Below the pieces are notes generated by a model. The model saw only the letters and a list, made by a program, of their open reading frames with translations. It ran no database searches and had not been told where the DNA came from. DNA of 64,000 nt from Prevotella sp. GTDB taxonomy: Bacteria > Bacteroidota > Bacteroidia > Bacteroidales > Bacteroidaceae. This document shows positions 1 to 64,000 of the stretch, in pieces. Position 1 is the first letter of the stretch, and each line of letters opens with the position of its first letter. The position numbers and the translations under genes are program-made. The stretch covers positions 45,709-109,708 of the forward strand of contig JAFZIL010000036.1 in the NCBI GenBank assembly GCA_017554385.1. The letters are read 5' to 3'.

Positions 1-1259
1 TAGCCTATCACGACAATGGTCAGATATACCACAAAAACTGACCAAGGTGCTCCGCCCAAGCATAGGACGATATAGGAAATAGGTAAGATCGTTAGCATGA
101 GGATACTCATCGTAACCTCATATTTCCGGATTTTTCCTGTTGCAGCCACAGCAGTCACTAATACACTGGTACTCTGCCTTATCATCAAAATGACAAGCAT
201 TAATCTTAAGAAGGTGACGCTTCCTTCAGGAACTTCCTTGAGCCAAAGTCCTAGAACAGCAGGCGTTTCTATAAGAAGAGGAAGACAAACTATCAGCAAC
301 ATACAGAACGTTATTCTTGTTCCTGTAAAGACAAGTTGATGCATTTTTTTTAGCTGTCCAGAAGCGTATGTCTTCATAATTTGAGGATTAATGGCCATCT
401 GAAAATTACTGGCAAAATTGCCCACCGCGCCTTGGGCATAATGCGCTGCTGCACGAGCAGCGTTGACAACAGGTCCAAAAAACACATTCAAAAGCAAGTC
501 CAACCCTTGTATATAGAAGACCATCGCCAACTCACCCCACATCTTCCATCCTGCGAAAGAAGCCATTTCTTTGAATAGATCTTTTCGGAAGAACCACCGG
601 TATTTACACTCATCGAAATTTCGCACGCAATAGATATTGTATATCAAACGGATGAGCAACTTCTCCGCAGCATACAAAATCGCATAGAATATAAGCCTAT
701 CATAGTCAAACACTAACAACAGATATACCAATAGCAATTTCAGAACCGCATCGAGAATGGCGATGTAGGCAAAGGATGACATCTTCTCATGGGCGATAAT
801 GGCTGAGATATACGGGTAGCTCAAAACATTTAGGACTGCTGTAAAGATACTAAGCTGATAGCACCATTCTGCCGCATACATACGCTCTGGTGGGATAACC
901 ATTTTCTCATGCAGGAACCACAAGCCTACGGTCTCACCAAGGAGCACAATCACCAAAGAGATGACAAAATGTATATTAATACTTGTAGCAAAGACCTCAC
1001 GTAATTTCTGTTTATTGCCAGAGCCCAGTTCAAATGAAAGGAAACGTTGTGTGGAGGCCGTCATGCTGTCGTTGACGAAACTCAGCATGACGACTATTCC
1101 TCCCACAACATTATAAATACCATAGTCTTCCACACCCAGAGTATGCAACACAATACGTGATGTGTACAGATTAATACACATCATCAGTGCCATTCTGAAG
1201 TAGAGCAAGACGGTATTCCTTGCTAACCTCGTGTTATCTGGGTTGTAAGCTTTAGGCAT
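1..1259 (-). CDS. wzx: Wzx-type polysaccharide flippase, 3' end cut off by window edge
   Basis: The reading frame starts at the ATG complementary to 1257-1259 and stays open to base 1, giving about 419 residues of an incomplete protein. It begins MPKAYNPDNTRLARNTVLLY and is followed by repeated hydrophobic segments, with the N-terminal pattern (YTSRIVLHTLGVEDYGIYNV) typical of the oligosaccharide flippases of the MATE/MVF-like superfamily. Such proteins move undecaprenyl-linked repeat units across the inner membrane. The gene is the last one visible in the capsule operon, 17 bp downstream of the WbpB-type dehydrogenase. Wza, Wzc and a Wzy-like protein in the same operon fit a Wzx/Wzy-dependent pathway. 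The assignment to this superfamily is firm; the transported sugar cannot be read from sequence. Confidence 0.85.
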   Translation of the reverse strand, partial: MPKAYNPDNTRLARNTVLLYFRMALMMCINLYTSRIVLHTLGVEDYGIYNVVGGIVVMLSFVNDSMTASTQRFLSFELGSGNKQKLREVFATSINIHFVISLVIVLLGETVGLWFLHEKMVIPPERMYAAEWCYQLSIFTAVLNVLSYPYISAIIAHEKMSSFAYIAILDAVLKLLLVYLLLVFDYDRLIFYAILYAAEKLLIRLIYNIYCVRNFDECKYRWFFRKDLFKEMASFAGWKMWGELAMVFYIQGLDLLLNVFFGPVVNAARAAAHYAQGAVGNFASNFQMAINPQIMKTYASGQLKKMHQLVFTGTRITFCMLLIVCLPLLIETPAVLGLWLKEVPEGSVTFLRLMLVILMIRQSTSVLVTAVAATGKIRKYEVTMSILMLTILPISYIVLCLGGAPWSVFVVYLTIVVIG

Positions 1260-1276
1260 AAAAAATAAGAATCTAA

Positions 1277-2281
1277 TTACCTCTTGTCATCCCATCCGAA
1301 GGGGTGTGCAGCCAGCGGCATTCTTGCCATCGGATGATAGTCACCCTTGAGACCAATGGGAGATGCATTGCGGATGTCGCTGACAATCTCGATGCTGGGA
1401 CGTGCTTCGCTGATGCGGAAGCCCTCGCCGGCCAGGATCTTCTCGTAGCTCTTGGTGTGCAGCTCTGTGAAGCCTACACTGAACTCAAACTCCTCACCGT
1501 CGATGTTCAGGGTACGGTAGGTACGCTTCTCACCCTGCACGGCATTGGGAGGCAGACAATCGGCATTGATGCTGAGGAAGTAACGCACGCGGGCCTTCTC
1601 CAACTCTAAGTAACCCGACACACGGTCGAAGCTCATCACATGCACTACATTGCGCTTCACGGGACCGAACACCCACTGCAGCATATCGTAGAAGTGAACA
1701 CCGATATTCGTGGCCACGCCACCACTCTTGCGGATATCGCCCTTCCAGGAGATATAGTACCACTTACCACGTGAGGTGATATAGGTCAGGTCCACATCAT
1801 GGATCTTATCCTGCGGACCTTCGTCCACCTTCTTCTTCAGTGCTACGATGGCATCGTGCAGACGCAGCTGCAGGATGGTGTAGGCCTTATGGCCTGTCTC
1901 CTTCTCCATCTCCACCAGGTTGTCGATGTTCCAAGGATTCAACACCAGCGGCTTCTCACAGATGACGTCTGTGCCGAGACGGAGACCGTAGCGAATGAAA
2001 GCATCGTGGGTATAGTTAGGCGTACAGATAGAGGTAAAATGCAGTGGGTTGGGCTTACGCATCTGCTTGGAGCAGAAACGGTCGAACTGCTCATTCTCAG
2101 TATAGAACATACAGTCGGGGAACGAGCTGTCAAGACGTCCTACACTGTCAAACTTGTCGTAAGCCACCATCAGGTTGTTACCTGTGTCTGCAATAGCCTT
2201 GATGTGACGTGGGGCAATGTAGCCCGCAGCACCAATGAGTGCAAAATTTTTCTTTTCCATTTTCTTTTGTTTTGGTTTCAT
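1277..2281 (-). CDS. wbpB: WbpB/WlbA-type UDP-GlcNAcA 3-dehydrogenase (Gfo/Idh/MocA family)
   Basis: This 334-residue protein has an N-terminal Rossmann motif (FALIGAAGYIAPRHIKAI), the Gfo/Idh/MocA signature CEKPLVLNPWN near residue 112, and the conserved stretch YTILQLRLHDAIVALK that I associate with WlbA/WbpB. In that family the enzyme oxidises C3 of UDP-N-acetylglucosaminuronate with NAD, giving the 3-keto sugar that a PLP aminotransferase then uses. The matching WbpE-, WbpD- and WbpI-type genes lie about 7-19 kb upstream in the same operon. The ATG at 2281 gives a lysine-rich leader (MKPKQKK); the next ATG at 2260 (MEKKNFALIG) may be the real start. The upstream gene ends 4 bp before 2281, so the two are probably co-transcribed. 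Confidence 0.85.
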   Translation of the reverse strand: MKPKQKKMEKKNFALIGAAGYIAPRHIKAIADTGNNLMVAYDKFDSVGRLDSSFPDCMFYTENEQFDRFCSKQMRKPNPLHFTSICTPNYTHDAFIRYGLRLGTDVICEKPLVLNPWNIDNLVEMEKETGHKAYTILQLRLHDAIVALKKKVDEGPQDKIHDVDLTYITSRGKWYYISWKGDIRKSGGVATNIGVHFYDMLQWVFGPVKRNVVHVMSFDRVSGYLELEKARVRYFLSINADCLPPNAVQGEKRTYRTLNIDGEEFEFSVGFTELHTKSYEKILAGEGFRISEARPSIEIVSDIRNASPIGLKGDYHPMARMPLAAHPFGWDDKR

Positions 2282-2285
2282 AAAG

Positions 2286-5200
2286 TTATTGATTATTTGA
2301 TTTTAAATATTTGTATAATATTTCTATCGGATGGACAGCCCTAACGCCTGTGCCGTCAAGGATCTGCTGTCGGCATGAAGTTCCTGGTGCAACAATGAAA
2401 GTTGAGGTTTGAGATTTGAGACTTGAGATTTGAGAAACCTTTCTGATTTCAGGGAAAAGCACCATCTCACCAATGGCCAACGAGGTCTTGTAATGCTCCT
2501 TCTCATAGCCGAAGGAACCTGCCATACCGCAACAGCCACTGGGAATCACGTTTACCTTAGCGTTAAGCAGTTGGCGTAGTACCTCTGCCATTACCTCTAC
2601 TCCTACCAACGCCTTCTGATGGCAATGACCGTGCAGGAAAATCTCAATGGATGCCTGTTCGAAGCTATCGCGTTTAATACGTCCTGCCTTAATCTCACGA
2701 AGCAAGAATTCGTCGAACAACAGGCTATGCCTACCTAATTCTTTTGCATCATTTCGCAGTTCTGCAGGCACCAAGTCAGGATATTCGTCACGGAAGGAGA
2801 GGATGCACGAAGGTTCAAGACCAACAAGGCTGAGGGAGGAGGAAGGAGGAAGGAGGGAGAAGAGGCGTTTGACATTCTCTTCAGCGATATGTTTGGCGCG
2901 TTTCAGGCAGCCTTTGGAGATGGCAGCGCGACCGCTTTCCAAGAGATCAGGTATTTCCACCTGATAGCCCAACGAATTTAGCAGTCCTATGAAATGCTCT
3001 GCCAGTTCCGGTTCATGATGACGGGTAAACTCATCGAGGAACAGCAAAACAGACCCCACCCCGGCCCCACCCCTTGGATGGGAGATGAGTGTCGTAAGAG
3101 GTTTCATCTTTTGAAGTCTCGGTAGTTCTCTTTCTTCCGCAAACCCGATGACCTTTTTGATAAGTAGCGACGTGGGCTTCCATGTGACCATGAAGTTATA
3201 GAGTGGTCGTACATACTGTCCGATGGCTTCCATCTGTGCAGTCCTGGCAACCAACCATGAGCGCAGTGGCGTTCCATGCTGGTCGTAGTAATGCTGTAGC
3301 AGTTCAGCTCTCAGTCGGGTCATGTCTACATTCGACGGACATTCACTCTTGCATCCTTTGCAGGCCAGACAGGAGTCAAGGACCTCCTTAATAAGTGAAA
3401 AGTGAAGAGTGAAAAGTGAAGAGTGAAAAGTGAAAAGTGAAGAGTGAAGAGTGAAAAGTGAAGAATGAAGAGTGAACAGTGAAGAGTGAAGAGAGAAGAG
3501 TGAAGAATCACCACCGCGAGTGAGGACTTCGCGCAGTACATTGGCACGGGCACGGGTGGTCTTGAGTTCGTCGCGACTCACCTTATATGCAGGACACATC
3601 GTGCCACCAATAAGATTGCTTTTCCTGCAATCACCAGCACCATTACATTGTTCGATGGTACACATCAAGGCATGCGTCTGCGACTTGGCACCTGTAGCCC
3701 CAGGCGCATCACACTCGTCAAAAGCTGCTTTCCAATTAAAGTAGGTTTTATCTGTTCCGATAATCTTTTCCACAGCATACTGCTGATCTTCCTCGAATCG
3801 CAGCATCGAGTCCATCGGCAGCGTGTCTACAATCTTATGACGGTTCAACAGTCCGTCGGGGTCCCAGCACCGCTTCACCTGCCGCATCAGCTCGTAAGCC
3901 TCATCGCCATAGAGTAACGGGATAAACTCACCGCGCAACCTACCGTCACCATGTTCACCGCTGATGCTGCCTCGGTGTTTCTTTACCAACAGAGCTGTTT
4001 CGTGAGCAAGTGTGCGGAACAATGCCCTACCCTCTTTCGTCTTCAGATTGATGATCGGACGCAGGTGCAGTTCACCCGTGCTGATATGGCCGTAGAAGAC
4101 GCATTTTGCACCGAGCCGGTCTAACAGCTGTCTGAAGTCCTTCATATACGCTGGCAGACGAGACGGTGCCACTGCCGTATCTTCAATCACGCCCATCGGC
4201 TTCGCGTCGCCCTTCATGCCACCAAGGATGCCAAGCCCTGCCTTGCGCAGGTTCCACACCTTGGCAACATCGGCTCCATAGACGCGGGTACATCTATATA
4301 TTAGTCCGCTGTTGAGCAAGTCCTGCTCCAAAGCGTCAGCCATGCTGTCAAGTTCTTCTCGTGTCTCAGCCCTTAACTCCGTTATGAGCAGTGCTGCAGG
4401 GTCGCCCTCTACGAAGAATCGGTTCTTCTGTTGTTCGACATTGCCCTTACTCAATTGCAGAATGTCACCATCCATCAGTTCAATGGCTGTTGGCTGATGT
4501 TTCAGTGCCACAAGATTTCCTTCGAAACTCTTCTCTAACGCATCGCAATGCCCACACACCACCATAATCTCCTTCGGTGGTAACACGTCGAGGCTCACCG
4601 TAATCTCTGTGATGAACGCCAGTGTTCCCTCACTACCAGCCAACAGCTTACAGAGGTTAATACTCCCCTCGCCCTTTGGAGAGGGGTTGGGGATGAGGCT
4701 TTCTATCACTTCATCAATGGCATAGCCGCAACTTCTTCTTTGTAATTCCTTGTCAGGATAGTGCTCGGCAATGAGTCTCGTCGTCTTTTCATCGAGGGCA
4801 AAGCGTATGAGCTGGGCGTAAATCTTTTCGATGAGTGATTCGTGATTCGCGCGAGCTGGCACAGGGCCTGCCCCTACACTCGCGTCGTGGCCTTCCCCTA
4901 CATTTTCCCAGAACCTCTCGCCAAACCTCTCCTCTAATTCTTCAATTCTATAATTCTTAAATTCTTCAACGCTTCCATCGGCAAGCAGGCCTTTTGCAGC
5001 AATCACATGATGCCTCGTACTGCCATAGACGAGTGAGTGGGTGCCGCAGCTATTGTTGCCAAACATTCCTCCGATACAGCAACGGTTGCTCGTCGATGTC
5101 TCTGGACTGAAGAACAGGCCGTAAGGCTTCAAGGCAATGTTCAGCTCATCGCGAACCACGCCCGGCTGCACCCTCGCCCAACGTTCCTCAGCATTGATCT

Positions 5201-5441
5201 CTAAGATCCTGTTCCAGTGTTTACTGATGTCTACAACGATACCGCTACCCACCACCTGGCCTGCCAGGGAAGTACCGCCAGCCCTTGGAATCAGGTCAAC
5301 GCCCTTTTCCCTTGCCATCTGCATCAGTTCCCGCACGTCGTCTTCCGTTTCCGGATAGGCCACGCCATACGGTATCTCCCGATACACAGAGGCATCGGTA
5401 GCGTAGGCTATTTTATGCAGACTGTCTGTGAAGAGGTGCAT
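2286..5441 (-). CDS. FAD-linked oxidase fused to Fe-S oxidoreductase (glycolate/D-lactate dehydrogenase type)
   Basis: This 1051-residue protein joins an FAD-binding half (GGTSLAGQVVG near residue 55, GGMFGNNSCGTHSLVYGS near 125, and an FAD-oxidase C-terminal domain to about 560) to an iron-sulfur half. The latter has cysteine motifs CTIEQCNGAGDC near 592 and CLACKGCKSECP near 692, then a CCG-type domain with HGHCHQKALVG near 935 and SGCCGMAGSFG near 970. The family oxidises 2-hydroxy acids and passes electrons through Fe-S centres, probably to quinone; the substrate is not evident. It is longer than I expect because at least seven low-complexity or repeat-like stretches interrupt the frame (listed separately), all outside the cofactor motifs. 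It is not an obvious polysaccharide gene, although it sits in that operon, 4 bp before wbpB. Confidence 0.85.
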   Translation of the reverse strand: MHLFTDSLHKIAYATDASVYREIPYGVAYPETEDDVRELMQMAREKGVDLIPRAGGTSLAGQVVGSGIVVDISKHWNRILEINAEERWARVQPGVVRDELNIALKPYGLFFSPETSTSNRCCIGGMFGNNSCGTHSLVYGSTRHHVIAAKGLLADGSVEEFKNYRIEELEERFGERFWENVGEGHDASVGAGPVPARANHESLIEKIYAQLIRFALDEKTTRLIAEHYPDKELQRRSCGYAIDEVIESLIPNPSPKGEGSINLCKLLAGSEGTLAFITEITVSLDVLPPKEIMVVCGHCDALEKSFEGNLVALKHQPTAIELMDGDILQLSKGNVEQQKNRFFVEGDPAALLITELRAETREELDSMADALEQDLLNSGLIYRCTRVYGADVAKVWNLRKAGLGILGGMKGDAKPMGVIEDTAVAPSRLPAYMKDFRQLLDRLGAKCVFYGHISTGELHLRPIINLKTKEGRALFRTLAHETALLVKKHRGSISGEHGDGRLRGEFIPLLYGDEAYELMRQVKRCWDPDGLLNRHKIVDTLPMDSMLRFEEDQQYAVEKIIGTDKTYFNWKAAFDECDAPGATGAKSQTHALMCTIEQCNGAGDCRKSNLIGGTMCPAYKVSRDELKTTRARANVLREVLTRGGDSSLFSLHSSLFTLHSSLFTLHSSLFTFHSSLFTLHFSLIKEVLDSCLACKGCKSECPSNVDMTRLRAELLQHYYDQHGTPLRSWLVARTAQMEAIGQYVRPLYNFMVTWKPTSLLIKKVIGFAEERELPRLQKMKPLTTLISHPRGGAGVGSVLLFLDEFTRHHEPELAEHFIGLLNSLGYQVEIPDLLESGRAAISKGCLKRAKHIAEENVKRLFSLLPPSSSLSLVGLEPSCILSFRDEYPDLVPAELRNDAKELGRHSLLFDEFLLREIKAGRIKRDSFEQASIEIFLHGHCHQKALVGVEVMAEVLRQLLNAKVNVIPSGCCGMAGSFGYEKEHYKTSLAIGEMVLFPEIRKVSQISSLKSQTSTFIVAPGTSCRQQILDGTGVRAVHPIEILYKYLKSNNQ
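2404..2435. repeat. In-frame heptamer array (gagattt type)
   Basis: Four degenerate 7-bp units (gaggttt, gagattt, gagactt, gagattt) lie inside the FAD/Fe-S gene near its 3' end. On the coding strand they encode a Ser/Leu/Lys/Gln-rich insertion (SQISSLKSQTS). A close relative of this array is at 19971-19991 in the aminotransferase gene. Confidence 0.75.
2832..2866. repeat. In-frame heptamer array (gaggaag type)
   Basis: Units gagggag, gaggaag, gaggaag and gagggag repeat with a 7-bp period within the FAD/Fe-S gene. They add a Leu/Pro/Ser-rich segment (LLPPSSSLSL) to the protein. Confidence 0.7.
3049..3092. repeat. In-frame C-rich insertion encoding HPRGGAGVG
   Basis: A stretch with two ccccacc blocks followed by ccttggatggg encodes the Gly-rich insertion HPRGGAGVGSV in the FAD/Fe-S protein. 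It resembles the dispersed C-rich repeats at 4662-4700, but I see no second exact copy in the window, so this is a tentative call. Confidence 0.45.
3397..3508. repeat. In-frame microsatellite, sixteen 7-bp units, in the FAD/Fe-S gene
   Basis: Sixteen consecutive 7-bp units, mostly gaaaagt or gaagagt, run from 3397 to 3508. On the coding strand they encode a repeating seven-residue SLFTLHS pattern placed between the two iron-sulfur cysteine motifs. Because 7 is not a multiple of 3, gain or loss of one or two units would shift the frame. On the coding strand the pyrimidine-rich repeat has no stop codon in any frame, whereas the opposite orientation contains TGA. Confidence 0.95.
4662..4700. repeat. 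In-frame dispersed-repeat-like insertion encoding NPSPKGEGS
   Basis: The segment contains cccctcgccctttgg followed by agaggggttgggg, a C-rich and G-rich pair that can fold on itself. It encodes LIPNPSPKGEGSIN in the FAD/Fe-S protein. Translated NPSPKGEG-like strings are familiar to me as the signature of dispersed palindromic repeats in several bacterial phyla; that link is from memory. Confidence 0.55.
4837..4903. repeat. In-frame dispersed-repeat-like insertion encoding VGAGPVPAR
   Basis: The segment around ggcacagggcctgcccctac encodes HDASVGAGPVPARANHE within the FAD/Fe-S protein. The string VGAG(P/L)VPAR is a well-known translated form of dispersed GC-rich repeats in many bacterial genomes. 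It is inserted outside the flavin and Fe-S motifs and keeps the frame open. Confidence 0.55.
4936..4967. repeat. In-frame octamer array (aattcttc type)
   Basis: Four 8-bp units (aattcttc, aattctat, aattctta, aattcttc) occur in the FAD/Fe-S gene. They encode a charged segment (VEEFKNYRIEELEERF). This is the only array in the window with a clear 8-bp period. Confidence 0.7.
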
Positions 5442-5472
5442 TGATCTGTTTCGTTGGAAAATTATTTTTTTG

Positions 5473-5570
5473 CCATTTTTACTTACACTACTTACACTAT
5501 CTTCGAAAACACCTGTATTTATTAGCGTTTCAGAGGTGTAAGTAACTTCAAAAATTGGTGTAGTTAGGAT
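5473..5570. repeat. Left inverted repeat flanking the VapE module
   Basis: Bases 5475-5501 match the reverse complement of 8306-8332 at 23 of 27 positions (shared core TTTTTAC, TACACT, CTTACAC). After a less conserved middle, both sides again share an ATTA(A/T)TAGCG-like motif followed by GGTGTAAGTA and GGTGTAG. The segment therefore forms one arm of an imperfect terminal inverted repeat of about 90 bp. The VapE stop codon (5564-5566) lies inside it. It may mark the edge of a mobile unit or be a pair of binding sites for one protein. Confidence 0.75.
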
Positions 5571-7651
5571 TTTTCTTTCACCAGATAGACAACCCCCGTT
5601 CTGAGTCGCCTGCGCTGGATGCCCTCGATGTTGGAGATCATGCGACCGAAACGGCTGACACCCATCGCGTTAAGGCTGGAACCGACGAGGGTGCGTAGGC
5701 GTTCGTAGATGGCAGTCACAGAGAGCCATGTTCCTTCATCTTCATCCTGCACCATCTCGAAATGCTCATGGAAGTAATAAACAGCGGGAGGCACCAACTG
5801 ATAATCGCGGTTATGCGCCATGATGGCTTTCACCTCGTCGGCTTCAAAGTACCATTTCATCCGACGCTCCATCACAATCGTATAGGCCTGTCCGTAGAGA
5901 GCCTCATAGTTTGGCTGGTAGTCGGTGTTCACGGGAGCCGTCAGTTGCACGCAGATGAAGCGTCGGCTGCCCGTCGGGTCGCTCAGCACGTTCGTGTCGT
6001 TGGTCGTGGCGATAAACGAGGCATAGCGTTTGAACTCTTCGACATGCTTGCCATACGGACGCTTGATCTTTACGCTGGGCAACTGGATGACATTCTTCAG
6101 GAATCCCTCCTGCACCTTCGGGCTGATCTGGTTGAACTCGTCGAGGTTGATGAGCAGGAAGTTGTGCATGGCCTGCAGCGTGGACCGCTTCTCGCTGACG
6201 TCGAGGTTTTCCAGGAAACCCCAGCTCAGTTCACGTGGCAGGATCATCCTACAGAAAGAAGTCTTGCCGTCGCCCTGCGGCGAGATGAGCAGCGGAACGA
6301 TGGCATTGCCATATTCCTGACGGGGCATCATCCACTGTGCGACCATCGACACGAACCATTTCTTGAACCACGACTCCCACTGCGGAATGTCGCAGGACAC
6401 CTGACGGGCCAGCATGGCGATATGGTCGGTCTTGCCATCCCAAGCTTTCGACACCTTTATGAGATAGTCCTCAATGGGGTCGCTCTTACGTATCATATCG
6501 GAGTGAACATAGCGGCGCACGTCTTTATCTCTCACGTCAAGGTTGGAGAGGCGTGCCTGCAAGGTAATGCCGTTGATGGCATTCTCGTCGCAAGGCTGCC
6601 AGTCTTGTACCCAGGTATTGTTGGGACGATACTCCGTATAGCCCATCACCGTATTGTAGCGGAACACGTAGCGGGTTTTCAGGAAGCTGATCAGCTGCCT
6701 TGTCTCCCTGCTCGTCATCTCGCCGGGCGCTTTTCGTTTAGGCTTCTCCTCTGCGTAGACGGCCGAGACAATAGCGCGGAAGTTATACTCATCGTATGTT
6801 TTCTCATAGATATGATGGTTGCGAATGTGCAGGAACGCCTCTTCCTCGGGCATGCCCGACAGGCAGAGTCTCCGTGCCAGTTCCGTGATATAGGCATCCT
6901 GCCACTGCGACTCAATGACATCGCTAGTTTCTTCGTAGGCCTCCTCGACAGCACGGCGGTACATCAGCTCGTAGTCACCATAAAGTTCAATGTCCACCTC
7001 TCGCTGCTCGACTTCGGCTTCGCCTTCCGCTGCCGGTCCACCTGTAGCCATCCTGGCGTCGACGCTGAGCGGCGTGGCCTCGGGGTGATAGTAGGGCTCT
7101 TCGTCAAGCGGCATCAGGAATCCACTTCTCGCATGAACAGCCTGACGGTCAATAGGTTTCGGAAGCATGCCGCCATAGATGCTAAAAGCCACGTCGTATG
7201 CTCTCTGGCAGAAGCCATCCAATTCCGCATCCGTCATCGGCACCTCAACTCCTTTCCTTGCCACCGCGACAAGTATCTCCACACTGCGTCCGTCGGCTCC
7301 CTTGAAGGCGGCAAAGGTGGTCGGAAGGATTTTCGAGCTCTCTTTCACAGCCTCAATATCCTCCTGATGCACCAGTCCTGCCACATGCAGCCATACCAGA
7401 CCGTTGAAAGCCACCGTCTTCAGGTTGCCGTTCTCGGTCTTCGACAGCTCTACCGACGGACATACGCGGGCAATCTTCGTCTCATAGCCACTCCCTTTGA
7501 TATGGCCAGTCATCGCTACATATCCTCGCAGAGAGGCAATATCACCGGCTTTAGTGTCGGCCAACATGCGCTTCATCAGCCATTCAGCCGTCTTCAAGCT
7601 GAGGCGAAGCACACCATTCTTATCAGTTCTAACTATCGATAGTTTCATCAT
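5564..7651 (-). CDS. VapE/VirE-family P-loop protein with BT4734-type N-terminal domain
   Basis: This 695-residue protein has an N-terminal domain of the BT4734/BF3469 type (about residues 20-165, GYVAMTGHIKGSGYETKIA) and a VapE-like ATPase domain. The Walker A motif SPQGDGKTSFCRM is near residue 459, the Walker B-like FLLINLDEF near 500, and the sensor stretch ATTNDTNVLSDPTGSRRFI near 560. VapE proteins occur on phages, islands and next to capsule loci in Bacteroidales; they resemble helicase/primase-type replication proteins, but their role in this setting is not known. The gene is visibly more GC-rich than the neighbouring glycosyltransferase genes. It sits with a small partner gene between two inverted repeats, which suggests separate mobility. 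Confidence 0.88.
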   Translation of the reverse strand: MMKLSIVRTDKNGVLRLSLKTAEWLMKRMLADTKAGDIASLRGYVAMTGHIKGSGYETKIARVCPSVELSKTENGNLKTVAFNGLVWLHVAGLVHQEDIEAVKESSKILPTTFAAFKGADGRSVEILVAVARKGVEVPMTDAELDGFCQRAYDVAFSIYGGMLPKPIDRQAVHARSGFLMPLDEEPYYHPEATPLSVDARMATGGPAAEGEAEVEQREVDIELYGDYELMYRRAVEEAYEETSDVIESQWQDAYITELARRLCLSGMPEEEAFLHIRNHHIYEKTYDEYNFRAIVSAVYAEEKPKRKAPGEMTSRETRQLISFLKTRYVFRYNTVMGYTEYRPNNTWVQDWQPCDENAINGITLQARLSNLDVRDKDVRRYVHSDMIRKSDPIEDYLIKVSKAWDGKTDHIAMLARQVSCDIPQWESWFKKWFVSMVAQWMMPRQEYGNAIVPLLISPQGDGKTSFCRMILPRELSWGFLENLDVSEKRSTLQAMHNFLLINLDEFNQISPKVQEGFLKNVIQLPSVKIKRPYGKHVEEFKRYASFIATTNDTNVLSDPTGSRRFICVQLTAPVNTDYQPNYEALYGQAYTIVMERRMKWYFEADEVKAIMAHNRDYQLVPPAVYYFHEHFEMVQDEDEGTWLSVTAIYERLRTLVGSSLNAMGVSRFGRMISNIEGIQRRRLRTGVVYLVKEKS

Positions 7652-7671
7652 TAATACTTAATTACATTTGT

Positions 7672-7796
7672 CCCAGGGGGTGGGACGGTTCTTCCCAGGG
7701 GGTGGGACGGTTCTTCCCAGGGGGTGGGACAATTCTTCTCAGGGGTTGGGACAATTCTTCTCAGGGGTTGGGACTGTCCGTTACAGGGGTTGGGGC
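7672..7796. repeat. 22-bp tandem repeat array between the VapE gene and its partner
   Basis: Units start at 7672, 7694, 7716, 7738 and 7760, each 22 bp long, with a partial sixth copy near 7782. The plus-strand unit is cccagggggtgggacggttc followed by tt; later copies change to ctcaggggttgggacaattc. The first boundary contains the palindrome GTCCCA-CCCCC-TGGGAC on the minus strand. A 22-bp period is close to two helical turns, which suits repeated protein-binding sites (iterons or operators). The end of the small upstream gene lies in the last units. Confidence 0.92.
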
Positions 7797-8237
7797 ATCC
7801 GCACAGACCTTTGTAAAGTCGTATGATTCAACATATTCGTCAAAGACAGGAGCATCATTCACCCCATGCTTTTGCATCATGTTCGCAATCATCTGCTGTT
7901 GTTCAGGATTCAGCCACCGTTCGCCGTCCCTGTAGCGATAGTAGGTGCCCTTACTCTTGAAAAAAGCCGTCAGATCCTCGCGAATTTCATGTTGTGCGTA
8001 CTTGTTTTCGATATTCTTGAAAAGGCCTTTGAAGCCCCGTGCCATCCGCACTTTCTCTGCCTTCTGGAAGTACTGGCATTTTCCGTCCTTCATTGCCGTC
8101 GGCAGCACACACGGCCACCGGGTAATCTTCTCTGGTACCTCAACAAAGGCTATATGCCGCAAGCACTCTCCTGCAAGTCCACATTGGCTGTTGCCGCACA
8201 GCGGCCACCATTCAGGTATTTGTTCAAAATCTATCAT
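7761..8237 (-). CDS. Small VapE-associated protein, DUF6078-like
   Basis: This protein of about 158 residues starts at the ATG complementary to 8235-8237; a TTG lies immediately before it. It has four or five cysteines in its first half (CGNSQCGLAGECLRH, then CVLP and CQYF), which could bind metal, followed by a helical segment and KGTYYRYRDGERWLNPEQQQ. I associate this layout with the Bacteroidales DUF6078 proteins that neighbour VapE genes, but this is from memory. The last residues (PTPVTDSPNP) are encoded by the 22-bp repeat array. With the VapE gene it forms a two-gene unit between inverted repeats. The function is unknown. Confidence 0.75.
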   Translation of the reverse strand: MIDFEQIPEWWPLCGNSQCGLAGECLRHIAFVEVPEKITRWPCVLPTAMKDGKCQYFQKAEKVRMARGFKGLFKNIENKYAQHEIREDLTAFFKSKGTYYRYRDGERWLNPEQQQMIANMMQKHGVNDAPVFDEYVESYDFTKVCADAPTPVTDSPNP

Positions 8238-8240
8238 CAA

Positions 8241-8333
8241 TTCTACTTACACCAACTACACCTCTACTTACACCACCTAAACCGCTATTAATCAGTCCAT
8301 TACACGACGGTGTAAGCAGTGTAGGTAAAAATT
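8241..8333. repeat. Right inverted repeat flanking the VapE module
   Basis: This is the partner of 5473-5570 in inverse orientation. It also contains three direct copies of a (C)TTACACC or CTACACC motif (8244-8276) and the inverse GGTGTAAG at 8309-8316. The repeat begins just upstream of the small gene's start codon, so it could also serve as its operator. Confidence 0.75.
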
Positions 8334-8370
8334 AAAAATTTTATTTTCTAAACGACACAATATTACTTCC

Positions 8371-9510
8371 TCAATAGTTTCGAATAGTTTCCAATATCTG
8401 TTCTGCTGCCCTGCCATTCCCAAATATTTTCGGGAATCTTACTGTTTTGTTCGTTAGTTGCTGATATGCTTCAACGATTCTATTGTAGTCAGCATCTGCA
8501 ATGATACCGGCACCATGCTGTACGATCTCAACCCATTCCGTCTCGGGACGCAGAATGACACATGGCCTCTCAAAGAAAAACGATTCTTTCTGTACTCCGC
8601 CACTATCGGTCATCACCAAGCGGGCATTTCGTTCCAATTCTATGATTTCAAAGAAAGAGGCAGGTGGAATCATCCTAACCCGTGTAGATGACAACAGACG
8701 GTTATATACTGTTGAATATAAATTCAATGGAAGCAGCTTCTTTGTTCTCGGATGCAAAGGCAGAATCACATCAATGCCATCTTGCTCTGAAATATCAAGC
8801 AATGCACGGAATATGTTTGTCAGCCGTTCTTTATCATCCGTGTTATTATCCCGATGGATGGTGGCGAGCACGTATCCTTCAGGCATTAGTTCAAGCTGAT
8901 TGATGATGTCGCAACGCTCCTTGGCCAACCCACAGTAGTAGAGACTATTGTCATACATTACGTCGCCACTATTCACTACCAACCGCTTTTTACCATTCTT
9001 GAAACGGGCTTCTGACTTGAAGAAGCCCTCTTCACGCAAATTATTCATACCCGTCTCCGTTGGAGGGAACAGAATACTTGACAGCTGGTCGCACACTATC
9101 CGGTTCACTTCCTCAGGCATGGCCATGTTATGTGAGCGCAGTCCCGCCTCTACATGGAAGATAGGCACATGAAGTTTTGACGCAGCTACAGCGCCTGCCA
9201 ACGTAGAGTTAGTATCACCATACAACAGGATTCCATCGAAACGATCTTCCAGCAACACCTCTTCGATACCGGCAATCATTTTCGCTGTCTGCTCACCATG
9301 CTTTCCTGAACCTACACCAAGGTTATAATCTGGCTGCGGGATACCCAGTTCATCAAAGAACACCTGCGACATGTTCTGATCATAGTGTTGTCCAGTATGC
9401 AGAATCTTTTCCTGAATGACATCAGGAAACACGTTTCTCACTGCTCGTGAGATGGCAGCTGCCTTAATAATCTGTGGACGAGCACCTATAACGGTTAATA
9501 TTCTGATCAT
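8371..9510 (-). CDS. wbpI: WbpI-type UDP-sugar 2-epimerase, non-hydrolysing
   Basis: This 379-residue GT-B-fold epimerase begins MIRILTVIGARPQIIKAAAI. The GARPQ(F/I)IKAA form is the one I know from WbpI, which converts UDP-GlcNAc3NAcA to UDP-ManNAc3NAcA, whereas WecB/MnaA enzymes usually read GTRPE-IKMAP. Further family motifs are HTGQHYD, YGDTNSTLAGA, HVEAGLRS near residue 120, and TDSGGVQKESFF near 305. It overlaps the upstream DUF354 gene by 4 bp, so translational coupling is likely. The other pathway enzymes in the operon make the WbpI reading more likely than plain UDP-ManNAc formation, but only an assay or phylogeny would settle it. Confidence 0.85.
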   Translation of the reverse strand: MIRILTVIGARPQIIKAAAISRAVRNVFPDVIQEKILHTGQHYDQNMSQVFFDELGIPQPDYNLGVGSGKHGEQTAKMIAGIEEVLLEDRFDGILLYGDTNSTLAGAVAASKLHVPIFHVEAGLRSHNMAMPEEVNRIVCDQLSSILFPPTETGMNNLREEGFFKSEARFKNGKKRLVVNSGDVMYDNSLYYCGLAKERCDIINQLELMPEGYVLATIHRDNNTDDKERLTNIFRALLDISEQDGIDVILPLHPRTKKLLPLNLYSTVYNRLLSSTRVRMIPPASFFEIIELERNARLVMTDSGGVQKESFFFERPCVILRPETEWVEIVQHGAGIIADADYNRIVEAYQQLTNKTVRFPKIFGNGRAAEQILETIRNY

Positions 9511-10601
9511 TTGAAATTGAATTGATAGTTCGGATTATCCAACTGTGCCCGTCTGCTTTGGGGGTAGTTCTCAATGAACCAAGTCATGAAAGCTGTGACA
9601 TCTATCTTCTCGTCAAGCATTTTCTTTCGTCGATCCTGGAATTCAGCCCTCACATCCGACATGCCAAGTAACTTTGCCTCTTCATCGATCAACCGTTGTG
9701 GTTCATTGGTCTTAATACCAATGGTCAGGCCATATTCATTCTCCAACTCCTCCAACACACTGATTCGACCTGCAAAATCACTGAAGCGCAGGTTGGGCAC
9801 TCCTAACATAGCTGCCTCGACCGACATGCTTTGACTGTCTGAAATAAGTAATGATGCGTATGCCATCACATGATGGATGTCCGTATGTTTGATTCTAAGT
9901 TGATACTTCTTTAGACGTTCCTCTAAATTCGTTTCAGAACTAACAAAAACCTGATATCCATTATTCTCTGCAGTAGAAATGACCTTGTCTACAAGATTTC
10001 TATCCAGCCCTTTGATTCCGTCATCATGGTGAGCCGACAGTTTGGCAAGCCTGATGAGTATGAAACGTTGATTGATGCCGTAGCTGCTGACAATGCTTCT
10101 GTCGGGTGTAAAGTAGTTAGGATGCAAATAAGCAAGTTTCATGTATCCAGCATATCCGATTTTCTTAGCATTCCATTTGCCCACCCTACACACAAAAGGT
10201 ACTAACAGGTTACTGGTAAAGGGGAAGGTAAGCTTGGCAAAAGTTTTGATGACCTCCACATCGTCTTCCAATGTCGTTATAGTGGGCTTTCGCAACAACC
10301 AACCAGCCTGTGCTATAGACGAGTCTGTCCCTGCCAACAAATCTGCTTTAAAACTTCGGGCTATTTGATATACAGCCCATGCCCTCTTTAATGACGCGCT
10401 CAAGATTCCCCATTTGGTATTCTTCCTAAACGTGTCTTGGATGTTTTGATATTCCTGACCGTCTTCTTTTAAAAGCAGTTCCAGAATATCCTTGGTCTTG
10501 ATGAGTAGCTTAACCTCATTTCCGTCTTCCTTCAGTTTCCTGATGGTATGCTTGAAAAAATGATACTGGGCAGGATGGCCTACATAAATCAGAACCTTCA
10601 T
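9507..10601 (-). CDS. DUF354 family protein, GT-B-like
   Basis: This 364-residue protein starts MKVLIYVGHPAQYHFFKHTI, the usual opening of DUF354 proteins, which have a glycosyltransferase-B-like fold. It contains LLAGTDSSIAQAGWLLRKP in its first half and SLLISDSQSMSVEAAMLGVP near residue 255, similar to the nucleotide-binding half of GT-B enzymes. Members occur in polysaccharide loci of bacteria and archaea, often beside a UDP-GlcNAc 2-epimerase, as here. A transferase for the aminouronic acid made by the neighbouring enzymes is a reasonable guess. The 3' end overlaps the epimerase start by 4 bp. Confidence 0.82.
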   Translation of the reverse strand: MKVLIYVGHPAQYHFFKHTIRKLKEDGNEVKLLIKTKDILELLLKEDGQEYQNIQDTFRKNTKWGILSASLKRAWAVYQIARSFKADLLAGTDSSIAQAGWLLRKPTITTLEDDVEVIKTFAKLTFPFTSNLLVPFVCRVGKWNAKKIGYAGYMKLAYLHPNYFTPDRSIVSSYGINQRFILIRLAKLSAHHDDGIKGLDRNLVDKVISTAENNGYQVFVSSETNLEERLKKYQLRIKHTDIHHVMAYASLLISDSQSMSVEAAMLGVPNLRFSDFAGRISVLEELENEYGLTIGIKTNEPQRLIDEEAKLLGMSDVRAEFQDRRKKMLDEKIDVTAFMTWFIENYPQSRRAQLDNPNYQFNFK

Positions 10602-10623
10602 AGAATTGACAAAGATTTAAAAG

Positions 10624-12033
10624 CTATTGAAAATCAGTGAATTCAGAAACACAATAATCCTCTTTCCCGGAAGGCAATGGAGGTATTTCATCTACAAACT
10701 CAATATCTACTTTAGAGTCTGGGAAATAGGTATTAAAGTTATCTTTGACATAATCAAAAGTCTCTAAGGGTTCATGGCTGTCAACTGGTTTTATCAAAAT
10801 GTGCAGGTCTCCGCATTTGTCCTGCCGGATCTGGAAACGATCCATTTTCTCGTATAATCGTTGGCATTCCTCTGTATGTATATCCAGATCTTTAAAAAAC
10901 ATATTATCGATAACGATTGATGAGAACGGTCGGCCTTGTTTGTTGTATATAGCGCGACCCTCACGTCCTATTACTTCGCCCAACAGTCTGTGCTTCCTAC
11001 CACAAGAACAAGGTTCTTTCTTGATATATGCCAGATCACCAACCTTATAGCGAAGGAAAGGGAACACATAGTTGTTCAAGTCAGTCGTAAGGACATGCCC
11101 CACTTCACCATCAGGCAGACACCTCCCGTTATTATCTGCAATCTCAACCACACACTGTTCTTCAGCAATATGCAGACCTTCGTGCATATAACATTCATGG
11201 GCAGTAATCCCACCGTCAGCAGCACCATAACCATCAAAGACTGGAGCCTGAAATACCCGTTGAATCTTAAAGCGATATTTGGGATGCAGCTTTTCACCAG
11301 TAGTAAAAACAACTTTCACTTTACAGACAGGTAATTGGTTCTGCTCTATGTACTTGGCAAGAAAATACAAGGAGGAAGCATATCCACGAATTGCAGCGGG
11401 CTGATATTTCATCAACGCCTGATAATGCCCTTTGAGCGCCTCTGGTGTAATATCTGTGCAGTCGCGTTTGATGTTACGCATAATCAACCTATCATACAGG
11501 TCTTTCACCAACAATTTCCGACCACCGGTATTTTTCTTTACCAAAGAGTTGCCTGCCAATGTGAAGAGTTTCTCTCCTACATAGAAACCAGCCCAAGTCC
11601 ATCCCCTGAAATTCAAGCCTCTCAGTTTGTTCCATGTTACAATATCTTCCTTAAATCGCATTGGAGTGCCGGTGCTTCCACCAGTCGACCCGTCAACATA
11701 CTTACGTTGATCGATATCTTTTGAAATTAACTCATCAAAATGGTCCTTAATGATTTGCTTTGTCAAGACGGGCAGTTTTGAAAGATCGGCTCTTGTATGG
11801 ATATCATCGGGGGTGAGGTTTCTTTCTTCAAACACTTTCCTGTAATAAGGCACGTTCTCATAACAGTGTCTGACCAACATCTGAAGCTTCTTGTTTTGAA
11901 GTGCGAACAACTCTTCTTCAGAAAGCCACTGTGTGCTAAGTGCCTCAGAAAACTCACCATGCAGATTTCTGCCTTTTAGCTTGTCGCCTAAAGGTATTAA
12001 AACTTTTCTATCGAAGACACTATATAAGCTCAT
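10624..12033 (-). CDS. CapK-like adenylate-forming enzyme (phenylacetate-CoA ligase family)
   Basis: This 469-residue protein carries the adenylation P-loop VDGSTGGSTGTPMRF near residue 112 and later motifs FDGYGAADGGITAHECYMH and LTTDLNNYVFPFLRYKVGDL, typical of the PaaK/CapK branch of the ANL superfamily. A Cys-containing loop (EPCSCGRKHRLLGEVIGREG) near 340 also fits this branch. CapK-like genes are frequent in capsule loci and are thought to activate an acid or amino acid for transfer to a sugar; the substrate is unknown. It overlaps the CapA-like gene by 4 bp at its start, so the two are probably used together. Confidence 0.85.
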   Translation of the reverse strand: MSLYSVFDRKVLIPLGDKLKGRNLHGEFSEALSTQWLSEEELFALQNKKLQMLVRHCYENVPYYRKVFEERNLTPDDIHTRADLSKLPVLTKQIIKDHFDELISKDIDQRKYVDGSTGGSTGTPMRFKEDIVTWNKLRGLNFRGWTWAGFYVGEKLFTLAGNSLVKKNTGGRKLLVKDLYDRLIMRNIKRDCTDITPEALKGHYQALMKYQPAAIRGYASSLYFLAKYIEQNQLPVCKVKVVFTTGEKLHPKYRFKIQRVFQAPVFDGYGAADGGITAHECYMHEGLHIAEEQCVVEIADNNGRCLPDGEVGHVLTTDLNNYVFPFLRYKVGDLAYIKKEPCSCGRKHRLLGEVIGREGRAIYNKQGRPFSSIVIDNMFFKDLDIHTEECQRLYEKMDRFQIRQDKCGDLHILIKPVDSHEPLETFDYVKDNFNTYFPDSKVDIEFVDEIPPLPSGKEDYCVSEFTDFQ

Positions 12034-13118
12034 TCTTGCTTTAGAATATAATTCTTTATGTTTTTTATTAATTGAGTTTTATGCTGATGGCGTAAGTCAA
12101 TGACTTTTTTTAAAAGATTCATGCGCATGTTTATCCGTTCCTTTTTGTGCTCTCGTATAAACGCTTTCGTGTAGACATCACGATAAGCTTCCTCAGACAG
12201 TTGTTGCAATTGATCATAGTTGTCAATAATCTGCGAGAAGTAACCATCAAAATCCTTTTTATTCATTGGCTTCACCAGGTCATCGCAGAAAGCCATGTCC
12301 TGTACCAACAAGCCTGAGAAGGAAATGTCATCGATTGCTTTATTCTGAATATTTATATGAGCCATCATTCCTATACCAAAATGATCAGACTGCACATCGT
12401 CAAAACAAAAATTGCCAAGAGAATAGATGATATAACCGCCATGATAACGCTCGAAAGGCAGAACCACATGAGGGTGATGTCCAACAACCAGATTTGCACC
12501 TTCGTCAATCAATTTCTTTGCTAATCTCCTTTGGTCGGGTGATGGTAAATGGACATACTCATTCCCCCAGTGAAAAACAAAGATAATGACATCGGGGTAC
12601 ATATCTTTCATACGTTCCAATGTCGCCATTACCTTATCCTCTGTAAGACTGGCAAAGCAACTGGGATTATCTACAGAACAAATTCGTTCATCACAAAAAG
12701 CTGACATACAAATAGTCGTACCTTCTTGGCGTATTGACAGAATCCCAGACTGACCATTCTCTACCTCTCCTAATAGTAATAATCCCTTTTTTCGTAATGT
12801 AGTTACAGTATTCTGAAAACCCTCTGCCCCGTGTTCTGTGATATGGTTATTAGCAATATTGAGCACATTGATTCCACTGTCTTTAAGGACATCGGCAAAA
12901 ATAGGCTTTCCATAGAAGGTAGTCTTGGCAGCATCCTTGTCGTCCAATAAAGGGCTTTCAAGATTACCAATGATATAGTCTGCCTCACCAACAATCTCAG
13001 TGACGTTCTTTGTCCAACGCCTTACATTTTCCTCATTCGTCTTCGACTTGATGCCAAAGCCGCACGTAAAAAGCTCGTCTGCCGGGAATATGTCTCCTAT
13101 GAAAGTTAGTTTTATCAT
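12030..13118 (-). CDS. CapA-family metallophosphatase-like protein
   Basis: From the ATG at 13118 the protein has 362 residues and begins MIKLTFIGDIFPADELFTCG. A TTG seven codons upstream would extend it into the previous gene and is less likely. It shows the CapA/PgsA hallmarks GD near the start, NLESPL near residue 50, NIANNHITEHG near 95, FHWGNEY, VVGHHPHV and YSLGNFCFDD, which are metal-binding motifs of a calcineurin-like fold. CapA proteins are needed for poly-gamma-glutamate or capsule assembly in other bacteria. There is no signal peptide, so this copy may act in the cytoplasm, perhaps with the adjacent CapK-like protein. Confidence 0.87.
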   Translation of the reverse strand: MIKLTFIGDIFPADELFTCGFGIKSKTNEENVRRWTKNVTEIVGEADYIIGNLESPLLDDKDAAKTTFYGKPIFADVLKDSGINVLNIANNHITEHGAEGFQNTVTTLRKKGLLLLGEVENGQSGILSIRQEGTTICMSAFCDERICSVDNPSCFASLTEDKVMATLERMKDMYPDVIIFVFHWGNEYVHLPSPDQRRLAKKLIDEGANLVVGHHPHVVLPFERYHGGYIIYSLGNFCFDDVQSDHFGIGMMAHINIQNKAIDDISFSGLLVQDMAFCDDLVKPMNKKDFDGYFSQIIDNYDQLQQLSEEAYRDVYTKAFIREHKKERINMRMNLLKKVIDLRHQHKTQLIKNIKNYILKQE

Positions 13119-13128
13119 AAAACTTATA

Positions 13129-14199
13129 TCAACGGACAATTGATGCTAGTACTTTGTTCCAAATCTTTCCATTGTTGGCAACGGAAATGCTGTCTTTTAT
13201 CGTATAGGCTGTCTGCCGCATGGCTGCCAAGACATCATCATCTGCAAGAAGCTTCTCTAAACAACCAGTAAACTCATGCTCATCATCAGTATCATTAAAA
13301 ACATATCCATTTTCTCCATTTTGAATAACATCGACAATGTCGCCAACATTTGAGACAACTGGAACACACCCACAATTCATGGCTTCTAACAGGGATACAG
13401 GGAATCCTTCACCTTTGGAACAAGAAATAAAAATTTTGCTGTCAGAGAGAACTTTTACTTTTTCATCAAAAGCACTCACATAGCCTAAAAAGTCTATCAT
13501 TTCTGCCACACCATATTTCTTGGAAGCTTCTTTGATGTTCTCTAACTGGTCACCGTCACCAGCTATGGCTACCCTTAGATTGTATTTTTCACGAAGACGT
13601 GCCAGTGCCTTAATTAGAAGGATGATATTCTTGTTAAGGTCAACACGCGAGAATGATACAATGTCATAATGCCTCGTTTCGTTCTTGGGTACTTTCGTAA
13701 ATGCCTCATTCGGCAAGTTAGGAAGAATAAAAATCTTCTTGTCGTCAATTCCCTTTTTCAATAAATAGTTTTTCGTCTGGCTTCCCGTTACTGTGATAGC
13801 AGCGCCACTGCCAAAAGCCCATAAATTAATTTTCTCCATCTTTGGCCCGTCTACCCAATATTCTCTATGTCCTGCAATGGTCATGTGAACGTAAGGTGTG
13901 TGTGTTAGGAAACCTATTGTTCTTCCAATTAGGCCATGAGGAGTATTCAACACGCCAATGATTGCATCTATCTTGTACTTGCGCACAGCTTTGATTCCCC
14001 GCCACACTTTTGCGATATGACGAAGTTTGCTGTCAGACTGTTTTTCCGAACACAGATAAGTTACCCGGCCATTATATTCATCACTTTTTCTGTCTCTGAG
14101 CACATATATATGCTTTACTGTCTCACTGCTCAACAAAGGTTGCAAAACATTTTCCCGTAAAGTATGGTCTGCCAGCTTACATACTAATAAAATGTTCAT
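13129..14199 (-). CDS. Glycosyltransferase family 4
   Basis: This 356-residue GT-B enzyme has an N-terminal Rossmann half (MNILLVCKLADHTLRENVLQ) and a nucleotide-sugar half with FSRVDLNKNIILLIKALARL near residue 188, VAIAGDGDQ, and the E-x7-E motif EGFPVSLLEAMNCGCVPVVS near 280. It would add one sugar of the repeat unit from a nucleotide donor on the cytoplasmic side. It is followed 10 bp later by the CapA-like gene. Donor and linkage cannot be inferred. Confidence 0.9.
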   Translation of the reverse strand: MNILLVCKLADHTLRENVLQPLLSSETVKHIYVLRDRKSDEYNGRVTYLCSEKQSDSKLRHIAKVWRGIKAVRKYKIDAIIGVLNTPHGLIGRTIGFLTHTPYVHMTIAGHREYWVDGPKMEKINLWAFGSGAAITVTGSQTKNYLLKKGIDDKKIFILPNLPNEAFTKVPKNETRHYDIVSFSRVDLNKNIILLIKALARLREKYNLRVAIAGDGDQLENIKEASKKYGVAEMIDFLGYVSAFDEKVKVLSDSKIFISCSKGEGFPVSLLEAMNCGCVPVVSNVGDIVDVIQNGENGYVFNDTDDEHEFTGCLEKLLADDDVLAAMRQTAYTIKDSISVANNGKIWNKVLASIVR

Positions 14200-14262
14200 A
14201 ATGATTCTATGTTAATAACAAAATGTATGATTATCATATATGCATAATAATACTCTTGGTTG

Positions 14263-15594
14263 TCACGCCCTAAGAACATTCCAGAAAAACAGGATGCCTA
14301 TTACTACTGCATAAGTAAAGAAGGTAAAAAAATGTGTCAAGCGAACAGGTTGGAACCATCGATATAAACCATAGAAAGATAGTATATACATAAACGGCAT
14401 GTGCAAGAGAACTTTACGCAACTCCAGACTGGCACAAATATAACCTGCAGAAACCATTTCAAGCAGAACAAACAAGATCAGCGGAAGCATTTCAAGCGCT
14501 CGATTCTTTATTGAATACAACAAACCTGCCCAAAAAGGAATGACAAGAAACAATTTATTCATCAGTCCAGCACCATAAAATACCAATCGTGAAGGAGAAT
14601 CGGACTTTGAAAAGAAAGCAGGGAATGGTCCCAAGAATGCTCCGAAGAAACTGACAAAATAATTAAAAGAACCAGAATAGCTGCCATTGCTACGATAAGC
14701 AATAACAGAATCGACATCTCCTCCTGCAGTGTATGAATCTACCATTCCTTGTATCATTTTCAGTGAAATGAGAAAACCTCCTGCAGCTGCTGCATAGAGG
14801 AAAAGAGAAATAGCCTTACCTTTCTGCGTAATGCCATAATACACAAATGCAGAAACAGCAATCATTCCTGCAACGGCAGGACGGAATAACAACAACAGTG
14901 CAAGGCATAGTGCGACAGCCAATAATGAATAACGAGACTGGTTAGTAATGAACTGATATAGATAATATACAGTACAAATCACAACGAAGATGAACAGCGA
15001 TTCCTTCAAGAAAGTACAATGAAACAGAATGATGTATGATGACGTACCATATGACATGGCTGCTAAAAAGGCATAAGAATCAGGCATGTAATGCTTGCTT
15101 ATTCTAAAAAGGAGAACTGACGAGAAAGCTCCTAATATCACATAGACGGCATTCAGAAACAGTTTGTTAGGTATGATCGACATGGCAATACTGTCGAAAA
15201 TTAATGCTCCCCAATCATCGAAAGCATAATTATTCATAATAGTTCCTATACCAGATCTGAATCCAGATTCTGCCACATGCATACTTGTATTATAGTAGAG
15301 CATGGCATCAGTCTTGCTAAACATAAATGTATCTCCATCATAATAATAGGAAATCCACATGAAAACCGTTCCAAGCAATATAGAGTAAATTAACACCACT
15401 AAGAAAAGAGAGCGTTCTGAATAACTTCTTTCGTCTTCTCTCGAAAAGAGAAGCAACAATCCTCCTTGTGTAATAAATGCAACCACAGCACCTAATGTTA
15501 TGATGCTGAAAGCTCTCTCGTAAGCCATTGAAGCCATGAAGCCTATGGTTAGTACTCCTAGAACGAGAAAAATGGTGTGCAACCTATATAACAT
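14263..15594 (-). CDS. wzy: Polytopic membrane protein, putative Wzy polysaccharide polymerase
   Basis: This 443-residue protein has about twelve hydrophobic segments and a periplasmic-looking stretch containing SIIPNKLFLNAVY and ADAMLYYNTSMHV-like sequence in its first half. It has no soluble catalytic domain. Wzy proteins diverge strongly and are usually recognised by topology and context; here it lies between two glycosyltransferases in an operon with Wza, Wzc and Wzx. No other polymerase candidate is present in the window. An alternative is a membrane-bound glycosyltransferase of the GT-C type. The gene is AT-rich compared with the core genes, as is common for capsule genes. Confidence 0.6.
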   Translation of the reverse strand: MLYRLHTIFLVLGVLTIGFMASMAYERAFSIITLGAVVAFITQGGLLLLFSREDERSYSERSLFLVVLIYSILLGTVFMWISYYYDGDTFMFSKTDAMLYYNTSMHVAESGFRSGIGTIMNNYAFDDWGALIFDSIAMSIIPNKLFLNAVYVILGAFSSVLLFRISKHYMPDSYAFLAAMSYGTSSYIILFHCTFLKESLFIFVVICTVYYLYQFITNQSRYSLLAVALCLALLLLFRPAVAGMIAVSAFVYYGITQKGKAISLFLYAAAAGGFLISLKMIQGMVDSYTAGGDVDSVIAYRSNGSYSGSFNYFVSFFGAFLGPFPAFFSKSDSPSRLVFYGAGLMNKLFLVIPFWAGLLYSIKNRALEMLPLILFVLLEMVSAGYICASLELRKVLLHMPFMYILSFYGLYRWFQPVRLTHFFTFFTYAVVIGILFFWNVLRA

Positions 15595-15604
15595 TTCGGG
15601 ATAC

Positions 15605-16582
15605 TTATCCTAAGATACCCGTCCTAAGACGCCAATAAAGTCCCAAGACAAAAACAGTGTGCTTGATACCCATATGTTTTACCATCCAAGCAACGCGCCC
15701 GGCTTTAGGTGTTGCTGCATAGTCTAGCAAATCAACATGTCGTTCCAAAATGGAGAGGGCCGTTGATTGATTTTCTTTTGGTAGTTTGTAATAATTATAT
15801 CCTCTGTTCACCCACATGTTGGCTAAATATATACGAATTGCCCGTGAGTTGACACATCCGTTATTGCATTGTTCCTTCCAATAAGCGAAAATCTGGTCAT
15901 AACTATGATAAACATGAAGTGACGGTGTTGACGAGAGGCTATCCTGGCGATGATGATATCCGTAAAAGTCCAGATTATTGACCCTCACCGTCTTGACTAC
16001 TTGCCATAAATGCAGACTCCAAAATAAATCCTCACTAATATAACCTATTGGGAAAAACACTCCATGTTCAATTAAAAGTGTCCTTCGAACCAACACGAAA
16101 CAAGCACTCATACAGAATTTCTGAGTCTGAATCAGATGGGCAAAAACGGCCTGGGCATCGGGCAGTTGATGAAGTTCTTCCGCATCATAATCCTCTGTAA
16201 CGGTCTTACGGCCTTTATCCCAGTAGTCGACGTTTTTAAATATAATCAAATCTGATGAAGGATTATTACCCTTTACCAATACTGCCAACCCATCCTCTAT
16301 AATCCACTCATCGTCTGAATCCAAAAAGATAAGATAGTCTCCCTTTGCACGGCAAATACCAACATTACGTGCAGCTGATAGGCCTTGGTTCTCTTGATGA
16401 ATGACAATGATACGTTCATCGGTGGCAACTAATTGGTCGCATATCTCACTGCTGCCGTCCTTACTGCCGTCGTCAACAAGAATAATTTCCAAATCCTTAT
16501 AGGTCTGGCGCAACACCGACTTCACGCAACGCTCTAAATAGGGCTTGACATTATAGACGGGTATAACTACACTGACTTTCAT
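15605..16582 (-). CDS. Glycosyltransferase family 2
   Basis: This 325-residue GT-A enzyme opens with MKVSVVIPVYNVKPYLERCV and has the nucleotide-binding ILVDDGSKDGSSEIC and the metal-binding DSDDEWI near residue 92. The C-terminal third (LWSLHLWQVVKTVRVNNLDF region) is typical of capsule GT2 enzymes. It probably adds a sugar of the repeat unit to the lipid carrier at the inner face of the membrane. It lies 10 bp from the Wzy-like gene. Confidence 0.92.
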   Translation of the reverse strand: MKVSVVIPVYNVKPYLERCVKSVLRQTYKDLEIILVDDGSKDGSSEICDQLVATDERIIVIHQENQGLSAARNVGICRAKGDYLIFLDSDDEWIIEDGLAVLVKGNNPSSDLIIFKNVDYWDKGRKTVTEDYDAEELHQLPDAQAVFAHLIQTQKFCMSACFVLVRRTLLIEHGVFFPIGYISEDLFWSLHLWQVVKTVRVNNLDFYGYHHRQDSLSSTPSLHVYHSYDQIFAYWKEQCNNGCVNSRAIRIYLANMWVNRGYNYYKLPKENQSTALSILERHVDLLDYAATPKAGRVAWMVKHMGIKHTVFVLGLYWRLRTGILG

Positions 16583-16588
16583 GATATC

Positions 16589-18319
16589 TTAAATTGTTAT
16601 TTCTTCTGCTCTGACCATATTGTAGCCCTTAATCTGGACGACTAATAGATGGAGGGTGGTGCTCTTTATGAGAGTTCTTACCATTGGAGCAGTAGAATAT
16701 TGGCGAATTTGTTCAACAGCTTCTTCCCATTGAACCAAGGCAATGCTGTCATCATCGCTCTGTTTCAGATACTTCAACTCAAGAATGTAACTGTGCCCAA
16801 TCATGGGATAGCGGCTAAGGTCTGGCATCAGGAAAAAGTCACAATAACCATGACTTAGCTCCATTTCGGGAGCTGTCAGATAATAGGGATTCAATGCTAA
16901 ATAGGCATTCATAAACCCCTGGAGATTGCGCTCGCCCTCTATCAACTGTCTAACACTGGTCGTTTTCTCGTAGGCATCGGTTATCTCCTTTATCATCGGT
17001 TGCCAGTTGCCATTCAGAGCAGCTTCTGTATAGGAGCGGCTAAGTTTTCTTGTGTCAACGTATGCGATTTCCTGATATTGCCTATATAAGTAATCGTAAT
17101 ATTGCTTACGGACATTGTTGTTGGGAATCGTCAGTTTGACATCGGCTCCTTCTACATCTCCTATAGTCAGCATACCGTAATAGAAAAGCAGACTCACGAA
17201 ATTCTCTGCATTGGCCATGTCCTTCGCGGGGAATGACTCCACCGGGTTCTCATAGATGTAACCGTTTTCTGCTATCTCATTGAGCAATCCACGGCGGTTA
17301 CCATCAAGCTTGTCAAGCTGCAGCAACTTGTTCATCTTGGTATAGTCGGTACGCGTGTTGACATCAACCATCTCTTCAGGACCATGCCCTGTCTGAATGA
17401 CACACCTCAGATAGTAGCTTACCATGTCGCAATTAAACAGCTTTGGATCTTTATAGACTGATGCTTTTGCAAAGCAATAGTTGTCGTACCAAGGCTTCAT
17501 ATCAGCTATCAGTGTCTCTTCGTTGGCCTTGAGCATACCGACCTCCTGATAATAGCGTATCATCTGGCGCACATCGTCCTCCGAGAAACCGAGCATGAGG
17601 TTGAACAGCGGGTTCATCGTGATATTTGAGGCTATATTATAGCCGCTGGTTACGTCATCCATCGTCACGGGACTCACGCCCATCATCAGAATACGGTCGA
17701 AATTGCCTTTGAACTTCTTGAACACATCACGATAGAAACCTGAGGCATGGGTGAGGGCATGATAGACAGCTTCCCCCTTTTCGTTGAGTACTGTATTGGT
17801 GAAATTGTCGTATTCGTCAATAATCAGATACATCTGATGCCCGTTGGTTTTGGCAGCCTGGTTGATATAGTTCAGCTTGCCGTCTGTTACCTTGATGTTT
17901 TTCACATCCTCAAGATAACCTACAGGGTAGCGATGGGCATAACGCTGGGCAAAGTCGTTAATCATCACGTCCATGTAGATGTCGAAATATCTCTTGAGCT
18001 CGTCTATGCTGCCACCAATTTGGGAAAAATCCAAATGGAGAACCTCAAATGAGTTTCGCAATTCTGTCGGATTGTCCTTTATCCAAAGCCCGTCGAATAG
18101 TGTATCAAAGTTGACGCGCTCGTTAATGTCGTAGTAGGCACGCATCATGCTCAAGAAGATGCTCTTACCAAACCGACGTGGCCGTATGAAGAACAAGAAA
18201 TTGCCCTGATTCTCCATGGGTGGAAGGAACATGGTCTTATCAACATAGTATTTGCCTTCTCGGCGCAACTGCTTAAAGTCTGAAATGCCGTATGGGAGGA
18301 GTCTTACCTTTGATGACAT
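16589..18319 (-). CDS. AAA-ATPase-like / PD-(D/E)XK nuclease-like protein
   Basis: This 576-residue protein opens with LLPYGISDFKQLRREGKYYV and has the Walker A-like FIRPRRFGKSIFLSMM near residue 47, both hallmarks of the AAA-ATPase-like family (PF09820). Its C-terminal domain has GYCDFFLMPDLSRYP and YILELKYLK, the conserved Asp and Glu-x-Lys of a PD-(D/E)XK fold. These proteins are abundant, often multicopy, in Bacteroidetes and have been suspected to be mobile or defence-related; their role is unresolved. It is the only clear non-polysaccharide gene in the middle of the operon, only 7 bp from the GT2 gene, so it is transcribed with it. Confidence 0.88.
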   Translation of the reverse strand: MSSKVRLLPYGISDFKQLRREGKYYVDKTMFLPPMENQGNFLFFIRPRRFGKSIFLSMMRAYYDINERVNFDTLFDGLWIKDNPTELRNSFEVLHLDFSQIGGSIDELKRYFDIYMDVMINDFAQRYAHRYPVGYLEDVKNIKVTDGKLNYINQAAKTNGHQMYLIIDEYDNFTNTVLNEKGEAVYHALTHASGFYRDVFKKFKGNFDRILMMGVSPVTMDDVTSGYNIASNITMNPLFNLMLGFSEDDVRQMIRYYQEVGMLKANEETLIADMKPWYDNYCFAKASVYKDPKLFNCDMVSYYLRCVIQTGHGPEEMVDVNTRTDYTKMNKLLQLDKLDGNRRGLLNEIAENGYIYENPVESFPAKDMANAENFVSLLFYYGMLTIGDVEGADVKLTIPNNNVRKQYYDYLYRQYQEIAYVDTRKLSRSYTEAALNGNWQPMIKEITDAYEKTTSVRQLIEGERNLQGFMNAYLALNPYYLTAPEMELSHGYCDFFLMPDLSRYPMIGHSYILELKYLKQSDDDSIALVQWEEAVEQIRQYSTAPMVRTLIKSTTLHLLVVQIKGYNMVRAEEITI

Positions 18320-18367
18320 TTTGAATTGTTATTTGCTCAGTTTAAACTTGACGAAGATGTAGTAAAG

Positions 18368-19267
18368 TTATTTACTGCTCTTACTCCTTAACAGGATATT
18401 AAAGACTGTTCCCCAGAAGTATTTCCAATCGGTCATGAACGGATGCTTCAGGTAGGCCTCAATATAACGCCGCTCTGAGGCCTGGATCTCGTCAAGACCA
18501 ATGGGCGTTTTCTTTTCATAATAGAATGGCGGCAGCATGCCGGGCCTTACCTTTGTGCGAAGCTCCTGCATCTCCGGGGTGTAAAGCGAGAAGAAATGTT
18601 CGGTGAGCGGGCGAACGCCCACCCATTTCATTTCGCCCTTGAACACATTGATGAGCATAGGCAGCTCATCGAGCCAAGCGGAACGGAAAAGCTTCCCCCA
18701 TACATTGACCCGGAAGTCATTGGTCAGCTTGCCTGAATGGTCCAGCTTGTTCATCTCATACACATAGTCCTGCAGATACTGTGAATAGCTGTGCATCGTC
18801 CTGAACTTATAGACTTCAATCCATTTTCGGTCCTTGCCTATTCGTTTCATCTTCAGGATGGGCGACTCACAGGTGTCGTTCCATTCTAACGGCTCAGAAC
18901 GCTTCGTGGCAACCACATGATAGTTGTTATTGAGAAATTCTTGACGTTCGATTTTAAAGCCTGCCCTACAAATGCGACCAAGAATCTCTGTACGGCTATA
19001 GGTACGATGGCGTTTTCCAGACAAGAAGAAGTAGATCTTCTTAGTAGGCTTCATCTTCGGAAGCATCTCATGCCAGAAATATGCCAAATAGACAAAGGCG
19101 TTTCCTATTCCGAAGGGATATCTCTTCTTGATGGCATTAAACTCTTGCCGGTTGGTTATAGCCACACAATCCAGTTGGTCGCCCACCTGCATCTCATGAT
19201 TCCAGTCGTCTAAGAAATCATTCAGGTCGGCAATCTGGTTCAACTTAGCCTTGACACTAACTTTCAT
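18368..19267 (-). CDS. Sugar transferase (initiating phosphoglycosyltransferase family) with a soluble N-terminal region
   Basis: This 299-residue protein has the core of the monotopic phosphoglycosyl transferases: KMKRIGKDRKWIEVYKFRTM near residue 140, then LFRSAWLDELPMLINVFKGE and WVGVRPL. Such enzymes put the first sugar phosphate on undecaprenyl phosphate. It lacks the usual N-terminal re-entrant hydrophobic helix and instead has about 130 residues with FFLSGKRHRTYSRTEILGRI and GFKIERQEF, which look like the C-terminal part of a methyltransferase-like fold. I have seen similar N-termini in other Bacteroidetes sugar transferases, so this may be a lineage variant rather than a defect. Confidence 0.8.
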   Translation of the reverse strand: MKVSVKAKLNQIADLNDFLDDWNHEMQVGDQLDCVAITNRQEFNAIKKRYPFGIGNAFVYLAYFWHEMLPKMKPTKKIYFFLSGKRHRTYSRTEILGRICRAGFKIERQEFLNNNYHVVATKRSEPLEWNDTCESPILKMKRIGKDRKWIEVYKFRTMHSYSQYLQDYVYEMNKLDHSGKLTNDFRVNVWGKLFRSAWLDELPMLINVFKGEMKWVGVRPLTEHFFSLYTPEMQELRTKVRPGMLPPFYYEKKTPIGLDEIQASERRYIEAYLKHPFMTDWKYFWGTVFNILLRSKSSK

Positions 19268-19283
19268 CTCTGTAATCTATAAA

Positions 19284-19374
19284 ACTATCAACTATTCACT
19301 ATCCACTATCCACCATCCACCATCCACTATCCACTATCCACCATCCACTATCCACCATCCACTACCTACCTATC
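19284..19374. repeat. Intergenic heptamer array, thirteen units (actatcc type)
   Basis: Thirteen 7-bp units, mostly actatcc or accatcc, fill almost the whole spacer between the aminotransferase and the sugar transferase. The array runs into the stop codon of the aminotransferase gene at 19373. It has the same period as the other arrays in the window but a different unit. Confidence 0.95.
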
Positions 19375-20509
19375 AAAGTGATGCGATAAGAACGGAGCAG
19401 ACATGCTCAATATCCGCAGCCTCAAGATAAGGATGCATAGGAAGGGATAAAACTGTTTGTGACAGTTTTACCGAGGTATGAGGTAAGAGGTAAGAGGTAA
19501 GATGCTGGAACGCCGTTTGCTCGTGCATGGGCTTGGGATAATAGACCATCGAGGGGATACCGGCCTCCTTGAGTGCCGCTTGCAGACGGTTGCGCTGCTG
19601 CTCATCGGGCAGCTGGATGGTGTACTGTGCCCAGCTGGAACCGAAGCCTTCTGGAATGACAGGCGTCTTCACATAGTCTTTAAGAAGTTTGGTGTAATGG
19701 CGGGCTGCCTCATTCACATTTTCTACCTCACGGTCGAAAGCACGGAGCTTCACCTGCAGGATAGCGGCCTGAAGAGTGTCCAGACGTGAGTTCATACCGA
19801 TGCGTACGTTGTCGTACTTGTCGGTGCCCTTGCCGTGTACACGGTAGGAGTTCACCAGCCCGGCCCACTCGTCATTATTCGTAAAAACGGCTCCGCCATC
19901 GCCATAGCAGCCGAGTGGCTTGGCGGGGAAGAACGATGTTGTGGCAATATCACCGAAGGAGCAAGCCTTAGAGATTTGAGGTTTGAGATTTGAGATGCTT
20001 CCACCGAATCCCTGGGCACCGTCCTCGAGGATCAGCAAACCGTATTTCTCGGCAACGGCTTTCACTGCAGGGTAGTTGGCTGGCAGTCCGAAGAGATCGA
20101 CGGCAATGATTACCTTGGGTGTCAGTTTTCCTTCTGCCAATATCAGGCTGATAGCTTTCTCTAAGCTATCTGCATCGATATTGAAGGTGGTGTCGTCGAC
20201 ATCGACGAATACCGGAGTGGCACCTTCGAGTGCGACCACCTCGGCAGAGGCAAAGAAAGTGAAGTCGGGCACAAACACGGCATCGCCGGGACCGATACCC
20301 CATGCCTTCAATGCCAGGGTCAGTGCGTCGGTTCCGTTGGCGCATGTCAGACAGTGTTTCACTCCGACATACTCTGCCAACTGCTGTTCCAGTTCCTTTA
20401 CTTCCGGGCCCATGATATAATGAGCTCCAGATGCCACGCTAAGCATGGCCTGGTCTATATCTGATTTCAGTACTTGGTACTGTTTTGCTAAATCTCTAAA
20501 TTGCATCAT
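19373..20509 (-). CDS. wbpE: WbpE-type UDP-3-keto-sugar aminotransferase (DegT/DnrJ/EryC1/StrS family)
   Basis: This 378-residue PLP enzyme has the family landmarks GPEVKELEQQLAEYVGVKHC near residue 35, NGTDALTLALKAWGIGPGD, DLFGLPANYPAV, EDGAQGFG near 165, and the PLP-lysine region TSFFPAKPLGCYGDGGAVFT near 195. In the WbpB/E/D pathway it transfers an amino group from glutamate to C3 of UDP-3-keto-GlcNAcA. Two heptamer arrays interrupt the frame: one gives SNLKPQISK next to the active-site loop, the other LTSYLLPHTSVK near the C-terminus. The first inserts between the PLP Asp/Gln region and the lysine, where length usually varies. The enzyme is likely functional, because the catalytic residues are retained. 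Confidence 0.88.
   Translation of the reverse strand: MMQFRDLAKQYQVLKSDIDQAMLSVASGAHYIMGPEVKELEQQLAEYVGVKHCLTCANGTDALTLALKAWGIGPGDAVFVPDFTFFASAEVVALEGATPVFVDVDDTTFNIDADSLEKAISLILAEGKLTPKVIIAVDLFGLPANYPAVKAVAEKYGLLILEDGAQGFGGSISNLKPQISKACSFGDIATTSFFPAKPLGCYGDGGAVFTNNDEWAGLVNSYRVHGKGTDKYDNVRIGMNSRLDTLQAAILQVKLRAFDREVENVNEAARHYTKLLKDYVKTPVIPEGFGSSWAQYTIQLPDEQQRNRLQAALKEAGIPSMVYYPKPMHEQTAFQHLTSYLLPHTSVKLSQTVLSLPMHPYLEAADIEHVCSVLIASL
19473..19502. repeat. In-frame heptamer array (gaggtaa type) in the aminotransferase gene
   Basis: Units gaggtat, gaggtaa, gaggtaa and gaggtaa repeat with a 7-bp period. On the coding strand they encode the insertion LTSYLLPHTS near the C-terminus of the WbpE-type enzyme. 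Confidence 0.8.
19971..19995. repeat. In-frame heptamer array (gagattt type) in the aminotransferase gene
   Basis: Units gagattt, gaggttt and gagattt, plus a decayed fourth copy, encode SNLKPQISK in the WbpE-type enzyme. The unit is nearly the same as at 2404-2435, so these two arrays may share an origin. Confidence 0.75.
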
Positions 20510-20525
20510 AACATTTACTATTTGA

Positions 20526-20546
20526 CAATTTACAATTTACAATTTA
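20526..20546. repeat. Short heptamer array (caattta)
   Basis: Three exact copies of caattta lie just upstream of the aminotransferase start codon on the minus strand. They belong to the same 7-bp-period class as the other arrays. Confidence 0.7.
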
Positions 20547-20630
20547 TTTACGATGGGGATTATAATTATTGAACTATTGCAATGACTATTCTTTTCTTCG
20601 ATAAATTCGTTGTCGTTTTAAAGGGTGGGA

Positions 20631-20768
20631 AAGATAAAACATGTAATTATCATGTAATTGCCCATATAATTGTACATAAATTAATGGAAATTCGTGGGTC
20701 ATTCATGGCAATTCATGTTTAAGATAAAACATATAATGATCATGTAATTGCCCATATAATTGAACATA
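20631..20768. repeat. Two 48-bp AT-rich direct repeats, 90 bp apart
   Basis: Bases 20631-20678 and 20721-20768 match at 45 of 48 positions (shared blocks aagataaaac, catgtaattgcccatataat, acata). Each copy contains repeated AATTAYATG-like words on the minus strand. They fill the 262-bp gap between the acetyltransferase and the aminotransferase, the largest gap within this operon outside the VapE module. The second copy ends 4 bp from the acetyltransferase stop codon. Confidence 0.92.
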
Positions 20769-20771
20769 TAA

Positions 20772-21275
20772 TTATTCACTTTTCACTCTCTCCACGATTT
20801 CTCCTTGCTCGTTGACAGTGCCAATCTGGCGGGCAGGTACGCCGGCCATCAGGGCGAAGTCGGGCACGTCCTTGGTGACGACAGCACCGGCTGCAATCAT
20901 GGCACCACGACCGATGGTATGTCCACAGACGATGGTGCAGTTGGCACCTAAAGAGGCCCCTTCCTTGACCAAGGTCTTATTGTATTTCCCATGAACGGGG
21001 AAGTGGGCACGAGGCACAAGGACGTTGGTGAACACACACGACGGACCGCAGAACACGTTGTCTTCGAGCTCTACGCCTTCATAGACAGAGACGTTGTTCT
21101 GGATGCGGACGCCATTGCCGATCTTCACGTTGTTGCCGATATTCACATTCTGCCCGAATGAGCAGTTCTTACCTATCACGGCACCGCTTTGAACATGACA
21201 GAAATGCCAAATCTTTGTACCGTCACCGATTTTGACGTTGTCGTCAATGTAACTGGATGGATGGACTGTAAACAT
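20772..21275 (-). CDS. wbpD: WbpD/WlbB-type N-acetyltransferase, left-handed beta-helix
   Basis: This 167-residue protein is built of hexapeptide repeats ([20 protein letters not shown], then [13 protein letters not shown] and [20 protein letters not shown]), ending with [20 protein letters not shown]. The FVHVQSGA-like and [12 protein letters not shown] segments match WlbB/WbpD enzymes, which acetylate the C3 amino group of UDP-GlcNAc3NA with acetyl-CoA. It follows Wzc by 2 bp and precedes the aminotransferase, so all three are co-transcribed. The last codons and the stop lie in a short gtgaaaagtgaa repeat. Confidence 0.88.
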
Positions 21276-21277
21276 AT

Positions 21278-23452
21278 TTATGATTTTTGTTGTTTCTTCT
21301 TGAATATGATCTTATTCAACAAGATGCTTGTTTTACTTAATTCTACGATATTCTTATCCTCTTCACTCCGTTCGTACTTATGTGAGTAGGCATAACCGTA
21401 GCGTACGTTAATATCAACGCCGTTGAGTATGATGTATTGCGGTTTGCTTGTGCCATTAATAATCTCAATAGGGCTAAGTTCGCCTAATCTATGGCGGTTG
21501 AAACGGCCTGCACGAATAACAAACAAAGTGCTGTCAACAGTACGCTCGACGATGTCGGCATCGGCTAAAATACTTGCCGACGGGCTGTCGATGAAAACGC
21601 TATCATAATGTTGTCTCACAGTATCAATCAGTTCAACGAGCAGCGGACTCTGCAATAGCTCAGTAGGGTTGGTGGGAAGAGCGCCTGCAGGAAGCACATC
21701 CAACATAGGATAACCTTCTGGATGCCACAGTAACTTGCGGTAGTCATTTTCATCACCGCAGAGGTAGTCTGACAGGCCCAACAGCGGTGTACGCCATAGT
21801 CGCGACGCAGAGGCCTGACGCAGATCCCCGTCGATGAAGAGCACGCGTTGACCGCCAATGGCCTTCACCAGTGACAAATTCATGCCGACAAAAGTCTTGC
21901 CGACCTCTATCTGTGTAGATTTAAGAAGATAGACCCTGGCTCCCTTCCCAGGAAACTTATTTTCCACGATAGAGTCCATGTTGTTACGCAGAACCCTAAA
22001 CGCCTCGTTTGAGGCATTGAGCACGTCTGGGCCTACGACGATGCCACTTGATTTGGCTTTACGGCCAATCCCAAAGCGCATCAATAAGCTCTCCAAACTA
22101 TGCTCACGACCAGAGTAGGGCACTTCACCCAAGAACGGGATGTCACTGTTGCGCTCTATGTCGAAGCGATCACGCACACTTTCGTCCATGGTGGCACGTA
22201 GAAAAATCACAGCCACAGGAGCCAGTAGCCCAAGTAGGAAAGCAGCAAGAAGCACTTTCGGTGCACTGGGCGAAGTATGTCTTTTACTTCCATTAGGAAC
22301 ATCAATAATTTGAGTGGGAGCTGTTTTGTAGGTGATACTAATTTCGTTCTCTTCCTTTTTCTGGAGCAAATACATATAAAGACTCTCCTTGACTTTCTGT
22401 TCACGCTCAATGGATAGCAGATGCTTGGCCTGACTGGGGTTAGAGGTTATTTTCGAGGTAGTCTTTCCATGATAGCTCTGCAAAGAACGTAGTTGAATGT
22501 CAATAGTGCGAATATGGTTGTTTACACTCGCATATATGTTTTTTCGCAGACTGTTCAACTCTTTTTCCAAGTTAATAATCAACGGGTTCTGTCCTGATGT
22601 ATACTCCAAATGGCTCTGCATTTGCAGCAGCAGACTATTATAAAGCGTAATCTGAGATTCAATCAAGCTATTGTTAATCCCAGAATTAACCAGTAGCAGC
22701 TGCTTCTGAGATGTCTTTTCATCCAACAGGCTTTGAATATATTCAGCCATGGCCTTCTGGTTCATCAGAGTTAGAATATCTGCATCAGCCTTACTTTGCT
22801 GTTGAAGATATATGTCACTCACACGTGCAATTTCAGTAATGCCATAACGGCTTTTATACGAAGAAATGCTGTCATCCACAATATTTAAGTCTCGCTCCAA
22901 CAATTTTAGACGTGAATCGATGAATTGTGAAGTATTTTCTATAGCATAATGTTTTTCCTGTAACCATTTGTCATTATACACTTGTATAACGAGGTTTAAC
23001 ACACGCTCTGCATCTTCTGTAGAGAAATCTTTATAGGTCAGACTGATAATAGTAGATCCCAAATCTTCTATTTCAGCCGACAAACGTGATTGTATTTCTT
23101 CAGCTTTAGTTATAATCTCACTATCCTCAATGGGTAACTGCAACCGTTTTACAACTTCAATTAACACATCTAATGAAGTAATATGGCGAACCACATTAGT
23201 AACATTATTCTTTTGCTTCACAAAACCAATTTCGTTGAACTCATTACCGTTTTTTTCAGTTACGTTATTACCTAAGCTTTCTTCACGCAACATGATAGAT
23301 GCATAGCGGGTATATTGTTTAGGAGTAACAATGAGGTATCTTTCAGCAAAAAGCATGCATATCAATATAGATACAGCAAACCATCGCCAACGTGCCACAC
23401 ACATACGCCATAAATCGACGATGGTAATAAAACTTTCTGTATTTTTGTTCAT
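21278..23452 (-). CDS. wzc: Wzc-type polysaccharide co-polymerase / BY-kinase
   Basis: This 724-residue inner-membrane protein has an N-terminal TM segment ([20 protein letters not shown]), a long periplasmic coiled-coil region, and a second TM near residue 400 ([19 protein letters not shown]). The cytoplasmic kinase domain has Walker [17 protein letters not shown] near 515, Walker A' [12 protein letters not shown] near 540 and Walker [10 protein letters not shown] near 620, then a tyrosine cluster ([15 protein letters not shown]) followed by a lysine-rich tail. Wzc controls chain length and export together with Wza through cycles of tyrosine phosphorylation. The gene is AT-rich and starts 6 bp after wza. 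Confidence 0.93.
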
Positions 23453-23458
23453 TTCTGG

Positions 23459-24286
23459 CTATTTTATTAATAAAGCACCCAGTGTGGTGAGAAACGAAGC
23501 TATTGAAAGCCAAAAAGAAGGCTGACCGAGGGTATTACCTGCCGAATTGGCTTCACGTTGCCGTTTTGGATTAGGCGTTACGTATACCACATCATTCTGT
23601 TGAAGGTAATAGGCTGGCGAGGTAAGCATATCCTGACGGTCACAAAGGTTAATGACATAAGTCTGATCCTCACCATCAACTTCTCTCATCACCATAACAT
23701 TTTCACGTTGACCACTGATTGTCAGATCGCCAGCGGCAGCAATAGCGTCAAGGATCGTAAAATAGTCTTTCTGAGCGTTTATGCGTCCAGGACGATTCAC
23801 TTCACCAAGGACATTCACAGCCAGATTGACATATTCGACCGTAACTATCGGATCTTTTACCAAATCGCGTTCAATGAGGCGGGACCTTATATGGGCAGCC
23901 ACTTCCTGACGAGTCTTGCCTTCTACAGCAACTTTCCCGAGTACGGGGAAATCGATATCACCCTGCTCATCGACCGTGTACGCTAAAATAGATGCACCGC
24001 TGGCACTGCCACCTACTGATGTCTGTGGTGCCAACGTAGTACCAAGTGCATGCATATTCTGCGATACTGATGTCAAATTAAACTGACTAACCAGCATCGG
24101 GTCAGTACTGCTGACCACAATGTTGATCTTATCTTTCGGCCTCAGACGGAACGGCTGTTCGTTCTGCAGCGTCATCCCACGAATGGCCTCAGCATTTTGG
24201 AAATAGGCCACGTTGGAAGGCGTAGAGCAACTACATAGCCAGCCAACCAAGGCCATAAGGATAATGATATGGATGTATTTCTTCAT
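23459..24286 (-). CDS. wza: Wza-type polysaccharide export lipoprotein
   Basis: This 275-residue protein has a lipoprotein signal peptide (MKKYIHIIILMALVGWLCSC, cysteine at residue 20), a polysaccharide export domain (DKINIVVSSTDPMLVSQFNL; DFPVLGKVAVEGKTRQEVAA) and one SLBB-type segment (NVLGEVNRPGRINAQKDYFT). It ends with a hydrophobic stretch (FWLSIASFLTTLGALLIK), as usual for Bacteroidetes Wza proteins. It would form the outer-membrane export channel with Wzc. The NusG-like gene ends 18 bp upstream. Confidence 0.92.
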   Translation of the reverse strand: MKKYIHIIILMALVGWLCSCSTPSNVAYFQNAEAIRGMTLQNEQPFRLRPKDKINIVVSSTDPMLVSQFNLTSVSQNMHALGTTLAPQTSVGGSASGASILAYTVDEQGDIDFPVLGKVAVEGKTRQEVAAHIRSRLIERDLVKDPIVTVEYVNLAVNVLGEVNRPGRINAQKDYFTILDAIAAAGDLTISGQRENVMVMREVDGEDQTYVINLCDRQDMLTSPAYYLQQNDVVYVTPNPKRQREANSAGNTLGQPSFWLSIASFLTTLGALLIK

Positions 24287-24304
24287 TTTAGGCTTTTGAA
24301 ATGT

Positions 24305-25408
24305 TCAGACTTTGCGCCCTGTCCGTATCAGCGAGACAAAGCTGCGCAGCTTGGCCGACTTGGGCTGGCAGTCACGCACATACTGCTTGGCAGCGTCGCG
24401 GTAGACAGGGTCCTGGGTAGAGATATAGAGGGCTATCCAGAGATAGGCTCTTGCATCGGTGGCAATCTTTGACTGTCGGCGCTGGTTGATATCTGAGAGC
24501 AATCCCTGTATCTGGTTACGCAGCAGCTTCTCGTCAGCCGTGTAACGGCACAGGTGGGCACAGATGAGCATCAGCGCAAGGAAATGGCTGCGGGCAGCCT
24601 CGTTTTTCACCTCGTGATTGCGATAACGGTAGAGCCGGGTCAGCATGTCGGCATCGCGACGGTTGATAATAGCATCTTCCTCACGGTTGACACGGTGTTT
24701 CAGGATGAGCAACAGATGGTTCTGCGTATATTCGATAAAATCGGTGCGGATGGCATCGGCCGAGTCACGATTGATGATCGTCACCTTGTTTCTGTCTACA
24801 TCGCACATACGGATGTTCATCACACCGGAAACCAATTCCACGGAGAGCTCCAGATGGATGGTACCATGAGACAGCTGAACGCGTTCGACCGTGGCCTCGT
24901 TGCCAGCAAAAGGACCGCTCGTTATCCTCACCTTGTCTTTCGCTTCTATACTGCTGATGGGCGGGACGATTTCGTACTGCCCGCGCTGCTTCAGACATGC
25001 CTCTAGGAAATCCTGCATCATCCTGTCAGGAACAGTAGCGACATGGCCATTGGTGTCTAAATAATGCTTGAGCCGGATGCGCGACCGCTTGTTCCGTTCG
25101 TCATTGACAAGACTGTTGATGTCAGCCTCGGTGGTCTTCAGGAAAACGATGTTGACAAAGTCGCCAGAAACAGAGTTGTCAGCATTTTTCAGGAAGTCGT
25201 ATGGATAGAAAGGCTCAACGATGGCCTTCCCTTCCTTCAGACGCTGGGCATTCTCCGTTTTAAGCCACTCCATGAAGCGCTTCATGTCAAGATGCGTCAT
25301 GATAAACCAGCAACAAGCGGCATTGTCGTCATTCATATACCAATGTTTGCCCGCACAGCCCTCCGCTGCACGAGCTAATTGTTTGTTGTTCAAATGGTTA
25401 TCTGTCAT
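24305..25408 (-). CDS. UpxY/NusG-like transcription antiterminator with a long C-terminal helical extension
   Basis: From the ATG at 25408 the protein has 367 residues. Residues about 30-125 look like a NusG N-terminal domain (HWYMNDDNAACCWFIMTHLD, FVNIVFLKTTEADINSL), and KDKVRITSGPFAGNEATVER near 165 is a KOW motif. In Bacteroidales, UpxY proteins of this kind load on RNA polymerase at the 5' leader of one capsule operon and prevent early termination. Being first in the operon fits that role. The protein is about twice the usual UpxY length: residues from about 215 to the end form an all-helical region I do not recognise. Confidence 0.8.
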   Translation of the reverse strand: MTDNHLNNKQLARAAEGCAGKHWYMNDDNAACCWFIMTHLDMKRFMEWLKTENAQRLKEGKAIVEPFYPYDFLKNADNSVSGDFVNIVFLKTTEADINSLVNDERNKRSRIRLKHYLDTNGHVATVPDRMMQDFLEACLKQRGQYEIVPPISSIEAKDKVRITSGPFAGNEATVERVQLSHGTIHLELSVELVSGVMNIRMCDVDRNKVTIINRDSADAIRTDFIEYTQNHLLLILKHRVNREEDAIINRRDADMLTRLYRYRNHEVKNEAARSHFLALMLICAHLCRYTADEKLLRNQIQGLLSDINQRRQSKIATDARAYLWIALYISTQDPVYRDAAKQYVRDCQPKSAKLRSFVSLIRTGRKV

Positions 25409-25489
25409 CAAGAGACCTCTCAGCCCCGCCGAAATTCCGTAATTGCACGATAAGCACTACTTTCGGCCAACATCTAACCTGTTTCTCCA

Positions 25490-25524
25490 CAAATATATAC
25501 AAATTGCGAAGTATCGGTTACAAA
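25490..25524 (-). promoter_or_regulatory. Candidate promoter of the polysaccharide operon
   Basis: On the minus strand TATATTTG (25490-25497) matches the -7 box TAnnTTTG, and a TTTG lies at 25521-25524. The spacing of 23 bp is longer than the usual 19-21, so the call is weak. It would leave a leader of roughly 75 nt before the NusG-like gene. A second possible -7 box, TAATTTTG, is at 25521-25528. Confidence 0.4.
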
Positions 25525-25602
25525 ATTACAAAATAATTATCTGAATTTTCCATCTATTTACAAGAAAAAGACATTTTTACTACCCGATTTAACATATATT
25601 AA

Positions 25603-25614
25603 CCCCCCCCCCCC
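25603..25614. repeat. Homopolymeric C12 tract between two divergent operons
   Basis: Twelve consecutive C residues lie about 30 bp upstream of the -33 element of the sensor operon and about 80 bp upstream of the candidate capsule promoter. Tracts of this length change size easily by replication slippage and can alter promoter strength. Confidence 0.95.
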
Positions 25615-25644
25615 TACAATCCCCTTGTTTTTTCATATTTATAT

Positions 25645-25675
25645 TTTGTAATATCAGAAATTTTGACTATCTTTG
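25645..25675 (+). promoter_or_regulatory. Bacteroidetes-type promoter of the sensor operon
   Basis: TTTG at 25645-25648 is followed after exactly 19 bp by TATCTTTG at 25668-25675, a full match to the TTTG-N19-TAnnTTTG consensus. Transcription would begin about 20 bp before the ATG at 25703, which excludes the TTG at 25673 as a start codon. Confidence 0.85.
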
Positions 25676-25702
25676 CACCACTTTTTGACAGTGAAAGCAA
25701 AT

Positions 25703-27424
25703 ATGAGTCATCACATAAAACTTATCGCACTGCTGGGCTGCCTGTTTTGCATCTCAGCCATCAAAGCCGCAACGGAGGACGACCTCTTGCGGCTTGAGGC
25801 TGATATGCTGAAATACATGGAGACCAAAGAGCGCGACAAGTTCTACAGTGTTACCGACAAGCTCAAAGAAGAAAGCAAGGAGGCCGGAAACGAGCAGCTG
25901 TTCTATAAGGCATGGAGCAACCAAGGCATATACGAAGCTGCCCAACAATACTATACAAACGCCCTCGACATAGCCAAGGAGATAAAGGACTACGCCCGGC
26001 AAGACGGCAGCATCTACGGCGAATATGCCGCCATGCACACCGAGGCCATGATCCTGCTTCAGAAACAAGACTATGAGGCAGCCGAGAAAGCCTTCCTCGA
26101 TGCGGTGGACTTCAGCCACCGGCGCTTCCCCAACGAGAGTGCCGCCGAAGACTTGCGTGAGCTGATGAAGATAGCCTACCTTCGTGGTGACATAGCGATG
26201 GCCAAGAATTACGCCAACCAGCTGCTGGCTGAACCGAACGTAGCCCCTCATCACAAGGGCAGGACACTGTCACGCCTCAGTATCATGGCCTTTGACGAAA
26301 ACAACGTTGATGAGTTCAACCACATCTACGAAGAGATGAAGAGACTGATGCAGACCGACCATATCAAGACCATCAGCCTCTACACCGAGGTGAACTACCA
26401 CATCATCAACGGTGACTACAAGCAGGCACTGCTCCTTGTAGACCGGCTGGCCGCCGACACCTGTGCCGAACGAAAGGCTCTCATCTACCACCGCCTGGGC
26501 GACAACGAGAAAGCCTACGAGTACATGGTGAAATACAAGCACCTCTCAGACTCCATTGCCCGAGCTTCGCACGACAACTCGATGGCCAGCATATACCTGC
26601 GCATGAACAACGACCGCTTGCGATTAGAGCAGGAATTGCTTGAAAACCAGAACAGCCAGTTGCGCTATCGATTCTACATCGCCATAGCCGCATTCTTGAT
26701 TATGCTGCTGTTGTTCATCATCTTCAAGCGACGCAGGATCATCAAGATGTTAAGGCGCGACAACACCATCCTGGACTACGGCAAGAAGGGCGTGGAGAGA
26801 GCACTCAAAGACCTGAACGAGCTGTCGCTCTACGAGAGCAAGACCGACCTTCCGCTCAACATGGCGGTGAAGGTGAACAAGCTCTGCGACCATCTGGCCA
26901 ACGTTACCCAGGTTCACTGCAACAAGAACGTGGTCGCCGTGTTCCAGACCGACTTTGCAGACGACTTCGAGATCATGACCAACTCAGGAGCATTGGAAAA
27001 AATCCTGTCACACCTGCTCAACTCTTCCTCGACCTTCACGCGCAAGGGCACCATACTGCTGAGGTGTACCGAAGCGGGCGAGTATGTCATGTTCAGCATC
27101 ACCGATACCAGCAAGGTACTTGCCGACAGATCCGGAAGCCTGTTAGCCGAAATATCTGAAGACAACGAAGACGCTACTCGCTACATCAGCATGAACTTCA
27201 ACATCTGCCAGTCCATCAGCCGTCTGCTGCACGGACGACTCTGGCACGACATAGAATATACCGAGGGCACACGCTTCTACTTCGAGATTCCCAAACGCCC
27301 CGCCATCGGCAGCCCCAACACCATTCAGCTCATCACACAGACCACTAACCGGAAAGAAAGAAAAGAGAACTCGATATGGACAAGAAAAGAATCCCCATTG
27401 CAAGACGACTCACGGGAAGAATAA
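25703..27424 (+). CDS. TPR sensor protein with degenerate histidine-kinase ATPase domain
   Basis: This 573-residue protein starts MSHHIKLIALLGCLFCISAI, a signal peptide, followed by about 280 residues of TPR-like helical repeats, a transmembrane segment near residue 325 (FYIAIAAFLIMLLLFIIF), and a C-terminal domain resembling a histidine-kinase ATPase. The N box reads LEKILSHLLNSSSTFTRKGT and the last part FNICQSISRLLHGRLWHD with EGTRFYFEIP. The usual SHE-R-TP phospho-acceptor motif after the membrane helix is absent and the DxGxG box is not recognisable. It is first in a five-gene operon and overlaps the next gene by 49 bp. I infer a sensory pseudokinase; its signal is unknown. Confidence 0.78.
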   Translation: MSHHIKLIALLGCLFCISAIKAATEDDLLRLEADMLKYMETKERDKFYSVTDKLKEESKEAGNEQLFYKAWSNQGIYEAAQQYYTNALDIAKEIKDYARQDGSIYGEYAAMHTEAMILLQKQDYEAAEKAFLDAVDFSHRRFPNESAAEDLRELMKIAYLRGDIAMAKNYANQLLAEPNVAPHHKGRTLSRLSIMAFDENNVDEFNHIYEEMKRLMQTDHIKTISLYTEVNYHIINGDYKQALLLVDRLAADTCAERKALIYHRLGDNEKAYEYMVKYKHLSDSIARASHDNSMASIYLRMNNDRLRLEQELLENQNSQLRYRFYIAIAAFLIMLLLFIIFKRRRIIKMLRRDNTILDYGKKGVERALKDLNELSLYESKTDLPLNMAVKVNKLCDHLANVTQVHCNKNVVAVFQTDFADDFEIMTNSGALEKILSHLLNSSSTFTRKGTILLRCTEAGEYVMFSITDTSKVLADRSGSLLAEISEDNEDATRYISMNFNICQSISRLLHGRLWHDIEYTEGTRFYFEIPKRPAIGSPNTIQLITQTTNRKERKENSIWTRKESPLQDDSREE

Positions 27425-28578
27425 TGATTTGGATGGTATTCGTTGTCCTCGGATTGTCATACATCCTGTTTCATTACGAGGGGAAAGCCGTTCGCGAATC
27501 CTATTCTGAGATATACCGCAACAAGATGCTCATCACCACCGAATATACGCGACGAGTCATCTCAGACGTATATGTTGCCGTGACCCACAATATCTACTAC
27601 ATAGAACATACGCTCGACAAACCCGACCTGCACAAGGGCACAATGGAACGTATTGTCAAGAGTGGAACGCGCGTACGAAGCTGCGGCATCAGCTTCATCG
27701 AGGATTACTACTACCCACAGAAAGAACGCCATTTCTGCCCCTTTGCCTGGCGAAACATTACCAACCCCGATGTTATCTATTCGCAAGACATGGGCGATGC
27801 CGACCTTGACTATCTCACCGCCGACTGGTTCCTTGACATTCTCAAAAGCGACTCGGCACAGTGGTCCGAACCTTTTTATGATGGATATGACAACAAGACT
27901 GCCCTATCGGCTTACATGGTGCCCATACACGATCAGGAAGGACGCGTCGTAGCCGTGCTCGGAGCCGACGTCTCACTGGACTGGCTCACCAACAAGATTA
28001 TCGAGACAGACAGCGTCATCAACCAGAACTCCATGTTCTTGGCAAATAAGTTCAAGATGAAATCATACAGCTTCATCATCAACCACGACGGTTCCTACCT
28101 GACCCACAGCGATGAAAGCAACATCTTGAAGGGCAATTTCTACAGCCAGTTAGCGTCGAGCAATGGCAGCGACGTGAAGGCGTTGGTAAAACAGATGGAA
28201 GCCGGTGTAGCGTCTGACAACAAGAGCTTCGGGCACTGTGTATTCAACGGCGAGGAATGCTACATCTTCTACATCCCCGTGAAATACACCAGATGGCTCA
28301 TGGTCACCGTCGTACCATGCCATGCCATCGACATGCTGGGCTATATCAAAGCCGGCACAGTGACCATCTTGATTCTGCTGGCCATGCTGCTCCTCTTGGT
28401 GGTGATACATTATTACATGAAGAACGCCATCGAACCACTGAAGCAGCTCACACAAGTGACCGACGACATCAACAACGGACATTTTGACACGCCAATACCG
28501 GAGTTGAAACACAACGACGAACTCAGCCAACTGCGCGACTCCATCCAGGAGATGCAGTTCAAACTGTCCAATACGTAA
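27376..28578 (+). CDS. Cache-type membrane sensor ending after a HAMP domain
   Basis: This 400-residue protein has a TM helix near residues 15-35 (IMIWMVFVVLGLSYILF), a periplasmic Cache-like domain with WFLDILKSDSAQWSEPFYDG, VVAVLGADVSLDWLTNKI and INHDGSYLTHSDESNILKG, a second TM near 320 (LILLAMLLLLVVIHYYM), and a HAMP domain (AIEPLKQLTQVTDDINNGHF). It stops right after HAMP, with no kinase, phosphatase or methyl-accepting domain. It starts inside the previous gene, so translational coupling is likely. It is one of four paralogous sensors in tandem and may act through a partner that has an output domain. Confidence 0.82.
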   Translation: MDKKRIPIARRLTGRIMIWMVFVVLGLSYILFHYEGKAVRESYSEIYRNKMLITTEYTRRVISDVYVAVTHNIYYIEHTLDKPDLHKGTMERIVKSGTRVRSCGISFIEDYYYPQKERHFCPFAWRNITNPDVIYSQDMGDADLDYLTADWFLDILKSDSAQWSEPFYDGYDNKTALSAYMVPIHDQEGRVVAVLGADVSLDWLTNKIIETDSVINQNSMFLANKFKMKSYSFIINHDGSYLTHSDESNILKGNFYSQLASSNGSDVKALVKQMEAGVASDNKSFGHCVFNGEECYIFYIPVKYTRWLMVTVVPCHAIDMLGYIKAGTVTILILLAMLLLLVVIHYYMKNAIEPLKQLTQVTDDINNGHFDTPIPELKHNDELSQLRDSIQEMQFKLSNT

Positions 28579-28608
28579 TTTGTACATTATCCTAAAAACT
28601 CGACTATT

Positions 28609-29601
28609 GTGGAAGAAGAAGCCAAGACTATATCCAAACGACCCTCACGCCGCGTCCTGCTAACCGTGCTTATCATATTGATTTGCATGGCCTCAATGGC
28701 TTTATTCGCCTGCTACCAATTGGTGCAAGCAGAAGCCTATTCGCGCTTTACTGGCATCAACAACTTATCGGCAGAGAAAATTTCCAGGATTATCAGGGGT
28801 ACGGAGATGAACGCAAACAATGTGTTTGATGAAGTAAGCATGCATCTTGATGATCCTGAGGGAGTGATTGCCGCCCTGAAGAGCAAGGTGAACCTGAACC
28901 TTGACGTGCGCGGCTATTTCGCAGCATTCACGCCCGACTATTTCCCCGAAAAAGGCACATGGTTCCAGCCTTATATCTACCAACCAGAATATGGCGGCTT
29001 TGACTACCGTCAGGTGGGCTCTGGACGACATAACTACACTAAGTCGCCTTGGTATGTCCAGGCATCATTAAACGGTAAGAGTTTCTGGTCGGATCCATAT
29101 TATTACTATGATGGCACAAGCATGAGTGGCCATTATGTCACGTTCGTAAAACCCCTATACAATGCCAAGGGCGACTTGGCGTGTGTCTGCGGAGCTGACA
29201 TGAAGTTCGAGTGGCTGGCCAAGGAGTTGAAATGGGTCGATGAGAGGAGCAAGAACAATAAAATACTCAATAAGTATCAGGTGTTCAGCGACCAGCAGTT
29301 CTACACTGTCGTACTGAACAACGACGGTTCCTGCCTGGCACATCCAGAAGAGAAGGAGTTTGGCATTACGGATAAGACCATGCTCAAGAACCTTCAGCAG
29401 CAGAAGAGCGGAGTGGCCGACATCGACATTGACGGGGAGGCTTGTACGGTCTTCTACGGCCCCATTGAATTCATCAACTGGTCGGTAGCTGTCATTGTGC
29501 CCAAATATGACATTCTGAAACCCATACTTCCCTTAGCCGTCACCTTCTTCGTGATGGTTATCGTAGGTATGATAATTGTGTGGTTGGTATGCAAAAGATA
29601 G
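28609..29601 (+). CDS. Cache-type membrane sensor without any cytoplasmic output domain
   Basis: This 330-residue protein begins at a GTG (28609). It has a TM helix near residues 15-38 (VLLTVLIILICMASMALFAC), a Cache-like periplasmic domain with WYVQASLNGKSFWSDPYYYY, CVCGADMKFEWLAKEL and LNNDGSCLAHPEEKEFG, and a final TM (LAVTFFVMVIVGMIIVWLV) followed by only a few residues. It has no HAMP domain. It shares the W(S/I)xP and DGS-x-L-x-H motifs with its three neighbours, which marks them as tandem duplicates. It may be a ligand-binding subunit of a complex. The start is uncertain, because no ATG occurs before the membrane helix. Confidence 0.75.
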   Translation: MEEEAKTISKRPSRRVLLTVLIILICMASMALFACYQLVQAEAYSRFTGINNLSAEKISRIIRGTEMNANNVFDEVSMHLDDPEGVIAALKSKVNLNLDVRGYFAAFTPDYFPEKGTWFQPYIYQPEYGGFDYRQVGSGRHNYTKSPWYVQASLNGKSFWSDPYYYYDGTSMSGHYVTFVKPLYNAKGDLACVCGADMKFEWLAKELKWVDERSKNNKILNKYQVFSDQQFYTVVLNNDGSCLAHPEEKEFGITDKTMLKNLQQQKSGVADIDIDGEACTVFYGPIEFINWSVAVIVPKYDILKPILPLAVTFFVMVIVGMIIVWLVCKR

Positions 29602-31115
29602 TCAAAAAGTTTATTTCAGCGCCCTCCATCAGACTTAATACAATGGTCGTGCTGGAGATAGTGATGCTGCTCGTCGTATCACTGGGAGTGCTGTTCTTCT
29701 TTACCCGGAAAGCGCTTGTCGAGGAATCGAAGATGGATGCTGAACAGCGCCTGGAGGGCACGGTACAGCACGTCGACAACATACTGATGACAGTAGAGCA
29801 GACGACCGGCAACGTCTACTATCGGCTGTTAGAGCAAATCGACCAGCCAGAGCGCATGTCGTTTTTCTGTCGCAAGTTAGTAGAAAGCAACGCAAACATC
29901 GAGGGATGCGCCATTGCCTTCAAGCCTAACTATTACCCTGGTCATGAGCTATTCTTCAACTATGTACACCGTAAGAAATACAATTCGCCGGAACTGGTTT
30001 TCACAGACAGCGCGGTCAACTATCCATATACTAAACATGAATGGTATATGGAAACCATGCGAACGTGCAAAGCCTCCTGGATTGACCCCGGACAGAACAC
30101 AGATAGCGGCCTTGAGCCAATCATCACCTTCTGTCTGCCTGTCCGCGACCGAAGCGGCGAATGCGTGGCAGTAATGGCTGTGGGAGTATCGATGGACCAG
30201 CTCTCTCAGATTATTCTCGAGACCAAACCGTCGCCCAATAGCTACAGCATACTGCTTGCCCATGACGGCACCTATATCATTCATCCCAACCATGAGAAAC
30301 TGGCTGGAAAAAACATTTTCAGCGACCCAGACGTTGCCGAAAGTCCCTCCGCTCAGATAGCTGCCAAGGAGATGCTGAAAGGCAACACTGGCAACATGTC
30401 GTTCCGAATAGACAACCAAACCAAGTACTTATTCTACAAGCCGTTTTCGCGCAACATTGTTCCAGGGCGTTCGATGGAGGCACTAAAATGGAGTATTGCC
30501 ACCATCTATCCTAAAGACGACATATTCGGCGAATACGACCATCTGGTGTTCCATGTCTTAGGAATAGTCTTCGCAGCATTGCTGGTGTTCTACATGCTGT
30601 GTCGCATCACCATACGCAAACAGATGAAGCCACTGGTTTATCTCACCGAATCAGCAGAGCGCATTGCCGAGGGACATTACGACGAGAGAATCCCCGATGT
30701 GAAACGTGAAGACGAGGTGGGCGTGTTCTACAACAACTTCCAGCTCATGCAGAAAGCACTGGAAAAAAACATCACCAAGGAGGAAGAACAGAGAGAGACA
30801 CTGCGTAAACATCATGAAGAGCTGCAGAAGACCCACCAGAAAATACAGGAAGACAGTCAAGTGAAGGCCACCTTCCTGCACAATGTCACCAACAGGATGA
30901 TAGCACCGGCAGAGGCTATCAGCAAAAGTGTGACAAACCTCTGCGACAACTATCAGAACATCACTTTGCCGGAGGCCGACAAGGAGATCATCAACATTAA
31001 ACAGCAGAGCGAGACCATTACGGAACTGCTCAGCCATAAATTCGATGCCAAAGTACCCAACGGTTCTGCCGTTGGTGCAAACTACCAGGCAGGAAAGGAG
31101 GACAACCATGAGTGA
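29589..31115 (+). CDS. Cache-HAMP sensor with pseudo-phospho-acceptor domain (His replaced by Asn)
   Basis: Starting at ATG 29589 (13 bp inside the previous gene), the protein has 508 residues: a TM near 20-40, a Cache domain (SWIDPGQNTDSGLEPII; AHDGTYIIHPNHEKLAGK), a TM near 315, HAMP (PLVYLTESAERIAEGHYDER) and a coiled coil. Near residue 430 it has FLHNVTNRMIAPAEAI, which lines up with the kinase H box F-x-x-N-(V/M)-S-H-E-x-R-T-P. The histidine position is Asn at residue 435 and the following Glu is Arg. The protein ends soon after, with no ATPase domain. It cannot be a conventional kinase; a scaffold or signal-relay role is an inference. Confidence 0.82.
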   Translation: MQKIVKKFISAPSIRLNTMVVLEIVMLLVVSLGVLFFFTRKALVEESKMDAEQRLEGTVQHVDNILMTVEQTTGNVYYRLLEQIDQPERMSFFCRKLVESNANIEGCAIAFKPNYYPGHELFFNYVHRKKYNSPELVFTDSAVNYPYTKHEWYMETMRTCKASWIDPGQNTDSGLEPIITFCLPVRDRSGECVAVMAVGVSMDQLSQIILETKPSPNSYSILLAHDGTYIIHPNHEKLAGKNIFSDPDVAESPSAQIAAKEMLKGNTGNMSFRIDNQTKYLFYKPFSRNIVPGRSMEALKWSIATIYPKDDIFGEYDHLVFHVLGIVFAALLVFYMLCRITIRKQMKPLVYLTESAERIAEGHYDERIPDVKREDEVGVFYNNFQLMQKALEKNITKEEEQRETLRKHHEELQKTHQKIQEDSQVKATFLHNVTNRMIAPAEAISKSVTNLCDNYQNITLPEADKEIINIKQQSETITELLSHKFDAKVPNGSAVGANYQAGKEDNHE

Positions 31116-33063
31116 ACCAGTAGTAAAACGCACCCTTTCCAAACGGCTCAGCCGCACCATCATGTTTTTGGCAGTACCTCTTTTCGTACTGTCCTTAGGC
31201 TTCTTCTATCAATTTACACGGGATCTCCTGCAAAAAGAGGCGGTAGAGCGGTCGCACACCATCCTCAGTACTACCGTGCAACTCGTGGAGAACTACCTCA
31301 ACGCAATAGAGACTGCAGCCAAGTCGAATGCGTGGATGCTCGAAGAGCACTTCAATCCCGATTCGCTGCCAGCTTTGTCACACCGTCTTGTAAGACTCAA
31401 CAGGAGCGTGCTCAGCTGCTCGGTAGCTGCCGAGCCGGATGCCTTCCCCGGATATGGTGAAAGCTTCTCGGTCTATTCCGTCCACGATGGCGACAGCGTC
31501 ATCACTTCCATTGAGCCGGAATACGAGTATTTCCAGAAGAACTGGTACAAGAAACCCATGCAGTCGGGGCGCCCCTGCTGGATCAATCCATTCAGCGATT
31601 TCACAGAAGGCGTCATCAACCATCACGATGCCGTGGGCTCATACTGCATACCTCTTCGACCGCACGGCGATAGGATTGAAGGAGTCGTATCCGTTGACTT
31701 CTCCTTCCAGATGCTACGTAAGACCATCCTCGCTACCCATCACCCATACCCAAGTTCTTACTACATGATGCTGGGACCCGCAGGAGGCTATCTCATTCAT
31801 CCTGAGAGCAGCCTGCTCTTCAAGAAGACCATCTTTACAGCTACCGACTCCGTTGAGCATCCTGACATCATTGCCCTTGGACGGGAGATGACAAGTGGCA
31901 AGACCGGCACTATGCACGTGTACTTTGACGATGTGCACTGTCATGTGGCATACATGCCCGTGATGGATGGCGGGTGGAGCATTGCTCTGGTATGTCACGA
32001 GGATGATATCCTGGCTGACTATAATCACCTGACCATTATCTTGATCATCTTCATCATCGTCGGCATGTTGGTCATCGCATGGATAACCCGAAAAGTCGTA
32101 CAGCGCAATATACGTCCACTGAACGAGCTGATGAAGGCAACGAAGAAGATTGCCGAGGGCAACTATGATACAAAGATTTTGTCAACTAACCACAAGGATG
32201 TGGTGGGAAAACTGCAGAATGCTTTACGCAACATGCAGCAGGCACTCATATCACGTCAGGAAAGCATTCGACAGAATGATGCAGAGATTGCTGAGGAAAG
32301 TGCAGAACTGGAGCGCACCCTGCCACTGGTTGAGGAAGCATCCAAGCGCAGAAAAACTTTCATACAGAACGTGTCGCGTCAGTTCATTACACCACTCAAT
32401 GTCATTGAAGGTCTGACACGTGTGATGCGAAGCAGTATTACATCCAGACGCAACAGTGATGCAAGCGAAAACAAGCCGTCAGACGACATTGGCGAAGTCA
32501 GAGCCATGATGAAGTATCATGCTCTTCAGCTGCTCCGAACCACCTCTATGCTTTACGACACCTCGGATACTGGCACTGCTGAAAAATCGCGTTATCAGAG
32601 AACTGATGATGTGACCTGCAATGAGTTGGCACACGAGACTATTAACTACGTAAAAGAACAATTCAGTGGTGCGGTCATTCATTTCGAAAGCGAACTGCCC
32701 GACAACCTTAGCATCAAGACCAACCGTCTTTACCTGATGCGTACCCTCAGAGAGATGCTCTACAACGCAGCCAAATACTCTGACAGGCAGCATATCGTGC
32801 TTCGACTCACACAGACCGACACCACTGTGTGCTTCATCATCGAGGACGTAGGCCCCGGATTGCCTGAGAATTCTAAGGAGTTGATTTTCATGCCGTTCAC
32901 AAAAGTCGATGACCTCACTGACGGACTTGGTCTCGGACTACCGCTTTGTAAAGCTCACATGGAAGGACTTGGGGGCACCTTCAGCTACGATGACAGCTAC
33001 CGTCAGGGATGCCGCTTCATTGCTGAACTGCCTAAAGAAGGAAATTCAACTTCTCCCAACTAA
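31108..33063 (+). CDS. Cache-HAMP sensor pseudo-histidine kinase (His replaced by Arg, ATPase domain intact)
   Basis: From the ATG at 31108, overlapping the previous stop by 8 bp, the protein has 651 residues: a TM near 20-40, a Cache domain (CWINPFSDFTEGVINH; GPAGGYLIHPESSLLFKK), a TM near 315, and HAMP (IRPLNELMKATKKIAEGNYD). The H-box-like motif FIQNVSRQFITPLNVIEG near residue 423 has Arg (residue 424) where the phospho-acceptor His should be. The ATPase domain looks complete: N box LREMLYNAAKYS, G1 EDVGPGLPE, F box IFMPFTK, G2 DGLGLGLPLC. ATP binding is therefore likely but autophosphorylation at the usual site is not. It ends the operon and overlaps the convergent mutY by 18 bp. No response regulator is nearby. 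Confidence 0.87.
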   Translation: MSEPVVKRTLSKRLSRTIMFLAVPLFVLSLGFFYQFTRDLLQKEAVERSHTILSTTVQLVENYLNAIETAAKSNAWMLEEHFNPDSLPALSHRLVRLNRSVLSCSVAAEPDAFPGYGESFSVYSVHDGDSVITSIEPEYEYFQKNWYKKPMQSGRPCWINPFSDFTEGVINHHDAVGSYCIPLRPHGDRIEGVVSVDFSFQMLRKTILATHHPYPSSYYMMLGPAGGYLIHPESSLLFKKTIFTATDSVEHPDIIALGREMTSGKTGTMHVYFDDVHCHVAYMPVMDGGWSIALVCHEDDILADYNHLTIILIIFIIVGMLVIAWITRKVVQRNIRPLNELMKATKKIAEGNYDTKILSTNHKDVVGKLQNALRNMQQALISRQESIRQNDAEIAEESAELERTLPLVEEASKRRKTFIQNVSRQFITPLNVIEGLTRVMRSSITSRRNSDASENKPSDDIGEVRAMMKYHALQLLRTTSMLYDTSDTGTAEKSRYQRTDDVTCNELAHETINYVKEQFSGAVIHFESELPDNLSIKTNRLYLMRTLREMLYNAAKYSDRQHIVLRLTQTDTTVCFIIEDVGPGLPENSKELIFMPFTKVDDLTDGLGLGLPLCKAHMEGLGGTFSYDDSYRQGCRFIAELPKEGNSTSPN

Positions 33064-34098
33064 ATCAAAAAGCATCTCGACGAGGCGGGGCACACCGTAT
33101 TGGTCAAGATCGGCTTCTGCTACCCACTGGTAGCCTTCGGGTAAGGCGGACTTACTGTTGCACTCCAACAGATAGAGGTCGGCCATGAGAATGCGGTGTG
33201 TAAGCACGTGTTTTACTCCTTTGCGAAGCAAAGTGAGGTGACCGTCGAAGTTAGGCAAGGGCTCACCTTCCAAGAGATAGGGTTCCCATAGGCCTTGCCA
33301 AATGTCGCCTGAACCACGTCGGTGCAAAGCCACGCATCCGTTACACCTTATATATATATAGGTTAGGTGGCGCGTTTTTATACTTAGTTTCCTTAGTTTT
33401 ACAGGCAGCTCCCCCACCCTGCCCTCTCGGAATGCCACACATGACTCGACCAAGGGACAAGTCTGACAGTGAGGCGACGACGGTGTACACTGCACAGCTC
33501 CGAAATCCATGATGGCCTGATTGTAGTCGGCAATCTTGGTGTTGGAAGTTTGGTCGTTGGGGGTGTTGGTGGTTTGGTCGTTGGGGGAGATTGGTAATAG
33601 CGACTGGGCCAGAGCGGCGAACTCATGTTTGCCCTCGGTGCTGTTGATAGGTGTGCTGATGCCAAAATGACGGGCCAGCACACGGTAGACGTTGCCGTCG
33701 ACCACAGCGGCTGGCAGTCCGAAGGCAAACGAGCCGATGGCCGCAGCGGTATAGTCGCCCACGCCTTTCAGGCTTTTAATGCCTTCCATAGAATGGGGGA
33801 AGCCACCCAGAGCCACCACCTGACGGGCAGCGGCATGCAAGTTGCGAGCCCGACTGTAGTAGCCCAGTCCCTGCCACTCGCGGAGCACCTCATCTTCCGA
33901 GGCCTGCGCCAACAGCTCGATGGTAGGCCAACGGCGCATGAAGCGCTCCCAGTAATCATAGCCCTGCTGCACACGCGTCTGCTGAAGGATGATCTCGCTG
34001 AGCCAGATGGGGTAAGGATCACGGGTCTGCCGCCAAGGAAGCTCGCGCCCGTTCGCTGCAAACCAGCGAAGGAGCGCGAGCGAAAAGTCACTATGCAT
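33046..34098 (-). CDS. mutY: A/G-specific adenine DNA glycosylase MutY
   Basis: This 350-residue repair enzyme removes A opposite 8-oxoG. It has EIILQQTRVQQGYDYWERF near residue 36 with the catalytic Glu, the helix-hairpin-helix LKGVGDYTAAAIGSFAFG, the catalytic Asp in AAVVDGNVYRVL, and a [4Fe-4S] loop CTPSSPHCQTCPLVESC with C-x6-C-x2-C-x5-C spacing. The C-terminal NUDIX-like domain reads lesions. Between the HhH and Fe-S parts it has an insertion of two eight-residue units (NDQTTNTP, NDQTSNTK) encoded by a 24-bp tandem repeat. The start is the ATG at 34098; the stop overlaps the convergent sensor gene. Confidence 0.95.
   Translation of the reverse strand: MHSDFSLALLRWFAANGRELPWRQTRDPYPIWLSEIILQQTRVQQGYDYWERFMRRWPTIELLAQASEDEVLREWQGLGYYSRARNLHAAARQVVALGGFPHSMEGIKSLKGVGDYTAAAIGSFAFGLPAAVVDGNVYRVLARHFGISTPINSTEGKHEFAALAQSLLPISPNDQTTNTPNDQTSNTKIADYNQAIMDFGAVQCTPSSPHCQTCPLVESCVAFREGRVGELPVKLRKLSIKTRHLTYIYIRCNGCVALHRRGSGDIWQGLWEPYLLEGEPLPNFDGHLTLLRKGVKHVLTHRILMADLYLLECNSKSALPEGYQWVAEADLDQYGVPRLVEMLFDLVGRS
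33539..33597. repeat. In-frame 24-bp tandem repeat in mutY
   Basis: Two copies of a 24-bp unit (plus strand gtttggtcgttgggggtgtt and following bases) encode NDQTTNTP and NDQTSNTK in MutY. The unit length is a multiple of three, so changes in copy number keep the frame. Confidence 0.8.
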
Positions 34099-34107
34099 AC
34101 GGTGGGG

Positions 34108-35121
34108 TTATTTCACGTTGCCCACCCGAATGAGATATTCACCAATCTGGACGGCGTTCAGTGCGGCACCCTTGCGGATCTGGTCGCCTGAGAGCCAGAA
34201 GGTGAGACCGTTGTCGTCGGAGATATCCTTACGTACACGGCCAACGAAGACATCGTCCTTACCGGCTGTGTGGAGCGGCATGGGATAGGTGAGCGTCGAC
34301 GGATCATCAACCAGCGTGCAGCCGGGAGCAGCAGCGATGGCCTGCTGGGCCTCTTCGACACTGAGGGGACGCTCTGTCTCAATCCACACGCTCTCGGAGT
34401 GAGAGCGCAACGAGCTGACTCGCACGCACATAGCCGAGCAACGGGCATCGGTATGCATGATCTTGCGCGTCTCGTTGTACATCTTCATCTCTTCCTTCGT
34501 ATAGCCGTTGGGCTGGAACACATCGATCTGAGGAATGACATTGTAGGCCAGCTGATGCGGGAACTTCTTGATGGTCTGCACCTTGCCTGTCTCCACTATT
34601 TCCTTGTACTGCTGTTGCAGTTCGGCCATAGCAGCGGCACCAGCACCAGAGGCACTCTGATAGGAAGCCACGTGGATGCGCTTGATGTGGCTGAGCTTTT
34701 CAAGCGGCTGCAGCACCACCACCATCATAATCGTCGTGCAGTTGGGGTTGGCAATGATGCCGCGCGGACGGTTCAGGGCATCCTCGGCGTTGCACTCGGG
34801 CACCACGAGGGGCACGTCATCGTCCATGCGGAAGGCCGAGCTGTTGTCGATCATCACACAGCCATACTTCGTGATGTCCTCGGCAAACTCCTTCGACGTG
34901 CCGGCACCAGCAGAGGTAAAGGCGATGTCAATGTCCTTGAAGTCGTCGTTGTGCTGCAACAGCTTCACTTCGATGTCCTTGCCACGGAAGGAGTACTTAC
35001 GACCGGCTGAGCGCTCAGAGCCAAAGAGCACAAGCTCGTCCATCGGGAAATTTCTCTCATCGAGCAGGCGCAGGAATTCCTGACCCACGGCACCGCTCGC
35101 ACCTACGATTGCTACTTTCAT
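34108..35121 (-). CDS. asd: Aspartate-semialdehyde dehydrogenase
   Basis: This 337-residue enzyme converts aspartyl phosphate to aspartate semialdehyde in lysine, threonine and methionine synthesis and makes the precursor of diaminopimelate. It has the NADP-binding start [20 protein letters not shown], the active-site Cys in [13 protein letters not shown] near residue 130, the substrate loop [18 protein letters not shown], and the catalytic His region [17 protein letters not shown]. The length is normal. It is transcribed from a TACCTTTG promoter box back-to-back with the antiporter gene, and mutY follows 9 bp later. Confidence 0.96.
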
Positions 35122-35160
35122 TTTGTTTGCTTTTTACTCGATTATCTTACTTTTTGGCTG

Positions 35161-35168
35161 CAAAGGTA
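35161..35168 (-). promoter_or_regulatory. -7 box of the asd promoter
   Basis: TACCTTTG on the minus strand fits TAnnTTTG and lies about 40 bp upstream of the asd ATG. No TTTG is at the expected distance; that position is taken by the heptamer array at 35175-35209. Confidence 0.65.
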
Positions 35169-35174
35169 GAAAAT

Positions 35175-35209
35175 AATTATGAATTATGAAGTATGACTTA
35201 TGAATTATT
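35175..35209. repeat. Heptamer array (aattatg type) between divergent promoters
   Basis: Five 7-bp units (aattatg, aattatg, aagtatg, acttatg, aattatt) fill the space between the two divergent -7 boxes of asd and the antiporter gene. The array occupies the -33 regions of both promoters. Confidence 0.88.
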
Positions 35210-35212
35210 TCG

Positions 35213-35220
35213 TACCTTTG
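35213..35220 (+). promoter_or_regulatory. -7 box of the antiporter promoter
   Basis: TACCTTTG at 35213-35220 fits TAnnTTTG and lies only 8 bp before the ATG at 35229, so the mRNA would be nearly leaderless. No TTTG is seen 19-21 bp upstream. Confidence 0.65.
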
Positions 35221-35228
35221 CAGTCGAA

Positions 35229-37412
35229 ATGACGTTTTTTGCATCATATCTGCCCATCAACAACCCCACGTTCATCTTTTTCGTGGTGCTGCTGATTATC
35301 CTGTTTGCTCCTATCATCATGAGCAAACTGAGGATTCCGCATATCATCGGCATGGTGCTGGCGGGCATGATTATCGGTGAACACGGACTGAACATCCTGG
35401 TGCGCGACAACTCATTCGAGCTGTTCGGACGCGTGGGCCTGCTCTACATCATGTTCCTGGCCGGTCTGGAGATGGACCTGGAGAGCGTGAAGAAGAAGTC
35501 GAAGCACTTCATCATCTTCGGACTGCTGACCTGTCTGGTGCCGCTGTCGCTGACCTACCTGATGTCGATGTCGCTCTTAGGCTATAGCGGACGGGCGTCA
35601 TTCCTCCTGGGCTGCATCATGGCATCGAACACCCTCATCGCCTATCCCATCGTGGGGAGATACGGACTGCAACGCAACTCGAGCGTAATGCTCAGCGTGG
35701 GGTCGTCGATGATCTCACTGTTCCTGGCACTGGTCATGCTGGCCGGACTGTCGGGCTCGTTCGACGATAACAGCGGCTGGCTGTTCTGGCTGCTGTTCGC
35801 AGCGAAGTTCACCGCGTTCTGCGTGGGTAGCGTGACGCTCATTCCCCGACTGGCACGATATTTCCTGCGCCGTTACAGCGATGCGGTGATGCAGTACATC
35901 TTCGTCATGGCCGTGATGTTCCTCAGTGCCGCACTGAGCGACCTCATCGGACTGGAAGGCATCTTCGGTGCCTTTCTCTCAGGACTGATTCTGAACCGCT
36001 ACATCCCACATGTATCACCGCTGATGAACCGCATAGAGTTCATCGGTAACGCACTGTTCATCCCCTATTTCCTCATCGGTGTGGGCATGCTCATCAACCT
36101 ACGCACATTGTCCAACGGACCTGAGGTGCTGTGGGTCATGGTGCTCATCGCCTTCTTCGGTACATTCGGAAAGGCCGTGGCCGCCTATCTGTCGGCCCTG
36201 CTGTTCAGGCTGACGAAGAGCGAGGGACACATGATGTTCGGACTGACATCGGCCCACGCCGCCGGTGCCATCGCTATGGTCATGGTGGGCATGCAGTTAG
36301 AGGTGGCACCGGGCGTGATGCTGGTCGACGACCACATGCTCAACGGCGTGGTGCTGATGATTCTCGTCACCTGTATCATCTCGACGCTGATGACCGAGAA
36401 GGCCTGCATACAGATTAGCATTAAGGACCTAAGGCCCTCTCCCAAGGAGAAAGGAGCAGACGGCTCTGCCAACAGAGGCAGCCACTCGTCGCTCTCTACA
36501 AGAAGAGATGAAGGTGAGACAGAGAAGACGCTCGTCTGCGTGAAATACCCTGACATTGCGCCTCATCTGCTCTATCTGGCCATGCTGCTCCGTAATGAGA
36601 AGAACAACAGCGAACTGATGGCGCTGAACGTGGTCTACGATGGACAGGACAGTAATGCAGAGCGTGAACGTGGACTACAGCTGTTGGAGAAGCTACAGCA
36701 GCAGGCCAGCGCTGCTGAGGTGAAGCTACAGACACAGGTGCGACTGGCCACGAACATTGCCAACGGCATCAAACATGCCTTCCGAGAGCACGGCTGTACG
36801 GAGATTGTCATGGGCATGCACGTACATACAGAGGTGACGCAGAAGTTCTGGGGCGAGTTCATACAGAGCCTTTATAACGGACTGAACCGTCAGATTATCC
36901 TTACCCGTTTCTCGCAACCGCTCAACACCCTGCGCTGTATGCAGGTGGCTGTGCCTTCAAGGGCCGAGTTCGAACCGGGCTTCCACCGTTGGTTAGACCG
37001 ACTGTGTCGACTGGCAAGTGCACTGGAATGTCGTATACAGTTCCACGGGCGGCAGGAGTCGCTGGCACTTATTGCCGAGTATATCGACAACCTGAAATTG
37101 ACGGTACGCAGTGAGTTCAAGCAGATGGAGCATTGGAACGAACTGCCGCAGCTGGCCAGCAGCATGCCCACAGACCATCTGCTGGTGGTCATCACAGCCC
37201 GTAAGGGAACCATCAGCTACAAGAACGCCCTTGACCGGCTGCCCACAGAACTCACGAAGTACTACTCCGGCCGCAACCTCATGATTATCTTCCCCGACCA
37301 GTACGGTCAGACAAAGGAGGATGCCATGAGCTTCACAGAAGCCCAGCACCACGAGGAGAAAAGCATCTATGACTGGATTTTGAAGAAATTGGAGGAAGTT
37401 AGGAGAAGTTAG
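35229..37412 (+). CDS. CPA2-family cation:proton antiporter with C-terminal universal-stress-like domain
   Basis: From the ATG at 35229 the protein has 727 residues. The first 400 form about twelve TM helices of the Na+/H+ exchanger type (RIPHIIGMVLAGMIIGEHGL; GLLYIMFLAGLEMDLESVKK; LEGIFGAFLSGLILNRYIPH). The cytoplasmic part from about 450 has a USP-like fold (PHLLYLAMLLRNEKNNSELM; HGCTEIVMGMHVHTE). The two parts are joined by an odd linker (RPSPKEKGADGSANRGSHSS) that looks like a translated repeat. It would exchange Na+ or K+ for H+; the ion is not clear. Its stop codon lies in a 10-bp tandem repeat. Confidence 0.9.
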   Translation: MTFFASYLPINNPTFIFFVVLLIILFAPIIMSKLRIPHIIGMVLAGMIIGEHGLNILVRDNSFELFGRVGLLYIMFLAGLEMDLESVKKKSKHFIIFGLLTCLVPLSLTYLMSMSLLGYSGRASFLLGCIMASNTLIAYPIVGRYGLQRNSSVMLSVGSSMISLFLALVMLAGLSGSFDDNSGWLFWLLFAAKFTAFCVGSVTLIPRLARYFLRRYSDAVMQYIFVMAVMFLSAALSDLIGLEGIFGAFLSGLILNRYIPHVSPLMNRIEFIGNALFIPYFLIGVGMLINLRTLSNGPEVLWVMVLIAFFGTFGKAVAAYLSALLFRLTKSEGHMMFGLTSAHAAGAIAMVMVGMQLEVAPGVMLVDDHMLNGVVLMILVTCIISTLMTEKACIQISIKDLRPSPKEKGADGSANRGSHSSLSTRRDEGETEKTLVCVKYPDIAPHLLYLAMLLRNEKNNSELMALNVVYDGQDSNAERERGLQLLEKLQQQASAAEVKLQTQVRLATNIANGIKHAFREHGCTEIVMGMHVHTEVTQKFWGEFIQSLYNGLNRQIILTRFSQPLNTLRCMQVAVPSRAEFEPGFHRWLDRLCRLASALECRIQFHGRQESLALIAEYIDNLKLTVRSEFKQMEHWNELPQLASSMPTDHLLVVITARKGTISYKNALDRLPTELTKYYSGRNLMIIFPDQYGQTKEDAMSFTEAQHHEEKSIYDWILKKLEEVRRS
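36425..36525. repeat. In-frame dispersed-repeat-like linker in the antiporter gene
   Basis: The segment beginning ggccctctcccaaggagaaa encodes LRPSPKEKGADGSANRGSH and a Ser/Arg/Glu-rich tail. The PSPKEKG string resembles the NPSPKGEG insertion of the FAD/Fe-S protein, so both may derive from the same class of dispersed element. It falls exactly between the membrane and USP-like domains. Confidence 0.5.
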
Positions 37413-37436
37413 GGGAAGTTAGGGGAACTTAGGAGA
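37388..37436. repeat. 10-bp tandem repeat (gaagttaggg)
   Basis: Units gaagttagga, gaagttaggg, gaagttaggg and gaacttagga follow one another. The antiporter ends inside the first unit (EEVRRS then TAG), and lolD begins about 18 bp after the array. Confidence 0.85.
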
Positions 37437-37453
37437 GTGAAAAGGAGTGAATT

Positions 37454-38203
37454 ATGATTAGAATAGAAAATATTACCAAGAGCTTCGGCTCACTTCAAGT
37501 GCTCAAAGGCATTGACCTGCACATCGCCAAGGGCGAGGTGGTGAGCATCGTAGGACCCAGCGGCGCCGGTAAGACCACGCTGCTACAGATTATCGGTACG
37601 CTCGACAAGCCCGACACGGGCTCGGTCGTCATCGACGGAATGGACGTAACGACATTGTCGCAGAAAAAACTCAGCGACTTCCGTAACCGCCAACTGGGCT
37701 TTGTGTTCCAGTTCCACCAGCTACTGCCAGAGTTCACAGCCATTGAGAACATCATGATTCCGGCCTATATCGCCGGAAGCAGCAAGAAAGACGCCAAGAA
37801 GCGCGCCGAGGAACTGCTCGACTTCATGGGGCTGAGCGACCGTGCCCGCCATAAGCCCAACGAGCTGAGCGGCGGCGAGAAGCAACGCGTGGCCGTGGCA
37901 CGTGCCTTAGTGAACAACCCGAAGGTCATCCTTGCCGACGAGCCCAGCGGCTCACTCGACACAAAGAACAAGCAGGAGCTGCACCAGCTGTTCTTCGACC
38001 TGCGCGACCAGTTCGGACAGACCTTCGTCATCGTGACCCACGACGAACAGTTAGCCACGCTGACCGACCGCACCATCCACATGCGCGATGGCCTGTTAGC
38101 CCCAGAGGTCTCAGCTACCCCATTAATCCCAGAGGCCCCATTAGCCCCAAACCAAGATTCAATAGTAGCCTCCTCGGGGGCAGAAGGGGGGGCTTGTGAT
38201 TAA
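37454..38203 (+). CDS. lolD: LolD-type lipoprotein-release ABC ATPase
   Basis: This 249-residue ATPase has Walker [16 protein letters not shown] near residue 35, the Q-loop [20 protein letters not shown] typical of LolD/MacB, the signature [15 protein letters not shown], Walker [13 protein letters not shown] and the switch His in VIVTHDEQ. With LolC/E-type permeases, not in this window, it would extract lipoproteins from the inner membrane. A good ribosome site (aaaggag) lies 6-7 bp before the ATG. The last 30 residues are a Pro/Ala-rich tail encoded by a C-rich repeat, probably a late addition. The stop codon overlaps the next gene's GTG start. Confidence 0.92.
38108..38156. repeat. In-frame C-rich repeat encoding the LolD tail
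   Basis: A duplicated word of the type ccccattaatcccagaggc appears twice with small changes and encodes [12 protein letters not shown] at the LolD C-terminus. The core ABC fold ends before it. Confidence 0.65.
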
Positions 38204-39080
38204 ACTTGGCGACTACAACACCCTGCGCATCAAAAAGCGCACTGATTTCGGCCTTTACCTCGATGGTGGAGAAGAGGTCGGTAACATCCTGTTGCCCACG
38301 CGCTACTGCACACCCGCCATGCACATTGGCGACGATATTGAGGTGTTCCTCTACTTAGACCAAGAGGAGCGTCTCATTGCCACTACCGAGCATCCCTATG
38401 CCAAGGTGGGCGAGTTCGCCTGCCTTGAGGTGGCGTGGACGAATGAATATGGAGCCTTTCTGAACTGGGGACTGATGAAGGACCTGTTCTGTCCGTTCCG
38501 CGAACAGAAACAGCGCATGGAGCGTGGCAAGCGCTATATCGTCTATATCAAGCTCGACGAAGACAGCTACCGCCTCATGGCAACCGCAAAGGTGGAGCGC
38601 TATCTCTCCGACCCGTTTGTTGCAACTAAGTCGCAACAAACAGAACAGGAGACCTGGCAAGCCCCACAACCACTTCCCAAACACGGCGATGCCGTAGACT
38701 GCCTCATCTGGCAGAAAACCGACCTGGGCTTCAAGGTCATCGTGGACAACCGCTACCAAGGGCAGCTCTACGACAACCAGATCTTTGAGCCACTCAGAAC
38801 GGGCAACCGGCTGACCGCTTATATAGACCATGTGCGACAGGACGGAAAGATAGACCTGACGCTGCAGCCCACTGGACGCCAGCACACACTGGACTTCGCT
38901 GAGGTGCTATTGCGATACCTCCATGAGAACGACGGTCGCTGCGACCTGGGCGACAAGAGTCCGGCCGAACTGATCTACGACCGTTTCAAAGTATCGAAGA
39001 AAGCATACAAAAAAGCCATCGGCGACCTGTATCGCCGACGGCTTATCACCATCTCGGACGAGGGCATTGCCCTCGTCTGA
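38196..39080 (+). CDS. CvfB-like S1-domain RNA-binding protein
   Basis: This protein of 294 residues starts at a GTG that overlaps the lolD stop by 8 bp. It has an N-terminal S1-like domain ([30 protein letters not shown]), a second S1-like part ([20 protein letters not shown]), a third ([20 protein letters not shown]) and a C-terminal winged-helix segment ([20 protein letters not shown]). This is the architecture of CvfB/YitL, an RNA-binding regulator of virulence and metabolism in Firmicutes. The overlap with lolD implies coupled translation; no functional link between the two is known to me. Confidence 0.88.
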
Positions 39081-39090
39081 GCAATCCTTA

Positions 39091-40107
39091 TCACTTGCTG
39101 GCCTGCAACTGCAGACTGAGTGCGCAGTTATAGGTCTTGTTACCCGTAATCTTGGTACTCAGCTTCAAGACAAGACGGTCGGTCTTGAAGTTCACGTCAA
39201 CAACCGACTCGTCGTTGAGGAACTTGTTACCCATGGCCGAATCCTTCAGATTGATGCGGAAAGTACCTTCCTCCTGACTGATCCAACCCCAGTCACAAGC
39301 ATCCACCGTGGTATTGCCATAGTTGATATAGAGCTGACCTGTCTTGGTAACCACCACGCTATTGATCACCTTGCTAAAAGCAGCTTTCTCACTATCAGTG
39401 AACTCTGCACCATGGCTGATGGCCTCATCGCGCACCTGTGCCATGTTGCCGCCAGTGAACTCCTTGAACGTATTCACATCGCCCTCAAGGTCAAGAATCA
39501 TGCCCGTCACATTCCATGTGCGGCACAGATACTCGGTAAGGGATCCCTGCGCTGCAGCCACAGCAAGGATATAGTTTACAAGTGCGGCTTCACCACCACC
39601 GTTGGCAGTGCTCAGCACAACCTCAACGCCTGTTTCAACAAACTCGATAGTTATCGAGAACGTGATACGAGCAGAGCCAGCACGCGTTATCCCTTCTATC
39701 TTCAGCCAGCCACGGTTGCCTGCCAGGGTGTAAACGTCGTCTTTCACGCTCTCTACAGGATAAGTGCGATACTGCTTCGTGGTCTTGCCATTGGCAGTTG
39801 AAGTAAACTCAAAAACAGCCTGTCCGCCCTCGGTCAGATCAATGTTCGTCAAAATGGGCAACGTAGCTTTCGCTTCGTCGGAGAGCTTTTCGTAGTTTGC
39901 ACCCGAATACTCAAACGTAGAAGCCACTTCCGGAGTAATGCTAATCTCTACAGCCTTGTCTTCATACTTCGGCGTAGTCAGCGTCACATTATCAGTTTTC
40001 TGGGGTTCTGACGAACTCTTATCGTCGTCATCACCGCACGACACGTTGCACATGGCAACACATGCTACTAAGGCAAGATAAATAAAATTCTTTTTCATTG
40101 TCATCAT
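39091..40107 (-). CDS. Surface-type lipoprotein, function unknown
   Basis: This 338-residue protein has a lipoprotein signal with cysteine in CNVSCGDDDDKSSSE. The acidic run directly after the cysteine matches the Bacteroidetes lipoprotein export signal for the cell surface. The rest is beta-rich and repeats a pattern of about 130 residues (AVEISITPEVASTFEYSG and later segments), possibly a calycin-like fold, but I do not recognise a family with confidence. The ATG at 40098 (MKKNFIYLALV) is an alternative start. It follows the outer-membrane protein gene by 30 bp, so the two probably form an operon. The stop is 10 bp from the convergent CvfB-like gene. Confidence 0.75.
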   Translation of the reverse strand: MMTMKKNFIYLALVACVAMCNVSCGDDDDKSSSEPQKTDNVTLTTPKYEDKAVEISITPEVASTFEYSGANYEKLSDEAKATLPILTNIDLTEGGQAVFEFTSTANGKTTKQYRTYPVESVKDDVYTLAGNRGWLKIEGITRAGSARITFSITIEFVETGVEVVLSTANGGGEAALVNYILAVAAAQGSLTEYLCRTWNVTGMILDLEGDVNTFKEFTGGNMAQVRDEAISHGAEFTDSEKAAFSKVINSVVVTKTGQLYINYGNTTVDACDWGWISQEEGTFRINLKDSAMGNKFLNDESVVDVNFKTDRLVLKLSTKITGNKTYNCALSLQLQASK

Positions 40108-40137
40108 AGGTTTTTAAATAATAAATTCAAGTTTTTG

Positions 40138-40893
40138 TTAGAAGAAACGGCCGCTCAAGCGAATGTTGAGCACAGGATATCCCACTATCTTCGACATGAT
40201 GTCGAAGAATTTGTCGGCATCTTTGTTGTCAACGTCACCCTTGGTCAGCTTATGATACGACTTGTCGCCAAAGTCGTCTTTCGTTGTAGTCCACACGCTG
40301 GGCTCACCCCAGAACTGAACACCGAGGTCAAAGCTCACGCTGAGGGTGCTCTTGGGGACAGCCCGTCCGAAACCAATACCTACATAGGGTTTGAAAGAGT
40401 GTACCTTCACGTCGGCAGCCACGTCACCATTCTCGTCAGAAGTGATACGATAGTCACCCAGCTTGATACCTGCCGTTCCCCAGTCCTTCTTTGCAAGGAA
40501 AGTCTCGGTGTTGTAGATATTCACCAACTTTGAGCCACCGATGAAAGCACCAGCAGTAAGGTGGAACGAGGATGTTTTAAAGGGATAGAAGTCGACCAAC
40601 AGCTTAAAATCGGTCTTGTGAAGCTGACCTTCAACATTCACTTTCTTGGCAGTGAAGCTGGGATCGTTGGAGTCGATGTCCACATCGCCATCATACTTCA
40701 CCTTTGGCATGAACGACACACCGGCACGCACGGCAAAATAATCGGTCATAGGCATGGCCAAATCTATTCCTATACCATCGGTTCCCAGCGAGATGCCGCC
40801 TCCGAGGTGGTTGAACAGGTTCTCGGTCTGTGCATTGGCACTCTGAGAGAGCACCATCAGTGCCATCGTCAGAACAAGCGATAATTTCTTCAT
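40138..40893 (-). CDS. Outer-membrane beta-barrel protein, function unknown
   Basis: This 251-residue protein has a signal peptide (MKKLSLVLTMALMVLSQSAN-A) and alternating hydrophobic strands such as YFAVRAGVSFMPKVKY, FKPYVGIGFGRAV and LSVSFDLGVQFWGEP, ending in a terminal aromatic (LNIRLSGRFF) as outer-membrane barrels do. Long loops between strands are rich in Asp and Lys. It may form the membrane part of a pair with the downstream surface lipoprotein. No transport or enzymatic motif is visible. Confidence 0.8.
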   Translation of the reverse strand: MKKLSLVLTMALMVLSQSANAQTENLFNHLGGGISLGTDGIGIDLAMPMTDYFAVRAGVSFMPKVKYDGDVDIDSNDPSFTAKKVNVEGQLHKTDFKLLVDFYPFKTSSFHLTAGAFIGGSKLVNIYNTETFLAKKDWGTAGIKLGDYRITSDENGDVAADVKVHSFKPYVGIGFGRAVPKSTLSVSFDLGVQFWGEPSVWTTTKDDFGDKSYHKLTKGDVDNKDADKFFDIMSKIVGYPVLNIRLSGRFF

Positions 40894-40955
40894 AAACCTA
40901 AAGCAAATAAACTTTTACGATTAGTTAATTACGATTTCATCTCCTTTCAATTTGC

Positions 40956-40988
40956 AAATATAAGCATTTTTTTTTTATTAGCAACAAA
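40956..40988 (-). promoter_or_regulatory. Promoter of the OMP-lipoprotein operon
   Basis: On the minus strand TATATTTG (40956-40963) is preceded after 21 bp by TTTG (40985-40988). The -7 box is about 60 bp upstream of the start codon. Confidence 0.65.
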
Positions 40989-41071
40989 TTATGGGAAAAA
41001 TATTCGGATTTTCTTAAAAAACGTCCCATTCTTCGACAAAATGGCACTGAAGGCTATTACTCCACAACTAT

Positions 41072-41116
41072 GAAAAGAAAAAGGGCCTCCATCGCCCGGA
41101 TAAGGCAATGGAGGCC
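41072..41116 (-). terminator. Rho-independent terminator of asnS
   Basis: GGCCTCCAT (41084-41092) and ATGGAGGCC (41108-41116) form a 9-bp stem. On the minus strand it is followed by CTTTTTCTTTTC. It lies about 50 bp past the asnS stop codon. Confidence 0.88.
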
Positions 41117-41163
41117 GATTGGAATGGGGATATCCTGGATTTCCCACCAAACAACGCCAAGAC

Positions 41164-42624
41164 TTAGAACTCGGCACTCTTCGGTGTACGCGGGAAAGGA
41201 ATGACGTCGCGAATGTTCTGCATGCCCGTGACAAAGAGGATGAGACGCTCGAAGCCAAGGCCAAAGCCGGCATGCGGACAAGAGCCCCAGCGGCGAGTAT
41301 CAAGATACCACCAAAGATGGGTCTTATCCATCTGACGGCGCTCTACCTCGCTCATCAGCTTGTCATAGCTCTCTTCACGAACTGATCCACCGATAATCTC
41401 ACCAATCTGCGGGAACAGCACGTCGGTACCCTGCATCGTGGGGCCGGGAGCGATGGCACCCTTGTAGCCCACGGAGCCATTCTCTCCTGTATCTCCGGGC
41501 TGTCCGGATATTCCTGCGTTCTGCTTCATGTAGAACGACTTGAAGGCACGCGGATAGTCAGTCATGATGACAGGCTTCTTGAAGTGCTCCTCAACGAGGT
41601 AGCGCTCATGTTCAGAAGCAAGGTCATCGCCCCAGTTACAGGGGAACTCGAACTTCTTTCCGTTCTTGATAGCCTCCTGCAGGATGTTGATACCCTCGGT
41701 ATAGGGCAGACGAACGAAAGTCTCCTTCAGCACACCTTCGAGACGTTCGATGAGCGTCTTGTCGATCATCTTGTTAAGGAACTCGAGATCGTCCTTACAG
41801 TTGTCGAGTGCCCAGCGTACACAGTACTTGATGAAATCTTCCTCAAGGTCCATGAGCTCTTCCTGATCGATGAAGGCCACCTCGGGCTCAACCATCCAGA
41901 ACTCAGCCAGATGGCGCGGAGTGTTCGAGTTCTCGGCACGGAACGTAGGACCGAAGGTATAGATAGCACCAAGGGCCGTGGCTCCGAGCTCGCCTTCGAG
42001 CTGTCCGCTCACCGTGAGCGAGGTCTGCTCACCGAAGAAATCGTCGTCGTAGATAATTTTTCCGTTTTCGTCCTTCTTCAGGTCGTAGAGGTTCTTCGTC
42101 GTCACCTGGAACATGTTGCCGGCACCTTCGCAGTCGCTGGCAGTGATGAGGGGCGTATGGAAATAGTAGAACCCGTGCTCGTGGAAATAAGTATGGATGG
42201 CCATAGCCATGTTATGGCGTATGCGCATCACGGCTCCGAAGGTGTTGGTGCGCAGACGCATGTGGGCGTGCTGACGCATATACTCGAAGGTCTGTCCCTT
42301 CTTCTGCATGGGGTAAGTACTGTCACAGAGACCATAGATGACAAGCTCCTTGGTCTGGATCTCACTGCTCTGACCGGCAGCAGGGCTCTCGACAAGAGTG
42401 CCGACGACACCGATACAGCTACCTGTAGTGATGTCCTTCAGCAACTGCTCGTCAAACTTTGTAGGATCAACGACCACCTGTACATTCTTGATGGTAGATC
42501 CATCGTTGAGGGCAATGAAGTCGACATTCTTGTTACCACGATGCGAACGCACCCAGCCCTTCACACAGACTTCCTTTCCATATTCCGTGCTTTTCAGCAC
42601 GTCTGTTATCTTTGTTCTTTTCAT
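41164..42624 (-). CDS. asnS: Asparaginyl-tRNA synthetase
   Basis: This 486-residue class IIb synthetase charges tRNA-Asn. It has the OB-fold anticodon-binding domain ([20 protein letters not shown]), motif 2-like [20 protein letters not shown] near residue 230, and motif 3 [20 protein letters not shown] near 455. The C-terminal end [15 protein letters not shown] is typical of AsnRS. Length is normal. It is preceded by rluB and purB in the same direction, with a repeat-filled 143-bp spacer, and ends at a clear terminator. Confidence 0.97.
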
Positions 42625-42632
42625 AACTGTTC

Positions 42633-42762
42633 AAATAAGAAATGAGAAATGAGAAATGAATAATGTAAATGAAAAATGATTAAATGACATCCACACAAAA
42701 AAGTGGTGCTAAGTATTTCTTCATTATGACATTTTCATTTTTCATTCCTCATTTATAATTTC
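42633..42762. repeat. Pair of inverted heptamer arrays between asnS and the RluB-type gene
   Basis: About eight decayed units of the aaatgag/aaatgaa type run from 42633 to 42688, and six units of the complementary tcatttt/tcattta type from 42721 to 42762. Because the two arrays are in opposite orientation, the transcript could fold into a long AU-rich hairpin. The loop holds a small GC stem (ccac, gtgg). The left array starts 9 bp from the asnS ATG. Confidence 0.85.
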
Positions 42763-42767
42763 AAATT

Positions 42768-44162
42768 TTATTCGTATGCCCCCATACGCAGACGATCGAC
42801 CTCCTCCTCAGTGAGATAGCGCCAGTCGCCACGCTTCAGGTTCTTCTTCGTCAGTCCGGCAAACTGCACGCGGTCAAGCTTTGTCACCTTATAGCCAAGG
42901 CTCTCAAAGATACGGCGTACGATACGGTTCTTACCTGAGTGAATCTCAATACCGACCTGTTTCTTGTCGACGGGATCAGCATACTGAATATCATCGGCCT
43001 TAATCTCACCATCATCAAGGATGACACCCTCGGCAATGCGCTGCAGATCGTGAGCTGTCACATTACGGTCAAGATAGACATGGTAGATCTTTTTCTTGAG
43101 ATACTTAGGATGTGTGAGCTTAGATGCGAGGTCACCATCATTGGTGAGAAGGAGCACGCCCGTGGTGTTACGGTCTAAGCGACCAACAGGATAGATGCGC
43201 TCCGGACATGCGTTCTTCACCAGGTCCATCACTGTCTTACGCTGCTGAGGATCGTCGCTCGTGGTGACATAGTCCTTCGGCTTGTTCAGCAGCACATAGA
43301 CCTTCTTCTCGAGCGTGACAGGTTCATCATGGAAACGAACCACATCGCTGCGCAACACCTTTGTGCCCAACTCGGTGACCACCTCGCCATTGACCGTAAC
43401 AACACCTGCCTGGATAAACTCGTCGGCCTCACGACGGCTACAAACACCGGCATTGGCCAGGAACTTGTTCAGACGAAGCGGCTCATTGGGATCATAATTC
43501 TGCTCCTTATACTCAATGCGCTTCTTCATCGAGTACTTGGCATTGGGATCGTAGTCGGCAGTACGCTTACGGAAACCTCCCTGGGGACGCTGGCCATAAC
43601 CGCCTCGCTGCTGGTAACCACCCTGAGGACGCTGGCCGTAGCCACCCTGACGAGGCTGACCATAGCCACCGCGCTGCTGATAGCCACCCTGAGGACGCTG
43701 GCCGTAGCCACCCTGACGAGGCTGACCATAGCCACCACGTGGCTGATAACCGCCCTCCTGCTGACCATACTGCTGACGAGGCTGGTAACCCTGCTGATCA
43801 TCACCATCCTGATTATAACGGGGACGATAACCACCCTGGGGACGAGGCTGATAGCCGCCACGCTGCTGGTAACCACCACCATTATTATAATTATTACGCG
43901 GACGATAGCCACCCTGCTGGCGTGGTGACGGGCTCTGCAAGCCGGCACCAAAACCTTCAGGACGGAACCCTCCCTCATTATCATTGTTCCTGTTATAGGC
44001 TGGACGGTCGTATCCCCCTGATGTAGGGCGCTGTCCTGTGTGAATACGCGGACGCGGCGAACGGCCGGCCGGTCTGAACTCTCGCTGGTAACCCTCACGG
44101 CTACTGTCTTGCTGATCTTGTGCAGTCAGTTCTTCCTGCTTCTTCTCGTTTTCGAATTCCAT
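42768..44162 (-). CDS. RluB/RsuA-family pseudouridine synthase with a repetitive Gly/Arg/Gln/Tyr N-terminal tail
   Basis: The C-terminal 245 residues of this 464-residue protein form an S4 domain ([20 protein letters not shown]) and a pseudouridine synthase domain with the catalytic Asp in [20 protein letters not shown] and the closing motif [20 protein letters not shown], as in RluB-type enzymes that modify 23S rRNA. The first 220 residues are a disordered tail with repeated words such as [20 protein letters not shown]. Such tails are known on several Bacteroidetes RNA-modifying and RNA-binding proteins and may drive RNA binding or condensate formation. The DNA encoding them is a tandem repeat, so length variation between strains is likely. 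Confidence 0.9.
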
Positions 44163-44230
44163 AATCTCTTACTTTTTTTGTTTTTGTTTTTGGTTGACAA
44201 ATGTGCCTTCACGGCATTATTAAATATGTA

Positions 44231-45577
44231 TTACATTCCAGTATAGTTCCATGGCGTAATAGCCATGAGTTCTTCTTTCACGGCATCGCTTACCTCAAGT
44301 GTCTGGATGAAAGCGTGTATCGTCTCTTCCGTCATCTTCTCGTTGGTACGAGTAAGCGATTTCAGGGCCTCATAGGGATGGGGATAAGCCTCACGACGCA
44401 AGATGGTCTGTATGGCCTCGGCCACCACTGCCCACGTCTGTTCGAGATCCTCGTGCAGTTTTTCCTCATTGAGTATCAACTTGCGCAATCCCTTCAGCGT
44501 GCTCTGGAAAGCGATGACACTATGACCCATTGGCACACCTACGTTGCGGAGAACCGTTGAGTCGGTGAGGTCGCGCTGCAAACGGCTTACAGGCAATTTC
44601 TGTGCCAAAAATGCAAGTATGGCATTTGACATACCCAGATTGCCCTCTGAATTTTCATAATCGATGGGATTCACCTTGTGCGGCATGGCACTCGAACCGA
44701 CCTCGCCAGCCTTGATCTTCTGCTTGAAATACTCCATGGAGATATACATCCAGAAGTCACGGTCAAGGTCAATGACAATCGTATTGATACGACGCATCGC
44801 ATCGAAAATGGCAGCCAGCCAGTCGTAGTTGGAAATCTGTGTAGTGAACTGCTCACGCTCCAAGCCCAACTTCTCCGATACAAAGTCATTGGCAAACTCA
44901 CGCCAGTCGTACTGTGGATATGCGACATGATGGGCATTCAGATTTCCCGTAGCACCGCCAAACTTTGCAGTGACAGGAGTATCCTTCAATGACCGGAGCT
45001 GCTCTTCCAGACGATAGACATAGACCATGACTTCCTTACCCAGACGGGTAGGAGATGCAGGCTGTCCATGGGTCTTTGCCAACATGGGAACGTTTTTCCA
45101 TTCAACAGCATAGTCGTTAAGCTGCTCAATCAGCTCTTCCAGCAGCGGATAGTAGACCTGTTCAAGTGCCTCTTTCACAGAAAGAGGTACACTGGTATTA
45201 TTAATATCCTGAGAGGTAAGGCCAAAATGGACAAACTCTTTATACGCCTCAAGACCGCCAATCTTATCAAACTCTTCCTTGATATAATACTCTACGGCCT
45301 TCACATCATGATTGGTGACTTTCTCGATGTCCTTCACCCGCTGAGCATCCTCAGGAGTCAATGTACGGTAAATATCACGAAGACGTTCAAAAAGCGAATG
45401 ATCAAAGCTCTCCAACTGGGGCAGAGGAAGTTCACACAGGCTGATAAAATACTCTATCTCTACCCGAATACGATAGCGCACAAGCGCATATTCTGAAAAA
45501 TAGTCGCCAAGTTGATCTGTCTTGTCTCTGTAACGGCCATCAATAGGCGAGATGGCTGTCAGTTTGCTCAATTCCAT
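44231..45577 (-). CDS. purB: Adenylosuccinate lyase
   Basis: This 448-residue enzyme of the fumarase/aspartase superfamily acts twice in purine synthesis (SAICAR to AICAR, and adenylosuccinate to AMP). It has the signature SSAMPHKVNPIDYENSEGN near residue 297, the catalytic His region VHFGLTSQDINNTSVPLSV near 140, and KTHGQPASPTRLGKE near 170. Length fits the E. coli-type enzyme. It is followed in the same direction by the RluB-type gene after 68 bp. Confidence 0.96.
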   Translation of the reverse strand: MELSKLTAISPIDGRYRDKTDQLGDYFSEYALVRYRIRVEIEYFISLCELPLPQLESFDHSLFERLRDIYRTLTPEDAQRVKDIEKVTNHDVKAVEYYIKEEFDKIGGLEAYKEFVHFGLTSQDINNTSVPLSVKEALEQVYYPLLEELIEQLNDYAVEWKNVPMLAKTHGQPASPTRLGKEVMVYVYRLEEQLRSLKDTPVTAKFGGATGNLNAHHVAYPQYDWREFANDFVSEKLGLEREQFTTQISNYDWLAAIFDAMRRINTIVIDLDRDFWMYISMEYFKQKIKAGEVGSSAMPHKVNPIDYENSEGNLGMSNAILAFLAQKLPVSRLQRDLTDSTVLRNVGVPMGHSVIAFQSTLKGLRKLILNEEKLHEDLEQTWAVVAEAIQTILRREAYPHPYEALKSLTRTNEKMTEETIHAFIQTLEVSDAVKEELMAITPWNYTGM

Positions 45578-45608
45578 TGTTGTGTTCCGATATTGTTCTT
45601 AGAAGGTG

Positions 45609-45639
45609 CAAAGTTACTACTTTATATTGAGACTACGAA
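45609..45639 (-). promoter_or_regulatory. Promoter of purB
   Basis: On the minus strand TAACTTTG (45609-45616) fits the -7 box and TTCG (45636-45639) lies 19 bp upstream as an imperfect -33 box. The -7 box is about 32 bp before the purB ATG. Confidence 0.6.
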
Positions 45640-45794
45640 ATCAAGAATCAGTATTTTTTGTCCCCATCACGTTTTTTTTGATATTTAACAAACGAGCCCT
45701 GTCACAATCAACATTTCGTTGGCTGTTCACATGGTCATCAATGAAAATACGCTGGCTGAGAGTCACCCCTATGAAAAATCTACTTCCCCATGAA

Positions 45795-45834
45795 AAGGAC
45801 TAACCGCAACCTCTACTGATTAGAGATTGCGGTT
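45795..45834 (-). terminator. Terminator of tRNA-Val
   Basis: AACCGCAA (45802-45809) pairs with TTGCGGTT (45827-45834), and an inner tctcta/tagagg stem extends it. On the minus strand it is followed by AGTCCTTTTC. It is 7 bp past the tRNA 3' end. Confidence 0.85.
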
Positions 45835-45841
45835 GAAACTG

Positions 45842-45916
45842 TGGGCGTTGACGGATTCGAACCGCCGACCCTCTGCTTGTAAGGCAGATGCTCTGAACCA
45901 ACTGAGCTAAACGCCC
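45842..45916 (-). tRNA. tRNA-Val (anticodon UAC)
   Basis: The 75-nt transcript folds as a full cloverleaf: acceptor GGGCGTT/AACGCCC, D arm AGCTCAGTTGGTTCAGAGC, anticodon stem TCTGC/GCAGA with loop CTTACAA, and T arm GTCGGCGGTTCGAATCCGTC-like. The loop gives anticodon TAC. The 3' CCA is not encoded, as is usual in Bacteroidetes. A strong promoter and a terminator flank it. Confidence 0.97.
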
Positions 45917-45935
45917 TGCTTTTGTTAAGCGGGTG

Positions 45936-45967
45936 CAAAGGTACGAAGTTTTCCTGAATTGACCAAA
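45936..45967 (-). promoter_or_regulatory. Promoter of tRNA-Val
   Basis: On the minus strand TTTG (45964-45967) is followed after 20 bp by TACCTTTG (45936-45943). The -7 box is 19 bp before the mature tRNA 5' end. Confidence 0.8.
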
Positions 45968-46019
45968 TTTTTCTCTATTTATTTTCTCAGTTTTCAAAAA
46001 AAACATCAGAAAAGCGTCC

Positions 46020-46065
46020 CTTTGCAGAAAAAGACATTGCCATGCACCCATAGGCGCATGGCAAT
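46020..46065 (-). terminator. Terminator of the OmpA-lipoprotein operon
   Basis: ATTGCCATGC (46036-46045) and GCATGGCAAT (46056-46065) make a perfect 10-bp stem. On the minus strand the stem is followed by GTCTTTTTCTG. It is about 30 bp past the lipoprotein stop codon. Confidence 0.9.
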
Positions 46066-46096
46066 ATCGTAGACAAATAATTATAATCTGTAATGA

Positions 46097-47542
46097 TTAG
46101 TTGCCACCTCCGACATGAGTATCCTCAGGCTCAGGATAGGTAGCATAGGGATAGACAAATGTTGCGCCATACTCTTTCGCTGTGAAGGATGCATCGGCAT
46201 TAGCAATAGAGAAAATCTTATTGCTGATTGTCTGGTAGCCGACAAGATAGAGTGTACCATTTGCAGGCAGCGAATATGCGGGTGCGAACTCATAGTTCTT
46301 CGTCACAAGAGCAGGTGTGCTCACGGCACGAGTACCATACTTACGCATAACCATCTTACGGAGATAATCGGTAAGCGATCCCTCGATAGTGTTGGCCAAG
46401 ACCACGCCATCCTTTGCGGTGTAGGGCATTGAGGTAATGCTACGAGCAGACGATGTGGTGTTCTGGATAGGCTCAGCAGTGATGCTCTCATACTCTACGG
46501 CACCAGCAGTCTCATTAATCTTCACACCAACGGCAAACGACTGGGTCTGGAGAATGTTCAACTTGATCACAATCTTGTTATCCTGCTTTCTGTCGACATC
46601 AACGACACCATTGCCGATAGTCAGAGGACTCCAGCTATCACCCGTAATGGTACGGAAAAGCACAACAGCCTTCTTGGTGTTATTATCGGGAAGGGTAATG
46701 GTCACGGTATAATAGGCATCACCAGGAAGTTGCAGAACGAAAGGACCTGCATCGACACCAACACCAGCCATCAACTCATAGCCACCAGGGAGAGCGGTCG
46801 TGGCACGAGTCATCAGACGTGCGCCAGCCACATTGTTATCCTCGGCCAGTTTCTTTGCGTCCTCAAGGCTGTTAATGTTCACCAAGAACACTGAGAAGTC
46901 ATCGATGCTACCGCCCTGCTGAGCAAGCTGAGAAGCGACATCGTCATAGTCACTGCCCGAAATGGCAGGAGTCTCAACCTGAACGGTGATCTCATTTGTC
47001 TTGGTCTGGTCACCATTGGGGTCAGTGGTGTTCACGATATTACCAGTACCGTCGTCCTGAGTAGTGGTCTCAATGACAAGCTCATCACTGGCAGCGGCAG
47101 TTCCACCAAGTTTCACTTCAGTAGACTTTACCTCCTTGGTCAGATAGAACACCTGGTCAACGTTCTGTCCGGCACGGACGTTCTTGCCATCAATGGTCTG
47201 AGTGGTAACAGCAAGAGAGAACGTCTCAGATGCCGACTTGTAACCATTCTTTGTTACAAGAACTTCCCATGTACCATCGGCAAGACCAGCGACCTCGAAA
47301 ACATTGTTAGACACGGAAACGAGACGAGTCGAGGCCGTACCTTGACGGCTAAGACTCACCGTTGCGCCAGTCAACACCTTTCCATCACCATCGAGGATGA
47401 CACCACGGATAGCGTGCTTCGGTGCAATAGACTTAGTAACTTCAGGAGCAGATTCGTCACTCCCACTGTGGCAAGCAGTAAAACCTAATGCCATGCCAAA
47501 TCCTAATGTCAGGATAAAGGCTTTGCTGAATACTTTTTTCAT
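46097..47542 (-). CDS. Lipoprotein with carboxypeptidase-regulatory-like domain (possibly DUF3869)
   Basis: This 481-residue protein has a lipoprotein signal with cysteine in GFTACHSGSDESAP, then a carboxypeptidase-regulatory-like beta-sandwich near residues 45-115 (AIRGVILDGDGKVLTGATVS; GTWEVLVTKNGYKSASETFS). The rest contains GDAYYTVTITLPDNNTKKAV and a segment ending in a proline-rich tail; I tentatively connect it with DUF3869 proteins of Bacteroidales. It follows the OmpA-like gene by 26 bp and shares its terminator, so it may help anchor or organise the envelope with it. No catalytic motif is visible. Confidence 0.75.
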   Translation of the reverse strand: MKKVFSKAFILTLGFGMALGFTACHSGSDESAPEVTKSIAPKHAIRGVILDGDGKVLTGATVSLSRQGTASTRLVSVSNNVFEVAGLADGTWEVLVTKNGYKSASETFSLAVTTQTIDGKNVRAGQNVDQVFYLTKEVKSTEVKLGGTAAASDELVIETTTQDDGTGNIVNTTDPNGDQTKTNEITVQVETPAISGSDYDDVASQLAQQGGSIDDFSVFLVNINSLEDAKKLAEDNNVAGARLMTRATTALPGGYELMAGVGVDAGPFVLQLPGDAYYTVTITLPDNNTKKAVVLFRTITGDSWSPLTIGNGVVDVDRKQDNKIVIKLNILQTQSFAVGVKINETAGAVEYESITAEPIQNTTSSARSITSMPYTAKDGVVLANTIEGSLTDYLRKMVMRKYGTRAVSTPALVTKNYEFAPAYSLPANGTLYLVGYQTISNKIFSIANADASFTAKEYGATFVYPYATYPEPEDTHVGGGN

Positions 47543-47568
47543 AAGCTATTTATAATTGTTTTTAGTCA

Positions 47569-48732
47569 TTACTTGATAACCACCGTAGCACGACGGTTAA
47601 AGGTATAAGGAGTCAGATCGTCAACGCCACCACCGGCAACAACCTCGATGTCGCTCTCGCTGACACCCATCTTCACGATTTCGGCCTTCACTACTTCTGC
47701 ACGCTTCTGGCTGAGTCCCTTATTACCATTCTCCTTGCCAGTCTTGTTGTCAGCATAGCCAGTGACCACGAGCTTTGAACCATGGGCCTTAGCAACATTT
47801 GCCAGTTCCTTCACATCTTCCAGATCCTTACGCGAAACGATTTGCCAACTGTTCAGGTTGAAGAACACAGAAGCGGGAGCGGCAACGACCTCCTTAACGG
47901 TGATGGTCTCAGTCTTGGCAGGACGGTTGTTAGCCTCAGCAAGCAGGTTCTTCAGGCGTGCGTTCTCAGCCTCCTCGTCAGCGAGCTGGGCATTGATGGC
48001 GTCGATCTGACTCTGCGACAGAGCCTTGAGGGCGTCGACATCGGGAGTCTTGTTCCATGTGCCCTTACCCAGGTTGTAGGTCACACCAACCTCAAAGTTG
48101 AAGTAACGGTCGGTCGTACCAATCGAGGTGCCATAGACATTATGGTTTGTTGCAGCGGCAGCTGTGATATCGTCATCAGAGATGTTCAGGCCGAGTTCAA
48201 GATTAAGCAGCAGCTTGTTGGTGAGCTTCAAGGTGTTGAGCAGACCGATACTGTAGACATGGGCATAATCATTGGCCGTGCAGTTACGCATGATACCAGT
48301 TCCGAAATAGGGAACCAGGTTGTAGGGACGATTCTCATCATAGCCACAGAACATATTGGTCAGGTTGAAGAGCACCTGCTCCTGAGCATTCCAATACTTG
48401 AAGGCGTTGGTCTCGGCATCCTCAGAGATAACGTTACGTCCCCAGATACCATTGATCTTCGTGCGGAGTCCAATACCCGGCGTGAACCATTTGCCCACAG
48501 CCAGAGACAGTCCGAGATTACTACGGAAACCTTTCAGGGGGCTTGATGAGAAGTCAAGGTTCTTCTCTTCATTCGAATAGAATGCGCCATAGGCCAAATT
48601 GCCCTGAACGAACCAATTGCTCCAGAATGAATTAGTAGCAACGCTATACTTCATCTCAGGAGTCTCGCCAGTCTGTGCCATCCCAGCAACAGAAACGCCA
48701 GCAAATGCCAGCATCAGAAAAAACTTTTTCAT
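47569..48732 (-). CDS. OmpA-family outer-membrane protein
   Basis: From the ATG at 48732 the protein has 387 residues with signal peptide MKKFFLMLAFAGVSVAGMAQ. A longer frame upstream has no signal-peptide logic and is rejected. The N-terminal half forms a beta-barrel (SNLGLSLAVGKWFTPGIGLR; FNFEVGVTYNLGKGTW), followed by a short coiled coil (ADEEAENARLKNLLAEANNR) and a C-terminal OmpA-like peptidoglycan-binding domain (KLVVTGYADNKTGKENGNKG; LSQKRAEVVKAEIVKMGV). It should link the outer membrane to peptidoglycan. The downstream lipoprotein is co-transcribed. Confidence 0.92.
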   Translation of the reverse strand: MKKFFLMLAFAGVSVAGMAQTGETPEMKYSVATNSFWSNWFVQGNLAYGAFYSNEEKNLDFSSSPLKGFRSNLGLSLAVGKWFTPGIGLRTKINGIWGRNVISEDAETNAFKYWNAQEQVLFNLTNMFCGYDENRPYNLVPYFGTGIMRNCTANDYAHVYSIGLLNTLKLTNKLLLNLELGLNISDDDITAAAATNHNVYGTSIGTTDRYFNFEVGVTYNLGKGTWNKTPDVDALKALSQSQIDAINAQLADEEAENARLKNLLAEANNRPAKTETITVKEVVAAPASVFFNLNSWQIVSRKDLEDVKELANVAKAHGSKLVVTGYADNKTGKENGNKGLSQKRAEVVKAEIVKMGVSESDIEVVAGGGVDDLTPYTFNRRATVVIK

Positions 48733-48774
48733 TGTTAATAAACTATTTAAAACATTAATTTCGAAATTACGATG

Positions 48775-48782
48775 CAAAATTA
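48775..48782 (-). promoter_or_regulatory. Candidate -7 box for the OmpA operon
   Basis: TAATTTTG on the minus strand fits TAnnTTTG, about 42 bp upstream of the ATG. No exact TTTG is at the expected spacing, so confidence is moderate. Confidence 0.5.
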
Positions 48783-48895
48783 GACAAAATAAATTAAACC
48801 ACCAACATTTTTCCCACAAATCTGACTAATTATTGCAAATTTCACAACAGAAAATAATAAAAGTATAGTTCATTAGCCCTTTTTATTGGTCAATT

Positions 48896-50713
48896 TCACC
48901 CCAATAATTTGTCAATATCACTCTGTGGGAGGATGCAAAGGACAGTACGACCATCGGGGGTGTAGTTGACATTGGAACATGCGAAGAGCTCATTGACCAG
49001 CCGTTCCATTTCCTCATTGTCAAGTACTTGCCCTACAGGAATAGCAGCATTACGGGCCAAGCTGAGGGCGAGATTCGAATGAAGGAGCTGAGGGTCGGAC
49101 ACGCCGGCAGCAGCATCGGCAATCATGCTATGTAAGAGCGTAACCGGATTCAGCCCATCGAGCTCGGCGGGGACTCCTCCCACAGCAAAGCTGCCACCAC
49201 CCAAATCGGTCAGGTCAAAGCCTATGCGCTGCAATTCCGGCAACACTTTCTGCACCACCACAGCCTCAGCAGGCGAGAACTGCATGACCTCAGAGAAGAG
49301 CAATCGCTGAATACGAGCCGTATGGCGAGAAAGCTGATCAACATACCGTTCATACCTGATGCGCACATCTGCCCGATGCTGGTCAATAATCATCAGTCCC
49401 GATTTCACTGCCGTCAGGATATAGCGACCCTTATACTGATAATGGGTGGGTGACTTCTCAGCAATAAGGTCCAAGCTGGAGTCTGTAGCGGTCTCGTCTG
49501 GAACGAACAGTTCTGTCTGCTCAACCTGCGAACGCGAAGAATGCAGCGCGCCTTCATAAAGCTGCTGCCAGGAATCACCAGAAGAGCTATGAGGCTCTTT
49601 GTTCTTGAAAGGATTATAGTCCGGATTATAGGTCACCTTAGGTGTCGCCACTGAGTCACGCAGAGGATCGAACACAGGAATATCCGGTCGTCCTTCGGAA
49701 TCAAAGTCTATCGTTGGCACATCACAAAAACGGCCGATGGCTTCCTTGACAGCTGCAGACAGGATTTGCCATATACTCTGTTCGTTCTCAAATTTTATTT
49801 CAGTCTTCGTAGGGTGGATGTTCACGTCGATGTCGGCAGGAGCCACTTCAAAATAGATGAAATAGGGGACCTGCATTCCTTCAGGTAGCAGTCGCTCGAA
49901 GGCATTGGTCACTGCTTTATGGAAATAGGCATGCTTCATGAACCGACCGTTCACAAAGAAATAGTTCTGCACACCTTTTTTCTTGGCGGATTCGGGTTTC
50001 CCCACAAAACCGCGAATACGACAAATGACCGTATCGACTTCAACAGGCAACAAGTCTTGATTGAGTTTCTTGCCGAACACGTCACAGATGCGCTGCCGAA
50101 GGGAGCCTGTCTTCAGATTCATCAGCTCCTGACCGTTGGAATGAAGCGTAAAAGCAATCTCAGGATAGACCAACACGATACGCTCAAAAGCCATAAGGAT
50201 ATTGCTCAGTTCTGTAGCGTTCGTCTTCAGGAACTTGCGTCGTGCAGGCACATTAAAGAACAAGTTCTCCACTTTGAAATTACTGCCTACAGGACAAGAC
50301 GCAGGTTCCTGCTGTACTATGCGCGAACCTTGCAGCGATAAGTGTGTTCCAATTTCTTCGTCCTCCATTCTGGTGGTCAGTTCCACTTGTGCAACAGCAG
50401 CAATCGACGGAAGAGCCTCACCGCGGAAACCCATGGTCTGAAGAGAGAAAAGGTCGTCGGCCTTTCGGATTTTCGACGTGGCATGCCGCTCGAATGCCAA
50501 GCGGGCATCGGTTTCAGACATTCCTTTTCCGTCATCGATAACCTGAACCAGCGTACGTCCCGCGTCGACAATCTGAACGTGAATGTTACGAGCACCCGCA
50601 TCTACTGAGTTCTCGACGAGTTCCTTAACAACCGATGCCGGGCGCTGGATTACCTCACCCGCGGCAATCTGATTAGCCACGCTATCGGGTAAAAGCTGAA
50701 TAATATCACTCAT
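48896..50713 (-). CDS. mutL: DNA mismatch repair protein MutL
   Basis: From the ATG at 50713 the protein has 605 residues and begins [20 protein letters not shown]. The GHKL ATPase motifs are [34 protein letters not shown] and [15 protein letters not shown]. The C-terminal dimerisation domain has [17 protein letters not shown], which corresponds to the DQHA-x2-E-x4-E endonuclease motif but lacks the first Glu, so nicking activity is doubtful. The gene overlaps the small membrane-protein gene by 4 bp and is last in the guaB operon. An array of PPIase and OstA genes upstream is normal for this phylum. Confidence 0.95.
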
Positions 50714-50970
50714 AACAACAACATCCAAATCAATAACAGAACCACAATCAGCAGGAGTATCTTCCTGGTATCCAATCCCTTTCCATCATTCTTGCGGAAG
50801 CGCGTATGCCTTTGCCCACGACTGAAGACACCATGCAAGCCATCTGATTCCGATGATTCCGGAACATCAAGCCCCAGTTCCCTGCGTGCCCGGTTCTCAA
50901 TCTCGGCAAGACGGTCGCGCCTTTCGTCCAGAAAGATGGGCTTATGGTTGAAGTGCCGTGGTTTTTTCAT
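50710..50970 (-). CDS. Small single-pass membrane protein, function unknown
   Basis: This 86-residue protein has a charged N-terminal part ([20 protein letters not shown]) and a single C-terminal TM helix ([16 protein letters not shown]), so it is probably tail-anchored with its N-terminus in the cytoplasm. It overlaps the mutL start by 4 bp and the end of the OstA-like gene by 29 bp, which supports a real, translated gene. I do not recognise a family. Confidence 0.75.
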
Positions 50971-52672
50971 TACCGTTGTTCTTCATCGACGTTTCACGCC
51001 GTTTTTGCGGTTTCAGCTCAGCACCTTTTTCTTTCGGACGCCACACGAAGATGTCGTCCTTCGACAATGGGCGGATATAGTCAAACCAATAAAAACCTTG
51101 AAGATAGCGTTTCTCAGGTGGTATCTGTGAGACAGGATACATATTTCCATCACTCTTCGGAGCCCAGATGCGTTTCAGTTTTTTGTTTTCCATGAACATG
51201 CGCAGTTCACTTGTCTCCATATAGACCAGTCCCACATACGAGCTGTCGGCCTCATCCTCAGGATAAAAATCCACGATCACATTATCCTTGGCTCTGGCTT
51301 CATGCATCTGCCCTTTGACAAAATAAGCAAACATCTCCTTCGACGAAATCTGATTAAACATGCCATCTTCCGGCAACTGCTCAATAGAGAAAGCCTGATT
51401 GATGACATGGGCATGATCAACCACAGAGTCCTTCATAAATACATCTATCTGCTCACCCACCAACTGCTGGTTGACGTTCCACACAATGGGATCACGATAC
51501 ATCGACATACAGGAGTCGAGCGAAGAATATACCAACGAGTCGCATACAGCCTGGACATCAACACGGTACGCACGCACCTTATTATATGCGTGCATTACTC
51601 GATATATGGAGTCTGTATCCATATTATAGGTAAAGACCTTGAACGTATCAGCATGCATATAGAGCGTATCTTTCTGTGAGAAATCCATCGCAACTGCCGA
51701 GTCGGTCACCATGGCATATCCTGTCTTGTCATTGTAATAGCCATAGTTGCTGGTAAGGATGTTTTTGTTCACAGTGTCGGTATACACAACATTATAATAC
51801 GCCTCGCTCACTTCAGTCTTACCGTCATACCATAGGCTGTCACCCGTCAGACGACGTCCCTGATTGTCAAGTATCGAACGATCTAACAGTATACCCTGTT
51901 CCTTCTGAGTATTATAATACCCCAGTTCGGAGTAGATATGGCTTTTGCCCGACGTAATATCCGACGGGCCTACTATATGCGCCAGTTTTCCACGAGTATC
52001 ATAATACAGCGAGTCGGTAGTCAGGTAAAAGTTCTTGTCGCGCATGTGGACGTCGTAATAGAAGACTGCCATCTTCGTGTCGGCATGGTACTCACCCCAG
52101 TCGCTGGTCAGCGTGGTAGTCCCATCAACGAGTTTTCCACCTTCCTGGAAATAGCCCATTGACCACAAACGGTCATAATAGAGTGAGTCTGTATACAGAG
52201 TGGTTGAACGGTTTTTCAACACTACATTCTGGAAGGCCTCCATCATCTGGTCGTTGCCATCGTAATAGCCATAGTCGCTGGTCAGCGAGAGTGTATCGCC
52301 CTGATACATCCGGACATGGCCGAAAGCCTCAAACGAGTTACTCTGTTCGAAGAAGTTGGCGCTGTCACATAGGAGGCGGGCCCCATCATGCTCGAACTCC
52401 ACATGTCCGTTGAGCACCTGCGCATTATTGTTACGCCATCGGTCGTAGCTCAGTTCGTCTGAATGGATCAGATAGATGCGTTTCTTATCAGGTGCCTGGT
52501 AGCCGGCAGGACGCGCTTTGCGTTGAGCTTGTTTTCGCTTCTGCGGACCATTGGCCATGGGCTGTGGCACCGCTGCGGCATACAAGACCATGAGGCAAAG
52601 GAGACACAGAAGCATCATGGAGATGCTTCTGTGCCTGCTTGCCTTTTTGATGTTTAAATCCTCTATACTCAA
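50942..52672 (-). CDS. OstA/LptA-like organic-solvent-tolerance protein
   Basis: This 576-residue protein has repeated OstA-like beta-strand units (IYLIHSDELSYDRWRNNNAQ; LNGHVEFEHDGARLLCDSAN; GHVRMYQGDTLSLTSDYGYY) related to LptA, the periplasmic LPS carrier, but longer. The frame opens at a TTG (52672), which gives a charged n-region (KKASRHRS) before the hydrophobic signal MMLLCLLCLMVLYAAA; the ATG at 52618 would lack that charge. It lies between SurA-like and MutL-side genes, a conserved Bacteroidales arrangement for envelope assembly. Which LPS step it serves is not known. Confidence 0.85.
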   Translation of the reverse strand: MSIEDLNIKKASRHRSISMMLLCLLCLMVLYAAAVPQPMANGPQKRKQAQRKARPAGYQAPDKKRIYLIHSDELSYDRWRNNNAQVLNGHVEFEHDGARLLCDSANFFEQSNSFEAFGHVRMYQGDTLSLTSDYGYYDGNDQMMEAFQNVVLKNRSTTLYTDSLYYDRLWSMGYFQEGGKLVDGTTTLTSDWGEYHADTKMAVFYYDVHMRDKNFYLTTDSLYYDTRGKLAHIVGPSDITSGKSHIYSELGYYNTQKEQGILLDRSILDNQGRRLTGDSLWYDGKTEVSEAYYNVVYTDTVNKNILTSNYGYYNDKTGYAMVTDSAVAMDFSQKDTLYMHADTFKVFTYNMDTDSIYRVMHAYNKVRAYRVDVQAVCDSLVYSSLDSCMSMYRDPIVWNVNQQLVGEQIDVFMKDSVVDHAHVINQAFSIEQLPEDGMFNQISSKEMFAYFVKGQMHEARAKDNVIVDFYPEDEADSSYVGLVYMETSELRMFMENKKLKRIWAPKSDGNMYPVSQIPPEKRYLQGFYWFDYIRPLSKDDIFVWRPKEKGAELKPQKRRETSMKNNGNEKTTALQP

Positions 52673-52684
52673 TTCTAAATTAGA

Positions 52685-54094
52685 TTATCTCACCCATCCT
52701 TCGTATTCAAAATCACAGCCCTTATATTCGTCGTTTATACGAACGTAGGTACTTTTGATTTTGTCGACGACCCACTTATGCAGCGCTTCGGCACGCCGTT
52801 TCTCCAACACCACGTCTTTCATTACCTGGAAGTCCTCGGTAATGATTGCCTTATGGCCATCCACACGATTCTTCAGCTTGGCAATGACGCATACCGTCTT
52901 GCCTCGCTCGTTAATCATGGTGAATGGAGCAGATATCTGCCCTACTTTCAAGGTATCGACCACTCGAGCCACCTCCGGGGGCAGGTCCTGCAACTGGAAA
53001 CGCGACGTCTGGCCACGTTCAGAACGGTTGGCCATCAGACCACGGTTGTTGCGCGTATCCTTATCGTCAGAGAAGAACGAGACTGCATCCTCGAAAGTAA
53101 ACTTATCGCCTGTATACAGTCCACTCAGCAAACGTGGAACGACACCTTCGCGCAGGTCTGAAGCAAGACTGTCAAGGCGCGCTAACGACGCCTGTATTGA
53201 CGAATCGCTCACTTCGGGCTTAAGCAGGATATGACGCACTTTAACCTTGTCGCCACGTTTGTCGACCAACTGGATAATATGGTATCCGAACTCCGACTCC
53301 ACGATTTTCGATATTTTCTTCGGGTCGGTCAGATTAAAGGCCACATTGGCGAAAGCCGGATCGAGCACGCCACGTCCCGTATAGTCCATCTCACCTCCAT
53401 TACGTGCGGTACCAGGATCCTGACTGTACAGACGTGCCAGCGTCTGAAACGATGTTTCACCGCGAGTCACACGATCGGTAAAATTACGCAACTGTTCCTT
53501 CACCCTGTTGATTTCCTCCGGTTCAATACGTGGGGTCTGTGTCAGGATTTGCACTTCGACCTCAGTAGGCACGAAAGGAATACTGTCCTCAGGCAAATCC
53601 TTGAAATAGCGGCGAACCTCGGCAGGTGTCACCTGGATATCCTTCACCAGCTTTTCACGCATACGCTGAATCATCAGCTGATCACGCAGGTCATCGTGCA
53701 TCGATTGTCGTATCTGGCTGATGCTCTGCCTACGGTACTCTTCCAGTTTTTCGCGCGAGCCTATCTGCGACACCATATAGTCAATACGTGCCTCCGTCTG
53801 ACTGGAGATTTCCGACTCCGTCACCTCGATACTGTCAATAGCTGCCTGATGCAAGAACAGCTTCTGCACAGCAAGCTGCTCAGGGATGGCGCAATCGGGA
53901 TCGCGATCCCACCTTGTACCTTCCATGGCTGCCTGCATGCGCATCACCTCAACGGTGCTCTTCAGAATAGGCTCGTCGCCTACCACCCAGATTACCTCGT
54001 CAATAACGCTGCGATGCTGCGTGCTGTCTGGAACCTCAGCGTGTGCCATGACAGGCATCAGAGCCAATGCCAGTAGACTGTTTTTCACTCTCAT
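52685..54094 (-). CDS. SurA-like periplasmic peptidyl-prolyl isomerase
   Basis: This 469-residue protein has a signal peptide (MRVKNSLLALALMPVMAHA), a SurA N-terminal chaperone region (VIDEVIWVVGDEPILKSTVE), a parvulin domain near residues 175-285 (VEVQILTQTPRI; QDPGTARNGGEMDYTGRGVL; SEFGYHIIQLVDKRGDKVKV), and a second, weaker PPIase-like part. SurA-type chaperones escort beta-barrel proteins to the outer membrane. It follows another parvulin gene by 10 bp and is followed by OstA-like after 12 bp. Confidence 0.92.
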   Translation of the reverse strand: MRVKNSLLALALMPVMAHAEVPDSTQHRSVIDEVIWVVGDEPILKSTVEVMRMQAAMEGTRWDRDPDCAIPEQLAVQKLFLHQAAIDSIEVTESEISSQTEARIDYMVSQIGSREKLEEYRRQSISQIRQSMHDDLRDQLMIQRMREKLVKDIQVTPAEVRRYFKDLPEDSIPFVPTEVEVQILTQTPRIEPEEINRVKEQLRNFTDRVTRGETSFQTLARLYSQDPGTARNGGEMDYTGRGVLDPAFANVAFNLTDPKKISKIVESEFGYHIIQLVDKRGDKVKVRHILLKPEVSDSSIQASLARLDSLASDLREGVVPRLLSGLYTGDKFTFEDAVSFFSDDKDTRNNRGLMANRSERGQTSRFQLQDLPPEVARVVDTLKVGQISAPFTMINERGKTVCVIAKLKNRVDGHKAIITEDFQVMKDVVLEKRRAEALHKWVVDKIKSTYVRINDEYKGCDFEYEGWVR

Positions 54095-54104
54095 ATCCAG
54101 ACAA

Positions 54105-55532
54105 TCAGTGTTTGTTCACGGTCTGCAACACGTCCTTGTTCACTGAGAACGAATACTTACGGCGCAGCTCGGCAACCCACTGCTGCTCAAGCATCTCCTG
54201 ATAGTCGGCTACGACCAATCCACGCACGTCGGTATAGTCCTCGGGACCTTTCTTCAACACCTTGCCATAGACAGCATTGATGGGATAATCCTTCAAATGG
54301 CTGACAGTAGTGTCCTTCTTGAAAACGATGCTATCAACAAGAGCATTGTCACCCTCCTTGAAGATACCCTTCTCCACACGAATGCGGATAACGCTATCGG
54401 CATTAAACGTCTGGCGCAGCTTCTCTGCCCACTGGTCGAAAGGCAACTTCTTCACACAGTCGGCCACAGCCTTTACGTCGGCCTGCTCCTTTACATGATA
54501 GGCCATTCCTTTATATCTGGGCTTGTCCCAAGCATATTTCTTCTTGTTCTGCTTGAAGTACTGGGCCAGGCCAGCCTCATCCTTGGCAGCCTTATCCCAC
54601 ACCAGTTGATTACTTATCTCATAGAGTAAGAGACCATCGTGGTATTCCTTGATGAGGTATTTCATCTCATCGTCCTTGGCAGACATGTCATCAGCCACTT
54701 CATTCATCACCTGTTCCTTGGTCTTACCATTACCATTCTTCACAATCGAGTCAACCTTCTGCTCGGCAATGTTTTCACGCAGTCCGCGCTGTTCAATGAA
54801 CTTCAAAATACTTTCATGATGGAACTCGTAGGGTTCCAGCATCTTACGTCCACGCAGCTGGATAATATGATAGCCGAAAGGAGACTGCACGATGGGTGAG
54901 ATCTGACCCGAGTCCTTCAGAGCGAAGGCGGCATCCTCAAACTCCTTGACTAACTGTCCTCTCTGAACAAAAGGCAACAGTCCACCCTGACGGGCAGAAC
55001 CGGGATCCTGGCTCACCTTCGTAGCCAGTTCGCTGAAGTCGGCACCCTTCTTAAGTGCGTTATAAACGGAGTCGATGCGCACCTTGGCAGCAGCCAGTTC
55101 CTCTTCCGATCCCTGCTGGGGAACACGCAGAAGGATATGCGCTGTCTGAATGAGTCCGTCAGGGCCAATACGGTCCACGGTCTCGTTGTAAATCCTATGG
55201 GCCTCGCGCTCCATATCTTCATCTGTTACCATGGCCGGCAGCAACTGCTGATCACGATACTGTGCAAACTCAGCCTTAAACGAACTCAGCGTATCGTACT
55301 TGGCATCAAGGGCAGCAAAAACCTTTAGCTTATAATTAATGAAAAGGTCGACATACTCCTCGACACTTTTTTTATCGATGACACCATCCGAATTGTTCTT
55401 ATTGTAGGAATACTCGAATTCTGAACGGGGAACGTCAACGCCGTTCACAGTCATAATAACGGGGTCTACAGTTGTCTGTGCAACAGCAGCTGCGCTGACA
55501 AGGCAAGCTGCAAAAAGCATTTTCAGTTTCAT
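54105..55532 (-). CDS. Parvulin-type peptidyl-prolyl isomerase
   Basis: This 475-residue periplasmic protein has a signal peptide (MKLKMLFAACLVSAAAVAQT), an N-terminal chaperone region (VDPVIMTVNGVDVPRSEFEY) and a parvulin domain near residues 125-230 (TAHILLRVPQQGSEEELAAA; QDPGSARQGGLLPFVQRGQL; SPFGYHIIQLRGRKML). The second half is helical, with a PpiD-like length. It is the first PPIase after guaB and probably assists outer-membrane protein folding together with the SurA-like protein. Confidence 0.92.
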   Translation of the reverse strand: MKLKMLFAACLVSAAAVAQTTVDPVIMTVNGVDVPRSEFEYSYNKNNSDGVIDKKSVEEYVDLFINYKLKVFAALDAKYDTLSSFKAEFAQYRDQQLLPAMVTDEDMEREAHRIYNETVDRIGPDGLIQTAHILLRVPQQGSEEELAAAKVRIDSVYNALKKGADFSELATKVSQDPGSARQGGLLPFVQRGQLVKEFEDAAFALKDSGQISPIVQSPFGYHIIQLRGRKMLEPYEFHHESILKFIEQRGLRENIAEQKVDSIVKNGNGKTKEQVMNEVADDMSAKDDEMKYLIKEYHDGLLLYEISNQLVWDKAAKDEAGLAQYFKQNKKKYAWDKPRYKGMAYHVKEQADVKAVADCVKKLPFDQWAEKLRQTFNADSVIRIRVEKGIFKEGDNALVDSIVFKKDTTVSHLKDYPINAVYGKVLKKGPEDYTDVRGLVVADYQEMLEQQWVAELRRKYSFSVNKDVLQTVNKH

Positions 55533-55555
55533 TATTGTTGTCTTATTTTTTTGTC

Positions 55556-57214
<1,659 letters not shown>

Positions 57215-57215
57215 C

Positions 57216-59405
57216 TTAATTCGCCATCTCACTGATGAACTTGATGCGCACGAGTCGTATCTCGTTTTCCTCATAGTCTGATCCCAGTTCCTCATAGGCT
57301 TCCTTCAGGTCGCCAGAGTCAGACTCGCGGAAATACTCATAGATGTCATCGATATCGTCGGGATCCATAATCTCCTGAAGGAAATAGTCGATATTGACCT
57401 TATTGCCGCTGTAAAGCACGATGCCTTCGAGCTCGTCGAGCAACTCTTCGAAGTCGATGCCCAGTGCGTTGGCAATTTCGTCAAGGTCGATACGGCGGTC
57501 GATATTCTGGAGAATCTTCAGCTTGCGCATCGAGTCCTTAGCCTTCGTACGCACACGAAGATCGGCCTGACGGGTGATGTCGTTCTCCTCGCAATAGCGC
57601 TTGATCAGGTCGACGAATTCCTTGGCGTATGGCTGCCTCGTCTTTCCGTCGCCTACGCCCTGAATGTTCTTCAGTTCATCGAGCGTTACCGGGTAGTCGG
57701 TAGCCATCTGCTCAATACTCACATCCTGGAAGATGACATAGCCCGGACGCTCCAACTTGCGCGACCACTTCCGTCGCAAGTCGTGGAGCATGGCCGAAAG
57801 CGTGGGGTCAAGGGCACTGGTGCCGCCTTCCATATTGGCGGTCTCGTCATCCTCGTTGAACTCATGGTCTTCGGCCACCATAAAGGTATGGGGCTTCTTC
57901 AGGAAACGTTTTCCTGCAGCGGTTACTTTCAGCAGACCATAGTTCTCGACGTCTTTCTTCAGGTAGCCTGCAATAAGGGCCTGCCGGATGACGGGATTCC
58001 AGATCTTCGGATTGTCATCCTCACCCGAGCCGAACTCCTCGAGTTCATGGTGCTTATGCGCCAATATCTCTTCGGTCTCACGACCGGTAATGAAATCGAT
58101 GATATAGTCGGAACGGAAATTCTCCTTGACGGTGAGTATGGTACGCAGCACGGTAACCAGCTGGTTCATGGCCTCGACCTTGGTCTGCGGATGCAGACAG
58201 TTGTCGCAGTTATGACAATTCTCCTGCTCATACTCCTCGCCGAAGTAATGGAGGAGCATCTTCCGTCGGCATACCGATGTCTCGGCGTATGCGGCAGTCT
58301 CTTGCAGCAGCTGACGCCCTATATCCTGCTCAGCCACAGGCTTACCTTCCATGAACTTGTCGAGCTTCTGCAAGTCCTTATAGCTGTAGAAGGCGATGCA
58401 GATACCCTCGCCACCGTCGCGCCCGGCACGTCCTGTTTCCTGATAATAGCCTTCCAGGCTCTTCGGTATGTCGTAGTGGATAACAAAGCGCACATCAGGC
58501 TTGTCGATTCCCATGCCGAAAGCGATAGTAGCCACAATGACGTCGATCTTCTCCATGAGGAAGTCGTCCTGCGTCTGTGAGCGTTTCACCGAGTCGAGAC
58601 CGGCATGATAGCAGTCGGCCTTGATATCGTTGGCCTGTAACACTTCGGCCAGGTCTTCGACTTTCTTTCGCGACAGACAATAGATGATGCCGCTTTTGCC
58701 GGGATGCTGCTTGATGAACTTCACGATGTCCTTATCCACGTCCTTTGTCTTCGGACGCACCTCATAGTACAGGTTAGGACGGTTGAACGACGACTTGAAC
58801 TCAGTCGCGTCGAGTATGCCTAAGTTCTTCTTAATGTCGGTACGCACCTTATCGGTAGCTGTTGCGGTGAGTGCGATCACGGGAGCCTGGCCTATCTCGT
58901 TGATAATGGGCCGTATTCGCCTGTATTCAGGTCGGAAGTCGTGTCCCCACTCCGAGATACAGTGAGCCTCGTCGACAGCATAGAACGAGATCTTGACTGA
59001 CTTCAAGAATTCCACGTTGTCTTCTTTCGTGAGTGATTCCGGTGCAACATAGAGCAGTTTGGTATTACCTGCGCGTATATCGTTCTTCACCTGGTCGATG
59101 GCTGTCTTGTTGAGCGAGGAATTCAGGAAATGGGCGATGCCCTCACGTTCGCTCAGATGGCTGATAAAGTCCACCTGGTTCTTCATCAGAGCAATAAGTG
59201 GCGAGATAACGATGGCCACACCGTCCATGAGTAGCGAAGGCAACTGGTAGCAAAGCGACTTGCCACCACCCGTGGGCATCAGCACGAATGTATCCTTGCC
59301 ATCAAGCACGTTCTGGATGATGGCCTCCTGGTCCCCTTTGAAGGTGTCGAAGCCGAAATTGCGCTTCAGTTCCTTCGTCAGATTCGTATGTTTGTTTGTC
59401 GGCAT
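57216..59405 (-). CDS. recQ: ATP-dependent DNA helicase RecQ
   Basis: This 729-residue helicase has Walker A LMPTGGGKSLCYQLPSLL near residue 47, DEAH motif YAVDEAHCISEWGHDFRPEY, motif VI-type YYQETGRAGRDGGEGIC, the RecQ zinc-binding Cys set (CRRKMLLHYFGEEYEQENCH, CDNC), a winged-helix region and an HRDC domain near 520-600 (LRRKWSRKLERPGYVIFQDV). The last 120 residues are acidic (EGIVLYSGNKVNIDYFLQEI and onward), as in longer Bacteroidetes RecQ proteins. It acts in recombination and replication-fork repair. It is downstream of clpX after a 38-bp gap. Confidence 0.95.
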   Translation of the reverse strand: MPTNKHTNLTKELKRNFGFDTFKGDQEAIIQNVLDGKDTFVLMPTGGGKSLCYQLPSLLMDGVAIVISPLIALMKNQVDFISHLSEREGIAHFLNSSLNKTAIDQVKNDIRAGNTKLLYVAPESLTKEDNVEFLKSVKISFYAVDEAHCISEWGHDFRPEYRRIRPIINEIGQAPVIALTATATDKVRTDIKKNLGILDATEFKSSFNRPNLYYEVRPKTKDVDKDIVKFIKQHPGKSGIIYCLSRKKVEDLAEVLQANDIKADCYHAGLDSVKRSQTQDDFLMEKIDVIVATIAFGMGIDKPDVRFVIHYDIPKSLEGYYQETGRAGRDGGEGICIAFYSYKDLQKLDKFMEGKPVAEQDIGRQLLQETAAYAETSVCRRKMLLHYFGEEYEQENCHNCDNCLHPQTKVEAMNQLVTVLRTILTVKENFRSDYIIDFITGRETEEILAHKHHELEEFGSGEDDNPKIWNPVIRQALIAGYLKKDVENYGLLKVTAAGKRFLKKPHTFMVAEDHEFNEDDETANMEGGTSALDPTLSAMLHDLRRKWSRKLERPGYVIFQDVSIEQMATDYPVTLDELKNIQGVGDGKTRQPYAKEFVDLIKRYCEENDITRQADLRVRTKAKDSMRKLKILQNIDRRIDLDEIANALGIDFEELLDELEGIVLYSGNKVNIDYFLQEIMDPDDIDDIYEYFRESDSGDLKEAYEELGSDYEENEIRLVRIKFISEMAN

Positions 59406-59443
59406 AGGCTTTTGTCTTCGAAAAGAGTAATGAGGTTACTCAC

Positions 59444-60658
59444 TTATTGCAGGTTCGATTTCGCGAGCTGGCTTTCGGCATACTCGCGTGTCACTTCATA
59501 TTTTTTCACTCGTTTTGACGGCACCTCGAACATGGCGTCCATCATGATGCTCTCAACAATGGAGCGCAGACCGCGAGCGCCAAGCTTATACTCCACCGCC
59601 TTGTCGACGATGAGCTTCAGCGCCTCCTCGGTGAAGGTGAGCTGGATACCATCCATCTGGAACAGTTTCTCATACTGTTTCACAATCGAGTTCTTCGGCT
59701 CAATGAGGATGCGACGCAGTGCCTCGCGGTCAAGCGGGTTCAGATAGGTAAGCACCGGCAGTCGGCCGATGATTTCGGGGATGAGCCCGAACGACTTTAA
59801 GTCCTGGGGCATGACGTATTTCATCAGGTCGTCCTTGTCTATCTTACGCACGTTCTGCACCGAGTTATAGCCTACGGTATGGGTGTTCAACCGCTGGGCT
59901 ATCTTCCGCTCGATACCATCAAAGGCACCACCACATATAAAGAGGATATTGCGCGTGTCTACCTGTATATACTCCTGATCAGGATGCTTACGGCCACCTT
60001 TTGGCGGCACGTTCACATCGGTGCCCTCAAGGAGTTTCAGCAAGCCCTGCTGCACACCTTCACCGCTCACGTCACGTGTGATGGACGGGTTGTCGGCCTT
60101 GCGTGCTATCTTGTCGATCTCGTCGATAAAGACAATGCCCCGCTGCGCTGCCTCCACATCGTAGTCGGCCACCTGAAGCAAACGGCTCAGGATGCTCTCT
60201 ACATCCTCGCCCACATAGCCGGCCTCGGTGAACACCGTGGCATCGACAATGGTAAACGGCACGTCGAGCAGACGGGCAATGGTGCGAGCCAGGAGCGTCT
60301 TTCCCGTTCCCGTTGAGCCTACCATGATGATGTTCGACTTCTCAATCTCCACGCCGTCGTCGTCCTTAGGCTGCTGCAACCGCTTGTAATGGTTGTAGAC
60401 CGCTACCGACAGATAGCGCTTGGCCTCGTCCTGACCGATGATGTACTGGTCGAGGTAGTTTTTTATCTCAAGGGGCTTAGGAACGTCTTTCAGCTTAAAC
60501 TTGACCGTGTCGGCTCCCTTGGCAGGAGAGAGGCCCGACTCCTGGACAATCTGATACGCCTGACGGGCGCAGTCTTCACAGATAAAGCCGCTGACACCCG
60601 AGATGAGCAGTTTCACATCTCGTTCGCTCCGCCCACAGAAATTACACTGTTTCCTCAT
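59444..60658 (-). CDS. clpX: ATP-dependent Clp protease ATP-binding subunit ClpX
   Basis: This 404-residue AAA+ unfoldase has the N-terminal zinc finger [17 protein letters not shown] ending in FICEDC, Walker [21 protein letters not shown] near residue 115, the pore loop [20 protein letters not shown], Walker [13 protein letters not shown], and the sensor-2/IGF-like region [20 protein letters not shown]. It recognises and unfolds tagged proteins and feeds them to ClpP. Its ATG overlaps the clpP stop by 4 bp. Confidence 0.97.
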
Positions 60659-61317
60659 TTCTTCTTCAGCACCTCGTCAATCATTCCGTAAGCCTTCGCC
60701 TCGTCAGCGGTCATCCAATAATTGCGGTCGCTGTCGGCCCACACCTTGTCGTAGTCGGTATGGGAATGGTCGGCGATGATGGTATATAGCTCCTTCTTTA
60801 TTTTCTGAATCTCACGCGCCTCAATCTCGATATCGCTGGCCTGACCCTGAACGCCACCCAGTGGCTGATGAATCATCACGCGGCTATGAGGCAATGCCGA
60901 GCGCTTGCCTTCCTTGCCCGACACCAACAGTACGGCAGCCATCGAGGCGGCCATACCCGTGCAGATAGTGGCTACGTCGCTCGAGATGAACTGCATCGTG
61001 TCGTAGATGCCCAGCCCGGCATATACCGAACCGCCAGGCGAATTGATGTAGATAGAGATGTCCTTGCCGGGATCCACGCTGTCCAAGTAAAGCAGCTGCG
61101 CCTGCAGTGTGTTGGCCGTATAGTCGTTGACCTCGGTTCCGAGGAAGATGATACGGTCCATCATCAGACGCGAAAAGACATCCATCTGTGTCACGTTCAG
61201 CTGACGCTCCTCCAATATATAGGGATTCATGTACTGGGCCTGGGCGTGCATCACATCATCGAGCACCATGCCGTTCATGCCAAGGTGCTGGGTTGCATAT
61301 TTTCTAAACTCGTTCAT
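60655..61317 (-). CDS. clpP: ATP-dependent Clp protease proteolytic subunit ClpP
   Basis: From the ATG at 61317 the protein has 220 residues and begins [20 protein letters not shown]. The catalytic Ser is in [20 protein letters not shown], the His in [20 protein letters not shown], and the Asp near [20 protein letters not shown]. It assembles as a tetradecamer with ClpX. A trigger factor gene, often just upstream in relatives, is absent here; a divergent histidine kinase gene is found instead. Confidence 0.96.
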
Positions 61318-61390
61318 AATCAATATTTTAGTACATTATTTTGGATGGATTATCAGATTGACGGAAAGTCTGACTCTCCAATAAGAGTTA

Positions 61391-61398
61391 CAAAGTTA
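61391..61398 (-). promoter_or_regulatory. -7 box of the clpP promoter
   Basis: TAACTTTG on the minus strand fits TAnnTTTG, about 74 bp upstream of the clpP ATG. A clear -33 box is not seen. Confidence 0.6.
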
Positions 61399-61482
61399 AT
61401 AAAAAAATTCATAAACAAGCAATTTTACCTCTTTTTTTTGAAAAAATTCAGATTTTTACCTATGATTAATCAAGATTCTTCG

Positions 61483-61490
61483 TAACTTTG
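61483..61490 (+). promoter_or_regulatory. -7 box of the histidine kinase promoter
   Basis: TAACTTTG at 61483-61490 fits TAnnTTTG. It lies 38 bp before the ATG at 61529, which rules out a TTG at 61499 as a likely start. Confidence 0.6.
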
Positions 61491-61528
61491 CACCATCATT
61501 GTGTCAGCAACAATCATCACACGACATT

Positions 61529-62686
61529 ATGCAGTGGACTGACAGGATACAACAGGTGAAGCTATGGCTCGTAGTGGCGGCAGTGGTCATTGCCGTCACG
61601 TCGCTCCTTGTATCACACTATCTGGTACGCGACCTGCAACGCGAGGAACGCGCGAAGATGGAGGTATGGGCACAGGCCATGCGCGCACTAAGCGAGGCCG
61701 ACGAAAACACCGATCTGTCGCTTGTCATGGCAGTCATCGAGGAGAACCACACCATACCCATCGTGGTGCTCGATGTCGACGGAAACATTGCCGACTATCG
61801 CAACACCGACATCCCCTCGTCGGCCGACACGTTAGCCTTCCTTGCCGCCTACGGACGCCAGTTACAGGAGGCAGGCAACAGCATACGCATCGATTTCGAC
61901 GATGCTGACTACTACCAACTGGTATGCTACGACGAGTCGACCATGTTGAAGCGCCTCACACAGTGGCCATACGTACAGCTGGGCATCGTCATGATTTTCG
62001 TAGTCGTGGCCATCTTTGCCCTTCTCTCTTCGAAACGCGCCGAGCAGAACAAGGTGTGGGTAGGCCTGTCGAAGGAAACCGCCCACCAGTTAGGCACGCC
62101 CATCTCGAGCCTCATGGCATGGGTCGAGGTACTCAAGGAGAGCTATCCCGACGATGACCTTATACCGGAGATGGAGCAGGACGTAAGACGCCTGGAGCGC
62201 ATCGCCGAGCGATTCTCGAAGATCGGTTCGCTGCCAGAGCCCGTCGATGCCTCGATGAACGAGGTGCTCGACCACGTCATAGCCTACATGGACAAACGCA
62301 CGTCGCAGAAGGTGCAAATCACCGGCCACTACCCCACCGAACCGGTCATCGTACGCATGAATGCCTCGCTATTCGAGTGGGTCATAGAAAACCTGTGCAA
62401 GAATGCCGTCGATGCCATGGAGGGAGGACAGGGCCGGATAGACCTGTGGCTCCTGGAAGAAGGCGACACCGTGGCTGTCGAAGTGGTAGACACTGGCAAG
62501 GGCATCCGCAGTCGCGACATCAAGAACGTATTCCGCCCCGGCTTTACCACGAAGAAACGCGGTTGGGGACTGGGCCTCTCGCTCGCCAAGCGCATCGTAG
62601 AGGAATACCACAAGGGCCATATCTACGTGAAATCGTCAGAACTGGGACGCGGTACTACCTTCCGCATAGAGCTAAAGAGAAACTAA
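61529..62686 (+). CDS. Sensor histidine kinase, orphan
   Basis: From the ATG at 61529 the protein has 385 residues: TM1 near 12-34 (LWLVVAAVVIAVTSLLVSHY), a small extracytoplasmic domain with IPIVVLDVDGNIADYRNTDI, TM2 near 152-170 (LGIVMIFVVVAIFALLSS), an H box with an intact histidine (KETAHQLGTPISSLMAW), N box ENLCKNAVDAM, G1 VVDTGKGI and G2 RGWGLGLSLAKRIVEEYH. Unlike the kinases at 25.7-33 kb it has all catalytic motifs. No response regulator gene is adjacent, so the partner must be elsewhere. The signal is unknown. Confidence 0.93.
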   Translation: MQWTDRIQQVKLWLVVAAVVIAVTSLLVSHYLVRDLQREERAKMEVWAQAMRALSEADENTDLSLVMAVIEENHTIPIVVLDVDGNIADYRNTDIPSSADTLAFLAAYGRQLQEAGNSIRIDFDDADYYQLVCYDESTMLKRLTQWPYVQLGIVMIFVVVAIFALLSSKRAEQNKVWVGLSKETAHQLGTPISSLMAWVEVLKESYPDDDLIPEMEQDVRRLERIAERFSKIGSLPEPVDASMNEVLDHVIAYMDKRTSQKVQITGHYPTEPVIVRMNASLFEWVIENLCKNAVDAMEGGQGRIDLWLLEEGDTVAVEVVDTGKGIRSRDIKNVFRPGFTTKKRGWGLGLSLAKRIVEEYHKGHIYVKSSELGRGTTFRIELKRN

Positions 62687-62769
62687 TCCGACATCTTCCT
62701 CACGCGCGCATATATAAAAGTAGGTATCGCCCAGTCACATCAGATACAATACAAGAACAAAACACGCAA

Positions 62770-62855
62770 TTACCCGCTTATCCTACACCAAATACTGATT
62801 ATCAATAGGTTACGTCAAAATTATCCGTCATTTATCCGCAATTATCCTACACCAA
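62770..62855. repeat. Direct repeats (ttatcctacaccaa) downstream of the histidine kinase
   Basis: The 14-bp word ttatcctacaccaa occurs at 62778-62791 and 62842-62855, each preceded by a cgcaatta word. Between them an attatccg-like word repeats. This belongs to the 523-bp gene-free stretch 62687-63209, whose first 80 bases show nothing I can assign. Confidence 0.7.
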
Positions 62856-62954
62856 GCAAAAAAAAGGCTGAAGATTAGCAGGAGCGCATGGACACAGGGC
62901 CTGATGGGTGGTAGAACGCCTTTGCCTGCCCTTTAAAACAGGGGTAGTTCGTGC

Positions 62955-63016
62955 TTGTCCGAACCGTCCGAACTTTTGTCCGAAGCGTTCGGATTTTTGT
63001 CCGAACCGTTCGGACG
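62955..63016. repeat. 21-bp tandem repeat, each unit with an internal palindrome
   Basis: The word gtccgaa recurs at 62957, 62978 and 62999, a 21-bp period, in units of the form tttgtccgaagcgttcgga. Two units contain the perfect inverted repeat TCCGAA-nnn-TTCGGA. Such palindromic repeats with two-turn spacing look like sites for a dimeric DNA-binding protein. Confidence 0.85.
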
Positions 63017-63035
63017 GCATGTTTTCAGCATAGAT

Positions 63036-63112
63036 GGACACGAACAGCTGCATCTGACGGACACGAACAGCTGCATCTGACGGATACGGATGGCTGTATC
63101 TGACGGACACGG
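63036..63112. repeat. 23-bp tandem repeat upstream of the DUF177-rpmF operon
   Basis: The word ggacacg or ggatacg recurs at 63036, 63059, 63082 and 63105, a 23-bp period, in units ggacacgaacagctgcatct plus gac. The first two copies are identical and the third is decayed. The array ends about 70 bp before the promoter box of the DUF177 gene. Confidence 0.88.
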
Positions 63113-63181
63113 ATTATATCATTTTCTATAGACAAATTCAAAAAAAAGCAAAATTCGTTGGGCAGTTACGAAAAAAGTTTG

Positions 63182-63189
63182 TAACTTTG
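63182..63189 (+). promoter_or_regulatory. -7 box of the DUF177-rpmF promoter
   Basis: TAACTTTG at 63182-63189 fits TAnnTTTG, 20 bp before the ATG at 63210. GTTG at 63157-63160, 21 bp upstream, is an imperfect -33 box. Confidence 0.65.
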
Positions 63190-63209
63190 CACCCGCAAAA
63201 ATAGTGTAT

Positions 63210-63815
63210 ATGTGTAGTTTAGAGCGCTTTAAGATTGATTTAAAGGGACTTACGGAAGATTCAACACCTTTGGAGTGGGACCTGGACGACCAGTATTTCG
63301 GTGCTTTAGACGGTGCTGAGGTGCAGGGCGGAGCGTTGCATGCGTCGGGGTCTATACGCAAGGCTACCGGCTTCTTTGAACTCCAACTCGCCATCAGCGG
63401 CACAGTTCGCATCCCCTGCGACCGCTGCCTCGACCCGATGGATCAGCCCATCGAGACAGGGCTGCGAATGGTTGTCAAGTTAGGAAGCGAATATTCGGAG
63501 CAAGATGACATCATCGTCGTCGACGAGGCCGAAGGAATCCTCGACACGGCATGGTTTATCTATGAGTCCATCGCACTGGCAATACCCATCCAGCACGTTC
63601 ATCAACCTGGCGATTGCAACGATGCTATGATGCGGATGCTCAACGAGCATTCGGCTGCCCGAAGCAGCGATGAGGATGCACAGAAGCAGACAGACCCCCG
63701 ATGGGATGCACTGTTAAAGTTAAAAGTGAAAAGTGTAAAATTTGCTTCCGCTCGACACATTGAAAATCGAACATTGTTAAATTTAATAATTGTAATTCAA
63801 AATGGCACATCCTAA
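63210..63815 (+). CDS. DUF177 (YceD-like) protein
   Basis: From the ATG at 63210 the protein has 201 residues. It has the DUF177 core with GTVRIPCDRCLDPMDQPIET near residue 70, the acidic DDIIVVDEAEGILD, and ESIALAIPIQHVHQPGDC with the second conserved Cys. YceD/DUF177 genes sit next to rpmF in most bacteria and help 23S rRNA accumulation or ribosome assembly. After the conserved end DPRWDALLKL the frame continues for about 30 residues through a heptamer repeat and overlaps rpmF by 14 bp, unusual for this gene pair. A GTG two codons upstream is an alternative start. Confidence 0.9.
   Translation: MCSLERFKIDLKGLTEDSTPLEWDLDDQYFGALDGAEVQGGALHASGSIRKATGFFELQLAISGTVRIPCDRCLDPMDQPIETGLRMVVKLGSEYSEQDDIIVVDEAEGILDTAWFIYESIALAIPIQHVHQPGDCNDAMMRMLNEHSAARSSDEDAQKQTDPRWDALLKLKVKSVKFASARHIENRTLLNLIIVIQNGTS
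63716..63760. repeat. Heptamer array plus a degenerate copy of the guaB-recQ element
   Basis: Units aaagtta, aaagtga, aaagtgt and aaaattt repeat with a 7-bp period, then tgcttccgct follows. The minus strand of the guaB-recQ element reads gtgaaaaatttgctgccgct, so the two share an array joined to a TTTGCT(G/T)CCGCT core. It lies at the 3' end of the DUF177 gene and encodes its extra C-terminal residues. Confidence 0.65.
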
Positions 63816-63993
63816 AAGAAGACAATCAAACACTCGTACTGCCAAGCGTCGTACACACGATAAAGCAGTAGCACCTACACTCGCAGTATGCCCTAACTGT
63901 GGCGCTTACTATGTGTATCACACCGTATGCCCCACCTGTGGTTACTACCGAGGCAAGGTTGCTATCAAGATGGACGAAGAGGTTGCTGAATAA
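63802..63993 (+). CDS. rpmF: 50S ribosomal protein L32
   Basis: This 63-residue protein begins MAHPKRRQSNTRTAKRRTHD and has the zinc-ribbon cysteines in CPNCGAYYVYHTVCPTCGYY, so this is the zinc-binding form. Length is normal for L32. It overlaps the DUF177 gene by 14 bp and shares its promoter. Confidence 0.97.
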   Translation: MAHPKRRQSNTRTAKRRTHDKAVAPTLAVCPNCGAYYVYHTVCPTCGYYRGKVAIKMDEEVAE

Positions 63994-64000
63994 TGGGAAA
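63993..64000 (+). CDS. Possible start of the next gene, cut by the window edge
   Basis: An ATG overlaps the last base of the rpmF stop codon and is followed by GGAAA to the window end. In Bacteroidetes fabH commonly follows rpmF, so this could be its start; eight bases cannot prove it. Confidence 0.3.

Follow-up and report, generated by a model that had tools for sequence, protein, structure and literature searches.

The window, i.e., the whole 64,000-nucleotide stretch of Prevotella sp. DNA analyzed, carries five tightly spaced forward-strand genes between positions 25,703 and 33,063, encoding a TPR pseudokinase (TPRK) and four membrane sensors (S1 to S4). Both the open reading frames and the Pfam matches agree with the first-pass annotation, in which the locus had been read as an operon of a TPR protein with a degenerate ATPase domain and four Cache sensors. 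The gene junctions from TPRK to S4 measure -49, +30, -22 and -8 nt. The putative upstream promoter was assigned by the Bacteroidetes consensus. All five genes occur together in seven genomes, in identical order in six of them.

A Cache domain (MCP-like_PDC_1 or dCache_1 in Pfam) was found in each of the four sensors, flanked on both sides by hydrophobic segments according to simple hydropathy, which also gave a weak third hydrophobic segment within the Cache domain of S3. HAMP domains were detected by Pfam in S1, S3 and S4, and not in S2; S1 ends just past its HAMP and S2 past its second hydrophobic segment, in line with the earlier description of two sensors ending at or before HAMP. No PAS domain was matched in the five gene products up to E 0.1, Cache and HAMP being present instead, and no receiver domain was found among them by Pfam, such that the operon includes no cognate response regulator.

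Table 1. Features of the five-gene operon and of the adjoining start of the capsule operon, in window coordinates
Feature	Position	Strand	Description and basis
UpxY-like transcription antiterminator gene (KOW)	24305..25336	-	first gene of divergent capsule operon; Pfam KOW, NCBIfam below cut-off
Structured 5' leader of UpxY-like gene	25343..25490	-	covariation and model R1
Putative Bacteroidetes-type promoter of five-gene operon, TTTG-N19-TAnnTTTG	25645..25675	+	two elements largely conserved in five aligned loci
TPRK	25703..27424	+	573 aa; hydrophobic N-terminus, TPR domain, TM at ~320-347, short stalk, degenerate HATPase
S1	27376..28578	+	400 aa; Cache-HAMP membrane sensor without kinase domain
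S2	28609..29601	+	330 aa; Cache membrane sensor, ends past second hydrophobic segment
S3	29580..31115	+	511 aa; Cache-HAMP-stalk, DHp-like part (sequence motif), no ATPase domain
S3 acceptor-position codon	30891..30893	+	AAC (Asn); alignment of S3 copies
S4	31108..33063	+	651 aa; kinase-like Cache-HAMP-DHp-HATPase, Arg at H-box position
S4 acceptor-position codon	32377..32379	+	CGT (Arg424); alignment of S4 copies
S4 ATP-site motifs	32764..32937	+	all kept: N box Asn553, G1 Asp580, F, G2 Gly606-Gly610

The acceptor position in S3, S4 and TPRK

In the regions around the S4 matches, S3 and S4 form a common two-gene unit within the genus. The copies compared were taken from the regions of the better S4 matches and from three more loci reached via TPRK, following removal of L031 (same contig as L072, judging from its length and gene positions), the first piece of L050, a SpoIIE-like protein in L067 and one S3 piece without the acceptor position; weaker S4-like matches (two in L037, the second in L123, and one each in L135, L137 and L140) were left out. 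An S3 gene adjoins every S4 kept, the sole exception being one piece of a split copy in G025, and the two genes overlap by 8 or 4 nt in 30 of the 64 pairs. This adjacency and overlap fit a putative heteromer of the two products.

S3 gave no HisKA match in Pfam, and its DHp-like part was identified solely via an H-box-like motif, FLHNVTNRMIAP, in which the acceptor position is occupied by Asn438, as numbered from the GTG at 29580 (the residue 435 originally reported corresponds to a start three codons later). The acceptor histidine is absent from all 64 aligned S3 copies, which carry Asn (35), Asp (23) or other residues (6) at this position. S4 matched HATPase_c with 61.5 bits and HisKA with just 16.1 bits (Pfam cut-off 26.9). 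Its H-box equivalent, FIQNVSRQFITP, has Arg424 where the phospho-acceptor histidine is expected, and the N, G1, F and G2 boxes are kept, as first annotated.

The S4 family normally consists of kinases with the histidine (56 of 64 copies). In a quick, midpoint-rooted tree, the window S4 belongs to a clade of nine, comprising the eight His-less copies and one with histidine, from G295. The replacement residue is Arg in five of the eight, and Asn, Thr and Tyr in one each; the ATP-site residues are retained in all eight. Since the histidine is missing from 64 of 64 S3 copies and eight of the nine clade S4s, its absence is not a matter of chance or local error. The earlier note had treated S3 and S4 alike; both indeed lack the histidine, but its absence is family-wide in S3 and limited to one clade in S4. 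A takeover of the acceptor role by Asp, Asn or Arg was rejected, since the replacement residues vary in both proteins and no single acceptor chemistry fits.

Orthologues with a normal histidine, or an intact kinase in the same operon, had been named beforehand as evidence against signalling without phosphotransfer. Both occur, though only in part: the five-gene operon of G295 (L123) encodes an S4 with His, whereas the other eight S4s of the clade are His-less. Phosphotransfer was thus not lost throughout, or was regained, and, given G295 and the His-bearing majority of the wider family, the S4 loss looks derived and not fixed.

With the His column omitted, mean H-box identity is 0.53 among His-less S4s (21 pairs) and 0.83 among His-bearing S4s of like ATPase identity (864 pairs), only 14 of the latter being as low; the remainder of the DHp contrasts less (0.43-0.45 versus 0.50-0.53). 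The H box is therefore relaxed over the clade. The window copy itself is hardly relaxed, since, His aside, its H box agrees with the family consensus at 0.83 (10 of 12 residues), as do G072 and the median His row; the other six His-less rows match at 0.50-0.75. General decay of S4 appears unlikely, as the ATP-site residues are kept in all eight and the frames are open except in G025. Full-length open S4 frames with 52-67% identity to that of the window are found in six other five-gene genomes. The nearest S4 found, in G384, shares 67% identity with the window copy. In a search of 298 genomes, six matched at E-values up to 1e-205 and, the own genome aside, none exceeded 66% identity. An order-level search gave matches at 1e-40 in 15 of 295 genomes; among the matches listed, only the own genome had full-length ones. 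Three other genomes of the same family also appeared among the matches listed in that search.

The HATPase_c match of TPRK (26.2 bits) lies marginally below the Pfam cut-off of 26.4. Among the matches listed, the DHp segment is missing from all 11 TPRK copies, none of which has a complete G1 or G2 box, their ATPase boxes being degenerate. Relatives of TPRK that do bear a DHp (13 read among 18 loci returned) likewise lack the histidine in every case (Asn 7, Asp 4, Lys 2). The absence of a classical phospho-acceptor from the five proteins, proposed at the outset, was borne out: S3 has Asn, S4 has Arg, TPRK lacks the DHp, and S1 and S2 lack a kinase domain. As none has a phosphate-passing residue, the five proteins probably signal another way.

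Linkage to the capsule locus

Linkage to the capsule operon, first noted from its divergent position, was found to be conserved and is stronger than was apparent at the outset: among the matches listed, 10 of the 11 TPRKs without DHp lie at the same UpxY-like capsule locus, either divergently or within the operon. In G325, two genes lie between TPRK and the UpxY-like gene. Among 398 genomes (398 drawn for each of the UpxY-like and TPRK searches and taken as one identical set), a close UpxY-like gene was detected in 12 and, among the matches listed, a DHp-less TPRK in 10, all of which fall within the 12 (Fisher 2.7e-18, kinship ignored). By identity of Asd, one housekeeping gene, the carriers are mostly scattered among non-carriers. 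The UpxY-like gene is nevertheless present in each of the two nearest genomes by this measure, G034 and G072 (96%), and some of the co-occurrence is thus due to kinship. In G034 and G128 the UpxY-like gene is present with no TPRK beside it. The parts of the operon are separable, as TPRK resides inside the capsule operon with no adjoining Cache sensors in G144, G066 and G101, and the five-gene cluster of G110 lies apart from the UpxY-like gene.

Comparison with relatives favors the ATG at 25336 over the TTG at 25411 as start of the UpxY-like gene. The frame from 25411 scored 46.4 bits against the NCBIfam UpxY model NF033644, below its cut-off of 100. In the leader, 12 of 20 base pairs changed on both sides over 12 sequences; the window leader scored 132 bits against model R1, of which it is a training sequence. 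An Rfam search of positions 25200-25800 returned one chance-level match only (E 2.9). Upstream of distant UpxY-like genes, R1 matched weakly (E 0.045-0.74), and one match of E 0.0025 was located elsewhere in L172. In the UpxY antiterminator systems of Bacteroides, a NusG-like gene heads the capsule operon, as here, although the window gene falls below the family cut-off; the available part of that literature describes no linked pseudokinase sensor operon and no such leader (PMC7593976).

Proposed signalling by the five-gene operon and its alternatives

We tentatively favor, at somewhat short of an even chance, a complex of pseudokinase sensors, with two disabled kinases at its core, that dispenses with phosphotransfer in serving the capsule locus and whose output step we infer. 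The ancestor was probably an S3-S4 unit, in which a Cache-HAMP kinase (S4) was joined by an upstream-encoded partner (S3) that had a DHp-like part and would already have lacked both an ATPase domain and the acceptor histidine. S2 accompanies several His-type S3-S4 units; in the window clade, the unit would have gained S1 and TPRK and become linked to a capsule locus whose first gene encodes an UpxY-like antiterminator. Subsequently S4 may have lost its histidine with the ATP site kept, and TPRK its DHp segment and ATP site. In such a complex, the Cache and TPR domains would read the periplasm, and S3-S4, with S1, S2 and TPRK, would form a membrane heteromer, whose state is set by ligand and by ATP bound to S4. 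Protein contact may pass this state on to the capsule locus, with an effect either on export or on capsule expression, the latter by way of the UpxY-like protein and its leader. It is unlikely that the full chain holds, in which phosphotransfer is wholly abandoned, the membrane complex of five sensors controls the capsule locus, and periplasmic signals act through the nucleotide state of S4 and contacts of TPRK to gate a NusG-type antiterminator that works on the structured leader RNA.

A different role for the His-less pair, which we consider rather unlikely, is that S3 and the Arg-type S4 associate with another, functional kinase of the cell and tune its phosphotransfer. Candidates exist, since contigs C52 and C4 of the own genome carry two His-type S3-S4 pairs (S4 identities 42-44%), and precedents are described: RocA acting on CovS (PMC7028121), a ChrS pseudokinase variant on HrrS, and FasBC (PMC12675982). 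Yet both own-genome pairs lie on other contigs, each with its own co-encoded S3, and the five-gene unit tracks the capsule locus rather than a His-type pair. In group A Streptococcus, RocA-CovS likewise combines a membrane pseudokinase with a kinase acting on capsule expression; RocA, whose predicted acceptor histidine is present but dispensable, modulates a His-bearing kinase (PMC7028121), whereas here every co-encoded partner lacks the acceptor. FasB-FasC of the same organism forms a heterodimer and, like S3-S4, consists of two co-encoded sensor kinase-like proteins; one partner is needed solely for its TM and DHp, FasC supplies the essential histidine and FasA is the co-encoded regulator (PMC12675982). 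Such a split, with the ATPase on one partner and the acceptor on the other, does not apply to S3-S4, in view of the His-less S3, and no response-regulator gene was recognized beside S3-S4 pairs (by clustering and by reading protein starts, rather than by family search).

This lack of a recognized neighboring regulator gene also counts against an improbable reading, namely that a phosphorylated response regulator binds to the DHp of S4, His-less though it is, and has its state converted into a conformational signal. Caulobacter DivL has Tyr in place of the histidine with the N, G1, F and G2 boxes kept, functions without kinase activity and serves as an input sensor for DivK~P, as reported in PMC4211667; its structure, 4q20, is among the S4 sequence matches (E 8.2e-7). 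The window H box being conserved but for its histidine, this reading gains slightly and that of a pseudokinase complex loses slightly. Against it, the H box and replacement residue vary over the S4 clade, whereas the same source gives the DivL Tyr as present in nearly all homologues (PMC4211667). DivL differs further in its PAS input, where S4 has Cache, and S4, linked to a capsule locus, is encoded together with three further sensors and a partner that has no ATPase domain.

Very doubtful, in our view, is a displaced acceptor, with S4, whose ATP site appears intact, still phosphorylating another residue, e.g., His434 of S3, four residues before the H-box position. A histidine is found there in 50 of the 64 copies that have the position, and in six of the seven S3s with a His-less S4, but G110 has Arg, and it is missing from 13 of the 56 S3s paired with a His-type S4; for these reasons it is no replacement for the lost histidine. 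Least probable is a relic, the operon having decayed since kinase function was lost. The relaxed H box of the clade and the condition of G025 point that way, the latter having an S4 frame that is split, lacking a close TPRK (the best among the matches listed reaches 26% identity) and showing no leader among the best 150 first-look candidates scored per genome. The full-length S4 frames of the other six five-gene genomes, the ATP-site residues kept in eight of eight and the preserved gene content and order argue against it.

Single histidine pseudokinases are already known; here, by contrast, the acceptor is missing from every sensor and kinase-like protein that the operon encodes. No Prevotellaceae operon of this kind and no S3-S4 family was found in the literature covered, for the most part journals open without subscription. 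The change of the histidine has a traceable position in the S4 tree, and those S4s that have lost it keep an intact ATP site. Natural variants for probing the role of this residue exist, given the His-bearing sister pairs in the own genome and the G295 operon. Judging from the pairing, one kinase family in the genus may be regularly accompanied by a DHp-like partner that has no acceptor histidine. The full chain from S4 to the antiterminator, if true, would link a pseudokinase receptor directly to transcription elongation, and the five-gene operon is a candidate regulator of capsule loci in Prevotellaceae.

The sensor operon and the divergent capsule genes

Five tightly packed genes (25703-33063; junctions of -49, +30, -22 and -8 nt) encode TPRK, a TPR protein with a degenerate HATPase domain, and four Cache sensors, S1 to S4. 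The N-terminus of TPRK is hydrophobic, with one more hydrophobic segment further on by hydropathy; its TPR matches lie under the Pfam cut-offs, and its C-terminus is HATPase-like (26.2 bits versus a cut-off of 26.4). The first-pass annotation had claimed that the acceptor histidine is absent from S3 and S4, and this was borne out, the H-box position being occupied by Asn in S3 and by Arg in S4.

Features of the sensor operon and the divergent capsule genes
Feature	Position	Strand	Remarks
Sugar transferase, glycosyltransferase, PGA_cap and epimerase genes			farther along the divergent capsule genes
AAA-ATPase_like + PD-(D/E)XK protein gene	16589-18319	-	amid the capsule genes
Wza-like exporter and Wzz/GNVR protein genes			upstream, in the divergent capsule genes
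UpxY-like gene	24305-25336	-	upstream, divergent from the sensor operon; 46.4 bits to NF033644, under its cut-off
Structured leader of UpxY-like gene	25343-25490	-	148 nt, compensated pairs
12-C run	25603-25614		between the two divergent promoters
Sensor-operon promoter candidate	25645-25675		TTTG-N19-TAnnTTTG
TPRK	25703-27424	+	
S1	27376-28578	+	Cache-HAMP (Pfam)
S2	28609-29601	+	Cache alone (Pfam)
S3	29580-31115	+	Cache-HAMP and ~110 further residues (Pfam)
S4	31108-33063	+	Cache-HAMP-HATPase (Pfam)

The candidate promoter, which we take to be one by its match to the Bacteroidetes-type consensus, belongs to a stretch that is largely conserved across the five loci aligned. The 12-C run is the only run of C or G of at least 10 in the window (0.02 expected from shuffles) and is possibly a slippage (phase-variation) tract; the equivalent intergenic region of locus L122 has a C7 run.

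In the leader of the UpxY-like gene, 26 cells were changed on both sides of a pair; shuffling gave 6.9 on average and never reached 26 in 500 rounds. No Rfam match above chance was found. One copy each was detected in 11 of the 13 genomes searched, two in G325 and none in G025 (150 first-look candidates scored per genome), that is, 12 copies in 11 other genomes besides the window leader. The extra G325 copy (L124:5524-5671, minus strand), kept out of leader-model building, precedes a gene for an MBOAT-like acyltransferase and the gene beside it (both named by eye), and suggests that the same antiterminator has more than one target. Since LoaP, another NusG relative, works via a leader hairpin according to PMC12691694, the leader is by analogy a plausible site of UpxY-like protein action.

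TPRK and the S3-S4 family

In a colinear-match search of 398 genomes, 11 copies of a TPRK lacking the DHp, the helical segment that normally holds the H box, were found in 10 genomes among the matches listed. Compared with 13 DHp-bearing relatives (13 of 18 returned loci were read), a segment of ~58 columns with the H box is missing from all 11, none of which has a complete G1 (DxGxG) or G2 (GxGxG) box; the N-box Asn is kept in five and is absent from the window TPRK. The H-box His is absent from all 13 DHp-bearing relatives as well (Asn in 7, Asp in 4, Lys in 2), and the ATP boxes are intact in most of these, though not in L129 (degenerate G2) or L134 (frame ending at G2). Several of the relatives among L129-L141 lie near Cache proteins of ~800 aa, which are adjoined by a gene of 101-102 aa.

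S4 matches occurred in 100 of 150 genomes of the genus, its own genome included (E <= 1e-10); beyond the genus, only the Cache-HAMP half was found among the matches listed at E <= 1e-40. The aligned rows comprise regions of the better S4 matches and three loci found via TPRK, with L031, whose contig is identical to that of L072 as judged from length and gene positions, entered once. An S3 gene lies immediately upstream of every S4 kept, a fragment of the split S4 in G025 excepted, and 30 of the 64 pairs have a gene overlap of 8 or 4 nt. S3 has no ATPase domain; its C-terminal part, with an H-box-like motif (consensus FLHNMT-x-QMIAP), is judged DHp-like by eye only, because Pfam HisKA gives no match. 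None of the 64 S3 rows having the H-box position (65 in total) carries His there (N 35, D 23, T 2, and E, S, G and R one each). His is present in 56 of 64 S4 rows, and Gln follows the position directly in 63 of 66. Clustering of the neighbouring genes and inspection of their protein starts revealed no regulator gene common to the pairs. S3-S4 is a family in its own right. After S2-S3-S4, four loci (L035, L079, L083 and L089) encode a small protein of 178-263 aa (AQIPYYAGTVGDGKLY or similar) of secreted or outer-membrane-like type, and near the pair in L067 a Cache protein of ~797 aa that matched S4 (6048-8441) has, by eye, SpoIIE-phosphatase-like and anti-sigma-like parts.

A tree computed from 64 S4 rows with the His column removed places all eight His-less rows within one clade of nine, whose ninth member, G295, has His (NVSHQISNPLN). 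Two changes explain the His distribution (0 of 500 shuffles as low). Within the clade, His could have been lost once and then regained or, if a third change is allowed, lost several times and retained in G295; the tree fits both. All eight ATP-site positions examined are kept in the eight His-less rows. Pairs, which are not independent of one another, were compared where their ATPase identity was 0.45-0.75 (mean 0.57 for His-less, 0.55 for His). Outside the His column, H-box identity was 0.53 for the 21 His-less pairs (from 7 rows) versus 0.83 for the 864 His pairs, with 14 of the latter as low. The gap was smaller in the remainder of the first DHp helix (0.43 versus 0.50) and in the second (0.45 versus 0.53). 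With the His column left out, the H boxes of the window and G072 agree with the consensus at 0.83, as does the median His row, and those of the remaining six His-less rows at 0.50-0.75; relaxation, as judged from these alignments, is therefore a clade trait hardly seen in the window copy. The G025 S3-S4 of the window's type (L050:7131-10346) looks like a decaying copy: its S4 frame is split, with Thr at the His position (pieces read apart), and S1, S2 and TPRK were not found beside it.

Linkage to the capsule locus

In the window and in G033, G072, G384, G295 and G325, the five genes and the UpxY-like gene diverge, with two genes intervening in G325. In G144, G101 and the second copy of G110, TPRK has the UpxY-like gene on one side and the Wza gene on the other; in G066 it comes after the UpxY-like gene, and the contig ends shortly beyond. 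The other G110 copy (order S2-S3-S4-TPRK-S1) lies apart from the UpxY-like gene. UpxY-like matches of any kind occurred in 44 of 398 genomes and close ones (at least 46% identity) in 12, and in 10 of these 12 (exceptions G034 and G128) TPRK adjoins the gene or is two genes away. In Asd, a single housekeeping gene, G034 and G072 share 96% identity with the window genome, the remaining nine carriers 84-94%, and the 28 that matched among 30 chosen genomes lacking a close UpxY-like gene 79-94%. Carriers are thus mostly mixed among other genomes, with some kinship effect at the near end. Carriers differ in the flanks downstream of S4. Given the recurring linkage, the sensor operon appears to move, or to be kept, together with the capsule locus.

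Proposed signalling without an acceptor histidine

At the H-box position, an acceptor His is lacking from every protein of the operon; the ATP site is complete in one of them. Read most simply, these sequences suggest that the proteins would signal through their conformation and contacts, ATP serving as a ligand. Of three pseudokinase models, direct action of the unit on the linked capsule locus is favoured because the unit is tied to that locus. The same tie speaks against modulation of a real kinase, known for RocA, ChrS and FasBC; this is still a serious rival, since the window's own genome holds two His-type S3-S4 pairs. It is rather unlikely that S4 reads out a phosphorylated regulator, as described for DivL. 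A clean loss of DHp function is opposed chiefly by the His of G295 and by the window's H box, which is conserved apart from its His. The first-pass observation is confirmed and its interpretation supported in part: it stands as to the absent acceptor and the capsule linkage, and is qualified by the His in the G295 S4.

The operon encodes histidine pseudokinases, a kind already known; what sets it apart is that an entire operon is without an acceptor, together with its conserved linkage to a capsule locus, on which it may act directly.
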